DNA of 51,865 bases from Acidobacteriota bacterium (lineage in GTDB: Bacteria; Pseudomonadota; Alphaproteobacteria; Acetobacterales; Acetobacteraceae), in the NCBI GenBank assembly GCA_903970435.1, contig CAJCIS010000292.1:1-51865 (forward strand), written 5' to 3'. Under the pieces are notes generated by a model. The model saw nothing but the letters and a program-made list of their open reading frames with translations, was not told where the DNA came from and did not search any database. A program made the translations under genes and the position numbers. Below, one piece after another: positions 1 to 51,865 of this stretch (positions are counted from its first letter, which is position 1; each line of letters opens with the position of its first letter).

Positions 1-717
1 GGCGGGATCGGCCAGGCGATCTGCGACAGGGCCGCCCGCGCCGGCAGCGACGTCGCCCTCACCTACCGGAACAATAAAACGTCCGCCGAGCAGGCGGCCG
101 CCAGCGTGCGCCAGGCCGGGCGGCAAGCCATGCTGGTGCAGGCCGATGTCACCGACGACGGGGCGCTCCGCGGCTCCATCGACGCGGTGGCCGCCTCGCA
201 CGGCCCGATCCATTCCGTTTTCGTTGCCACCGGCTACGATATTCAAATGCGCATGATCGGCGAGGTAACGCCCGCGGAATGGCGGCGCGTCATCAACGAC
301 GACGTGAACGGCTTCTTCAATATCATCCACGCCACCTTGCCGCATCTGCGTGCGCAGGGCGGCAGCTACGTGCATATCGGCTCCGCCGGCCTGCTCCGGT
401 TTCCGCCGCGCGACGTGCTTTCCGTGGCGCCGAAAGGCGCGGTGCAACAGCTCATCAAGGGTATTGCGCGCGAGGAGGGCGTGCACGCCATTCGCGCCAA
501 CAGCATCGCCATCGGCGTCATCGAGACGGGCGTGTTTCTGCGGTTGAAGGAAACCAGCTTCGATCAGGCGTGGCACGACGGCGTTCTGGCCACGTTGGCA
601 TTGAAACGGTACGGCAAACCGGAGGAGGTCGCGGAGCTGGCGGTGTTTCTTGCGTCGCGGCGGGCGAGTTATGTGACGGGGCAGATGATTGCGGTGGATG
701 GGGGGTGGAGTTTGTAG
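1..717 (+). CDS. SDR family oxidoreductase, 5' end cut by the window edge
   Basis: The frame is open from base 1 to the stop at 715-717, giving 238 visible residues; the true start lies left of the window. The first residues (GGIGQAI) are the end of the TGxxxGIG NAD(P)-binding motif of short-chain dehydrogenases. The catalytic-type Ser is seen in IGSAG (S128), and the C-terminus has the usual P-E-E-V-A and TGQ-x-I-x-VDGG features. Oddly, the YxxxK catalytic pair reads S141-V-A-P-K145, so the catalytic Tyr is replaced by Ser. Fold assignment is secure; substrate is unknown and normal dehydrogenase activity is doubtful. It converges on a KstD-like gene. Confidence 0.85.
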   Translation, partial: GGIGQAICDRAARAGSDVALTYRNNKTSAEQAAASVRQAGRQAMLVQADVTDDGALRGSIDAVAASHGPIHSVFVATGYDIQMRMIGEVTPAEWRRVINDDVNGFFNIIHATLPHLRAQGGSYVHIGSAGLLRFPPRDVLSVAPKGAVQQLIKGIAREEGVHAIRANSIAIGVIETGVFLRLKETSFDQAWHDGVLATLALKRYGKPEEVAELAVFLASRRASYVTGQMIAVDGGWSL

Positions 718-727
718 GAAGAAAGTC

Positions 728-762
728 GTTCTTTCTTGAAAAAGAGAACCAAAAAACTCTTG
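728..762 (-). repeat. Stem-loop repeat, copy 1 (degenerate)
   Basis: AT-rich repeat just after the SDR stop, in the orientation with the hairpin first and the CAAAAAACTCTTG box second. The stem (GTTCTTTCTT / AAAAGAGAAC) carries mismatches, unlike later copies. It lies between convergent genes, where it could act as a terminator. Confidence 0.7.
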
Positions 763-894
763 GAGCCTTATCAGCCTGACTGGAATCTTGCCGATCGAGC
801 CGGCGGCCTGAGGGCTGATGAAAATGCTCGCTCAAACAAGGAGCTCGAGCGGCCTGACGGAAGGTGCCGATTTTCCAGTCGGACTGAAGCCGCT

Positions 895-2584
895 CTAGCT
901 GTTTGCCCCTGACGCGTGCCGGGCGGCAACGTAGCCGAACGTCATCGCCGGCCCTAGCGTGGCACCGGCGCCGGGGTATGACCCGCCCATCACGGACGCG
1001 GCCGCGTTGCCGATGGCGTACAGTCCCGCAATGACCCGATGTTCGCTGTCCAGGGCTTGCGCGTTCGCATCGGTCAGAACACCGCCCTTGGTGCCGATGT
1101 CGCCAGGATACACCGGCATGGCATAGAACGGCTTCTGTTCCAGCGGGAAAAGATTCGGGTTCGGCTGCACTTTGGCATCGCCATAATACCGGTCGTAAGC
1201 CTGGTGCCCGCGCCCGAATTCCTGATCCTCGCCCCGCCTGGCGCCCGCATTGAATTTCGCCACCGTCTCCTCGAGCGCGCCGGCGGGAAGGCCCAGCTTG
1301 CGCGCCAATTCTTCCACGCTGTCCGCCCGCACCAGCAACGCCCGCACCGCGCGGCGAAACATCCAGTCGGGAATGCGCGGCATGATCGGCCCCATCGGAT
1401 ACAATCCGCGGAAACGCGCATCGAAAACGATCCAGCTTGGCGCGGTTCCCGCGCCCGGCGCGTCGGCCTCCAGCATCCGCTTGCCGGCCACATGATACGA
1501 TGCCGCCTCATTCATGTAGCGCCGGCCGGCCTGGTTCACCATGATACATCCCGGCAGGGCGCGTTCATAGAACAGCGGCCGCGCGCGCGGCTCGTCGGCG
1601 ACCTTTATCACCGGCGCCCACCAGGCTTCCGCCAGCAAATCCGTGGCAACCCCGACCGCCTGCGCCGCCACCAGGCCATCGCCGGTATTGTTCGGCTGCG
1701 ACGCGCTCCAATCCGGGCTGGTCGGCGCCGGCAGATAGTCCGCCCGCAACGTACCGTTCCGCTCGAAGCCACCGCAACCCAGAATGACGCCGCGCCGCGA
1801 TCCGCACCTTCCTGCCGTTCTGCGACGCGACCGCCCCCACCACGCGGCCGTCCTGCCTGACCAATGAAACAAGCCCTGTATCGAGCAGCAATTTTCCGCC
1901 CTTGGCATCCAGCGCCAGCTTCAGCCGGCCCATCAGCGCATTGCCGAACACCAGAAACCGGCTGCGGGAGCCGCGCAGCCTCTGCTTCACATCCGAAACA
2001 TACCGCCAGATCACCTTCGCCAGAATTTTCTGCCAACCCGGCGCTTGCGTAATCATCGGCGCGGACTCGTACATCGTCCACGGTATGACACCGAATAGCA
2101 TCGCACTCGGATGCGTCGGCCGCAGCGTATCGAAATCGGCGCCGAGCGCGCTGGCGTGAATCGGATTGCAGTCGTGCGTGCGGTAGCCCAGCTTGCCGCC
2201 GGGCAATTCGGCATGATAGTCGGTATATGGGATCGCAACAAACTTCAGGCTCGTTGCACGCTCCAGAAAATCCAGCATCGCGGGTCCCTGCCGCACATAG
2301 GCCCAGATCCGCTCATCCTCCACCGCGTCCCCGGTCAGGGCCTTGATGTAGGCAAACCCCTCCTCCGGCGTATCGGCCGCGCCCGCGGCGGCGGCCTGGC
2401 GGCTGGCGGGGATCCATACGGCGCCGCCCGATGTCGCCGACGTGCCGCCGAACTGGGCGCTCTTTTCGATGACCAGAACGCGCGCGTGGTGGTCGGCCGC
2501 GGTCACCGCCGCGGTCAGCGCGCCGGCACCCGATCCCACCACCAGGATATCGGTTTCGATGTCCCACACCGTTTCGCTATCCAC
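895..2584 (-). pseudogene. KstD-like FAD-binding dehydrogenase with a frameshift
   Basis: Two overlapping frames together encode one protein of about 563 residues, the normal size of 3-ketosteroid delta-1-dehydrogenase-like flavoproteins. The 5' part has the FAD-binding GSGAGALTAA and the family-type GGTSATSGGAVW segment. The 3' part continues with GVILGCGGFERN and ends with an FAD-binding GGSYPGAGATLGP segment. The frame changes near 1795-1806, where one base appears to be missing after KVRIAA. The start is taken as the GTG at 2584, because it precedes the first beta strand (ETDILVVGSG) by about ten residues. It would oxidise a steroid A-ring or similar cyclic ketone. One lesion in otherwise intact sequence could also be a sequencing error. 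Confidence 0.75.
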
Positions 2585-2785
2585 GCGTCCCCCCGTCCCG
2601 CATGCTGGCAGCCGCGGTGCAAAGCCGCAATCCGGCATCGAACCTAGCCGCGATTGCCGGTTTGCGCAAAGCAAGGCCCCTTCCAGCCACGAATGTCGCT
2701 TGCCTTGCAGCGCACCGGCAGCCTAAGCAGGGACCCATACGAAGCCCTGGCCAGCCTCGGGCGCCATCGATCAGGGAAATTTGCC

Positions 2786-3682
2786 ATGGCAATCGCCTCG
2801 CTCGGCTATGTCGTTGCGCAAACGCGCGACACCGCCGCCTGGCGCGACTTCGCGACCGGCGTGCTCGGCCTGATGGAAGCGCCGTCGCCGACGCCGGGCG
2901 GCATCGCCTTCCGTATCGACGACCGGCCGTTCCGCCTTCTGCTGGAACCCGGCGCGCGCGAAGGCTTCGTGGCCGCGGGCCTGGAATGCGCTACCGAAAC
3001 CATTTATGCCGCAACGCTGCGGCAATTGCGCACCGCCGGTGTCGCGGTCACCGAAGCGTCCGCCGCCGAGGCAACAGCCCGCGCGACCCACGCGCTGGCA
3101 CGCTGCGCCGACCCTGACGGCAACACCGTGGAACTCTACTGGGGCCGCTTCCAGGATTACGCGCCCTTCGTTTCGTCCGCCGGCATAAGCCATTTCGTCA
3201 CCGGCGACATGGGCATGGGCCATGTTGTTTTCCCAACCACGAAACTTGCCCAGAGCCACAATTTCTTCGCCACTCTGCTCGGCCTGCACGATACCGATCA
3301 GGTGACCCTGAAACTCTCGCCCGAACCGGACGATCCCGGCCTCACGGTGCGCTTCCTGCATGCCGACAATCCGCGCCACCACAGCGTTGCATTGGCGGAA
3401 TTCCCGCAACCGAGCGGCCTGGTTCACCTCATGCTCGAAGCCGCGACCATCGACGATGTCGGCCGCGCCTACGATCGCGCGCTACGCGCCGGCGCGCATA
3501 TTTCCGCAACGCTCGGCCGCCACGCCAACGACCGGATGATTTCGTTCTACGTCCGTTCGCCCGGTGGTTTCGACATCGAATTCGGCTGCGAAGGCTGGCA
3601 GGTGGATTGGTCGAAATTCACGCCGACCACCAGCCTGGTCGACAGTATTTGGGGCCACACGTGGAATTTCGGCGGGGCATGA
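2786..3682 (+). CDS. Extradiol ring-cleavage dioxygenase, BphC/HsaC type (VOC superfamily)
   Basis: A 298-residue protein, the usual size of 2,3-dihydroxybiphenyl/3,4-DHSA dioxygenases. It has two beta-alpha-beta VOC repeats (about 1-125 and 140-290). The Fe(II) ligands are visible as H146 (in GHVVF), H214 (in GLVHLM) and E265 (in FDIEF), with H199 as the probable second-sphere His. It should cleave a catechol ring next to the hydroxyls. The ATG at 2786 is chosen because MAIASLGY begins the first VOC strand; longer frames upstream lack family residues. It is divergent from the KstD-like gene, which suggests a small steroid or polycyclic-aromatic catabolic locus. Confidence 0.85.
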   Translation: MAIASLGYVVAQTRDTAAWRDFATGVLGLMEAPSPTPGGIAFRIDDRPFRLLLEPGAREGFVAAGLECATETIYAATLRQLRTAGVAVTEASAAEATARATHALARCADPDGNTVELYWGRFQDYAPFVSSAGISHFVTGDMGMGHVVFPTTKLAQSHNFFATLLGLHDTDQVTLKLSPEPDDPGLTVRFLHADNPRHHSVALAEFPQPSGLVHLMLEAATIDDVGRAYDRALRAGAHISATLGRHANDRMISFYVRSPGGFDIEFGCEGWQVDWSKFTPTTSLVDSIWGHTWNFGGA

Positions 3683-3688
3683 AAGAAG

Positions 3689-3723
3689 CAAAAGTTTTTT
3701 GGTTCTTTTTTTCAAAAAAGAAC
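3689..3723 (+). repeat. Stem-loop repeat, copy 2
   Basis: CAAAAGTTTTTTGG box followed by the hairpin ending AAAAAAGAAC, seven bases after the dioxygenase stop and before the convergent cycA. The outer flank GGCTTCC is shared with other copies in this orientation. Confidence 0.85.
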
Positions 3724-3782
3724 GGCTTCCTTGCTTCTTGCCGCCAACAGGCCGGGCGCAACGAACGCCCGGCCCATACGCG

Positions 3783-4166
3783 TCACTTCAGCGTTTCGAG
3801 GTAGGCGATCACGTTCTTGCGGTCAGTGGCATCCGCCAACCCGACGAATGCCATTTTGGTGCCCGGCACCACCTTCATCGGTCCGGCGAGATAGACGAAC
3901 AGGTTTTCCGGCGTCCACACGTGGTTGTAGGCCTTCATGGCGCTGGAATAGGGATAGCCCGGCACGCTGCCGGACGGCCGGCCGACCACGCCCCATAGCG
4001 GCGGCCCGATCTTTACCTTGCCGGCCTCGGCGTAGTGGCACAGCGAGCATTTGACGAACACCGCCTTGCCCGCGGCGGCATCGCCGCCGTCCCAGGGGTT
4101 ATCGGCATGGGCCAGGCCGGGGGCGGCCGCCAGCACCAGGCCGGCGAGAAGGGCGGATTTGCGCAT
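3783..4166 (-). CDS. cycA: Cytochrome c2-type class I c-type cytochrome
   Basis: A 127-residue exported monohaem cytochrome. A Sec signal peptide spans residues 1-21 (MRKSALL...GLAHA). The haem site is C40-S-L-C43-H44 and the distal ligand is M104 in TKMAF. It would carry electrons in the periplasm from the bc1 complex to the photo-oxidised reaction centre and to terminal oxidases. A second ATG four codons upstream exists, but GGGAGA sits four bases before the chosen ATG and decides the start. It lies downstream of hemA on the same strand, as in many alphaproteobacterial PGCs, but is separated from it by a repeat-containing gap and probably has its own promoter. The family call is sure; the cycA symbol rests on context. 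Confidence 0.85.
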   Translation of the reverse strand: MRKSALLAGLVLAAAPGLAHADNPWDGGDAAAGKAVFVKCSLCHYAEAGKVKIGPPLWGVVGRPSGSVPGYPYSSAMKAYNHVWTPENLFVYLAGPMKVVPGTKMAFVGLADATDRKNVIAYLETLK

Positions 4167-4339
4167 CGTGTCTCCCATGAATTCTTTGGTTTACAGCCGC
4201 GAAGTGGGGGCGTTGGCGCGTTCGTCCAGGCCCCTTAACCGGCCGCACTATCGCGGGCTGTTGCGGCGGCGGCAAGGCGGCAAAGGGTCTGGCGTCGGCT
4301 CCAATAGGTGGTTCAGGAAAAACAAAGAGTTAGAAAGTA

Positions 4340-4374
4340 GTTCTTTTCTGAAGAAAAGAACCAAAAGACTTTTG
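4340..4374 (-). repeat. Stem-loop repeat, copy 3, C/G stem variant
   Basis: Located 30 bp downstream of the hemA stop. Stem GTTCTTTTCT / AGAAAAGAAC keeps perfect pairing although both arms differ from the majority form. The neighbouring box reads CAAAAGACTTTTG, itself a perfect short palindrome. A plausible terminator for the bch-puh superoperon. Confidence 0.8.
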
Positions 4375-4403
4375 TCTGGGCGCCTGCGGCGCTTCCTTCT
4401 TTC

Positions 4404-5828
4404 TTAAGCCACCGATCCGTACGCGCGCCGCGGAAACAGCTTGGTGAGAAGCCGCGCCAATGGCCCCTGTGCCGCGGTGCCGCCCAACGCCGGCGCACGC
4501 GCCAGCCCGGCTGCGAACTGCGGCGCGTGATGCAGCGCGCGGTGGCCCGCCGCGGCGGCCAGTTGGCCGTGCCGAAGCACGCCCATATCGATCGCCGGCA
4601 ATGCGTCATCGCCATGGGTATCGGTGCGGTCGAGCCCGAGCTCGGTCCACACGGCGTCGAGAGCGGAAATAAATTGGTCGATGTCGGCGTCCGAATGGGC
4701 GGGGGACGGCGTCAGCCGCAGCCGCTCGGTGCCCACCGGGACGGTGGGATAGTTGATCGGCTGCACGTAGATGTCGTGCCGCTCGAGCAGCATGTCGCAC
4801 ACCCGCTTGCACATCACCGCGTCGTTCACCATCACCGGCACGATGTGGCTGGGGTTTTCCAGATGCGGCAGCCCCAGCTCGGACAGGCGCTCGCGCACCT
4901 GCGCCACACGCCGCTGCTGCTGCGCGCGCTCCAAGCCGCTGGTCTTGAGGTGCCGGATGCTGGCCACGGCACCCGCGGCCACCGATGGCGGCAGCGCGGT
5001 GGTGAAGATGAAGCCGCTGGCGAAGCTGCGGATGAAGTCGCACAGCGCGGCCGACCCGGCGATGTAGCCGCCGACGACGCCGAACCCCTTGGCCAGCGTG
5101 CCCTCGATCACCGTCAACCGGTGCGACAGCCCCTCGCGATCCGATATGCCGCCGCCGCGCGGGCCGTAAAGGCCCACCGCATGCACCTCGTCGAGGTAGG
5201 TCATGGCGCCGAATTCGTCGGCGATGTCGCAGATCTCCGCGATCGGCGCGATGTCACCGTCCATCGAGTAGACCGACTCGAAGGCGATCAGCTTGGGCCG
5301 GTCGGGGTCGATTTCGCGCAGCACCCGCCGCAGGTCCGCCGTGTCGTTATGCTTGAAAATGCGGCATTCGGCGCGGCTGTGCCGGATCCCCTCGATCATC
5401 GAGGCATGGTTGGACGCGTCCGACACCACCACGCATTTCGGAATGCGGCTGGCCAATGTCGCGAGCGACGCCCAATTCGACACATAGCCGGAGGTGAACA
5501 GCAGCGCCGATTCCTTGCCATGCAGATCGGCAAGCTCGCGCTCCAGCATGACATGGTAATGGTTGGTGCCGGCGATATTGCGGGTGCCGCCCGCGCCGGC
5601 GCCGCACCGGTCCAGCGCCTCATGCATCGCGGCCAGCACGGCCGGGTGCTGCCCCATGCCAAGGTAGTCGTTCGAACACCACACGGTCACCCGGCGGCGC
5701 TTGCGGCCGTTGACGTGCGTGGCGTTCGGAAACGCGCCGACGTGACGTTCCAGATCGGCGAAGATGCGATAGCGCCCCTCGGCCCGCAGCCGGTCCAGTT
5801 CAGTGCGGAAGAACGTCTCGTACTTCAT
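4404..5828 (-). CDS. hemA: 5-aminolevulinate synthase with C-terminal extension
   Basis: PLP enzyme condensing glycine and succinyl-CoA to 5-aminolevulinate, the first step of the C4 (Shemin) tetrapyrrole pathway in the cytoplasm. Visible family features are [11 protein letters not shown] near residue 50, [13 protein letters not shown] (76-88), the Asp motif [11 protein letters not shown] (212-222) and the PLP lysine K247 in EGTLAKGFG. Homology ends near residue 404 (VWTELGLDR). The last 70 residues are an Ala/Leu/His-rich extension with no recognised domain; typical bacterial enzymes are about 405 residues. It is 12 bp downstream of the puhE fusion, so it is transcribed with the bacteriochlorophyll genes. 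It may be the only ALA synthase or a PGC-dedicated copy; the window cannot tell. Confidence 0.95.
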
Positions 5829-5840
5829 CTCCGGCTTCCC

Positions 5841-7724
5841 CTACGCAGCCTCACCCGTGACGGCGCAGGCCTGAAACGCCGCGCCCAGTCTTTCCTCGTC
5901 CACCTCGCGGCCGATGGCAACCACACGCGCCGCCTCATCCTTCCCGGCGGCGAAGGCCGCCATGCTGGCGCGCCCTCCCGCGACGTCGAAGCGCACCCAA
6001 CCGTTCCCGGCCTGGGCAACACCCTTAACCCGTTCGACCTGCCCAAACCTTCCACTTACCACAGCTTCCAGGACATCTTGCAAAATTTCCGCGTCACAGG
6101 CCACCGGCAAATGTCCGCTCCAGGATTTCAGCCCCAACGCATCGTGCGCGGCATGATCATGCGCGCCATGATCCGGCGCATGGCTGGGGTCATGGCCGTG
6201 TGAATGCGCGCTGGCATGCCGCGCGGCAGGCGCATGTCCCGGGTCGCCCAGGCGGCCGTCGTGCGTGTGCCCGTGATGCTCGCCATGATGAGGCTCGGCA
6301 TCCTTATGGTCATGGCCATGCAGCGGCAGAACGTTGGCGGCCGCCGCATCGGGCAACGAAGCGGGGCGCGGCGAAACCGCCAGGATGGCGCTGTCGTCGA
6401 GCTGTCCAAATCGGGCCGCGACGACCGCAGCCGCCGGCGCAATGCCGCGCACCGTGGTTGCGATCAGCCCCAGCACCACCGGCGGAACCAGGTCGGCCTT
6501 GTTGATGACCACCCGGCCGGCCGGAATGATCTGCGCCTGCAAATGCGCCTGCATGCGGCCGAAATCGGCCTGGAAGCTGCCGGCATCGAGCACCGTCGTC
6601 ACATCGATGCTGCGCACCACCGGCGCCAGGTCCGGCGCGTTCAACACCCGCAGCAACGACGCCAGATCCGCCACGCCCGACGGCTCGATCAGCACCCGCT
6701 GCGGCGCATAGCGTGCCACCACGTCGTTCAGTTGCCGCGCCAGGTCGCTCTTCAGCGAGCAGCAGATGCAGCCGTTCGGCAGTTCCACCACCTCGGCGCC
6801 TTGCCCCGACAGCAGGCTGCCATCCACGCCGACGGACGCGAAATCGTTCACCAGCACGATGGTGCGGCCGCCATCCGCCGGTTGCGCCAGCAGGCGCCGC
6901 AGGAACGTGGTTTTCCCCGCGCCCAGGAACCCGGCCACCACCACCGCATCGAACGGCGTCTTGGTGTCGCGCGACGCCAGCCCCCATTCCCAAAGCTTGC
7001 CGGCCGGCAGCGGCAGCACCAGGAACCAGTGCTCCAGAATGGCGAACGCCATCATGGTGGCCACGAAGGTCGCCCCGCTGCGCTGGAAATTGTTCGCCCC
7101 ATGCGCCGCGGCATGTTGCGCCATCAGCACCAGAATAACCGTGCTGACGGTGACCGAGACCGGGAACAGCAGGTTCATCGGCTTCTTGGTCAGGAAGCTT
7201 TTCAGGAAGCCGAGATGCTCCGGCAGGAACTCCTCGTTCAAATTCCGCACGCCGAGGAACACGTTCAGCTTGGCGCTCTGGTGCATCCACCACAGCACCA
7301 TGAACGTCCAGGTGCCGATCTGGTTGGGTGCGTGCCACGTCAGCGCCACCACCAGAACGGCCGACGCAATGATCGCCAGCTCATGCCACAGGCTGGTCTG
7401 TACCGCGTGCACGAAATGATCCCATCCGCGGCAGCCTTCCGGACACGGCGCTTTCCGCGGGCCGGTAACATAGCCCATGTAAAAGCTGATTTCCTGCCAG
7501 CCCCACGCGACCACGCCGCACGCGAAGGCCACATAGGCCCCGTGCGTGGTGGTATCGTGCGCACTGGCGTGCAGCCCCCACAGCGCCGCAATGGTCAGCA
7601 GCGAATTGAACGCCATGCTGTATTTGAAGGTGTGGCGCGGCAGGCCGTCGAGATAAATGATCAGGCCGGTGCTGAACCACCAGACGAAAAGGCAGAACAG
7701 GATGGCGTCTAGGTAGAGGAACAT
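5841..7724 (-). CDS. puhE: PuhE fused to a COG0523/CobW-type metal-chaperone GTPase
   Basis: One open frame of 627 residues with no internal stop. Residues 1-250 are a complete PuhE (photosynthetic complex assembly protein 2): several membrane segments, HELAIIASAV, NVFLGVRNLNEEFLPEHL and the usual end EHWFLVLPLP...LWEWGL. Residues 258-625 are a full COG0523 GTPase: Walker A GFLGAGKT (265-272), ELPNGCICC with the CxCC metal site C319/C321/C322, EPSG (347-350), NKAD (408-411), a loop of about 60 residues with over 20 His (469-528) and a CobW C-terminal domain (about 535-615). The GTPase should face the cytoplasm. PuhE in Rhodobacter influences bacteriochlorophyll production; COG0523 proteins deliver Zn, Co or Fe. 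It sits between acsF and hemA. I do not know this fusion from the literature; the metal and client are unknown. Confidence 0.93.
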   Translation of the reverse strand: MFLYLDAILFCLFVWWFSTGLIIYLDGLPRHTFKYSMAFNSLLTIAALWGLHASAHDTTTHGAYVAFACGVVAWGWQEISFYMGYVTGPRKAPCPEGCRGWDHFVHAVQTSLWHELAIIASAVLVVALTWHAPNQIGTWTFMVLWWMHQSAKLNVFLGVRNLNEEFLPEHLGFLKSFLTKKPMNLLFPVSVTVSTVILVLMAQHAAAHGANNFQRSGATFVATMMAFAILEHWFLVLPLPAGKLWEWGLASRDTKTPFDAVVVAGFLGAGKTTFLRRLLAQPADGGRTIVLVNDFASVGVDGSLLSGQGAEVVELPNGCICCSLKSDLARQLNDVVARYAPQRVLIEPSGVADLASLLRVLNAPDLAPVVRSIDVTTVLDAGSFQADFGRMQAHLQAQIIPAGRVVINKADLVPPVVLGLIATTVRGIAPAAAVVAARFGQLDDSAILAVSPRPASLPDAAAANVLPLHGHDHKDAEPHHGEHHGHTHDGRLGDPGHAPAARHASAHSHGHDPSHAPDHGAHDHAAHDALGLKSWSGHLPVACDAEILQDVLEAVVSGRFGQVERVKGVAQAGNGWVRFDVAGGRASMAAFAAGKDEAARVVAIGREVDEERLGAAFQACAVTGEAA

Positions 7725-7784
7725 TTCACGTCCTTACGAAAGAAGCAGGCCGGGGCTCTGCCCCTGGACCCCCGTCTGTTTTGC

Positions 7785-8849
7785 CTACCATGCGGGACTG
7801 AGCCTTACGCTGGCCGGCAATTCAGCCGACTTGCCGGGCAGGATATACAACCGCGCGAAGGTCAGCCCGGCCGCGGCCTGCAACGCCAGCGCCTTGACGC
7901 GGCCGCCAATACCACCGGCCGCCTTCGCCGCATTGATGGCGGCCGTCAGCCGCGACAGCCGATCGAGGCCGGCCCTGAACACCGGACTATCCAGATCGAG
8001 CGTCACCGGAAACACCTGCTTGGAAATCTCGGTCGTAATACGGAACACTTTGAAATCGTAATCCGTCGGATCCAGCCCCAGCGCCGCATGGAATTCCGGC
8101 CTTGCATGGTCGCGCACATACATCGTCGCAAACACCGCAAGCTGGAAAAACTTGATCCACAACTTGTTCACGCCGCGCAGCAAATCCGGATTGGCCCGCA
8201 TCAGCAACGCAAACGCCTCGCCGTGCCGGAATTCGTCGTTGCACCACTCGCGAAACCATTTGAAAATCGGGTGAATGCGATTTTCCGGGTTCCGCTCCAG
8301 CGCCCGGAATATGGTGATATAGCGCGCATACCCGATCTTCTCGGACAGATACGTGGCATAGAAAATGAATTTCGGCTGGAAATAGGCGTATTTCTTCGCC
8401 CGCGCCAAATATCCCAAATTCACGTTCGCCTTGTAGTCGCGCAGCGCGTCGTTGATGAATCCCGCATGGCGCGCCTCGTCGCGGCTCATATAGCCCATCA
8501 GCTCGCGCATGTCGGGGTTCTTCAGCCGCTTCCTGATTTCACTATACAGCACGCAACCGGAAAACTCCGCGGTGACCGAACTCACCAGGAAATGCAGGAA
8601 TTCGGCCCGCAGCGCCGGCGGCATCGCCACCGGATCGACCGCATCGAAATCGGCGTTGCGAACAAAATGCCCCTTGTTCACGTCGCGCCTGAACTCGGCC
8701 ATCAGAAGGTCCCAGTCGGCGCGCACCGCGCTCACATCGATCCGGTCCAGCTTGGCGAAATCAGTGGTGTAGAAGCGCGGGTTCAACAGCGTGTCGGTGC
8801 GCGCGAGATCGGTGCTGTCGGCCTGGCTGGTAATTTCGGTCGTGGTCAT
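7785..8849 (-). CDS. acsF: Mg-protoporphyrin IX monomethyl ester oxidative cyclase (aerobic)
   Basis: O2-dependent diiron cyclase that closes ring E to give divinyl-protochlorophyllide. It is 354 residues, as usual for AcsF. Diiron ligands are visible: E95 in [11 protein letters not shown]125-A-R-H128 in [10 protein letters not shown] and E206-F-R-H209 in [10 protein letters not shown]. The start ATG overlaps the stop of the upstream 101-residue gene by four bases, so the two are translationally coupled. The O2-dependent enzyme in the superoperon implies pigment synthesis in the presence of oxygen; whether the O2-independent BchE also exists cannot be seen here. Confidence 0.96.
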
Positions 8850-9151
8850 CGCGCAGCCTCCACGGGGGCAAAACTCACTTCGTACAGCTCGGTAATTTCA
8901 GCCACCGACGTCAGCCGGGTCCATAGCCGCGTCAGCCAATTGGCCCGGATGATGGTCGCCGTGCAGGACCGCGTGAAACAATCACCGAAATCGATCCTGT
9001 CCGGCACACCATGCACGAGCACCCGGTCGCCCGGATAAAGTGTCACCCCTTCCGGGAAGGCATGCGCATGCACGCTTTGCGGCGTCACCTCGATATCGAG
9101 CGTGCATGGCACCTCGAAACGACGCGGCGTGGCGGCAAACCCGGTCCTCAT
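8846..9151 (-). CDS. Conserved-position PGC protein of unknown function between puhC and acsF
   Basis: A soluble-looking 101-residue protein with no signal peptide or membrane segment. It is beta-rich in appearance ([35 protein letters not shown]) and has two cysteines (C58, C63). It overlaps puhC by four bases upstream and acsF by four bases downstream, so it is coupled to both and is surely expressed. Small proteins occur at this position in other PGCs, but I cannot name this one. Its placement suggests an accessory of the cyclase or of reaction-centre assembly. Confidence 0.75.
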
Positions 9152-9642
9152 TTTCCTGCTCCCTCGCCCGCTTTTCCGCCCATGCCCTCGCCGCTTTCCG
9201 GCGTCAGCAGCGCGGCAAACGCCGCCGTATTGAGCGATCCGAATGCCTCCAGGTCAAGCCTTTGCCCGTCGGTCGGATCATCGAGCGTCAGCCGGCCGTC
9301 GGCATAGGAACTGAGCACGAAAGGATGCACCGCGGCCGCGTGCGCCGCATGGCCGCCTTCGTGCGCCAGCGCGCGCAATGTACCGCGCACGAACCCGTTC
9401 GTGCCCGGCGCCAGACGTGCCACTGGCGCACCGGTCGCCGCATCGGCGACCAGCACGGCGCCATCCGATGCGTCGGTAAACGACAACGTACGGCTTGCCA
9501 GCAGGCGCGCCGGCGGAGGCTGCGTGTGGCTGCCGCCGATGGCCGCCGCCACGATGCTGAACGCCACCGCCAGCCCCGCGCCAATCAGCACCGGGTGCGG
9601 AATGACAACCCGCTGCTGCGCCTCGTGGATCAAGACACTCAT
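9148..9642 (-). CDS. puhC: Photosynthetic complex assembly protein PuhC
   Basis: A 164-residue protein with an N-terminal cytoplasmic stretch, one membrane helix (about 16-38, HPVLIGAGLAVAFSIVAAAIGG) and a periplasmic domain. This is the layout of PuhC, which helps organise the core light-harvesting/reaction-centre complex in Rhodobacter. The domain contains the SFTDASDGAVLVADAATG and GFVRGTLRAL segments seen in the family. The ATG at 9642 overlaps the puhB stop in an ATGA junction, which fixes the start; the frame stays open far upstream but that part is a shadow of puhB. Confidence 0.88.
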   Translation of the reverse strand: MSVLIHEAQQRVVIPHPVLIGAGLAVAFSIVAAAIGGSHTQPPPARLLASRTLSFTDASDGAVLVADAATGAPVARLAPGTNGFVRGTLRALAHEGGHAAHAAAVHPFVLSSYADGRLTLDDPTDGQRLDLEAFGSLNTAAFAALLTPESGEGMGGKAGEGAGK

Positions 9643-10265
9643 GCCGCGGCCGCCATGGCGCCCGATTGCGCCGCGCTCGTTCCACCAACCAGCGCCACCG
9701 GCGCGACCCCCGCATGCGCCGCCAGCGCGCGCCCGAGAATTTGCGCCGCGGCCTCGGCATCCGGCAAGGCCCGGAGCATCGGTTCGCACGGAAACAGCCG
9801 CCACGGCCGCACGTTCGGCCACAGCATCATGAAACTCACCCGCTGCCCGGGCATCAGCCGCAGCACCAGATCGCCGGTTCCGTCGCCATGCGCGCGCAGC
9901 GCAGCGGCCGCGATGCGTGTGAACGGTATTTGCAACGTCTTGCCCAATGCCGCGCCGAACGTGATCATCACGCGCTGGTTTGTAATGACGTAGTCCGTGC
10001 TTCCCGCCTCGAGCCGCGCCACACCCGCCAGCAGCAGCAGCGCCACAACCGACAGGCCGCAGAATTTGGCCGACGCCATGAGGGCGGCCGCCGGCGCGCC
10101 GCTTTGCACGCCCACGACAAGGCACCATGTCACCAGCGCCACCACATACAGCGCCAGCAATTGCGGGTGGAAAACCTGCCGCAGGAATGACCACGGGCGG
10201 GGCGCGCCTTCCCAAAGAATGCGCTCCCCTTCAGGCAAAGGTGCGGGCAGGTCGATCACAGCCAT
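9639..10265 (-). CDS. puhB: Photosynthetic complex assembly protein PuhB
   Basis: A 208-residue inner-membrane protein. It begins MAVIDLPAPLPEGERILWEG, has hydrophobic segments at about 35-55 and 65-85, and then a PH-like domain (YVITNQRVMITFGAALGKTLQIPF, about 95-150). PuhB is a reaction-centre assembly factor that acts with the H subunit. The ATG overlaps the end of puhA by 10 bp and its stop overlaps puhC by 4 bp. The open frame extends further upstream within puhA, but only the portion from 10265 looks like PuhB. Confidence 0.9.
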   Translation of the reverse strand: MAVIDLPAPLPEGERILWEGAPRPWSFLRQVFHPQLLALYVVALVTWCLVVGVQSGAPAAALMASAKFCGLSVVALLLLAGVARLEAGSTDYVITNQRVMITFGAALGKTLQIPFTRIAAAALRAHGDGTGDLVLRLMPGQRVSFMMLWPNVRPWRLFPCEPMLRALPDAEAAAQILGRALAAHAGVAPVALVGGTSAAQSGAMAAAA

Positions 10266-11032
10266 GGCTCCGAACGGGCCGGCGTCGCATACATTGTCCC
10301 GCCGGCGTAATAGGCACTGATCCGGTCTTCTTCCAGCAACGTCACCTCGTTCGCCGACTTGGTGCCGGGCACGTCGGCAAATTGTGACGCCAGCACGCTG
10401 TCCACCACCAGCGTGTCGCGGCTCCATTGAATGTCGGCCATCGTCGCCGGCACCAAGACATTGCGGGCGCTGAAGGCCGCGCCGAGGGCCACTTCGAAAT
10501 ACCGCACCTGCATTTCCGAACGATCGATCCAGACCTCGTGCAACGTGCCGGCAACGACGCCATCCGCGCCTTCCACGGCAAAACCGCGAACATCCGGATC
10601 TTCCGTCGCCAGCCAATAGGCGCTGTCGGCGCGGAGTGGAACGATACGCGGCGCGCCGCCGAAGAATTGCCGCTCCGGCACATCGGCGCGGCGCGCGTAC
10701 GCCGATGGGCCGAGATTGGCGGTGAGCGGATTGCCATTGGGATCGAGCGGCGTGCCGGGGTAGCCGGCCATCGAGGTGGCCGCAACTTCCTCGGGGGCTT
10801 CATGGCGCGGTGATGCAACGACATCGCCGGTCGGCAAGCGGAAGAATTTAGGCTCCGGAATGCCACTGAGGCCAACACTCGACGTCGAGCTGCCGTCATA
10901 CTCGCGCAACGGAAATCCCTCACGGTTGGATTCGCGTTGCAGGTATCTCACCAAGCCAAGAAAGAACAACACGAACGCGGCGAGTACCACCTCGGCCACG
11001 TCAAAGTTTCCCCCCAATGAACCGATTTGCAT
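10256..11032 (-). CDS. puhA: Photosynthetic reaction centre H subunit
   Basis: A 258-residue protein. A single transmembrane helix follows a short periplasmic N-terminus (DVAEVVLAAFVLFFLGLVRYLQRE), then REGFPLREYDG and a cytoplasmic domain with the typical PKFFRLPTGDVVASP and SAYWLATEDPDVRGFAVEGADG segments. It caps the reaction centre and takes part in proton delivery to QB. GAGG five bases before the ATG at 11032 supports this start over an in-frame ATG at 11059 inside lhaA. lhaA lies immediately upstream with its stop 8-10 bases before this ATG region. Confidence 0.95.
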   Translation of the reverse strand: MQIGSLGGNFDVAEVVLAAFVLFFLGLVRYLQRESNREGFPLREYDGSSTSSVGLSGIPEPKFFRLPTGDVVASPRHEAPEEVAATSMAGYPGTPLDPNGNPLTANLGPSAYARRADVPERQFFGGAPRIVPLRADSAYWLATEDPDVRGFAVEGADGVVAGTLHEVWIDRSEMQVRYFEVALGAAFSARNVLVPATMADIQWSRDTLVVDSVLASQFADVPGTKSANEVTLLEEDRISAYYAGGTMYATPARSEPWL

Positions 11033-11039
11033 GTTGGCC

Positions 11040-12497
11040 TCACCTGAGCTGTAGGGCATCGGCGGCGCCGATACCGTGGTTGGGTTGCGCGGGCGCGCCG
11101 GTGCGGCGCACCAGCGGTCCCAAGGCAACCAGGGTTGCAAAGAGCAGCAATATTTCGATGTGGTATACAACGCCGTAAGCTGCGTCGGGTCCGGTAAAGC
11201 CGTCGCCGAACCGGCCGTCCGCCGCAACGGCGGCGACACCGTCACGGATCAGGCCGCCCGCGGCGACCGCCGCACCCGCCGCCGTGGCCTGCACCGCGCC
11301 CCACGCGCCGAGCGCCAGCCCGGCATGCCGGCCGCCCGCAATGGCCATCACCGCGGTAAGCGTGCCCGCGGCAAACAAACCGCCACCGAAACCGATGAGC
11401 GTCACGCCGATCGCAAAGAGTGGCACGGCGTGCAATGGGCCGGAGAAGATGACGCTGGCGAAAGCCAGCACGCCGGTCAGCACACCGAATGCGGCGAGCC
11501 GGAACGGATCGCCCTCGCGCCCGAGCTGCCGCGCCGCAATGGCAAAGCCGCCGATGCCACCAACGCCGAGCAGTGCCGTAAATGACGTCGTGGCGCCCAC
11601 CGGCATGCCCAGAACCTGGCCACCATAGGGTTCGAGCAGAATATCCTGCATCGAAAATGCCATCGTGCCGAGGCCGATCGCCACCAGGCGGCGCACCGCC
11701 TGCTTGCCGGCCAGCAAATTATGCCACGCCGAGGCGAAGTCCGGCGGGTCGCTTTCGCGCGGCGCCCGCGACCTGTCCCGCGTCTCCTGCTTCCACAGCG
11801 CCACCGTGTTCAGGCCCAGGCTGATCACCGCCGCCCCCTGCGTGACCTGGATCAGCCTCACTTCGGAAAAATGCCTCAGCAGAACACCAAACGTCAAAGC
11901 GCTGCCGGCAATGCCCACCAGCATCATGACGCCGAGCAAACCCACCACGCGGGGAAGCTGTTTCGGTGCGGACAGGTCGGCGGCCAGCGCCAGTCCCGCC
12001 GTCTGCACGGTATGCAATCCGGCGCCCACGAGCAGAAATGCCAGCGCCGCCCCCGCGTCGCCAATCCAGCGCGGACCCTGCGTGTCGCCGGACAGAACAA
12101 TCAGCGCGAACGGCATGATCGCCAGGCCGCCATACAGCAGCATCGCGCCGGTCCACAAATACGGAATGCGCCGCCAGCCAAGCACCGACCGATGATGATC
12201 CGACTTGAAACCCACCAGCGCGCGGAACGGCGCCGCGAACAACGGCAGCGATATCATGACCGCAACAAGCCAGGCCGGAACACCAAGCTCCACGATCATG
12301 ACGCGGTTCAGCGTGCCCACCAGCAAGGTCACGGCAATGCCCACCGCAACCTGGAACAGCGACAGGCGCAGCAGCCGCGGCAGCGGCAATTCAGCGCTCG
12401 CCGCGTCGGCGAATGGCAGCAGGCTAGTGCCGAAACTGGCCCAGAAGGCCTGGACGCGCACATTGTCGGCGCCCGGAACGGTGCGCAAAAGTTTCAT
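11040..12497 (-). CDS. lhaA: Light-harvesting 1 assembly protein LhaA (PucC/LhaA MFS family)
   Basis: A 485-residue polytopic membrane protein with about 12 hydrophobic segments. The N-terminus (LPLPRLLRLSLFQVAVGIAVTLLVGTLNRVMIVELGVPAWLV) and the DHHRSVLGWRRIPYLW loop are characteristic of the PucC/LhaA branch of the major facilitator superfamily. It is needed for insertion and assembly of the core antenna. The ATG at 12497 is chosen because it overlaps the bchM stop (ATGA) and precedes the first conserved residues; the frame remains open for 24 more codons upstream. Confidence 0.93.
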   Translation of the reverse strand: MKLLRTVPGADNVRVQAFWASFGTSLLPFADAASAELPLPRLLRLSLFQVAVGIAVTLLVGTLNRVMIVELGVPAWLVAVMISLPLFAAPFRALVGFKSDHHRSVLGWRRIPYLWTGAMLLYGGLAIMPFALIVLSGDTQGPRWIGDAGAALAFLLVGAGLHTVQTAGLALAADLSAPKQLPRVVGLLGVMMLVGIAGSALTFGVLLRHFSEVRLIQVTQGAAVISLGLNTVALWKQETRDRSRAPRESDPPDFASAWHNLLAGKQAVRRLVAIGLGTMAFSMQDILLEPYGGQVLGMPVGATTSFTALLGVGGIGGFAIAARQLGREGDPFRLAAFGVLTGVLAFASVIFSGPLHAVPLFAIGVTLIGFGGGLFAAGTLTAVMAIAGGRHAGLALGAWGAVQATAAGAAVAAGGLIRDGVAAVAADGRFGDGFTGPDAAYGVVYHIEILLLFATLVALGPLVRRTGAPAQPNHGIGAADALQLR

Positions 12498-13194
12498 GCC
12501 CGCACCACCTCCAGCGCCTGGGAAATATAAAATCCGCGGCTGATCCGCCGCGTGCGACCGGCATTCCAATTCGCCAGGGTGGGCGCCGCATCCATATGCC
12601 GCAGCAGCGTTTTCTCCGACACAGGCTCGATGGACGGCGCCCGGTTTGCGCGCGGGAACAGGCGTCCGGCCGCATGCATCGCCGTCAATAATTTTGTCCG
12701 CGGCGCAAACGTGAACAATAGGGAACGGTCCACGCGCACGGCCAATTGGGCCAGTGCCGCGACCGTATCGCCGACCCGGTAATGGATCAAACTATCCATC
12801 GCCACCACATGGTCGAAGCGGCCGAGCGAGGGATCGAGCATATCGCCGACCGTGAACAAAATCTCGCCCACGCCCAAACGTTGCGGCAGGCGGTCGCGCG
12901 CCAACTGTATCAGCGTCGGCGACAGATCGATGGCCGTCACATGCGCGCCGCGCCGCGCCGCCTCGACGGCGAAAGCCCCGGTGCCGCATCCGGCATCCAG
13001 AATGCGCCGGCCACGCAAATCCTGCGGCAGATATTCCAGCAACGTCGCCCGCATCGCGTCGCGCCCGGCCCGCACGGTGGCGCGAATGCCACCGACCGGC
13101 GCGTCGGAGGTCAGCCGCGCCCAAGCATCCGCGGCAACGCGATCAAAATAATTTTCGATCTGCCCGCGGCGGAGCTGATAGGCGGCAGACAGCA

Positions 13195-13195
<1 letters not shown>
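12494..13195 (-). CDS. bchM: Mg-protoporphyrin IX O-methyltransferase
   Basis: A 233-residue SAM-dependent enzyme that methylates the ring-C propionate of Mg-protoporphyrin IX. SAM-binding motif I is DAGCGTG (67-73), followed by VTAIDLSPTLIQLAR; the N-terminal NYFDRVAADAWARLTSD region is typical of BchM. It follows bchL with a TGATG junction and overlaps lhaA by 4 bp. Its product is the substrate of AcsF, encoded downstream in the same operon. Confidence 0.95.
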
Positions 13196-17670
<4,475 letters not shown>

Positions 17671-17696
<26 letters not shown>

Positions 17697-19257
17697 CGTA
17701 GAGTGTCTCGACCGTAATGGTGGCGAGGCCCTGAAGCGCGGCGAAACTCTCCGTGTTGCGGCGGGCCTTGCCGCGCACGAAGAAAGGAATTTTCCCGAGT
17801 TCCTTCTCGGCATCCGGCGCCCAGCGCAGCGCGCGCGCCCCGGCGCCCTCTGGCGTCGCATCCATGCGGGAATTTTCCGCGCTCCGGGCTGCGGCTTGCG
17901 TCGTGGCGCCGAGATGCGAGGCGGCCGCCTCGGGATGGAATTCGAAATCCTCCCGGAACATCGTCAGCAGATGTTCCTCCAGGCCCATCATCAGCGGCGC
18001 CACCCAGGTGTCGAACAGAACATTCGCACCTTCGAACCCCATTTGCGGCGCGTGGCGCGCGGGGAAATCCTGCACATGCACCGGCGCCGATATCACCGCG
18101 CACGGCACGCCCAGCCGCTTGGCGATATGCCGCTCCATTTGCGTGCCGAGCACCAAATCGGGCTGCGCCGCGGTAATGGCGGCCTCCACATCCAGATAAT
18201 CGTCGCTGATCAGCGGTTCGACACCATGCAAGGCGGCCGCGGCGCGCAGTTCACGGCCGAATTCGCGGCTATAGGTGCCCAGCCCGACCACGGCAAATCC
18301 AAGCTCGTCGGCCGCCACCCGCGCCGCGGCAATGGCATGCGTGGCGTCGCCGAACACGAAAACCCGTTTGCCGGTCAGGTAATTCGCATCCACCGACCGC
18401 GAATACCACGGCAGCCGCGAGGTTTGTTCGCCCAGCAAGGGTGCCGCATCGACGCCGGCCAGTGCCGCCACTTCGGCAATAAAGTTCCGCGTGGCAGTCA
18501 CCCCGATCGGCACGGTGCGCACCGCCTTCTGGCCGAAATTCCGCTCCAGCCAGGCGGCCGCCTGACCGGCGATTTCCGGATACAACACGATATTGAAATC
18601 GGCCTCGCCAAGCCGTGCGAGATCGGCGGCCGAGGCGCCCAGCGGCGCCGTCACATGCACATCGACACCGAGGCGGCCGAGCAGCGCGCAAATCTCGCGC
18701 ACATCGTCACGATGCCGGAAGCCCAGCGCGGTCGGCCCCAGCAGATTGGCACGCGGCCGCCGCGACGTATCCCCCGGTTCGCGGGCCGTGCGCGGTGTGC
18801 CGGGCGGCGGCACGTGGGGCCCGGCGAAGGCGCGCACCAATTGGTAAAAGGTCTCGGCCGCGCCCCAGTTTTCCTTTTTCTGATAGGCCGGCAATTCCAC
18901 CGCCACCACCGGCACCGGCAAATTGCAGGCCCGCGCCAAGCCGCCGGGATCGTCCTGGATCAATTCGGCGGTGCACGACGCACCCACCAGCATCGCCTCC
19001 GGCTTGAAACGTTCATACGCATCGCGCACCGACCGCTTGAACAGATCGGCGGTATCGCCGCCAAGATCGCGCGCCTGAAACGTCGTGTAGGTGACCGGCG
19101 GCCGCGTATCGCGGCGCTCGATCATGGTGAACAACAGGTCGGCGTAGGTATCGCCCTGTGGCGCGTGCAGGACATAATGCACACCGCGCATGGCGCTGGC
19201 GACTCGCATCGCCCCCACATGCGGCGGTCCTTCATATGTCCACAGCGTCAGTTGCAT
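17671..19257 (-). CDS. bchB: Dark-operative protochlorophyllide reductase, B subunit
   Basis: A 528-residue catalytic subunit that with BchN reduces ring D of protochlorophyllide without light. The N-terminus [20 protein letters not shown] is diagnostic. The unusual cluster ligand D36 (HAPQGD) and C95 (VGASC) are both at the expected positions. The C-terminal light-independent reductase domain ([18 protein letters not shown]) is present. It lies 5 bp downstream of bchN and overlaps bchH by 26 bp. Confidence 0.97.
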
Positions 19258-19262
19258 GGCGC

Positions 19263-21115
<1,853 letters not shown>

Positions 21116-21211
21116 GGCGACCGAAGGTGCGTGCGGCGCCGCGCCGCGGCCGGACGCCGCACCCCACGGCGACCCGTCCACTGCGTTCAGCCAACGCTCC
21201 ACAGGAAATTC

Positions 21212-21229
21212 AGTAAACATAGCTTGACA
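21212..21229. promoter_or_regulatory. Candidate PpsR half-conserved site near bchF
   Basis: Reads AGTAA-N8-TGACA on the plus strand, that is, one mismatch in the outer triplet from the known PpsR/CrtJ pattern TGT-N12-ACA. It overlaps the upstream alternative bchF ATG (21220), consistent with transcription control here and translation starting further down. Confidence 0.4.
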
Positions 21230-21450
21230 CCGCTCCCGTTGCGCAGTCCGCTCTGGCATCGTCCCTGCGGTTGTATCGCCAACCTGGCCGCCTGCCTGTC
21301 CGCAAGCCGAATTCCAAGGTTGGAGGGCAACTGCACTGTGAAACCGGAGCGAAACGCTGATGCCTTCTTGGCCCCATCTGGTGGACGGCCAGCGCGGCGT
21401 TTCCAGCCAGGCGAACCGTCCATGAAAGGCTAAGACGGCCAAAGACCATC

Positions 21451-21484
21451 TGTCAAGCAAACCTAACGTCAATAAACGTTGACA
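21451..21484. promoter_or_regulatory. Candidate tandem PpsR (CrtJ) operators in the bchF/aerR gap
   Basis: Two abutting 18-bp sites: TGTCA-N8-TAACG (21451-21468) and CGTCA-N8-TGACA (21467-21484). The second differs from the published TGTCA-N8-TGACA form by one base. They lie 46 bp before the aerR start and between divergent bchF and aerR, the usual position for PpsR repression and autoregulation. The rest of the 414-bp gap shows no other feature I can name. Confidence 0.55.
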
Positions 21485-21529
21485 CAAATCGCCGGAGCGG
21501 GTGATCTGATGTCGCACAGGGGGAGAACC

Positions 21530-22441
21530 ATGCACCTGCCCATGCAACAGTCGGCGGAGCGGCACACGGAACAGCCGGGGCCGCACCTCAGCGACCGGCC
21601 GATGCCGGTTTCTGCGGCCGATATCTGCTTTTCGATGACCGCGGCGAGCGCCGGCAGTGCCGCGCGCCTACGCCGGGAAGCGCTGGTGCGCACCATCGAG
21701 GACCAGATCGTACCGCGGCTGCTGGTCGCCCGCACGCCGCCCGACATGTGCCCCCCGGCGGCGGACACACCGCCCCCGCCCCCCAGCCAGGCCGTGCTCG
21801 ATCTGGTGGCGCTGGCGCTCGCCAGCGACGAGGCCGCCGTGCGCCGGTGTGTCATCGAGGCGGCAGGGCACATGACGCTCGAATCGCTCTGTCTCGATCT
21901 GCTGCAGCCGGCGGCACGCCAGCTCGGCGAGTTGTGGATGGAGGATCTTGCCAGCTTCACCGACGTCACCATCGGCATGCTGCGCCTGCATGAAGGGCTG
22001 AACGCGGTGACCGGGTTGACGCGCGAAAGCGTGCAGGAGGGGCGGCGGCGGCATCGCATTCTGCTGGCGCCGGCGCCGGGCGACGATCATCGGTTCGGCC
22101 TGGCCATGGTAGGCGCGTTCTTCCAGCAGGCCGGCTGGATGGTCACCACGGCGCATCAGGACAGCCTGCCCGATATCGAAGCGATGCTGCGGCGGGATTG
22201 GTACGGCGTGCTCGGTGTGTCGGTCAGCGCCGAGACCCACCTGGCGGCGCTGTCGCAGGCGCTGCCGCGGCTTCGCGCCGCCTCGCGCAACACCGCCATA
22301 CCGGTGCTGGTGGGCGGGCCGGTGTTCATTGCCCGGCCCGACCTGGTGCACAAAATCGGGGCCGACGCCATGGCCACGGACGGGGTGCAGGCCACGTGGG
22401 TGGCAGAGAATATGCTTGCAGGTAGGCCGCCGTACAGTTGA
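21530..22441 (+). CDS. aerR: Cobalamin-binding antirepressor AerR/PpaA
   Basis: A 303-residue protein with a variable N-terminus (1-85) and a helical cap plus B12-binding domain (about 90-300). A D185-x-H187-x-x-G190 motif (in PGDDHRFG) is present, the signature for base-off/His-on cobalamin binding. Genes of this type next to ppsR encode AerR/PpaA, which modulate PpsR DNA binding in response to cobalamin and light in Rhodobacter. The ATG at 21530 is chosen because GGGGGAG lies four bases before it; a TTG and another ATG upstream lack ribosome-binding sites. Its TGA falls just before the ppsR region. Confidence 0.88.
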   Translation: MHLPMQQSAERHTEQPGPHLSDRPMPVSAADICFSMTAASAGSAARLRREALVRTIEDQIVPRLLVARTPPDMCPPAADTPPPPPSQAVLDLVALALASDEAAVRRCVIEAAGHMTLESLCLDLLQPAARQLGELWMEDLASFTDVTIGMLRLHEGLNAVTGLTRESVQEGRRRHRILLAPAPGDDHRFGLAMVGAFFQQAGWMVTTAHQDSLPDIEAMLRRDWYGVLGVSVSAETHLAALSQALPRLRAASRNTAIPVLVGGPVFIARPDLVHKIGADAMATDGVQATWVAENMLAGRPPYS

Positions 22442-22506
22442 GAGATCCCCTACGTTCCGAGTTCGGGGCCGACGTGGGACGGCGTGCCGGTCTTGGAGGG
22501 TTGTGG

Positions 22507-23949
22507 TTGTTCGTGAAGGCATTTTCCGCCCCGAAAACGTCGATCGGTCCGCTGGACGCGGAGTCCACCGGCGCCCTGGTCGCGGCGGTGACCGATGTGG
22601 CGCTTGTCGTCGATGGCGACGGCATGATCCGGGACCGTTCCTTTCAGTCCGAGGATCTGGCGGCCGAGTTGGAGGGGGAGACGCCCTGGATCGGCCGGCC
22701 GCTACAGGACACCGTGACGGTCGAATGCCACGCAAAGGTGCGCGCCCTGCTGAAGGATGCGGCAGCCGGTCCCGACGCAAACCGCCGCACCCGCCACATC
22801 AACCACCCGACGCCGGGCGGGGTGGACGTGCCGATTCTGTATTCGGCCATGCGAATCGGCAAGACCCGGAACGTGCTGGTCTGCGGGCGCGACCTGCGCA
22901 TCATCTCCACCCTGCAGCGGCGGCTGCTGGACGCGCAGCATTCCATGGAGCGCGACTATGCCCGCCTGCGCCAGGTGGAAACCCGCTACCGGCTGCTGTT
23001 CCAGATGTCGCCGGAGGCGGTGCTGATCGTCGACGCCCTGACGCAGCGCGTGGTGGAGGCCAACCCGGCCGCCCAGCAATTGCTGGAGGCGACGGGACCG
23101 CGCATCGCCGATCGCAGTTTCACCGAGCTGTTCACCGGCGAGACTCAGCTCGCGGTCCAGGCGCTGCTCGCCGGCATGCGGGTATCGGCGCGCGGCGAGG
23201 AGGTGCACGGCAGGCTGGCGGGCAACCGGCGGGAAGTCACGGTGACCGCCACCCTGTTCCGGCAGGAAAACGCCACATTTTTCCTGGTCCGCGTCGTGGC
23301 GGCGGCCGCGGCGGAATCGCAGGTGACGTTGTTGCCGCCACCAAAGTCCAAGTTTATCCGGCTGGTGGAACAGGCGCCGGACGGCATTGTGCTCACCAGC
23401 CAGGACGGACTTATCATTGCGGCCAACCGCGCCTTTCTGGACATGGCGGAACTGGTCGAGGAGGAGCAGGCGCGCGGGGAGCCGCTGGACCGGTGGCTCG
23501 GCCGGCCTGGCGTCGACCTGGATGTCATCCTGGCCAATTTACGCCAGCGTGGCGCCGTGCGTTTGTTCGCCACCTCCCTGCGGGGTGAATACGGCGCCAA
23601 GACGGACGTCGAACTGTCCGCGGCGACGGTGGCCGAAGCCGAGGCGTCGTGTTTCGGTTTCACCATCCGCAATGTCGGCAGGCGCCTGGCGGGCGAGCGC
23701 CGGCCGGTGCTGGAACTGCCGCGCTCCGTCGAGCAACTGACCGAGCTGATCGGCCGGGTGTCGCTCAAGGAGCTGGTGCGCGAATCGACCGACATGATCG
23801 AGCGGCTGTGCATCGAGGCGGCGCTCGAGGTGACCGGCGACAACCGCGCCTCGGCGGCCGAAATGCTCGGCCTCAGCCGGCAAAGCCTGTATGTGAAGTT
23901 GCGCCGGTATGGCTTGGGCGACCTCGACGATGCGGATGAAAAATCATGA
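22507..23949 (+). CDS. ppsR: PAS/HTH transcriptional repressor PpsR (CrtJ)
   Basis: About 480 residues: an N-terminal PAS-like region, two further PAS domains (LLFQMSPEAVLIVDALTQRVVEAN and LVEQAPDGIVLTSQDGLIIAAN), a coiled linker and a C-terminal Fis-type helix-turn-helix (NRASAAEMLGLSRQSLYVKL). It represses bch, crt and antenna genes under aerobic conditions. A cysteine in ERLCIEAAL, just before the HTH, may be the redox-sensing one known from CrtJ. The start is uncertain: GGAGGG at 22495-22500 is six bases from a TTG at 22507 and twelve from a GTG at 22513. The stop overlaps bchG by 4 bp. Confidence 0.93.
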   Translation: MFVKAFSAPKTSIGPLDAESTGALVAAVTDVALVVDGDGMIRDRSFQSEDLAAELEGETPWIGRPLQDTVTVECHAKVRALLKDAAAGPDANRRTRHINHPTPGGVDVPILYSAMRIGKTRNVLVCGRDLRIISTLQRRLLDAQHSMERDYARLRQVETRYRLLFQMSPEAVLIVDALTQRVVEANPAAQQLLEATGPRIADRSFTELFTGETQLAVQALLAGMRVSARGEEVHGRLAGNRREVTVTATLFRQENATFFLVRVVAAAAAESQVTLLPPPKSKFIRLVEQAPDGIVLTSQDGLIIAANRAFLDMAELVEEEQARGEPLDRWLGRPGVDLDVILANLRQRGAVRLFATSLRGEYGAKTDVELSAATVAEAEASCFGFTIRNVGRRLAGERRPVLELPRSVEQLTELIGRVSLKELVRESTDMIERLCIEAALEVTGDNRASAAEMLGLSRQSLYVKLRRYGLGDLDDADEKS

Positions 23950-24842
23950 GCGCCAGCCTGCAAACCGGCACGATCCGCAGCTTTCCGCAACCGGCGGCGG
24001 TGGGCGAATTGCTCAAGCCGATTACCTGGTTTGCGCCGATGTGGGCGTTCGTGTGCGGCACCCTATCGGCCGGCCGGCCGGCCGCCGGGCATTGGCCGCA
24101 AATTCTGCTGGGCGTGGCGCTGGCCGGCCCGCTCGTGTGCGCCACCAGCCAGGCCGCCAATGATTGGTACGACCGGCATGTCGATGCCATTAACGAGCCG
24201 AACCGGCCGATTCCCAGCGGACGCATTCCGGGGAGTTGGGGGCTTTTCATTGCCATCGGATGGACCTTGCTGTCGCTGCTGGTGGCGGCAAGCCTGGGCA
24301 CGGTATGTTTCGCGGCGGCCTGCATCGGGCTGGCGCTGGCCTGGGCCTATAGCGCGCCGCCGTTGCGGCTGAAGGCGAACGGCTGGTGGGGCAATGCGGC
24401 GTGCGGCGCCTGCTATGAGGGGCTGCCATGGGTGACGGGCGCGGCCATTCTGCTCGGCCATTTGCCCGCCTGGCCGATTCTGGCCGCGGCGGCGCTGTAT
24501 TCCATCGGCGCGCATGGCATCATGACGCTGAACGATTTCAAGTCGGTCGATGGCGACCTCGCCATGGGGATCCGTTCGTTGCCGGCTCAGCTTGGCATCA
24601 AGGGCGCCGTGCTGGTGGCGTGCGTCGCGATGGCGATTCCCCAGGCCGCGGTGATTGTCATGCTGGATGCGCTGGGCAAGCCGATCCACGCGGCGTGCGT
24701 CGGCGGCGTGCTGTTCGCGCAAGTCATTTTGATGGGTCGCCTGTTGCGGCAGCCGCGCGAACGGGCCCCCTGGTACAACGGCACCGGAACCACCCTCTAC
24801 GTCGCCGGCATGATGATAACCGCCTTCGCCCTACGCCCTTAA
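23946..24842 (+). CDS. bchG: Bacteriochlorophyll a synthase (geranylgeranyl/phytyl transferase)
   Basis: A 298-residue UbiA-family membrane prenyltransferase that esterifies bacteriochlorophyllide a. The first Asp-rich motif reads NDWYDRHVDAINEPNRP (about 77-93), and a second polar loop is LNDFKSVDGD. Nine or so hydrophobic segments are evident. The ATG overlaps the ppsR stop (ATGA), so regulator and enzyme are coupled. A stem-loop repeat follows the stop by three bases. Confidence 0.96.
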   Translation: MSASLQTGTIRSFPQPAAVGELLKPITWFAPMWAFVCGTLSAGRPAAGHWPQILLGVALAGPLVCATSQAANDWYDRHVDAINEPNRPIPSGRIPGSWGLFIAIGWTLLSLLVAASLGTVCFAAACIGLALAWAYSAPPLRLKANGWWGNAACGACYEGLPWVTGAAILLGHLPAWPILAAAALYSIGAHGIMTLNDFKSVDGDLAMGIRSLPAQLGIKGAVLVACVAMAIPQAAVIVMLDALGKPIHAACVGGVLFAQVILMGRLLRQPRERAPWYNGTGTTLYVAGMMITAFALRP

Positions 24843-24845
24843 GAG

Positions 24846-24880
24846 CAAAAGTTTTTTGGTTCTTTTTTTCAAAAAAGAAC
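24846..24880 (+). repeat. Stem-loop repeat, copy 4, between bchG and bchP
   Basis: Majority form, box first then hairpin, with the GCTTC flank. It fills most of the 69-bp gap between two co-directional pigment genes, one of only two PGC junctions where the genes are not packed tightly. Confidence 0.85.
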
Positions 24881-24911
24881 TGCTTCTTTTCCCTTCCGGA
24901 GACCGCCCAGA

Positions 24912-26084
24912 ATGAACGACACCTACGACGTAGCCGTAATCGGTGGCGGCCCCGCAGGTGCCACCGCCGCGCACGACCTCGCCAAGCACGGCCTGAGCAC
25001 TTTGTTGCTGGACAAGGCCGGCCGCATCAAGCCGTGTGGCGGCGCCATTCCCCCCCGGCTGCTGCGCCAATTCGATATTCCCGACCACCTGGTGGTCAAT
25101 CGCGTGAACGGCGCGAAGATCGTGTCGCCCAAGGCGAAGAACGTCAGGATGAACATCAACACCGGCGGCTTTGTCGGCATGGTGGACCGGGACGTGTTCG
25201 ACGAGCATTTGCGGGTGCGCGCGGCCGACGCCGGGGCGGACCGCCGCATCGGCACGTTCGATCGCATCGATCGCGACAGCGCCGCGGTGCCGACGGTTCA
25301 TTACACGACGCGCGACGGCGATGCGGCGCAGGTGCGGGCACGGCACGTGATCGGCGCCGATGGCGCTTTGTCGGCGGTCGGGCGGGAAAATATTGGCGAC
25401 CATGCGCCGTTCGTTTTTGCCTATCACGAGGTCATCCGCGCGCCCGCCGGCCCCGCGTATGACGGCGCCACCTGCGACGTTTATTATGACGGCCGGCTGT
25501 CGCCGGATTTCTACGCCTGGGTGTTTCCGCATGGCGACACTGTCAGCGTGGGCACCGGGTCGGCGCAGAAAGGATTTTCGCTCAAGCGCAGCGTGGGCAC
25601 GTTGCGCGACATCGCCGGGCTCGCGCATACCGAAACGATACGCCGCGAGGGCGCGCCGCTGCCGCTGTATCCGCTGAAGCGATGGGACAATGGGCGCGAC
25701 GTGGTGCTGGCCGGCGACGCCGCCGGCTGCGTGGCACCGGCCAGCGGCGAGGGCATTTACTATGCCATGCTGGGCGGCCGGTTGGCGGCGGATGCGGCGG
25801 CCGAGGCATTGCGCACCGGCGATGCGCGCGCCCTGGGCCAGGCCAGGCGCCGTTTCATGAAAACGCACGGCAGCGTGTTCTGGATTTTGGGGTTCATGCA
25901 GAACTACTGGTACAAGTCGGACTGGCGGCGGGAGCGGTTCGTCGCCATTTGTCAGGATGCCGATGTGCAGGACCTGACCTGGGATGCCTACATGAACAAG
26001 GAGCTTGTGGTGGCCAAACCGATGGCGCACGCGCGGATTTTCTTCAAGAACATGGCCTATCTGACCGGCCTGGCGGCGGCATGA
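24912..26084 (+). CDS. bchP: Geranylgeranyl diphosphate/bacteriochlorophyll reductase
   Basis: A 390-residue FAD- and NADPH-dependent reductase that saturates the geranylgeranyl tail to phytyl. FAD site GGGPAG at 11-16, the family motif KPCGGAIPPRLL (near 40), and the second FAD segment VLAGDAAGCVAPASGEGI. The C-terminus ends in the typical YMNKELV...FFKNMAYL region. GGAG lies ten bases before the ATG. It shares an ATGA overlap with tspO downstream. Confidence 0.96.
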   Translation: MNDTYDVAVIGGGPAGATAAHDLAKHGLSTLLLDKAGRIKPCGGAIPPRLLRQFDIPDHLVVNRVNGAKIVSPKAKNVRMNINTGGFVGMVDRDVFDEHLRVRAADAGADRRIGTFDRIDRDSAAVPTVHYTTRDGDAAQVRARHVIGADGALSAVGRENIGDHAPFVFAYHEVIRAPAGPAYDGATCDVYYDGRLSPDFYAWVFPHGDTVSVGTGSAQKGFSLKRSVGTLRDIAGLAHTETIRREGAPLPLYPLKRWDNGRDVVLAGDAAGCVAPASGEGIYYAMLGGRLAADAAAEALRTGDARALGQARRRFMKTHGSVFWILGFMQNYWYKSDWRRERFVAICQDADVQDLTWDAYMNKELVVAKPMAHARIFFKNMAYLTGLAAA

Positions 26085-26572
26085 GCCCACCCGCGGGGGT
26101 GGGTTGGGCGCCGATCCTGGTGGCAGCGGGCGCGTCCACGCTGACCGCGTTGACCGGCGGCCTGCTGACCACGATCGGGCCCTGGTACAAGTCGCTGCGA
26201 AAGCCGAGTTGGCAGCCGCCGGACTGGCTGTTCGGTCCTGCCTGGACGCTGATTTTTGTGGGCATCGGCAGTGCCGCGGTGCTGGGATGGAACCACGCGC
26301 ATAGCGGCACCCAACGCGGCGTCATCGTGGGCCTGTTCGCGGTCAATGCGGCGCTGAACATTGCCTGGAGCTATTTCTTCTTCCACCGGCGGCGGCCCGA
26401 CTGGGCGCTGGTGGAAGTGGTGCCGCTGTGGTTATCGATCCTGGTACTGGTGATTGCCGTGGGAAACGTCTCGCGGCTCGGCGGACTATTGCTGCTACCG
26501 TATCTCGCCTGGGTGGCGTTCGCGGCGTATTTGAACCGCACGATCGTGCGCCTGAACGGAGCGTTCGCGTGA
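26081..26572 (+). CDS. tspO: TspO/MBR family tryptophan-rich membrane protein
   Basis: A 163-residue protein with five hydrophobic segments. Family residues are visible in WYKSLRKPSWQPPDWLFGPAWTLIF-like region (about 29-53) and the C-terminal PYLAWVAFAAYLN. TspO binds porphyrins; in Rhodobacter it tunes photosynthesis gene expression in response to oxygen. It overlaps bchP by 4 bp and the next gene by 3-4 bp, so it is part of a bchP operon. Confidence 0.92.
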   Translation: MSPPAGVGWAPILVAAGASTLTALTGGLLTTIGPWYKSLRKPSWQPPDWLFGPAWTLIFVGIGSAAVLGWNHAHSGTQRGVIVGLFAVNAALNIAWSYFFFHRRRPDWALVEVVPLWLSILVLVIAVGNVSRLGGLLLLPYLAWVAFAAYLNRTIVRLNGAFA

Positions 26573-27039
26573 GGCGATCGGCCCTGGGCGTTCTGCTGTG
26601 CGCTGCTCTCCTGGAAGCCGGGACGGCGGCGGCGCAGCCGGAGGCGTCGGTGCAGGTGACGGGCCTCGTGGCGCATGCCGGGCCGGTGGCGCTGGGCAAC
26701 CTGAAGCCGGTGACGGTGGATGCGCACTTCGAAACCATGCACGGCACGCAGGCGCATCGATGGCGCGGGCCGCTGCTGCTGGACGTGGTGAATGTGGCGG
26801 GGCTGAAGGACGAACCCGGATCGAAGACCCATATGCGGCATGTCATCATGGCGCAGGGCGCGGACGGCTACAAAGTGGCCGTCGCGATGGGGGAGATCGA
26901 TCCGAAGGGCGAGGGCAAGCAGGTGATTGTTGCGGATCGCGAAGATGGCAAGCCGATGGCCGCGCCGCGACTTGTGGTGCCCGGCGATACGAGTTTTGCG
27001 CGCGGGGTACATGATTTGGCGGCTTTGGAAGTAAGGTAA
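26569..27039 (+). CDS. Secreted small protein resembling a SUOX-fold (molybdopterin-type) domain
   Basis: A 156-residue protein with a signal peptide (about 1-22, LGVLLCAALLEAGTAAAQ). The mature part has WRGPLLLDVVNVAG, KVAVAMGEIDP and KPMAAPRLVVPGD, which resemble the C-terminal half of oxidoreductase molybdopterin-binding domains. No cysteine is visible that could ligate molybdenum, so it is probably not a redox enzyme itself. The GTG start overlaps the tspO stop in a GTGA junction, making it the third gene of bchP-tspO-orf156. Function unknown; similarity is my recognition, not a search. Confidence 0.65.
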   Translation: MRRSALGVLLCAALLEAGTAAAQPEASVQVTGLVAHAGPVALGNLKPVTVDAHFETMHGTQAHRWRGPLLLDVVNVAGLKDEPGSKTHMRHVIMAQGADGYKVAVAMGEIDPKGEGKQVIVADREDGKPMAAPRLVVPGDTSFARGVHDLAALEVR

Positions 27040-27045
27040 GGAAGT

Positions 27046-27127
27046 ATTTCTTTTTTGAAAAAAAGAAACAAAAAACTTTGACTTTTTGGTGCAAAAGTTT
27101 TTTGTTTCTTTTTTTCAAAAAAGAAAT
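27046..27127. repeat. Stem-loop repeat pair, copies 5 (facing), T/A stem variant
   Basis: Two copies facing each other at 27046-27080 and 27092-27127, separated by 11 bp, between convergent genes. Both use TTTC...GAAA at the stem base instead of GTTC...GAAC, so pairing is retained. The whole unit is a near-perfect palindrome over 80 bp bounded by GGAAGT and ACTTCC. Confidence 0.85.
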
Positions 27128-27146
27128 ACTTCCTTCCTACTTCCTT

Positions 27147-27818
27147 TTACCCCGCACTCGTATCGAGCTTTGCCTCGCTCAACCGCAGCCGCTCCAGCAG
27201 CCGCCGCCGGCCCTGCTTCGTCGCATCGCCCATGAACGCGACATACAGCGCATAAAGCGCCCGCGCCTCGGCCGCGGGCGGCGCCAGCACGCCCAGGCCC
27301 CACAAACGAAACGTTTCGATTTGGCCGTGCAAGATATGGTGGCCCAGCGGCGCCGGCAGCAAGCGGCCGTGCAGGTCGCCCGCTTGCGCCGCTTCGCGCA
27401 CACTGGTGCAGAACACCTCGCCGGCGCGGCTGAACAGCGGGCCCAGCGGCTGCCGGCCGGCCTGCAGGCCTTGCAGGGCTCGATATAAAGCGCCGTAACG
27501 GTCCGGCGCGGAGAGGCACAAAGTGAGGTGGCTGCGCACGGCGGCCTCGGCGCGTGCCAGGCCGCGCAGGTCCGGCAACGCGGCAAGCGCCGCGTCCATG
27601 CTGTCCAGCGCCTCGGCAATCAGGGCCGCGACCACCTGCTCCTTGGTGCCGACGAGATTGTAGATGGTGGGAACCGTGACGCACGCATTCTCCGCCAAGC
27701 TGCGCAGGGTGAGCGCGTCCGCACCGCCGGCGGCGAGCAGGCGGCCGGCTTCCACCAGGATGCGGCGGCGGCGCGCATCCATGCTGCGAAGGCGGGCGGG
27801 CGGCAGGGTGGTCGTCAC
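27147..27818 (-). CDS. TetR/AcrR family transcriptional regulator
   Basis: N-terminal HTH of TetR type (RRRRILVEAGRLLAAGGADALTLRSLAENACVTVPTIYNLVGTKEQVV) with an Ala/Leu-rich ligand domain. About 223 residues from the GTG at 27818; an ATG at 27782 (MDARRRR) is an equally good start and neither has a clear ribosome-binding site. It is divergent from a nitroreductase gene, with two palindromes in the gap, so it probably represses itself and that neighbour. Confidence 0.88.
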   Translation of the reverse strand: MTTTLPPARLRSMDARRRRILVEAGRLLAAGGADALTLRSLAENACVTVPTIYNLVGTKEQVVAALIAEALDSMDAALAALPDLRGLARAEAAVRSHLTLCLSAPDRYGALYRALQGLQAGRQPLGPLFSRAGEVFCTSVREAAQAGDLHGRLLPAPLGHHILHGQIETFRLWGLGVLAPPAAEARALYALYVAFMGDATKQGRRRLLERLRLSEAKLDTSAG

Positions 27819-27838
27819 AAGGGCGATTATTTTACGCT

Positions 27839-27870
27839 TGACCAAATTTTGTCAATGTTCAAGTTTGAAC
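27839..27870. promoter_or_regulatory. Candidate TetR operators
   Basis: Two adjoining inverted repeats: TGACCAAATTTTGTCA (27839-27854, one mismatch pair) and GTTCAA-GT-TTGAAC (27857-27870, perfect). They lie in the short gap between the divergent tetR-type and nitroreductase genes. Confidence 0.5.
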
Positions 27871-27892
27871 GCCGTTCAGTTTGGAGGCTGGC

Positions 27893-28567
27893 TTGGCGGT
27901 TCTATCGGTGAGTGACGCGGTGCGGCGGCGCAAGTCGGTACGGGCTTTCCTGCCGGTGCCGGTGGACAATGCGGTGATCGCGGATGTGCTGGCGCGCGCG
28001 ACGCGGGCGCCATCCGGCGGCAATTTGCAGCCGTGGCGGCTGTTCGTTCTGAATGGCGACAGCATGGCCCGCTTTGCCGTTCTGATGGCGGGACGGTTGG
28101 CGGAAAATCCCATGGGCGAACCCCCTCAATACCAGGTGTATCCGCAGAACTTGAAGGAGCCCTACCGGACAAGGCGGTTCGAGATCGGCGAGGCGATGTA
28201 CGCGCATCTGGGCATATCGCGGGCGGACAAGTTTGCGCGGCTGCAATGGCTGCAGAACAATGACCGGTTCTTCGGCGCGCCGGCGGCGGCGTTCTGCTTC
28301 ATGGACCGGATCATGGGGCCGCCGCAATGGTCGGACCTCGGCATGATGCTGCAAACCGCGATGTTGCTGTTCGCCGAGCAGGGCATAGACACATGCCCGC
28401 AGGAATCCTGGAGCCGTTGGCCGAAAACGGTGGCGGACTTTGTCGGCGCGCCGCCGGATCTGATGCTCTTCTGCGGCCTCGCCATCGGCCACGCCGACCC
28501 CGATGCCCCGGTGAACAAACTCGCCGCCGCGCGCGCATCAGCCGAAGAGGTCATTACGTTCATATAA
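27893..28567 (+). CDS. Nitroreductase family protein
   Basis: A 224-residue FMN-dependent nitroreductase. Features are RRRKSVRAF at the N-terminus, RAPSGGNLQPW (FMN binding), a central AAAFCFMDRIMGPPQWSDLGMMLQ segment and DTCPQESW. TTG at 27893 follows GGAGG by five bases and is preferred over a TTG at 27881 that precedes that site. It would reduce nitroaromatics or quinones with NAD(P)H. Two stem-loop repeats follow the stop. Confidence 0.88.
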   Translation: MAVLSVSDAVRRRKSVRAFLPVPVDNAVIADVLARATRAPSGGNLQPWRLFVLNGDSMARFAVLMAGRLAENPMGEPPQYQVYPQNLKEPYRTRRFEIGEAMYAHLGISRADKFARLQWLQNNDRFFGAPAAAFCFMDRIMGPPQWSDLGMMLQTAMLLFAEQGIDTCPQESWSRWPKTVADFVGAPPDLMLFCGLAIGHADPDAPVNKLAAARASAEEVITFI

Positions 28568-28571
28568 ATAG

Positions 28572-28642
28572 CAAAAGTTTTTTGGTTCTTTTTTTCAAAA
28601 AAGAACAGAACTTCTTTTTGAAAAAAGAAGCAAAAACTTTTG
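28572..28642. repeat. Stem-loop repeat pair, copies 6 (tail-to-tail), C/G stem variant
   Basis: A majority-type copy (28572-28606) followed at once by an inverted copy (28611-28642) whose stem is CTTCTTTTT / AAAAAGAAG. Here the order is reversed relative to other pairs: the two hairpins are inside and the AAAAGTTTT boxes outside. The pair ends 18 bp before the next start codon. Confidence 0.8.
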
Positions 28643-28660
28643 CTCTTAAAAGGGGGCACC

Positions 28661-29965
28661 ATGGGTAACATCGCGTTGACTTCGACGTTGACACTGCCGT
28701 GCGGGGCGGTGTTGGCGAATCGCCTGGCGAAGGCGGCGATGACGGAGCGGCTGGCGGATGCCTCCAATCGGGCGACGATTCTGCATGAGCGACTGTACCG
28801 GCTCTGGAGCGAGGGCGGGGCGGGATTGTTGCTGACGGGGAACGTGCAGGTGGATCGCAAGCATCTGGAGGCGGCCGGGAATGTCGCCATCGACGGCACC
28901 GAGGATGCGGAAGCGCTCGCCGCCCTCAGGCGCTACGCCGCGGCGGCAACCGTGGCGGGCAACCAGGTGTGGATGCAGATTTCGCATGCCGGCCGGCAGA
29001 CGCCAAAAACCATCAATCCCCACCCGAAGGCGCCTTCCGCCGTCAAGGTGGCTTTGCCCGGCGGACAATTCGGCGAACCCGTGGCGCTCCGCGAGGACGA
29101 AATCATCCCCCTCATCGGGCGGTTCGCGCATGCGGCGCGGGTGGCGCGCGATACCGGCTTTAACGGTGTTCAAATTCATGCGGCGCACGGCTATCTCATT
29201 TCCGAATTCCTGTCGCCCCGGGTGAATTTGCGGCGCGATGCGTGGGGCGGCAGCCTGGCCGGACGGGCGCGGTTCCTGCTGGAGACCGTGCGCCAGGTGC
29301 GGGCGGCGGTAGGCGACGATTTTCCCATGTCGGTGAAAATGAACTCGGCGGACTTCCAGCGCGGCGGCTTTGCGTTCGAGGACAGCACCGTCGTCGCCGG
29401 ATGGCTCGATGAGGCGGGTGTCGATCTGATCGAGGTATCCGGCGGCAGCTATGAACAGCCGAGCATGATGAAACTGGAGGGGCAGGAGCCGGCCTACGAT
29501 CCAACCATTGCGGAGTCGACGCGGGCGCGCGAGGCGTATTTCCAGAAATTCGCGCCCGAAATCAGAAAGCACCTGAAACGCGCCAAGCTGATGGTCACCG
29601 GCGGCTTTCGCACCGCGGCCGGCATGGCGAGCGCCATTGCGCTGGACGGCGTGGATGTGGTCGGGCTGGGGCGGCCGCTGACCGTCGATCCTGGCGCCCC
29701 CGGCAAGTTGCTGCGGGGCGAGGCGGCGGCGCTGGACCGGTGGGAGGACCGGTTGCGCGTCGGACCCGGCTGGCTGGGGCCGCGCTCTCCCTTTATGCTT
29801 GTTAAAGCGGTGAACGGATTTGGCGCGCAGAGCTGGTATTATGAGCAGCTTCTGGCGCTGGCGGAGCGCGGCGCGGCAAATCCGGGGCTCGGTTTGCTGG
29901 CGGCGCTCCTTTCGGATCAGCGGCGGGAGGCAGCGCGGGCGAAGAAGTTAGTATTTCTTTTTTGA
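28661..29965 (+). CDS. NADH:flavin oxidoreductase, old yellow enzyme family
   Basis: A 434-residue TIM-barrel flavoprotein. Seen: MQISHAGRQ, GVQIHAAHGYLISEFLSP (active-site and FMN segments), the NLRRDAWGGSLAGRARF loop and GGFRTAAGM with VGLGRPL near the C-terminus. It should reduce activated double bonds or act as an enoate reductase. GGGGGCACC precedes the ATG. The last residues (KKLVFLF) and the stop codon come from a stem-loop repeat that has run into the gene end. Confidence 0.9.
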   Translation: MGNIALTSTLTLPCGAVLANRLAKAAMTERLADASNRATILHERLYRLWSEGGAGLLLTGNVQVDRKHLEAAGNVAIDGTEDAEALAALRRYAAAATVAGNQVWMQISHAGRQTPKTINPHPKAPSAVKVALPGGQFGEPVALREDEIIPLIGRFAHAARVARDTGFNGVQIHAAHGYLISEFLSPRVNLRRDAWGGSLAGRARFLLETVRQVRAAVGDDFPMSVKMNSADFQRGGFAFEDSTVVAGWLDEAGVDLIEVSGGSYEQPSMMKLEGQEPAYDPTIAESTRAREAYFQKFAPEIRKHLKRAKLMVTGGFRTAAGMASAIALDGVDVVGLGRPLTVDPGAPGKLLRGEAAALDRWEDRLRVGPGWLGPRSPFMLVKAVNGFGAQSWYYEQLLALAERGAANPGLGLLAALLSDQRREAARAKKLVFLF

Positions 29966-29978
29966 AAAAAAGAAATAC
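29951..29978. repeat. Stem-loop repeat, copy 7, hairpin only
   Basis: Perfect palindrome GTATTTCTTTTTT / AAAAAAGAAATAC with the CAAAAAACTTTT box missing. It includes the stop codon of the upstream OYE gene (TGA at 29963-29965) and lies between convergent genes. Confidence 0.8.
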
Positions 29979-29988
29979 TTCTTCTTCC

Positions 29989-30513
29989 TTACTTGCTCGC
30001 CTGCGACGCCCGCAATTCCCGCGCCGCGGCCAGCACCTTGTTCTCGATATCGGTGGCGGTCGCCGGATTGACCGGCGCATCGTTCCACTGCCCGCCTTCC
30101 CGCACCTGACGGAAAATCGTCACCTTCACGCCGTCGGCACGCAGCTGCCGCCCCAATATATACGCCGTCGCCTTGAACCGCTCGTCCGTCGTCGTTGGCG
30201 GCGAATACCAGTCGGTGATGATTACCCCGCCGAACGGATCGACCGACGCCAGCGGCATGAAGCTCAGCGTATCCAGCGCACCCCGCCACAAATAGGCGTT
30301 CACGCCCAGCGTATCGCCGGCTTCCTGCTGCTTGTTCGCCTTGCCCGGATTGACCAGAACGCCGCCCCCGCCCGCGGCGCCCGCGTCCCGGAAATCGTTG
30401 TAATCGCCGTTCGCCACCGGCTTGACGCTCTTCTCCCCCCCACCGCACGCGCCCAGGGCGGCGGCGAGCGCGATCGGCAGCAACAGGGTGGTTTTTCGCA
30501 CGTGAGCGTTCAT
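29989..30513 (-). CDS. DUF3576 family lipoprotein
   Basis: A 174-residue protein with a lipobox (ALGAC, lipidated C23). The mature part has GVNAYLWRGALDTLSFMPLASVDPFGGVIITDWYSPP, typical of an alphaproteobacterial DUF3576 family of unknown function. It is probably anchored in the outer membrane. Converges on the OYE gene; a LolA-like gene lies upstream on the same strand, which is apt for a lipoprotein but does not prove co-transcription. Confidence 0.85.
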   Translation of the reverse strand: MNAHVRKTTLLLPIALAAALGACGGGEKSVKPVANGDYNDFRDAGAAGGGGVLVNPGKANKQQEAGDTLGVNAYLWRGALDTLSFMPLASVDPFGGVIITDWYSPPTTTDERFKATAYILGRQLRADGVKVTIFRQVREGGQWNDAPVNPATATDIENKVLAAARELRASQASK

Positions 30514-30601
30514 GGTGTCCTGGTATCCGGCGCCGGCCGACGCGCCGGGCGAACCTCTCTAGCGTTTACGCGGCAACGCGCCAAGAGAAGCCACGGCAGC
30601 C

Positions 30602-31267
30602 TCAACCGGGGGGCGCGGCCGGCGGGTAGTAGTGAAAAAGCGTCGGGTCCAGGGTCGCCACGGGGGCCAGATCGGTCAGCCGGAGCGTGTTCGTGTGGCC
30701 CGCCGAATCCTGAACAACCACCCCGATCAGCGCCAGCGGCGCCGCCGCGAACTGCAAAGTCAGCCGCCCCCCCGTCGGCGCGGCGGTCTTCAGCACGGTA
30801 ATCTGCAGCGTGCCGGAAAAGCGCTGCAGCGATACGACGCTCACCGCCCCCGACAGCGCAATCCTGTCGGCCAGCAGAATGTCCAGCGGCGTATTGGAAA
30901 CCGGCATCGTGGTCGTCGCCCCCGTCGCCTGGTCCGCCACCAGCAACCGCCCGTGATTGGCCAGCAGCAGCCTGGCGCGCGGCGCCAAATATTCCACCCG
31001 CAGGCGCCCGGGCCGGTCGAGCCATATATTGCCCTCGGCGTCCCCATCGCTCCCCGACTGCGTGAAGCGCGCGCGGAACTGCCGCATTCTGTCCAAATAG
31101 GCCTGTATCTGCCCGATGGTGGCCTGGTCATCCGAGGTCATAGCCGGCGCACCGGTATTGGCGCACGCCGCGGGTAGCAGGGCGGCCAGGCACGCGGCGC
31201 CGCGCAGCACGCGCCGCCTGGCGAGCGGCATGGCCGGTTGGGTTGCCGTTGGTATGGCCTGCATCAT
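30602..31267 (-). CDS. LolA-like outer-membrane lipoprotein carrier protein
   Basis: About 221 residues with the LolA fold: YLDRMRQFRARFTQSGSDGDAEGNIWLDRPGRLRVEYLAP, then LLVADQATGATTTMPVSNTPLDILLAD. LolA shuttles lipoproteins across the periplasm. Unusually, the leader contains ARRRVLRGAACLAALLPAAC, which combines a twin-arginine-like stretch with a lipobox cysteine (C35), so this member may itself be membrane-anchored. Start at 31267; an ATG twelve codons later is possible. Confidence 0.82.
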   Translation of the reverse strand: MMQAIPTATQPAMPLARRRVLRGAACLAALLPAACANTGAPAMTSDDQATIGQIQAYLDRMRQFRARFTQSGSDGDAEGNIWLDRPGRLRVEYLAPRARLLLANHGRLLVADQATGATTTMPVSNTPLDILLADRIALSGAVSVVSLQRFSGTLQITVLKTAAPTGGRLTLQFAAAPLALIGVVVQDSAGHTNTLRLTDLAPVATLDPTLFHYYPPAAPPG

Positions 31268-31458
31268 CGCGCGCCCGTCGTGGATAAGGCCGTGGTGTAC
31301 CCCCAACCCAAGCAGGCTGACAACGCGCGCCCGGCTCCTTCCATGAACAGCCGCCCCACCTAGTGGATAGATTCCAGCACTTGGTGTCCACGCACTATTT
31401 GACACGAGGTCAAAACGAAACAGGTAGTTTGCAAAGGAAAGCAAGCGCGAAGGAAGTA

Positions 31459-31493
31459 GTTCTTTTTTGAAAAAAAGAACCAAAAAACTTTTA
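31459..31493 (-). repeat. Stem-loop repeat, copy 8
   Basis: Majority form, preceded by GGAAGTA. Faces copy 9 across a 61-bp spacer. Confidence 0.85.
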
Positions 31494-31554
31494 CTCTCAT
31501 AGAGTTACGCTCATAGGTAAGTATCGATCGTGCCTAACGCATCAACTAACAGAG

Positions 31555-31589
31555 CAAAAGTTTTTTGGTTCTTTTTTTCAAAAAAGAAC
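31555..31589 (+). repeat. Stem-loop repeat, copy 9
   Basis: Majority form followed by TGCTTGC. Partner of copy 8; together they form inverted ends around the spacer. Confidence 0.85.
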
Positions 31590-31685
31590 TGCTTGCTGGC
31601 CATTCTGGTCGAAAGCTACGGACTCTTATGTTTGAATTTATCCACTAGCCCGTCAGGGAGCGCAGCGGAATGCGGGCCTCCCCGC

Positions 31686-32618
31686 TCAGAAGTTGATGCG
31701 CGCCGAAATGACCCAGTTGTTATTATACGCCGGCAACAGCGGCTTGGCGCGGTAGGTCGGCGCCACCGCCACCTGGTAGCCGATGCCGATCGTGAAATTC
31801 GTCGACCGGGTGACCGGAATATGCGCAATGTTCATGCCGGGCGTGATGAACACCTGGCTCAGATGATCGTGCGAACCGCCGGCATAATGCGTCCAGTTCA
31901 TTTCGATCTGCGGCCAGAAATACCGCAGGATGTGATACTGGAACGCCAGGTTTGTGACCAACTGGTCGCCGATCTTGCCCTCATAGGCCGTCGGCAACAC
32001 GCCGCCCACGGTGGCCTGGATATCGAAGTCGCCCCAGCCTTTGCCAAAGCCGAGCGTCGGCGACAGCGTCCAGGCGTGCGTCGTCAGCTTCTCGATGCCA
32101 ATGGGAGCACCCACCTGCAGCCACGCAGAGAGGATGTAATTGCCCTGATCCGACGGGCTGCTCAGCAGGCGCTGCTTGAAACGCAGGAAATTCCAGTCGT
32201 TCCAGCCTTCGAACGCATCCTTCGCGTCCTTCGACATGCGAACATAGTACGGGGGCAGCGCGATCTGAATTTCCTCGGTATCACCGACAATCAGGTCCAG
32301 CCCCTTGCCGCCGTCGACAACATCGGTGTCCGTCCCATTGCCGGAATGCTCGAAATCAGTCTCGAAACGAAATCTTTCCTCCAGGATGGACGTGGTGGTG
32401 ACCACCGGGCTGCTCCAGTCCGGCTGCGTGGCCCGCGCCCAGGCGACCCGTTGCCACCACGTGTCGAAATATGAGTCGATCCCGTTCACAACGGGCGGTG
32501 CCGGCGTTTGATCAGCCGGGGCCAACGAAGAAGCTGTCTGCGCATGCGCGGACGATGTGGCGCACAGCGCAGCAATGGCGGCGGCCGGCACAAGGCGCCG
32601 GCAATGAAGTTGCAACAT
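31686..32618 (-). CDS. Outer-membrane beta-barrel protein, phenol-degradation MetA-like family
   Basis: A 310-residue exported protein with a signal peptide (about 1-26, ending SSAHAQ). It has alternating beta-strand character and a C-terminal Phe (ARINF), the usual outer-membrane insertion signal. Segments such as GVLPTAYEGKIGDQLVTNLAFQYH and FTIGIGYQVAVAPTYRA resemble the MetA-pathway/transporter-type barrel family. GGGAG five bases before the ATG at 32618 fixes the start. Substrate unknown. Confidence 0.75.
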   Translation of the reverse strand: MLQLHCRRLVPAAAIAALCATSSAHAQTASSLAPADQTPAPPVVNGIDSYFDTWWQRVAWARATQPDWSSPVVTTTSILEERFRFETDFEHSGNGTDTDVVDGGKGLDLIVGDTEEIQIALPPYYVRMSKDAKDAFEGWNDWNFLRFKQRLLSSPSDQGNYILSAWLQVGAPIGIEKLTTHAWTLSPTLGFGKGWGDFDIQATVGGVLPTAYEGKIGDQLVTNLAFQYHILRYFWPQIEMNWTHYAGGSHDHLSQVFITPGMNIAHIPVTRSTNFTIGIGYQVAVAPTYRAKPLLPAYNNNWVISARINF

Positions 32619-32887
32619 TTTTTCTCCCGAAATACGCGCGCAGGTCCCTGATCGCAACCTGCGCCGCGAAATGCGGCGCAGAGAACCATCAGGTCGTAAC
32701 GTTCCCCGTCTGCGTCGACACCTGCCGCACACATCGTCCGCGCAGGACGATCCCAACGCCCGGTCTGTTATTTTGCCTTTCGTCCGCGCTTGTTGCCAAA
32801 ATCATCACCGCATGTCTTGCATATATGTCAAGCCGGAAGAGGGCCGGGCGTTAACCAGCACCCGCGCTGCCACATGGGCCCATACGA

Positions 32888-33574
32888 ATGTCACATAGCA
32901 CAGAGCCCCTTTACGCCCCGTTAAGGGCCCGCCTCGCGGCGATCAACGACCGGATCGCCGCGGCCGCGCGCGACAGCGGACGGCCCGCTTCATCCGTCAC
33001 ACTCGTTGCGGTATCAAAGACACACCCCGCGGACGCAATCCTGGCAGCACTCCAAGCCGGCCAATCCTGCTTCGGTGAAAATCGCGTCCAGGAAGCCGCG
33101 GCAAAATTTCCCGCCCTGCGTCCCGCCTGGCCCAGCCTGCGCCTGCATCTCATCGGCGGCCTGCAAACCAACAAGGCCGACGACGCGGTCCGCCTCGCCG
33201 ACACCATCGAATCGCTCGACCGCCCCAAACTCGCCGACGCCATCGCCCGCGCCGCCGATCGCGCCGGCCGCCTCCCCGACCTGCTGGTGCAGGTCAACAT
33301 CGGCGACGAACCGCAAAAATCCGGCATCCCCACCGCGGCCGCCGACACCTTCATCGCGCATTGCCGCACCCAATTCGGCGCCAGGCTCCGCGGCCTGATG
33401 TGCATCCCGCCCGCCGACGAAGACCCAACACCGCATTTCAAGGCGCTCGCCGCGCTCGGCGCCCGTCACGGACTCGAAACGCTCTCCATGGGCATGTCGG
33501 CGGACTTCGAGGCCGCGATCCGGGCCGGCGCGACCCACGTCAGGGTGGGAACGTTGCTGTTTGGCCAGCGATAA
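32888..33574 (+). CDS. YggS family PLP homeostasis protein
   Basis: A 228-residue alanine-racemase-like barrel protein (YggS/PLPBP). PLP lysine K44 in LVAVSKTHPAD; GENRVQEAAAKF and LHLIGGLQTNKA are diagnostic; FEAAIRAGATHVRVGTLLFG closes the barrel. It buffers free pyridoxal phosphate in the cytosol. The 269-bp gap before it holds only the divergent promoter region. A repeat pair follows. Confidence 0.93.
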   Translation: MSHSTEPLYAPLRARLAAINDRIAAAARDSGRPASSVTLVAVSKTHPADAILAALQAGQSCFGENRVQEAAAKFPALRPAWPSLRLHLIGGLQTNKADDAVRLADTIESLDRPKLADAIARAADRAGRLPDLLVQVNIGDEPQKSGIPTAAADTFIAHCRTQFGARLRGLMCIPPADEDPTPHFKALAALGARHGLETLSMGMSADFEAAIRAGATHVRVGTLLFGQR

Positions 33575-33627
33575 GACCAAAGGACCCGCACCTGCGCGTC
33601 AATGAGCGGATGACGCCGCGGAAAGGC

Positions 33628-33662
33628 GTTCTTTTCTGAAGAAAAGAACCAAAAGACTTTTG
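33628..33662 (-). repeat. Stem-loop repeat, copy 10, C/G stem variant
   Basis: Stem GTTCTTTTCT / AGAAAAGAAC. Followed by TGCTTTTGACGCAATCC, a flank also seen after copies 12 and 13. Preceded by ATGACGCCGCG, which recurs next to the island copies at 44.5, 45.0 and 49.3 kb. Confidence 0.85.
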
Positions 33663-33718
33663 CTTTTGACGCAATCCCGGACCTGTCAGAATTGGCGTCC
33701 GCCTTTGCAGGCGCGGAG

Positions 33719-33753
33719 CAAAAGTTTTTTGGTTCTTTTTTTCAAAAAAGAAC
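33719..33753 (+). repeat. Stem-loop repeat, copy 11
   Basis: Majority form followed by TGCTTCC. Faces copy 10 across 56 bp. Note that its partner carries the C/G stem variant, so the two arms of one pair need not match. Confidence 0.85.
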
Positions 33754-33837
33754 TGCTTCCTTGGTCTTTGCCTTCATGGGTTGACAGCCGCCCGGCGTAG
33801 CCGCTTCGTCGCGGCCGAGTTACCCGCGGAGACGGAC

Positions 33838-35646
33838 ATGCGCCGACGCCACCTGCTCCAAAGCGCCGCCGCATGGCCGTTCGTGGCCGCCTTTGCCGCG
33901 CCGCTCCCGGCGTGGGCGTCAGGCGCCGCCTTGCCCCACCGCGTGCGGCCGTCCAACCCTGGCTGGCCGGGCGAGGATCAGTGGGACGCCCTCAAGCGGG
34001 ACGTCGGCGGGAACCTGGTCCGGCCAAGGACGGTGTGGGCCACCTGCGCGGCGTCCCCCGGAACGCCCGCGTGCCTGGCCAGCCTGGCTGACGTGCGCAA
34101 CCCATTCGCGCTCGGCGACAATCCGGGTGGCACCCAGGTGTCCGGCTGGCTCGACGCCTGGACGCCCGCGGCCAGCGCCTATGCCGTCGCCGCCCATTCG
34201 ACCGCCGACGTGGTCGCGGCGGTGAAATTTGCGCGCCGCCACAGCCTCCGCCTGGTCGTGAAAGGCGGCGGCCACAGCTATCTCGGCGGCTCGAACGCCG
34301 CGGATTCGCTCCTGATCTGGACGCGCGCGATGAACCGGATCGAGCTGCACGACGCCTTCGTCCCCGACTCCTGCGCCACCGCGCCGACGCACGCCGTCAC
34401 GCTCGGGGCCGGCTGCATGTGGATCGACGCCTACACCGACGTCACCACCATAGCCGGCCGCTATGTCCAGGGCGGCGGCTGCACCAGCGTCGGCGTGGCG
34501 GGCCTGGTGCAAGGCGGTGGCTTCGGCTCCTTCTCCAAACGCTACGGCCTGGCGGCCGCCAGCCTGCTGCAAGCCGAAATCGTGACGGCCGATGGCGTGC
34601 CGCGCACCGTGAATGCAAGCCGCGATCCCGACCTGTTCTGGGCGCTCAAGGGCGGCGGCGGCGGCAGCTTCGGTATCGTGACGAAGCTCACGCTGCAAAC
34701 CCACGACCTGCCCGCGCGTTTCGGCTACGCCAGCGCCAAGATCAAGGCTGCATCCCCCGCCGCCTACCGCCGCCTGGCAGGCCGTCTCGTCGACCACTAC
34801 GCCGACGCGCTGTTCAATCCGCACTGGGGCGAGGCGCTCAACTTCGACCACGACCAGGTCGAGGTCTCCATGGTCTGCGAGGGCCTGACCACCGAGGCGG
34901 CGCAGGCGGCCTGGGCGCCGTTCTTCGACTGGGTCCGCGCCTCGCCCAAGGAATTCGTCTTCATCGAGGACGCCGACATCGGCACATCCGCCGCGCAGGG
35001 CTGGTGGGACCTCCAGCACAACCCCGCCATGATCCTGGACAAGCGCCCAGGAGCTGATGGTCGGGCGGCGGCCGGACACGGCTGGTGGCGCGGCGACGGG
35101 GATCAGGTTTCGATGTTCGTGCATGGTTACGACTCGCTGTGGCTGCCCGCATCCCTGCTGGGTTCGGGCCAGCGCGCGCGCCTCGTCGACGCGCTGGTGG
35201 CCGCAAGCCAGCTGATGACCGTGCGGCTGCACTTCAACAAAGGCCTGGCCGCGGCGCCGCCCGAGGTGAGCGCAGCTTCCCGGCAATGCGCCACCAACCC
35301 GGCGGTCGCGGACGCTTTCTGCCTGGCGATCGTGGCGACAGGCGGGCGTCCGCCCTTCCCCGGCCTGCCCGGACCCAAGCCCGACATGGCGGCCGCGCAC
35401 CGCAACGCCCAGGCCGTCGCCCAGGCCACGGCGACGCTGAAACAGCTCGCCCCGGACGCAGGCTCCTACATTTCGGAGACCGACTTCTTTCGAACCGACT
35501 GGCGCCAGGCCTTCTGGGGTCCGCACTATACGCGTCTTAAATCGATCAAGGACCATTACGATCCGGACGGCTTCTTCTTCGTCCATCACGGTGTCGGCAG
35601 CGAAGACTGGAGCCCCGACGGTTTCACCCGGATTTCAGCGGCCTGA
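33838..35646 (+). CDS. Berberine-bridge-type FAD-linked oxidoreductase, exported
   Basis: A 602-residue flavoprotein. The leader MRRRHLLQSAAAWPFVAAFAAPLPAWASG (1-29) resembles a Tat signal. The FAD-binding PCMH domain has KGGGHSYLGGS with H146 and QGGGCTSVGVAG with C215, the two residues that bicovalently attach FAD in BBE enzymes. The C-terminal BBE segment is YDPDGFFFVHHGVG. Substrate unknown; sugars, alkaloid-like compounds or aromatic alcohols are possible. The ATG at 33838 follows GGAGACGGAC. Stem-loop repeats lie on both sides. Confidence 0.88.
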   Translation: MRRRHLLQSAAAWPFVAAFAAPLPAWASGAALPHRVRPSNPGWPGEDQWDALKRDVGGNLVRPRTVWATCAASPGTPACLASLADVRNPFALGDNPGGTQVSGWLDAWTPAASAYAVAAHSTADVVAAVKFARRHSLRLVVKGGGHSYLGGSNAADSLLIWTRAMNRIELHDAFVPDSCATAPTHAVTLGAGCMWIDAYTDVTTIAGRYVQGGGCTSVGVAGLVQGGGFGSFSKRYGLAAASLLQAEIVTADGVPRTVNASRDPDLFWALKGGGGGSFGIVTKLTLQTHDLPARFGYASAKIKAASPAAYRRLAGRLVDHYADALFNPHWGEALNFDHDQVEVSMVCEGLTTEAAQAAWAPFFDWVRASPKEFVFIEDADIGTSAAQGWWDLQHNPAMILDKRPGADGRAAAGHGWWRGDGDQVSMFVHGYDSLWLPASLLGSGQRARLVDALVAASQLMTVRLHFNKGLAAAPPEVSAASRQCATNPAVADAFCLAIVATGGRPPFPGLPGPKPDMAAAHRNAQAVAQATATLKQLAPDAGSYISETDFFRTDWRQAFWGPHYTRLKSIKDHYDPDGFFFVHHGVGSEDWSPDGFTRISAA

Positions 35647-35670
35647 GGTTAACGACGGTAGGAAGGAAGT

Positions 35671-35706
35671 ATTTCTTTTTTGAAAAAAAGAAACAAAAAA
35701 CTTTTG
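35671..35706 (-). repeat. Stem-loop repeat, copy 12, T/A stem variant
   Basis: Stem base TTTC/GAAA; followed by TATTGATGCAATCC. Sits between convergent genes, single copy. Confidence 0.85.
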
Positions 35707-35733
35707 CTATTGATGCAATCCAACTTCTTCCCC

Positions 35734-36933
35734 TTACTTTGCCCCAAGCTTGCGCAGCATCATCACCGCATTCCGGCTCGCCGGATTGATCGCCAGCGAC
35801 TTGCGGTAATTGGCGATCGCATCAGGCTTGTCGCCATCGTCCATATACGCCTCGCCCAGGCTGTCCCACGTGTTGCCCGACGCCGGATAGGCTTCCGTAT
35901 TGAGCCGCAGGATCCGCACCGCGGCTTTTGTCTGCTTGGCACGCAGCAGATCGTAACCCAGCACGTTCAACTCATCCTCGTCGAAATTCATGGTGACCGG
36001 CCGCACCGCCCGCAGCGCATGGTATTGCCGCACCGCCGCCTCCACGCCGCCGGATTTCATTGTTTCAGCCAGAGTCACCGCAATGGATGGCCGCTTGTCC
36101 AGCGCCGTACGGATACTCGGGACGAAAATCGCCGCACTCGCCGCGGCGATGCCGGCCCCCATCAACAGGCTCAAAACCACCAGCACGCCCGCCATCGCCA
36201 GCCGCGCCGGCGACCCGCCGCGCGTCTGGCACCGGAAATACAGCTCCAGAACCGCCAGCGGCACACAGTACTGCCCGAATATCAACACCGTTTGCAGCGG
36301 CCCCTGGATGAACGACACATCGAGCGCGCCGGCGCCCGCGAGAATGACGGAGATCAGCGCAACGGTCGATCGGAGGAAAATCGCCGAGCTCGCCAGCAGG
36401 AAAAGCCGCAGCGCCCAGCGCCGGTGGCTGACGAAATCACGCCGCAGCGCCGTGCGCCAGGCCATCGCCCCGCAGCCCATCAAAAGCACGCCCAGCAGCG
36501 CCGTGCCGATCTGTTGCGTCACCGTCACAGGTCCGCCCCGGGCAATCAGCAAGTACAATCCCGCAAGACTGAGCCCGAATGAAGTGACAATGAAAATCCG
36601 CCCATTCCACCGATGCAACCGCGGCACGCGGCGGCGGATCGCCGGCATGAACTGCGCCGCGCCGCTGAGCGTAATCAGCACCGCCGCAACGATATGCCCG
36701 ATCAGCATGGCATTGCCCACCGCATCCCCCGGCACATACCCGTGCGCCAGATGCTTGTTCCAGCTATGCAGATCGCCGCGCAGCGCCGTCATGCCATAGA
36801 ACAGCGCGGTGCTGCCCGCGAACATGATTTCGCCGATGACCAGCACGCCCAGCCAGCCCGCCGCGGCCGCTTTCAGCGCACCATCAGGCGAGATCCATTG
36901 CCGTGTTCCCGGCGTCGCAAGCGTGGCACTCAT
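35734..36933 (-). CDS. DUF2306-type membrane protein with C-terminal TPR segment
   Basis: A 399-residue protein. Residues 1-270 have seven to eight membrane segments with the family-like VPRLHRWNGRIFIVTSFGLSLAGLYLL and DFVSHRRWALRLFLL. After a last helix (about 248-275) the C-terminal 125 residues form a periplasmic or cytoplasmic helical domain with a TPR-like unit (GNTWDSLGEAYMDDGDKPDAIANYRKSLAINP). GGAGGA eight bases upstream supports the ATG at 36933. Function unknown. Confidence 0.75.
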   Translation of the reverse strand: MSATLATPGTRQWISPDGALKAAAAGWLGVLVIGEIMFAGSTALFYGMTALRGDLHSWNKHLAHGYVPGDAVGNAMLIGHIVAAVLITLSGAAQFMPAIRRRVPRLHRWNGRIFIVTSFGLSLAGLYLLIARGGPVTVTQQIGTALLGVLLMGCGAMAWRTALRRDFVSHRRWALRLFLLASSAIFLRSTVALISVILAGAGALDVSFIQGPLQTVLIFGQYCVPLAVLELYFRCQTRGGSPARLAMAGVLVVLSLLMGAGIAAASAAIFVPSIRTALDKRPSIAVTLAETMKSGGVEAAVRQYHALRAVRPVTMNFDEDELNVLGYDLLRAKQTKAAVRILRLNTEAYPASGNTWDSLGEAYMDDGDKPDAIANYRKSLAINPASRNAVMMLRKLGAK

Positions 36934-37379
36934 GGCAACGGTCCTCCGGCGCCTGGTGGCGCGAAGGCCGCTTCGCAAGAGCGGTGCCAAGAACGGGGCC
37001 CTTCGGTAGCATAACGATATCAGGGAGTTACGAAGAATCGTCTTGCCGGAAGGATATCAATGTTGGGTGAAGGAACCATTTTATGGCTGCCCACGCCATG
37101 AAGGCGATGGAGCCGGCCACGCCCGAGGGACGCGGGCCGCAGTGGTGGTTTGCGTGCGTCGGCGTGCATCGCGCGGCACATCCAGGGCCGCGGGAAGCCG
37201 GTCGATCGCGGCATTACAAAAAAGGCCACGGACGCCGATCGAGCACTGGACTTTTCCGCCCGACAAGGCAAAGTAAATTCGTAAGCCGCGCGAGCCCGTT
37301 GCGAACTATAGTGTGTGGCCCAGCGCGTGCTTTTCCGGGCGCGGGGTACGCGATCGGTCCATTAGGGGGGGTGTTGCAA
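36934..37379. other. 446-bp divergent intergenic region
   Basis: Lies between a minus-strand membrane gene and a plus-strand secreted gene. Short frames here have no family features. I see no repeat or hairpin worth naming. Confidence 0.5.
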
Positions 37380-37808
37380 ATGGGGCAAGTTCTTCTTCAG
37401 TCGGTGCTTGCGTTGGCGGTCCTGGGCGGGCTGCCCATGGGGGCGCGCGCTGCCAGCGGCGTGGCCGGAAATAGCTACGCAATGACCATTTTCACAAGTT
37501 TCGGTACGCAGTTCGAGGACTGCTGGGCATTCGATGATGCCGGCAATTTGACGATCAACGACTTGGGCACCGAGCTTTACACAGTGAATTTCTCGATGAC
37601 CAAGTACTTTTCCGCCGTGGAGTCCGCTGCATTGGCGCAGTCTTACGGCGGCGGGATCGGCTTCGCTGGGCGATCGACTGGCAAGAAGTTAACGATTATT
37701 GGCAGCGACTACTCCCACAACGGTTATTACGGGACCGGTACTGTGACCGGTTCCTGCACTGCGGCGCGCCACAACCCGCCGGCCGCGACCAACCCGTATA
37801 GGCGCTGA
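37380..37808 (+). CDS. Small secreted protein of unknown function
   Basis: A 142-residue protein with a signal peptide (about 1-24, LALAVLGGLPMGARAA). The mature part is beta-rich with many Gly, Tyr and Ser and two cysteines (in EDCWAFDD and TGSCTAAR) that could form a disulphide. A G-rich run ending nine bases before the ATG serves as ribosome-binding site. I recognise no family. Base composition is less GC-rich than its neighbours, possibly a recent acquisition. Confidence 0.6.
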   Translation: MGQVLLQSVLALAVLGGLPMGARAASGVAGNSYAMTIFTSFGTQFEDCWAFDDAGNLTINDLGTELYTVNFSMTKYFSAVESAALAQSYGGGIGFAGRSTGKKLTIIGSDYSHNGYYGTGTVTGSCTAARHNPPAATNPYRR

Positions 37809-37832
37809 GGCGGACGCCCGCAGCAGCGCCGT

Positions 37833-37862
37833 AGGGTGCAATGCGCCCTCGCATTGCACCCT
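37833..37862. repeat. REP-like hairpin
   Basis: Perfect 13-bp stem AGGGTGCAATGCG / CGCATTGCACCCT with a CCCT loop, 24 bp after the secreted-protein stop. Preceded by GT, like other GTAGGG-type REP hairpins in the island at 44-49 kb. Could also end transcription. Confidence 0.75.
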
Positions 37863-38063
37863 CCTCCCGGACGCCAGTGCGATTCGTTAAAATTTTTGGC
37901 GACACCTAGGTAAATTCCGAACCTCGCCATAGGCCGCGCAATCCGCCATCACCGTCACCACGGGCACAAAGGCGGATCGTCGCAGGCGCGTCGAGAGAAA
38001 ATAATTGGATGGTTCGGGTTCGCCCCCCCGGCCATTCGATCACGCGACCAGGGAGAGGCTACG

Positions 38064-38606
38064 ATGAGCACAACAACGCCGAATAACATGCCTCCGGTGC
38101 CTGGCTCGGAACTCTTCATTCATAACGTTGCCTCCGCACCCGCCTATTGGTGGCTGGATACGCTGTGGATCATCCTCGCGGAAGCCAGGCATACGGGCGG
38201 CCGTTTCTCCATGATGGAGGAATTGGCGCCGCAGGATTCAGGCCCAGGGCCGCATAAACACACCTGGTCCGACGAAACCTTCTACATGCTCGACGGTGAG
38301 ATCACCTTCCTGATCGGCGCCGAAATCAAGACGGCGCGCATCGGTGACTACCTGATGATCCCGCGCAATACCCGGCACGCCTTCCGCGTGACCAGCAAAA
38401 CCGCGCGTTTCCTCAACAGCTACACGCCCGCCAGCCTCGAGGCGGCGCTGGTGGAGTTCGCAACGCCGGCACCCGAACGCATTCTCCCGCCGCAGAATGC
38501 TTCGCCGGTCATCAAGATGACCCCCGAACTTCTGAGCCGGTACGGCATGGACATGTTGCCCGGCCCCGATCCCCTGCGTCCCGAGATGGCTGTCCTGGCC
38601 GCCTGA
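38064..38606 (+). CDS. Cupin domain protein
   Basis: A 180-residue single-cupin protein. Cupin motif 1 is GPHKHTWSDETFYMLDGEITF (metal-binding His, His, Glu) and motif 2 is PRNTRHAFRVTS (His). GGGAGAGG lies six bases before the ATG. It may be a dioxygenase-like enzyme or a small-molecule binder; the neighbours give no further hint. Confidence 0.85.
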   Translation: MSTTTPNNMPPVPGSELFIHNVASAPAYWWLDTLWIILAEARHTGGRFSMMEELAPQDSGPGPHKHTWSDETFYMLDGEITFLIGAEIKTARIGDYLMIPRNTRHAFRVTSKTARFLNSYTPASLEAALVEFATPAPERILPPQNASPVIKMTPELLSRYGMDMLPGPDPLRPEMAVLAA

Positions 38607-38658
38607 CTTCGTCCCGACGACTGGTCCGATCCTCGGGCTGCTTGCTACGGAATTGCAG

Positions 38659-39534
38659 TCAGGGTGGTTTGATGAGGGCGCGATAAAAATAGCGGCCGAC
38701 GGCATACGCAGTGGGGAAACGTTGCAGATTGCGCTGACCCCAATGACCAAGCCGAAGCCGCAAGGGCATCACCGGCGGCTTGCGGGAGGCGGATGTTCTG
38801 TGATCGGCGCAGGAAGGCAGGCAATAACCCGCCAAGGCGGGCGCCTGCGCGGCCGGGACAGCGCGCACGACGATCTGATAGACATAGGCAAAGTCCGCAC
38901 CCTCTAGCATGGCGCGTGCCGGGACAGACAGCGACGCCCAGGTTTCTGCAAATTCGGTTTCCTCCGGCCGCTTGATCACGAACGCATAATCCGCGATTTT
39001 CAATCCAGCGTCCGCGAACAGCGCCTGGACGTTGCGCATACAAAAGAAGCGGATGTGCGTGCGGTCCAGCAGGCCAAGCCCGCGATACTGAAAGTCGTTC
39101 GCCAACAGGCAGCCCATGACGACGGCATGCGCGGCATGTGGAAGCGAAACGACGATATTGCCGCCTTCGTTGAGCAGGGTGGTTGCCAGTTTGAGCGTGG
39201 CCCAGGGGTCGTAAAGATGTTCGAGCACGTCCGCCGCGACAATCACGTCGAAGCGTTTATCCTGCAACAGCCCCGGCCAGTTGCTATCATTGAGATCGGC
39301 GCGGATCGCAAGGTCACAAAATCCGCCGAGGATATCCACGCTTTCGGCGTCGTATTCGAGGGCGGTGAGGCGGTTGTGGTTGATTTCCACCAGCGGACGG
39401 GCGATCGAACCCGGGCCGGCGCCGAGCTCCAACACCGTTTTATCGGCGCCGGTGAAACGCATGACGTGCGCCGCGGCCGTATTGGCCGCCGCCGGATCGG
39501 CCGCATATTGATAGAGCCGTGCCGATGACGACAT
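38659..39534 (-). CDS. Class I SAM-dependent methyltransferase
   Basis: About 291 residues. Motif I is VLELGAGPGSIARPL, the acidic loop is ALEYDAESVDIL, and VIVAADVLEHLYDP is the post-motif II segment; these are typical of Methyltransf_11/23 proteins. The C-terminal 60 residues are basic and aromatic, reminiscent of methyltransferases associated with glycan synthesis. The ATG at 39534 is preferred to a TTG ten codons upstream. Substrate unknown. Confidence 0.85.
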   Translation of the reverse strand: MSSSARLYQYAADPAAANTAAAHVMRFTGADKTVLELGAGPGSIARPLVEINHNRLTALEYDAESVDILGGFCDLAIRADLNDSNWPGLLQDKRFDVIVAADVLEHLYDPWATLKLATTLLNEGGNIVVSLPHAAHAVVMGCLLANDFQYRGLGLLDRTHIRFFCMRNVQALFADAGLKIADYAFVIKRPEETEFAETWASLSVPARAMLEGADFAYVYQIVVRAVPAAQAPALAGYCLPSCADHRTSASRKPPVMPLRLRLGHWGQRNLQRFPTAYAVGRYFYRALIKPP

Positions 39535-39634
39535 GAGTTCAATTCCCTGGCCCGTTTTCCTCAAGCTATCCTATGTCAGCCAGCAGGATGGGCTTCAGCC
39601 CACCGGCGCAACATCGCCGGAAACGTTTGCCCGC

Positions 39635-40729
39635 TTACACATTAAACCGGAACAGCAACACATCCCCGTCCTTCACCACATACTCCTTGCCTTCCACCCG
39701 CATCTTCCCCGCGTCTTTCGCCCCGTTCTCACCCTTGAACGCCACATAATCCTCATACGCGATCGTTTCGCACGCAATAAACCCGCGCTCGAAATCATTG
39801 TGAATCACGGCCGCGGCCTGCGGCGCCTTCGTGCCGCGCGTAATGGTCCAGGCCCGCGTTTCCTTCGGCCCGCAGGTAAAATACGTAATCAAGCCCAGCA
39901 GCCCATACCCGGCGCCGATCACCCGATCCAGTCCGCTATCGTGCAGCCCGAGCCCTTCCAGAAACTCCCCCCGCTCGCCCTCCGGCAACTGGCTCACCTC
40001 CGCCTCGATCGCCGCCGACACCACCACGTAAGCCGCGCCCTCCGCCTTTGCCTGCGCCGCCACCCGCGCGGAATGCGCGTTGCCCGTTGCCGCCGACGCC
40101 TCCTCCACATTGCAAACATAAAGCACCGGCTTGCTGGTAATCAGTTGCAGCCGGCGCACCGCCTCCGCCTCACCGGCCGGAATCGCCGTGCGCGCGGGGC
40201 GTCCCGCCTGCAACGCGCCAATCAACGGCTCCATGATCGCAACAACCGCCGCACTCTCGCGATCCCCGCCACGCGCCTTCTTCTGCAACGACGTAAACCG
40301 CTTCTCCAAACTGTCCAGATCGGCCAGCATCAGCTCGGTCTCCACCGTCTCCGCGTCGCGGATCGGATCGACGCTGCCTTCCACATGCGTCACATCGCTG
40401 TCCTCGAAACAACGCAATACATGAATGATCGCATCGGTCTCGCGGATATTCGCCAGGAACTGATTGCCCAACCCCTCGCCCTTGCTCGCCCCCCGCACCA
40501 GCCCCGCAATATCGACAAACTCCAGGCTCGTCGGCACCGTCTTCTGCGACTTGCCAATCGTGGACAGAACGCCAAGCCGCGGATCGGGCACCGCGACGCG
40601 GCCGACATTCGGCTCGATGGTGCAAAACGGATAATTCGCCGCCTGCGCCGCGGCCGTGGCCGTCAGCGCATTGAACAGGGTGGACTTGCCTACGTTCGGC
40701 AACCCGACAATTCCGCAATTAAAACCCAT
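39635..40729 (-). CDS. ychF: Ribosome-binding ATPase YchF
   Basis: A 364-residue OBG-like P-loop protein. Walker A is GLPNVGKST (9-17); NYPFCTIEPNVGRV, VDIAGLVRGASKGEGLGNQFLANIRE and the C-terminal TGS domain (TYFTCGPKETRAWTI...AAVIHNDFERGFI) are all present. It binds ribosomes and hydrolyses ATP. Lies downstream of pth and rplY on the same strand, a common bacterial arrangement, though a repeat pair separates it from pth. Confidence 0.97.
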   Translation of the reverse strand: MGFNCGIVGLPNVGKSTLFNALTATAAAQAANYPFCTIEPNVGRVAVPDPRLGVLSTIGKSQKTVPTSLEFVDIAGLVRGASKGEGLGNQFLANIRETDAIIHVLRCFEDSDVTHVEGSVDPIRDAETVETELMLADLDSLEKRFTSLQKKARGGDRESAAVVAIMEPLIGALQAGRPARTAIPAGEAEAVRRLQLITSKPVLYVCNVEEASAATGNAHSARVAAQAKAEGAAYVVVSAAIEAEVSQLPEGERGEFLEGLGLHDSGLDRVIGAGYGLLGLITYFTCGPKETRAWTITRGTKAPQAAAVIHNDFERGFIACETIAYEDYVAFKGENGAKDAGKMRVEGKEYVVKDGDVLLFRFNV

Positions 40730-40753
40730 TCGTTAGTTTCCCAGGAAGAAGTA

Positions 40754-40788
40754 GTTCTTTTCTGAAGAAAAGAACCAAAAGACTTTTA
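40754..40788 (-). repeat. Stem-loop repeat, copy 13, C/G stem variant
   Basis: Stem GTTCTTTTCT / AGAAAAGAAC, followed by TCTTGATGCAATCC. Faces copy 14 across 59 bp in the pth-ychF gap. Confidence 0.85.
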
Positions 40789-40847
40789 CTCTTGATGCAA
40801 TCCCCTACGAATGAGCCATGGCTCCAAGCTTTCCGCAACCGCAAGAG

Positions 40848-40883
40848 TAAAAGTTTTTTGTTTCTTTTTTTCAAAAAAGAAAT
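40848..40883 (+). repeat. Stem-loop repeat, copy 14, T/A stem variant
   Basis: Stem base TTTC/GAAA, followed by ACTTCTTC. It ends 9 bp before the pth stop codon on the other strand, where it could terminate pth transcripts. Confidence 0.85.
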
Positions 40884-40891
40884 ACTTCTTC

Positions 40892-41461
40892 TTACGCCAT
40901 CAAAAGTGCCACCTTACTCATGAAAGCCTCCGGCTGCCCCGCCACCAGCAAAGGCGCCGCCTCCGCCAGCGAGTCCAGCAGCGCCACCAGCCAATCCTCG
41001 TCGGCCGCCGGAAAATTGCCCAGCACATGCCCCAGCACGCGCGCCTTGTCGCCGGGATGACCGATGCCAATCCGCACCCGCCAATAATCCGGCGTTCCAA
41101 GCTGCCGGTCCATGCTGCGCAATCCGTTATGACCCGCCGCCCCGCCGCCGCGCTTCACGCGCACCTTCCCGGGTGCCAGGTCCAGCTCGTCGTAGAACAC
41201 CGTAATGTCCTCCGGCGCCAGCTTGAAAAACGCCGCGGCCGGCTGCACGCTCTCACCCGACGCATTCATGTAAGTCAGCGGCTTGAGCGCCAGAATGCGC
41301 TCGCCGCCGATCTGCCCCTCGGCCACCACGCCCTTGAATCGCTGCCGCCACGGGGAGAACCCGTGGCGGTGCGCAATACGGTCGATGGCCATGAAGCCGA
41401 CATTGTGGCGGTTGCGGGCCATGCCGGGCTCCGGATTGCCCAGCCCGACCCACAGCTTCAC
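40892..41461 (-). CDS. pth: Peptidyl-tRNA hydrolase
   Basis: A 189-residue enzyme that recycles tRNA from prematurely released peptidyl-tRNA. Catalytic and substrate residues are seen in GLGNPEPGMARNRHNVGF (N9, H19) and ITVFYDELDLAPG (Asp); AGHNGLRSMDRQLGTPDYWRVRIGIGHP follows. It starts 3 bp after the rplY stop, so they form an operon. Confidence 0.96.
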   Translation of the reverse strand: MKLWVGLGNPEPGMARNRHNVGFMAIDRIAHRHGFSPWRQRFKGVVAEGQIGGERILALKPLTYMNASGESVQPAAAFFKLAPEDITVFYDELDLAPGKVRVKRGGGAAGHNGLRSMDRQLGTPDYWRVRIGIGHPGDKARVLGHVLGNFPAADEDWLVALLDSLAEAAPLLVAGQPEAFMSKVALLMA

Positions 41462-41464
41462 GAC

Positions 41465-42175
41465 TTACTTCTTCTTGGCGGCCGGCTTGGCAGGCGCCGC
41501 GGCCTTGGCGGGTGCCGCCGCCGCCGCCTTCGCCGGAGCCTTGCCCTTCGCCGGCGCCGCGGCCGGCGCCGCCGCGGCAGCCGCTTCAGCGACCGGCGCC
41601 TCGGCGGACTTCGTCGGCGGCGCAATCGTCGCCACCACGAAATCCTGCTCCTTGAACGTCGGGCGGACGTTCTCGGTACCCTTCAGATCGTGCCACCGTA
41701 TGTTGGCCGCAATCTCCAGGCTGCCCAGATCCGCCTCGAAGTAGGTCGGCACGTGATCCGGGTCGGCAAACACCTCCACCGTGTGGCGCACCACGTTCAG
41801 CACCCCGCCCTTTTTCAGGCCAGGCGACGTCGCCTCGTTCAGATAGTGCACCGCCACCGCCACGCGAATCGGCTCGCCGGGCGCAAGCCGCTGAAAATCC
41901 ACGTGTTCCGGCGTGTCGTGCACCGGATGGAACTGCACATCGCGCATCAATGCGCGCTGCGTCCCGCCCGCCATCTTCAGCTCGTAGAGCCGAGACCGCC
42001 AGCCGCCCCGCTGCAATTCCTTCAGCACCAGGCGCGGCTCGAGTGATATAAGGGTGGGCTCCTGCTTTGCCCCATAGATGACAGCAGGCACCTTGCCCGC
42101 CCGCCGGGTCGCACGCGCCGCCCCCTTACCAGCTCCCGCACGCGCCTCGGCCTCGATCGTCGTGTAATTGGCCAT
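41465..42175 (-). CDS. rplY: 50S ribosomal protein L25/Ctc
   Basis: A 236-residue long-form L25 with a 5S-rRNA-binding beta domain (1-95, GAARATRRAGKVPAVIYG) and a TL5-type C-terminal domain (100-195). The tail is low-complexity Ala/Lys/Pro (residues about 200-236), as in many alphaproteobacterial L25 proteins. The ATG at 42175 is chosen because MANYTTIEAEAR is family-like; the open frame further upstream runs into a stem-loop repeat. Confidence 0.94.
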   Translation of the reverse strand: MANYTTIEAEARAGAGKGAARATRRAGKVPAVIYGAKQEPTLISLEPRLVLKELQRGGWRSRLYELKMAGGTQRALMRDVQFHPVHDTPEHVDFQRLAPGEPIRVAVAVHYLNEATSPGLKKGGVLNVVRHTVEVFADPDHVPTYFEADLGSLEIAANIRWHDLKGTENVRPTFKEQDFVVATIAPPTKSAEAPVAEAAAAAAPAAAPAKGKAPAKAAAAAPAKAAAPAKPAAKKK

Positions 42176-42276
42176 TTGCGTCGCTCCAACAGAAAACGCC
42201 GGCCTCCAGGGGTGCCGGCGAAGGCGGGCCCAATAGGGCAAAGAGGGGAGGAAAGCAAGGAAGGCGGAAGGAAGTA

Positions 42277-42311
42277 GTTCTTTTTTGAAAAAAAGAACCA
42301 AAAAACTTTTG
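42277..42311 (-). repeat. Stem-loop repeat, copy 15
   Basis: Majority form preceded by GGAAGTA. It lies in the promoter region between divergent rplY and queE, so it cannot simply be a terminator of an adjacent gene. Confidence 0.85.
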
Positions 42312-42351
42312 TTTTGTTCGCCTCCCCCACCGGTCACGCACCCTTGAGGCG

Positions 42352-42386
42352 TAAAAGTTTTTTGGTTCTTTTTTTCAAAAAAGAAC
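42352..42386 (+). repeat. Stem-loop repeat, copy 16
   Basis: Majority form followed by TGCTTCC. Faces copy 15 across 40 bp and ends 26 bp before the queE start, so it would be in the queE leader RNA if transcription starts upstream. Confidence 0.85.
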
Positions 42387-42412
42387 TGCTTCCTTCCTTA
42401 CTGGAGTCCGCC

Positions 42413-43048
42413 TTGCCTCATTACGCCGTCAAAGAAATCTTCCTCACCCTGCAAGGTGAGGGCGCCCAAGCCGGCCACGCCGCCGTCTTCTGCCGCTTCG
42501 CCGGTTGCAACCTGTGGAACGGCCTCGAGCGCGACCGCGCCACCGCCGTCTGCCAATTCTGCGACACCGATTTCGTCGGCACCGACGGCGACGGCGGCGG
42601 CCGCTTTGCCACGCCGGACGCGCTCGCCGCCGCCATCGAGGCCAAATGGCAAGGCGGCCCCGCCAACCGCCTGGTCGTGCTCACCGGCGGCGAACCCCTC
42701 CTGCAAGTCGACGCCCCCCTGACCGACGCCCTCCACGCAAACGGCTTTCGCGTTGCCGTTGAAACCAACGGCACCCAGCCCCGCCCCCCCGGCCTCGACT
42801 GGGTATGCGTCAGCCCGAAAGCCGGCGCCCCTCTGGTGCTGCGTGCCGGCGACGAACTGAAACTGGTGTTTCCCCAGCCGCAAGCCGACCCGGCCCTTTT
42901 CGCCGCGCTCGATTTCCGGCATTTCCTGCTGCAGCCCATGGACGGGCCGGATGTTGCGCACAACACGCAGGCGGCCATCGCCTACTGTCTCGCACACCCG
43001 CAATGGCGCCTCTCCGTGCAGACGCACAAGGCGCTGGGACTGCGATAG
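42413..43048 (+). CDS. queE: 7-carboxy-7-deazaguanine synthase
   Basis: A 211-residue radical SAM enzyme of queuosine biosynthesis that contracts the pterin ring of 6-carboxy-tetrahydropterin. The atypical cluster motif C32-x14-C47-x2-C50 of the small QueE subgroup is present; VLTGGEPLLQVDAPL and VAVETNGTQ follow. No ATG precedes YAVKEIFLTLQGEG; TTG at 42413 follows GGAG by six bases and is taken as the start. Only 11 bp separate it from the aminotransferase gene. Confidence 0.92.
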   Translation: MPHYAVKEIFLTLQGEGAQAGHAAVFCRFAGCNLWNGLERDRATAVCQFCDTDFVGTDGDGGGRFATPDALAAAIEAKWQGGPANRLVVLTGGEPLLQVDAPLTDALHANGFRVAVETNGTQPRPPGLDWVCVSPKAGAPLVLRAGDELKLVFPQPQADPALFAALDFRHFLLQPMDGPDVAHNTQAAIAYCLAHPQWRLSVQTHKALGLR

Positions 43049-43059
43049 GAGTTTTCCCA

Positions 43060-44391
43060 ATGGACGGCCCGGTGAGCAGCAGCGCAGTGAACAGTTACGA
43101 AGAATTCTTCATGCCGTTCACCCCCAACCGCCAGTTCAAGAAGGCCCCGCGCCTTCTGGTGGGTGCGAAGGACATGCACTACACCAGCCACGACGGCCGC
43201 TCCATTCTCGACAGCACCGCCGGCCTGTGGTGCGTCAATGCCGGCCATTGCCGCCCGAAAATCGCCGAGGCCATCGCCCGCCAGGCCGCCACCATGGACT
43301 ACGCGCCGGCGTTCAACATGGCGCACCCGCAAGCCTTCGAACTCGCCAGCCGCGTCGCCCGCATGCTGCCCGACGGGCTGGACCACGTCTTTTTCAGCAA
43401 TTCCGGTTCCGAAGCGGTGGATACCGCCCTGAAAATTGCGCTCGCCTATCACCGCGTCCGCGGCGAGGGCCAGCGCACCCGCCTCATCGGCCGCGAGCGC
43501 GGCTATCACGGTGTCGGCTTCGGCGGCATTTCCGTCGGCGGCATCGGCAACAACCGCAAACAATTCGGCACCATGCTCGGCGGGGTCGACCATTTGCCCC
43601 ACACCCACGACCTCGCCCGCAACGCCTTCTCCCGCGGCCAGCCCCAGCACGGCGCCGAACTTGCCGACTGGCTCGAGCGCATCGTGGCCCTGCACGACGC
43701 CAGCACCATCGCCGCCGTGATTGTCGAACCGCTCGCCGGCTCCACGGGTGTATTGGTGCCGCCGGTGGGCTACCTGGAACGGCTGAAAGCAATCTGCGTA
43801 AAGCACGGCATCCTGCTCATCTTCGATGAAGTCATCAGCGGCTTCGGCCGCCTCGGCGCCCCCTTCGCGGTCGATCTGTTCGGCATCACACCGGACATCA
43901 TCACGCTGGCGAAAGGCATCACCAACGCCACGGTCCCGATGGGCGCGACAGTCGTTTCGCCCGCCATCCACGACGCCTTCATGAACGGCCCCGAAGGCGC
44001 CATCGAACTTTTCCACGGCTACACCTACTCCGCCCACGTCCTGGCCTGCGCCGCCGCCCTGGCCACGCTCGACACCTACGAGGAGGAAGCCATTTTCGCC
44101 AACGCCGCCGCGCTGTCCCCCTATTTCGAGGACGCAGTCCACAGTCTCAAAGACCACCCGAACGTCATCGACATCCGCAACCTCGGCATGGTTGCCGGCC
44201 TCGAACTCGCCCCCCGCCCCGGCGCAATCGGCGCCCGCGCCTACGACACCTTCGTCGCCTGCTACAACGCCGGCCTGCTGACGCGGGTGACGGGCGACAT
44301 CATTGCGATTTCCCCGCCGCTGATCGCACAAAAGCACCACATAGACGAAATGATCGGCATCCTGGGCGACGTGCTCAAAACAACGGCGTGA
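43060..44391 (+). CDS. Class III aminotransferase, beta-alanine/omega-amino acid:pyruvate type
   Basis: A 443-residue PLP enzyme. It begins FMPFTPNRQFKKAPRLLVGAKDMHY, the signature of omega-amino acid:pyruvate transaminases. D256 (IFDEVISGFGR) contacts the PLP pyridine nitrogen and K285 (ITLAKGITNA) is the Schiff-base lysine. AGGAG lies nine bases before the ATG. It would transfer amino groups from beta-alanine or other terminal amines to pyruvate. Close behind queE and probably co-transcribed, with no obvious metabolic link. Confidence 0.93.
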   Translation: MDGPVSSSAVNSYEEFFMPFTPNRQFKKAPRLLVGAKDMHYTSHDGRSILDSTAGLWCVNAGHCRPKIAEAIARQAATMDYAPAFNMAHPQAFELASRVARMLPDGLDHVFFSNSGSEAVDTALKIALAYHRVRGEGQRTRLIGRERGYHGVGFGGISVGGIGNNRKQFGTMLGGVDHLPHTHDLARNAFSRGQPQHGAELADWLERIVALHDASTIAAVIVEPLAGSTGVLVPPVGYLERLKAICVKHGILLIFDEVISGFGRLGAPFAVDLFGITPDIITLAKGITNATVPMGATVVSPAIHDAFMNGPEGAIELFHGYTYSAHVLACAAALATLDTYEEEAIFANAAALSPYFEDAVHSLKDHPNVIDIRNLGMVAGLELAPRPGAIGARAYDTFVACYNAGLLTRVTGDIIAISPPLIAQKHHIDEMIGILGDVLKTTA

Positions 44392-44463
44392 AGCGAGCCG
44401 TTCCTTTTCGAAAAACCAGGAAACTTCTGTTCAAAGCGCCACTCTCAGCATATTTTTCGCCGC

Positions 44464-44491
44464 AGGGTGGGTTGCCCTTGCAACCCACCCT
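44464..44491. repeat. REP-like hairpin
   Basis: Perfect 12-bp stem AGGGTGGGTTGC / GCAACCCACCCT with a CCTT loop. Same layout as the hairpin at 37833-37862, but the inner stem bases differ on both arms. Confidence 0.75.
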
Positions 44492-44585
44492 CTCGCTCTC
44501 CCCGCCGCTTTCGAGAATGGCCCAGCGCCGACGCTAATGACGCCGCGTCTTTTCAGCAGCAGCGCAACGGAAGCAAAAGAAGAAC

Positions 44586-44620
44586 GTTCTTTTTTGAAAA
44601 AAAGAACCAAAAAACTTTTG
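44586..44620 (-). repeat. Stem-loop repeat, copy 18, island type
   Basis: Majority stem. Preceded by a conserved 50-bp module starting GCTAATGACGCCGCGTC (from about 44534) that also precedes the copies at 45067 and 49314. Confidence 0.85.
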
Positions 44621-44635
44621 ATTCTTAAAGCGAGC

Positions 44636-44674
44636 GTAGGGCGTGCTCCAGCACGCCAACGCAAGCTAGCCGCA
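44636..44674. repeat. REP element, GTAGGGCGTGCT type
   Basis: Hairpin GGCGTGCT-CC-AGCACGCC (44640-44657) followed by AACGCAAGCTAGCC. Two further copies lie at 48.83-48.91 kb. It directly abuts a transposase tail remnant, as REPs do around RAYT genes. Confidence 0.8.
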
Positions 44675-44700
44675 GATTCCACTGCTGTGTGCCGTCACGC

Positions 44701-44809
44701 CGCTCCCCGACATAAATCGCATCACCCTCCGTGGCACCCCATTCCAACGGATACAAACCCGCTGCCACATTCCGACGAAATGACGAGTATTCCCAAGCCC
44801 GCACCTCTT
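44701..44809 (-). pseudogene. REP-associated tyrosine transposase (RAYT), short C-terminal remnant
   Basis: Minus-strand translation gives VRAWEYSSFRRNVAAG and LYPLEWGATEGDAIYVGER, nearly the same as the longer remnant at 48942-49160. Only about 36 residues remain and the catalytic region is gone. Clearly dead. Confidence 0.75.
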
Positions 44810-44913
44810 ATAGCATCAAACGGACGCCGAATCACCCACGCCCGCTGTCCAAATTAACAAACGAGGTAAGCTCTTAGCGCCCTTCGGTGCCCGGTACTGT
44901 CGATGCTCAGCAG

Positions 44914-45122
44914 TTGTAGGATGGGGCGCTCCTTCAGCACCCCACCACTTCGTTCCCGAACGGACATATGAGTGTAACGCAGATGGGTAAGCGCAGCGTT
45001 ACCCATCATGGACGCTAATGACGCCGCGTCTTTTCAGCAGCGGCGCCACGGAAGCAAAAGAAGAACGTTCTTTTTTGAAAAAAAGAACCAAAAAACTTTT
45101 GATTTTTAAAGCGTTCCCAGCC
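44914..45122. repeat. Composite REP cassette, copy A of a ~205-bp direct repeat
   Basis: Contains a hairpin GGGGCGCT / AGCACCCC (44923-44944, one mismatch), a second hairpin GATGGGTAA / TTACCCATC, the GCTAATGACGCCGCGTC module and stem-loop repeat copy 19 (45067-45101), and ends TTTAAAGCGTTCCCAGCC. The same order and sequence occur at 49167-49370. Confidence 0.85.
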
Positions 45123-45331
45123 AGACGGGCAGCCTGGAGCTGACACGAATGCCCTGCGAACAAAAGGCTCGTGGATCAATCGATCGCCTATTATCGGCCG
45201 GAGGACAGGGTGCTCCCGACCCGACGCGTGCCGGGGTCCAATAACCCAACCGGCGCACATTGGCCGAAACCGGAATGGTGGATTTTGGGCGTGAAGCAAC
45301 AGTAAGCGGACGCTCGGTCTCTTAGCCGCGT

Positions 45332-45356
45332 GGAACCCGGGTTTCGCCCGGGCTCC
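45332..45356. terminator. GC-rich hairpin downstream of the HAF-repeat gene
   Basis: Stem with CCCGGG / CCCGGG core and TTTCG loop, 21 bp beyond the stop of the minus-strand HAF gene. No T-tract follows, so it may equally be another REP-type hairpin. Confidence 0.4.
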
Positions 45357-45376
45357 GCTACTGCAGGCAGTCGAAG

Positions 45377-46447
45377 CTACGGAGTACGCAGGAAGCCGTG
45401 GATGTTGCCGGCGTCGTCGTCATAAAAGCCTTCGATCCACCCGTTGTCGTTAATGCCCCAGGGCTGGGTGCCGATTAACGATCGTTTGTTGGCTTGGGGA
45501 TCACTGAACGTCGTGATTTTGCCGCCGGCGTCGCGCACGAAACCCAGCATTGCTCCCGTGTCGTCATGGTAATATCCCGTAACGGCGTGGCTGTTGTTGA
45601 TGTCCTGCGCACTGGTGAAAAGGGGATTGTTCGGAGCATCGAACGTGGTGATCGTGCCGTCGCCGGCGCGCAGGAAGCCGTGAATGAATGAGTCGCTGGT
45701 GCCGTAATATCCGGTGCAGGCGCCGTCGCGCGTGAGGTGGGAGTCGGTAACGTAGGTGAAGATTGATCCCGCCACGTCGAAGCCGGTGATGGCGCCGTGC
45801 GCGGTTCCTACCAGGCCATGAAAACGTTGACTGGCGTCCTGATATTCTCCGCAGAACGCGCTGCTTTTATTAATGCCGACAACAACGGTATATATCGCCC
45901 CCTGCGCGCCGTCGAACCGATCGAACTTGCCATTCACCCGGCGCACAAAGCCGTGACCAATGCCCTTGCTGTCGTATTCGATGCCACCATACACACCCTT
46001 GTCGTTGATGGCGTATATGTATGTCTGGAGCGCCTTCGGAACATCAATTACGGTGATCGTGCCGTCGGCGGCCCTGATATAACCGTGAAACAGGCCGCTG
46101 GCGTCAGCAAAATATCCCACAATCGTACCCTGGCTGTTGATGCAACCGGAGTCGCCCACCTGCGTGTTGGTCGATCCCGGCGGGTCGAACACGGTAATCG
46201 TGCCGTCCACGGTGCGCAGGAAGCCGTGGGAAATGGTCTTTTTGTCGTAATAATTTCCCGCGATGTCGCCGTTTGCGTTAATGCAGTACGGCTGGGTGTT
46301 GGTCGATCCGGGGGGATCGATTGTCGTGTAGGTCGGCTTGGCGTTCGCTGGCGTGCCTGACCGGGCGGCGAGCACCAAACCCAGGATCAGCGCCGCGGCG
46401 CGCGGGGCCAGCCTGGATGGATACATCGGAAGCGTTTTGTTCGTCAT
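45377..46447 (-). CDS. Secreted HAF-repeat protein
   Basis: About 356 residues with a signal peptide (ALILGLVLAARSGTPANA). The mature protein is a run of seven or so repeats of about 45 residues, each with a core like HGFLRTVDGTITVFDPPGSTNTQ followed by GINxxGxIxGYYxD. These are HAF repeats, probably a beta-propeller exposed outside the cell. Function in the family is unknown. The ATG at 46447 follows GAGGGA; an ATG seven codons upstream is possible. A nine-G run (46477-46485) lies 30 bp upstream of that start. Confidence 0.82.
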   Translation of the reverse strand: MTNKTLPMYPSRLAPRAAALILGLVLAARSGTPANAKPTYTTIDPPGSTNTQPYCINANGDIAGNYYDKKTISHGFLRTVDGTITVFDPPGSTNTQVGDSGCINSQGTIVGYFADASGLFHGYIRAADGTITVIDVPKALQTYIYAINDKGVYGGIEYDSKGIGHGFVRRVNGKFDRFDGAQGAIYTVVVGINKSSAFCGEYQDASQRFHGLVGTAHGAITGFDVAGSIFTYVTDSHLTRDGACTGYYGTSDSFIHGFLRAGDGTITTFDAPNNPLFTSAQDINNSHAVTGYYHDDTGAMLGFVRDAGGKITTFSDPQANKRSLIGTQPWGINDNGWIEGFYDDDAGNIHGFLRTP

Positions 46448-46844
46448 GTTCTTGACATCCCTCATCATCGATTAGCGGGGGGGGGTCAGCAGGAGCGCGG
46501 ACCGGATCGAATTGTGGCCGGACCGTCCGGCACGCGTGCCGCACCGGCCAATGGCGCGCCGCCTCGGGAGCCAACCTCACCTTGGCGGCACGCACCTGTT
46601 TCATAAGAGAGATACTGCATGATGGGTCCTCCTGTTCGTCCACCCGAAACAGTGGCGCCCTCGCATCGGAAGTCCTTAAAATGCGTCTTAGGCTTTCTTA
46701 TGTTTTCTTAAACATAGGTTAACCGATTGAAATCACATGCGGCGGCATTGGGCCAGGCGGCACCCCAGACTTCACGGTCCGGCCCTTCCCGAGCCGCTAC
46801 GGCTGCCATTATGAAGGCGATCAAGCCAGGGGATCGGGGCGCCG
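46448..46844. other. 397-bp divergent gap between HAF gene and regulator
   Basis: Includes a G9 tract (46477-46485) and an AT-rich stretch near 46680-46730 that could hold promoters for either gene. No ORF with family features and no repeat from the dispersed families. Confidence 0.5.
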
Positions 46845-48782
46845 GTGGAATTCGCTGTTAACGACAAAGGCTATTACGGCTTCGGCAGCTTCCGGCTGGA
46901 CCCGGCCCGCCGCCGCCTGACCCGGAACGGCGTGCCGATCAAACTGCCGGCCAAGCAGTTCGATGCACTCCTGTATTTTTTGCAAAACCCCAACCGTGTC
47001 ATCGAAAAAGACGAACTTTTTGCCGCCATCTGGCCCGGACGCATCGTCGAGGAAAGCAGCCTTACCCAAGCCATCTTCCAACTTCGCCGCGTCCTCCAAT
47101 CCGACGAAACCGACCGCTACATTGTCACCGCTCCCGGCCGCGGCTACCGCTGGGTAGCGGAAATTGGTTGGCAATCCGCGGTTGCGCGGGACGTAACAAG
47201 CTCGGATGAATCGCCGGGGCAGTTCGCGCCGACGGCCACCTCCGTAGGCCCGGCGGTCGCGCCGGCCCCTAAGTCGAAATGGTTCGACGGGCGGTACCGA
47301 TACTTCGCGGCAATTGGCGCTGTAACTTTTCTGGCGCTGGTTGCGCTGTCCATCCTGGTGGTGCGACGCCAGCCCGCGCCGCCGAACCAACGCGCCTTTA
47401 ACCCACCGCCGCACTCCGTCGCCGTCCTCGCTTTCACCAATATGAGCGGTGATCCGGCTCAGGACTATATCTCAGACGGGCTTTCCGAGGAGCTCATTGA
47501 CTCGCTGAGCCGCGTCGGCACAGTGCAGGTTGCCGCGCGGACCTCGGCATTTTCGTTCAAGGGTGGAACGGCCACGATCGATGACATCGCCCACAGGCTG
47601 AATGTGGGCGCCGTTGTCGAAGGCTCCGTACGGCGCGACGGCCAGCGCCTGCGCATCACCGTGCAGTTGGTCAACGCCGTTACCGGCTTCCAAGTCTGGT
47701 CCCGCAGTTACGACCGCGATATCACCGGCCTCCTGGCGTTGCAGAGCGATATCGCTGGCGCCATCGTCGATTCGCTCAAGGTGACGCTGCTGGCCCACAC
47801 CGCCGGCCGCCTCACGGCCGGAGGCACCAACAACCCAGCTGCATTTGAGGCGTATCTGCGCGGTGCCAGGCTGATGCAGACGCTTACGCGCGCCAGCGCC
47901 AGCGCAGCACTCGCGGCGTTCGACGAGGCGATCCATTTCGATCCGCGCTATGCCAACGCCTACGCTGGCCGCGCCGAGGCTCTCTTGACTCTGATCGCAT
48001 ACTGGCGTGACGAAACGGACCAGGACGTGATCGATACGGACGCAGCATTAGCGGCTGCCGACCGCGCGGTCGCCCTCGCGCCAGAGTCGCCGTATGCGCA
48101 CACCGTGCGTGGTCGCGCTCTGCTTAGAAAGGCCGACTTCGCCCAATCTTTGGCCGAGCTAACAATCGCTCATAAGTTGGGTCCCGAAGATGCACTGGCG
48201 ACGCGCGGCTATGCGGTTATCCAGTGCATGCTGGGCCACCGAGCCGAAGCCGAAACCGCGTCGCGGCACATGATCGAACTCGATCCCCTGCGGCCCAGCC
48301 TCTATCACGATCGGGCTGAGATACAGGACAACGATCGGGATTACGCTGGCGCGCTCGAAACGATACGGCAGGAGCTCGCGTTGAGCGGGGACGACGTGTC
48401 GATTGTGAGGGCCTTTGCGGCCTGGGTCTATCTGCACCAGAACAAGCCCCAGTTGGCTGAGCAGGAATGCAAACCGGGTTGCGCGTGGCCGGAGTACGAC
48501 AACGCCATCATCGCCTACAAACTCGGGCGTGCCGCGGAAGCCCAGGCAAGCTTGGACAAGTTGCACATCCTTCATAAAAGGCAGAACGAAAATCCTTTCC
48601 CGGACGACGCAGCGATTTATGCGCAGTGGGGAGATACCGAAAAAGCCCTCTCCGCGCTTGAGCAGGAGGTTCGCGAGGACCCATACGACGGGCGCTGGAT
48701 TCGCGTGGATCCGATCTTCGACCCGATTCGCGACACGCCGGAATTCAGGCGGATCGAGGCTAATTTACACCTGCCGCCCTGA
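46845..48782 (+). CDS. ToxR/CadC-like membrane regulator with TPR sensor domain
   Basis: A 645-residue protein. Residues 10-108 form an OmpR/PhoB-type winged helix (FGSFRLDPARRRLTRNG...ELFAAIWPGRIVEESSLTQAIFQLRRVL), 153-173 a single membrane helix, about 185-320 a conserved region (SVAVLAFTNMSGDPAQDYISDGLSEELIDSLSRV, seen in many TolB/FlgO-like regulators), and 330-640 TPR repeats (YANAYAGRAEALLTL, ALLRKADFAQSLAELTIAHKLGPEDA). The DNA-binding domain is cytoplasmic and the sensor periplasmic. GTG start at 46845; no in-frame ATG precedes the wHTH. Divergent from the HAF gene, its likely target. Confidence 0.88.
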   Translation: MEFAVNDKGYYGFGSFRLDPARRRLTRNGVPIKLPAKQFDALLYFLQNPNRVIEKDELFAAIWPGRIVEESSLTQAIFQLRRVLQSDETDRYIVTAPGRGYRWVAEIGWQSAVARDVTSSDESPGQFAPTATSVGPAVAPAPKSKWFDGRYRYFAAIGAVTFLALVALSILVVRRQPAPPNQRAFNPPPHSVAVLAFTNMSGDPAQDYISDGLSEELIDSLSRVGTVQVAARTSAFSFKGGTATIDDIAHRLNVGAVVEGSVRRDGQRLRITVQLVNAVTGFQVWSRSYDRDITGLLALQSDIAGAIVDSLKVTLLAHTAGRLTAGGTNNPAAFEAYLRGARLMQTLTRASASAALAAFDEAIHFDPRYANAYAGRAEALLTLIAYWRDETDQDVIDTDAALAAADRAVALAPESPYAHTVRGRALLRKADFAQSLAELTIAHKLGPEDALATRGYAVIQCMLGHRAEAETASRHMIELDPLRPSLYHDRAEIQDNDRDYAGALETIRQELALSGDDVSIVRAFAAWVYLHQNKPQLAEQECKPGCAWPEYDNAIIAYKLGRAAEAQASLDKLHILHKRQNENPFPDDAAIYAQWGDTEKALSALEQEVREDPYDGRWIRVDPIFDPIRDTPEFRRIEANLHLPP

Positions 48783-48825
48783 CCGTCGGACGCGTCGTCC
48801 GGTTGGGCGTCGCACGGCAGCAACC

Positions 48826-48905
48826 GTAGGGCGTGCTCCAGCACGCCAACGCAAGCTAGCCAAGGAGCGTAGGGCGTGCTCCAGCACGCCAACGCAAGCT
48901 AGCCG
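48826..48905. repeat. Tandem pair of REP elements, GTAGGGCGTGCT type
   Basis: Two direct copies at 48826-48861 and 48869-48905, each with hairpin GGCGTGCT-CC-AGCACGCC and the tail AACGCAAGCTAGCC. Same family as 44636-44674, and like it placed just before a RAYT remnant. Confidence 0.85.
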
Positions 48906-48941
48906 CAGGTTCCACTTCTGTGTGCCGTCACGCCTATAACC

Positions 48942-49160
48942 TCACGCCCGCTCCCCGACATAAATCGCATCACCCTCCGTGCCATCCCATTCCAACGGAT
49001 ACAAACCCGCTGCCACATTCCGACGAAATGACGCGTATTCCCAAGCCCGCGCCTCTTTGACCAACCCATGCTTCACCGGGTTGAAATGAATGTAATCCAT
49101 ATGGGCCGCATAATCCCTTTCGTCCCTGATCGTGTGTTCCCAAAATCGCCGCTGCCAGCG
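48942..49160 (-). pseudogene. REP-associated tyrosine transposase (RAYT), C-terminal remnant
   Basis: Minus-strand residues RWQRRFWEHTIRDERDYAAH and MDYIHFNPVKHGLVKEARAW are the typical C-terminal part of Y1/HUH RAYT transposases. About 72 residues remain. Upstream, where the catalytic HUH and Tyr should be, the sequence is a REP cassette and a stem-loop repeat that happen to keep the frame open for another 100 codons, so the apparent longer ORF is a chimera. The gene is inactive. Confidence 0.82.
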
Positions 49161-49166
49161 AGCTGT

Positions 49167-49370
49167 GGGGTGGGGCGCTCCTTCAGAACCCCACCACTTC
49201 GTTCCCGCACGGACATGAGTGTAACGCAGATGGGTAAGCGCAGCGTTACCCATCATGGACGCTAATGACGCCGCGTCTTTTCGGCAGCGGCGCAACGGAA
49301 GCAAAAGAAGAACGTTCTTTTTGAAAAAAAGAACCAAAAAACTTTTGATTTTTAAAGCGTTCCCAGCCGC
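49167..49370. repeat. Composite REP cassette, copy B of a ~205-bp direct repeat
   Basis: Repeats the order of copy A (44914-45122): GTGGGG-type hairpin, GATGGGTAA / TTACCCATC hairpin, GCTAATGACGCCGCGTC module, stem-loop repeat copy 20 (49314-49347, stem one T shorter) and TTTAAAGCGTTCCCAGCC. It interrupts the RAYT remnant. Confidence 0.85.
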
Positions 49371-49489
49371 CTGGTTGGCATCATCAAGAAGATCGCGGCA
49401 GCGTTGCCCGCCCCGTTCCGGCGTCAGCGGTCTCTGTGTACTCGAAACGCGCTCCGTCACCTTTTAAACAGTAGGCGCGGCACCCTTCG

Positions 49490-50125
49490 CTAAGCCGCCG
49501 CCGCCCAACGCTGCCCTGCCCGAATGCTCCAGCGCACCAGAAGGATAGGCAATACAATCCACAAAATCTGTGTTGCCGCGATCAGCGTCGGATTTGGCCA
49601 AATCGCCGCCAATCCTGCCCGGAACAGGGCTTCCCCGCCCAAAAATGCCGCCCAAACCAGCGTTAGTCGCTGCATGGTGCGCCGGAATACCGGATGCACC
49701 CAATGGGACTCGAATTCCGCCGCTTCTTCTGGTGTCGGGCACGTGGTGTCACGCGCCAGATAGAACAGCACTGGCTTTTCCGCGAGCAACGAACCCAGGA
49801 AGATAAGCGTCAGAATTCCTGTCACGAAGGATGGCTGAATGAGCGTGAACCACAGGGAACCTGACAGGGCGGTGGCACTGAGGCTGAGCCCCGTGGCTGC
49901 CAAAACGAGTAGCGAAAGCCCGTTTAGGCGGCGGCGTTTAATCACACTCGCCACGGCCACCGCAGTTGGAGCCAAGGCGCTCAGCATCAACGACTCTGTG
50001 TCTGAATATCCAGCCTTGTGCGCCCCAACGTAGAGTCCGTAGGGCAGCACGACATTCAAGAGCACGTCTATGATCATGGCGCGCGGACCGCCGGTCGCGG
50101 CGTTGCGGTTGATAGCGTCACTCAT
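49490..50125 (-). CDS. VC0807-like integral membrane protein
   Basis: A 211-residue protein with five to six hydrophobic segments (MIIDVLLNVVLPYGLYVGAHKAG, LSALAPTAVAVASVIKRRRLNGLSLLVL, PSFVTGILTLIFLGSLLAEKPVLFYLA) and a conserved-looking ESHWVHPVFRRTMQRLTLVW stretch. This resembles the VC0807 family of unknown function. Its ATG overlaps the stop of the carotenoid oxygenase gene (ATGA), so the two are one operon. Confidence 0.78.
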   Translation of the reverse strand: MSDAINRNAATGGPRAMIIDVLLNVVLPYGLYVGAHKAGYSDTESLMLSALAPTAVAVASVIKRRRLNGLSLLVLAATGLSLSATALSGSLWFTLIQPSFVTGILTLIFLGSLLAEKPVLFYLARDTTCPTPEEAAEFESHWVHPVFRRTMQRLTLVWAAFLGGEALFRAGLAAIWPNPTLIAATQILWIVLPILLVRWSIRAGQRWAAAA

Positions 50126-51381
50126 GATGCGTCTCCCACGAAATTGCCGTGAAACCCGGCAGGAACCCGCACCGGCAAATGCGCCAGGGCCAACGGGCCA
50201 GCCGCAATGTCGGTCGCATCGAAAACCGCGAGGTCCGACGTACATCTGTCGGCGCGAAAAATCACCGTCAGCAGCCATCCGTCGCCCTCCGCTGCGCCCC
50301 TCGGGACGAAAACCGGTTCGGACACGCTGTCTCCGTCCGGCACGCGAAAAAAGCGTTCCGCGCCGGTCAGGTCATCCCGGTGGCACAGCGCATCGAACGC
50401 AGTGAAATAGCCGTGCCGATTGCTGCGCCCCAGGAACCGCTCATCGATCCTGGGAAATTCGCCGCCCGTGCCGCTCAATTTCCGGCTGGTTACTGTCGCA
50501 TTAGGATCGGTAAGATCCAGGTGCCAGCGGCACAAATTCGCATCGCTTGCGGGTAGCACAATGCCATCGGTGCCAGGAAAGAACGGTGGCGCATCCGATA
50601 GCATAAGGTCGACCACCAGCGCTCCGTCGTCCTCCCAAGCATTCATGGTATGAAACGCAAATCCTGGCCCGGATTTGTGCCAGCGCAGGCTTGAGATGCC
50701 TTTTTCCCGGTCCATGACGCCGAGCCACGCCCCGCGATTGGGTTGCCATGTGTAACCAATGAGCGGAAACAGCGGTATCGCGACAAACCGGTCCGTTACG
50801 GCGAAGTCATGCACCATAGCGGCGTAGGGGGCAGAGGCCTGCTCCAGCCGAGCCAGGCTGCCGCTTTGCGACAGTTCGCCTATGCGAATGGTATCGGAAA
50901 AATCTGTTGCCCCGTAACCGAAAAACACCAGTGCGCCGGTGCGCGGATCGTGCTTCGGATGGGCGGTGAACGGTGCGTCCGGCAGGGCGCCGGCGAAATT
51001 TTCGGCGCCAAGTGTCGCCAACGAAGCCGGGTCCAGAGATACTGGCAAATGGGCTTCCTCCAGCGCCAGCAAATGCCCGGCATGGAGAAGGATATTGGTA
51101 TTCGCGACGCCGGCTGGGCTTTGCGCCATCGATTGGCCTTGCGCATCCGCCCAGGATTGCGTGCGCACCCAACGGTTCTTGTAGCCTACGCCGCGCGGAC
51201 CGATCGAGAAGGCATGCACCATGCCGTCTCCGACAAACCAGTGCGCCTCGGGGGCCGGGCGGACGGGGTTAGGACCATTGCGATACAATGTTCCGAGCAG
51301 CGCCGGCGGCATCTGACCGGTGATCGGCAACTCGGCAAAATCATGCTCCATCGCTACCGGCACCCTGTTGTCGAAAACCAT
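50122..51381 (-). CDS. Carotenoid cleavage oxygenase (RPE65/CCD family)
   Basis: A 419-residue seven-bladed propeller enzyme that cleaves polyene or stilbene-type double bonds. Four iron-binding His are present in family contexts: FTAHPKHDP (H141 or H144), MVHDFAVT (H191), FAFHTMNAWE (H244) and GFHGNFV (H411). LYRNGPNPVRPAPEAHWFVGDGMVHAF is the family N-terminal segment. AGGAG seven bases before the ATG at 51381 fixes the start. It is divergent from a TetR-type gene. A carotenoid substrate is plausible in a phototroph but not shown. Confidence 0.9.
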   Translation of the reverse strand: MVFDNRVPVAMEHDFAELPITGQMPPALLGTLYRNGPNPVRPAPEAHWFVGDGMVHAFSIGPRGVGYKNRWVRTQSWADAQGQSMAQSPAGVANTNILLHAGHLLALEEAHLPVSLDPASLATLGAENFAGALPDAPFTAHPKHDPRTGALVFFGYGATDFSDTIRIGELSQSGSLARLEQASAPYAAMVHDFAVTDRFVAIPLFPLIGYTWQPNRGAWLGVMDREKGISSLRWHKSGPGFAFHTMNAWEDDGALVVDLMLSDAPPFFPGTDGIVLPASDANLCRWHLDLTDPNATVTSRKLSGTGGEFPRIDERFLGRSNRHGYFTAFDALCHRDDLTGAERFFRVPDGDSVSEPVFVPRGAAEGDGWLLTVIFRADRCTSDLAVFDATDIAAGPLALAHLPVRVPAGFHGNFVGDAS

Positions 51382-51401
51382 CGGACCGCTCCTTCTTTCC
51401 A

Positions 51402-51415
51402 CTGTCTAGATACAG
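51402..51415. promoter_or_regulatory. Possible operator between carotenoid oxygenase and tetR-type gene
   Basis: Inverted repeat CTGT-N6-ACAG in the 110-bp divergent gap. Short and unsupported by a second copy, so weak. Confidence 0.25.
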
Positions 51416-51491
51416 CGTAGGGCTAGCCAGAGCGATCTGTCCAGTGTAAAGTTCTTGCTCAAGGGGAAAACTTTTGTGTCAAAACCTGCCG

Positions 51492-51865
51492 ATGAAACGC
51501 CCCTATCATCACGGTGATCTGCCTGCAGCCCTGCTGGATGCCGCGGAGGAAATACTGGGCAGTGAGGGGCTGCCGGCGCTGACGTTGCGGGCCGTAGCCC
51601 GCCGGGTCGGCGTTTCGCACACAGCGCCTGCGCCGCATTTCGGCGACTTAACCGGGCTGCTGAGTGAGCTTGCCGCCAAAGGCTATCGTCTGTTCAACGG
51701 TTACCTGCGTGACGCCCCTAACAAATGGGGAGAATATGCCGGCCCGGCGGCGGCAGCTCACGCTTACGTTGCCTTCGCACGCGACCACAAGGCGATGTTT
51801 TCGCTCATGTTCCGTTCGGAGCGCCTGGATTTCACACGGCCCAGTTTAGCCGGTGCGGCCCGCGA
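51492..51865 (+). CDS. TetR/AcrR family regulator, 3' end cut by the window edge
   Basis: The frame opens at an ATG (51492) and stays open to the window end, giving 124 residues. MKRPYHHGDLPAALLDAAEEILGSEG and TLRAVARRVGVSHTAPAPHFGD form a TetR-type helix-turn-helix, and an effector domain follows (FARDHKAMFSLMFRSERLD). It probably controls the divergent carotenoid oxygenase operon. Confidence 0.88.
   Translation, partial: MKRPYHHGDLPAALLDAAEEILGSEGLPALTLRAVARRVGVSHTAPAPHFGDLTGLLSELAAKGYRLFNGYLRDAPNKWGEYAGPAAAAHAYVAFARDHKAMFSLMFRSERLDFTRPSLAGAAR

Follow-up and report, generated by a model that had tools for sequence, protein, structure and literature searches.

PuhE proteins (TIGR03055; DUF3623, PF12291) are encoded in the gene order puhABC-hyp-acsF-puhE-hemA in Roseobacter and Sphingomonadales (PMC3176799). 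A separate family, the COG0523/G3E GTPases, which includes YjiA, ZigA, CobW and Nha3, is characterized by a P-loop, a CxCC motif, an NKxD motif, a His-rich loop and a CobW_C domain. To our knowledge, most members of the COG0523 family have no known client. A G3E chaperone joined to its own client has a precedent in IcmF, where a MeaB-type chaperone and its client mutase form a single protein (PMC9164220). The locus described here lies in a window of 51,865 nucleotides, by which we mean the whole stretch of DNA that was analysed. It encodes a full-length PuhE in the gene order given above and differs from the described PuhE proteins in that a complete GTPase, a His-rich loop and a CobW_C domain are added at its C-terminus. 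The added part shares all of the COG0523/G3E features listed above; however, the fused GTPases form a clade of their own, share no more than 43% identity with the stand-alone paralogs encountered, are joined to a seven-helix membrane protein, and in some members lack the CxCC motif or the whole G domain. As in IcmF, a G3E metallochaperone is covalently joined to a putative client, but IcmF handles cobalamin for a mutase whereas PuhE sits in the membrane and has no known cofactor. Among open-access papers, we found none mentioning PuhE along with either COG0523 or CobW; Pfam/InterPro architecture listings may contain the fusion.

The PuhE-GTPase fusion in the window is real. An earlier note on this DNA had described a single frame of 627 codons joining PuhE to a COG0523 GTPase, and both the open reading frame and the Pfam and NCBIfam profiles bear this out; the strand, which that note left unstated, is minus. 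The frame begins with an ATG preceded by an AAGGA-like ribosome site and contains no internal stops. Its features and those of its neighbours are as follows.

5841..7724, minus strand: fused open reading frame, PuhE plus COG0523/G3E GTPase, 627 aa; supported by profiles and kept in about 50 loci
6963..7718, minus strand: PuhE (DUF3623) domain, residues 3-254, seven predicted transmembrane (TM) helices; PF12291, E 3e-111
7491..7493, minus strand: E78 in predicted TM3, identical in 186/186; candidate metal ligand
7380..7385, minus strand: H114-E115 in predicted TM4, identical in 184/186 and 186/186; candidate metal ligands
7029..7034, minus strand: E231-H232 in predicted TM7, identical in 186/186; candidate metal ligands
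6948..6962, minus strand: junction KTPFD, residues 255-259, a linker of about 5 residues
6423..6947, minus strand: G3E/COG0523 G domain (cobW), residues 260-434; PF02492, E 8e-40
6909..6932, minus strand: Walker A/P-loop GFLGAGKT, residues 265-272
6759..6770, minus strand: CxCC metal-binding motif CICC, residues 319-322
6492..6503, minus strand: guanine-specificity motif NKAD, residues 408-411
6144..6320, minus strand: His-rich loop, residues 469-527, predicted to be disordered
5865..6128, minus strand: CobW_C domain, residues 533-620; PF07683, E 2.5e-9
7785..8849, minus strand: acsF, upstream of puhE; TIGR02029, E 2.7e-144; adjoins most unfused puhE too
4404..5828, minus strand: hemA, 5-aminolevulinate synthase, downstream of puhE; TIGR01821; found beside unfused puhE too

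The protein scored 342 bits against the NCBIfam PuhE model TIGR03055 (cut-off 164), and its cobW G domain and CobW_C domain scored 136.8 and 37.3 bits, above the Pfam gathering scores of 20.7 and 22, respectively. The P-loop, CxCC and NKxD motifs expected of a COG0523 protein are all present, as the earlier note had read them, and so is the His-rich loop, with 59 residues rather than the 60 claimed. Two equivalog models returned scores below their cut-offs: the cobalamin-related CobW (TIGR02475) gave 108.5 bits against 332.1 and the zinc metallochaperone ZigA (NF038288) gave 78.9 bits against 600. The fused gene is located within a puh/bch photosynthesis cluster, where profiles confirmed acsF and hemA as its flanking neighbours, in agreement with the earlier reading, and bchL, bchH and lhaA were recognized by reading the open reading frames only. 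Between puhC and acsF, a 101-aa open reading frame (8846-9151, minus strand) represents the "hyp" gene and has no Pfam or NCBIfam match. Elsewhere in the window (895-2674, minus strand), a FAD_binding_2 flavoprotein gene is spread over two overlapping frames (profile positions 1-195 and 190-414), and this frameshift either marks a pseudogene or stems from an indel error of the assembly.

A scan of 84,980 species genomes returned 57 loci, the majority of them with the same fusion, which recurs in about 50 non-redundant, independent loci. The genera with the fusion include Acidiphilium, Acidocella, Lichenicoccus, Aurantimonas, Jiella, Fulvimarina, Pararhizobium, Lichenibacterium, Caenispirillum, Roseospira and others; uncultured Acetobacteraceae carry it as well, and Fulvimarina pelagi, Acidiphilium rubrum (L044) and Caenispirillum salinarum are among the isolates. 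Because the same fusion is found in this many independent loci, isolates included, it is due neither to chance nor to a local assembly error; the profiles and the dN/dS values given below likewise rule out a chance long frame. This counters the possibility of an error at the junction, which the earlier note had raised against its own claim. The GTPase half was searched against 80 genomes with PuhE: 22 have the fusion (split over two contigs in one of them) and none has a stand-alone ortholog of the fused GTPase, the next-best GTPase matches in these genomes reaching no more than 43% identity. The window genome itself has one other COG0523 gene, which is stand-alone and encodes 321 aa. The junction falls at the same place throughout the fusion family, with a linker of conserved length and few residues between the domains. 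The architecture is therefore genuine and inherited.

The earlier note had also named, as part of what would refute its claim, separate genes in nearly all PuhE relatives. This does not apply within the fusion clade, yet PuhE overall is mostly unfused and full fusions are a minority. Length alone misleads as a sign of fusion: several open frames of more than 400 aa (e.g. L101, L173) merely extend through GC-rich sequence on either side of a puhE that is not fused, and were rejected as evidence. In the plasmid records, no full fusion was found. In the complete genome of Jiella pelagia, the fused gene (L072:7950-10149) is broken by a frame change within the GTPase domain.

All full fusions form one clade of the 100-row PuhE tree (33 rows, support 84/95; an earlier, larger tree was also made), with some unfused losses inside it. 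The fused GTPases form one clade in the G-domain tree as well (support 100), and the inner groups broadly match. Three architectures were observed, namely the full PuhE-GTPase-CobW_C, a PuhE-CobW_C form that lacks the GTPase, and PuhE on its own. In the short form (L158, L160, L174, L184, L187-L193, L197, L198, L205), PuhE is followed by a tail of about 100 residues without a G domain. These tails score 49-93 bits on the CobW_C profile of the fusion, where stand-alone COG0523 proteins do not exceed 27 bits; Pfam independently ranked CobW_C first for five of them, two of the five over the cut-off. The PuhE of Pelagibius L074 has retained CobW_C in decayed form, together with 'EQPRIVAIGQKLDR' and a short run of His residues. 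The short forms sit outside the full-fusion clade at no fewer than two places in the PuhE tree. On the simplest reading of these trees, the deep branches of which are weak, the fusion would have arisen once, long ago, and then been lost repeatedly; alternatively, CobW_C may have been transferred a second time. This erosion series from the full fusion to PuhE alone is new in this analysis, as are the loss of CxCC with its relaxed constraint, the conserved residues of PuhE and the Thiodictyon locus described below. As a separate observation, short His-rich stretches occur in the tails 3' of PuhE in the Pelagibius bins L074 and L075.

The P-loop is retained with small changes in all fusions examined. 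The CxCC motif has been lost in three fusion lineages, represented by freshwater Acetobacteraceae bins (L063/L066), Roseospira (L068/L070/L083) and G019 (L138), in which the P-loop and NKxD are still present. Nei-Gojobori dN/dS values for the G domain were 0.03-0.12 in proteins with CxCC, similar to those of PuhE, versus 0.17-0.52 in those without it, as calculated from few pairs and for two of the three CxCC-less lineages. By this measure, the GTPase domain is under relaxed constraint in the two lineages tested. Since dN/dS is raised where CxCC is gone, metal handling is probably the task for which the GTPase has been selected, and the relaxed constraint thus supports a metal role.

The AlphaFold2 model of PuhE has seven helices with a pLDDT of 81. 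With the C-terminus placed in the cytoplasm, the positively charged loops are the cytoplasmic ones, and this positive-inside pattern predicts that the GTPase end is cytoplasmic, at the membrane. The model of the full-length fusion is weaker than that of PuhE (pLDDT 77, pTM 0.59), with pLDDT below 50 for residues 450-528, where the His loop is disordered. YjiA (1nij, 4ixm) is the best PDB match of the GTPase part by both sequence and fold, and also that of the full-length model; PuhE alone gave no credible fold match in PDB searches with Foldseek (best E 0.2) and VIA (best match a designed helical barrel, Z 8.7). Across 186 different PuhE sequences, both fused and unfused, five charged or His positions reach a conservation of at least 97%: E78, H114, E115, E231 and H232. 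Asn134 and Asn154 are conserved too. From this conservation we infer that the five charged or His residues are a candidate metal site, although they could bind pigment or protons instead.

It is likely that the fusion places a metallochaperone-type GTPase on PuhE. Our preferred reading, to which we assign a probability of roughly 0.4, is that of a membrane-anchored metallochaperone fusion in which the GTPase metalates the PuhE joined to it, with PuhE itself as the client and zinc as the metal. The His-rich loop and CxCC would gather a transition metal, zinc in the first place, with iron, manganese and cobalt also possible. GTP hydrolysis would then pass the metal to the joined PuhE, where E78, H114, E115, E231 and H232 would form the receiving site, and PuhE metalation would be made robust under metal scarcity. 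Since most PuhE proteins function in its absence, the GTPase would be optional. A pure delivery model leaves the PuhE-CobW_C forms that lack the GTPase unexplained. The earlier note had already proposed a metallochaperone at the membrane; the real fusion, the predicted cytoplasmic GTPase end and the relaxed constraint without CxCC all speak for that part, while little speaks for the clients that it proposed.

The Thiodictyon bin D14_bin-1308 has an intact gene for a fused PuhE that does not lie in a photosynthesis cluster (L071:3-2318), and a ZIP transporter gene (PF02535, E 5e-34) starts 40 bp after it. ZIP proteins may transport zinc, iron or manganese. As the same bin has a second, normal puhE in a photosynthesis cluster of the same GC content, the fused gene at this one locus of a metagenome bin looks like a spare copy tied to metal uptake. 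It is possible, and we suggest it more tentatively than the preferred reading itself, that PuhE is an unrecognized integral-membrane metalloprotein with an E/HE/EH site and that the fusion is self-metalating and moved with the photosynthesis genes, being kept in this purple sulfur bacterium as a spare copy with a ZIP importer. A simple consensus scan for Zur boxes upstream of the fused genes outside the photosynthesis cluster gave nothing above background. Palindromes of the form TGTCAA-N6-TTGACA, which are PpsR/CrtJ-like (TGT-N12-ACA), lie just upstream of two such fused genes (L039:4154-4171 and L055:7781-7798); the count of 5 relaxed sites in 1.6 Mb versus 1.6 expected is suggestive only.

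We rank second the possibility, unlikely but still a live rival, that the GTPase delivers iron to the diiron cyclase AcsF and that PuhE is the membrane docking site. The acsF gene is directly upstream in 196 of 231 puhE copies (redundant loci counted), among 393 Pseudomonadota genomes sampled, 31 have both PuhE and AcsF and none has just one of the two, and the CxCC-less fusions under relaxed constraint include those of Roseospira without AcsF. However, acsF is also found beside unfused puhE, and it still adjoins the fused gene in L063/L066 and L138, where CxCC is gone. No AcsF match was obtained in any of the 19 PuhE-bearing Chromatiaceae genomes sampled or in 4 Roseospira/Rhodospira genomes with PuhE; in Thiodictyon syntrophicum, the gene after puhE is bchE. 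PuhE must therefore have an AcsF-independent job in the Chromatiaceae, and these 23 genomes rule out the strict tie hinted at by the co-occurrence. Together with the intact fusion in the Thiodictyon bin, in which no AcsF was found, they argue against AcsF as an obligatory partner or client.

A somewhat weaker candidate, rather unlikely in our judgment, is a metal- and GTP-sensing switch in which the GTPase tunes PuhE, and hence bacteriochlorophyll output, with no handover of metal. In the short forms, CobW_C stays attached to PuhE although the GTPase is missing, so this C-terminal domain may exert its effect on PuhE itself, and the P-loop and NKxD persist in forms without CxCC. Such a switch would also fit the role of PuhE as a negative modulator of bacteriochlorophyll production, reportedly proposed by Aklujkar and Beatty. 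On the other hand, the relaxed G domain in the CxCC-less lineages tested suggests that metal handling is the main task, and the characterized COG0523 proteins are viewed as chaperones.

It is improbable that PuhE is a mere anchor and that the client of the GTPase is some other cytoplasmic protein, such as an enzyme of tetrapyrrole synthesis that uses zinc or iron, of which HemB is an example. COG0523 proteins do have diverse clients (PMC9164220), and hemA is downstream of the fusion. Besides acsF, however, no metalloenzyme gene is shared beside the fusion in the loci examined. Moreover, hemA, the product of which is a PLP enzyme lacking a metal, is downstream of unfused puhE as well. The earlier note had taken acsF and hemA as pointers to the client, which has little support since both flank puhE whether it is fused or not.

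A role in Mg/Zn branching of the pigment, which the earlier note had linked to the Zn-bacteriochlorophyll of Acidiphilium, is very improbable: the Zn-bacteriochlorophyll species A. rubrum does carry the fusion, but so do marine, plant-associated and lichen-associated genera, and we know of no Zn-bacteriochlorophyll makers in Fulvimarina, Aurantimonas, Lichenicoccus or Caenispirillum. The least probable of all is a true CobW chaperone for the cobalamin-dependent BchE, for which the Pfam domain name cobW might speak; its CobW score is below the cut-off, and 14 of the 22 genomes with the fusion, the window genome included, have no BchE, which also rules out the fusion as a marker of BchE or B12.

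So far, PuhE has stood as an orphan among the assembly factors of the purple bacterial photosystem. With a fused metallochaperone and near-invariant Glu and His residues, its function becomes testable: whether it holds a metal, which one, and by whom it is loaded. The intact fusions, those that have lost CxCC, those that have lost the GTPase and those that have lost everything provide a natural mutant series. If the preferred reading of a GTPase metalating its own PuhE is true, the fusion would give the COG0523 family a case, at the membrane, of a chaperone covalently linked to the client that it serves.
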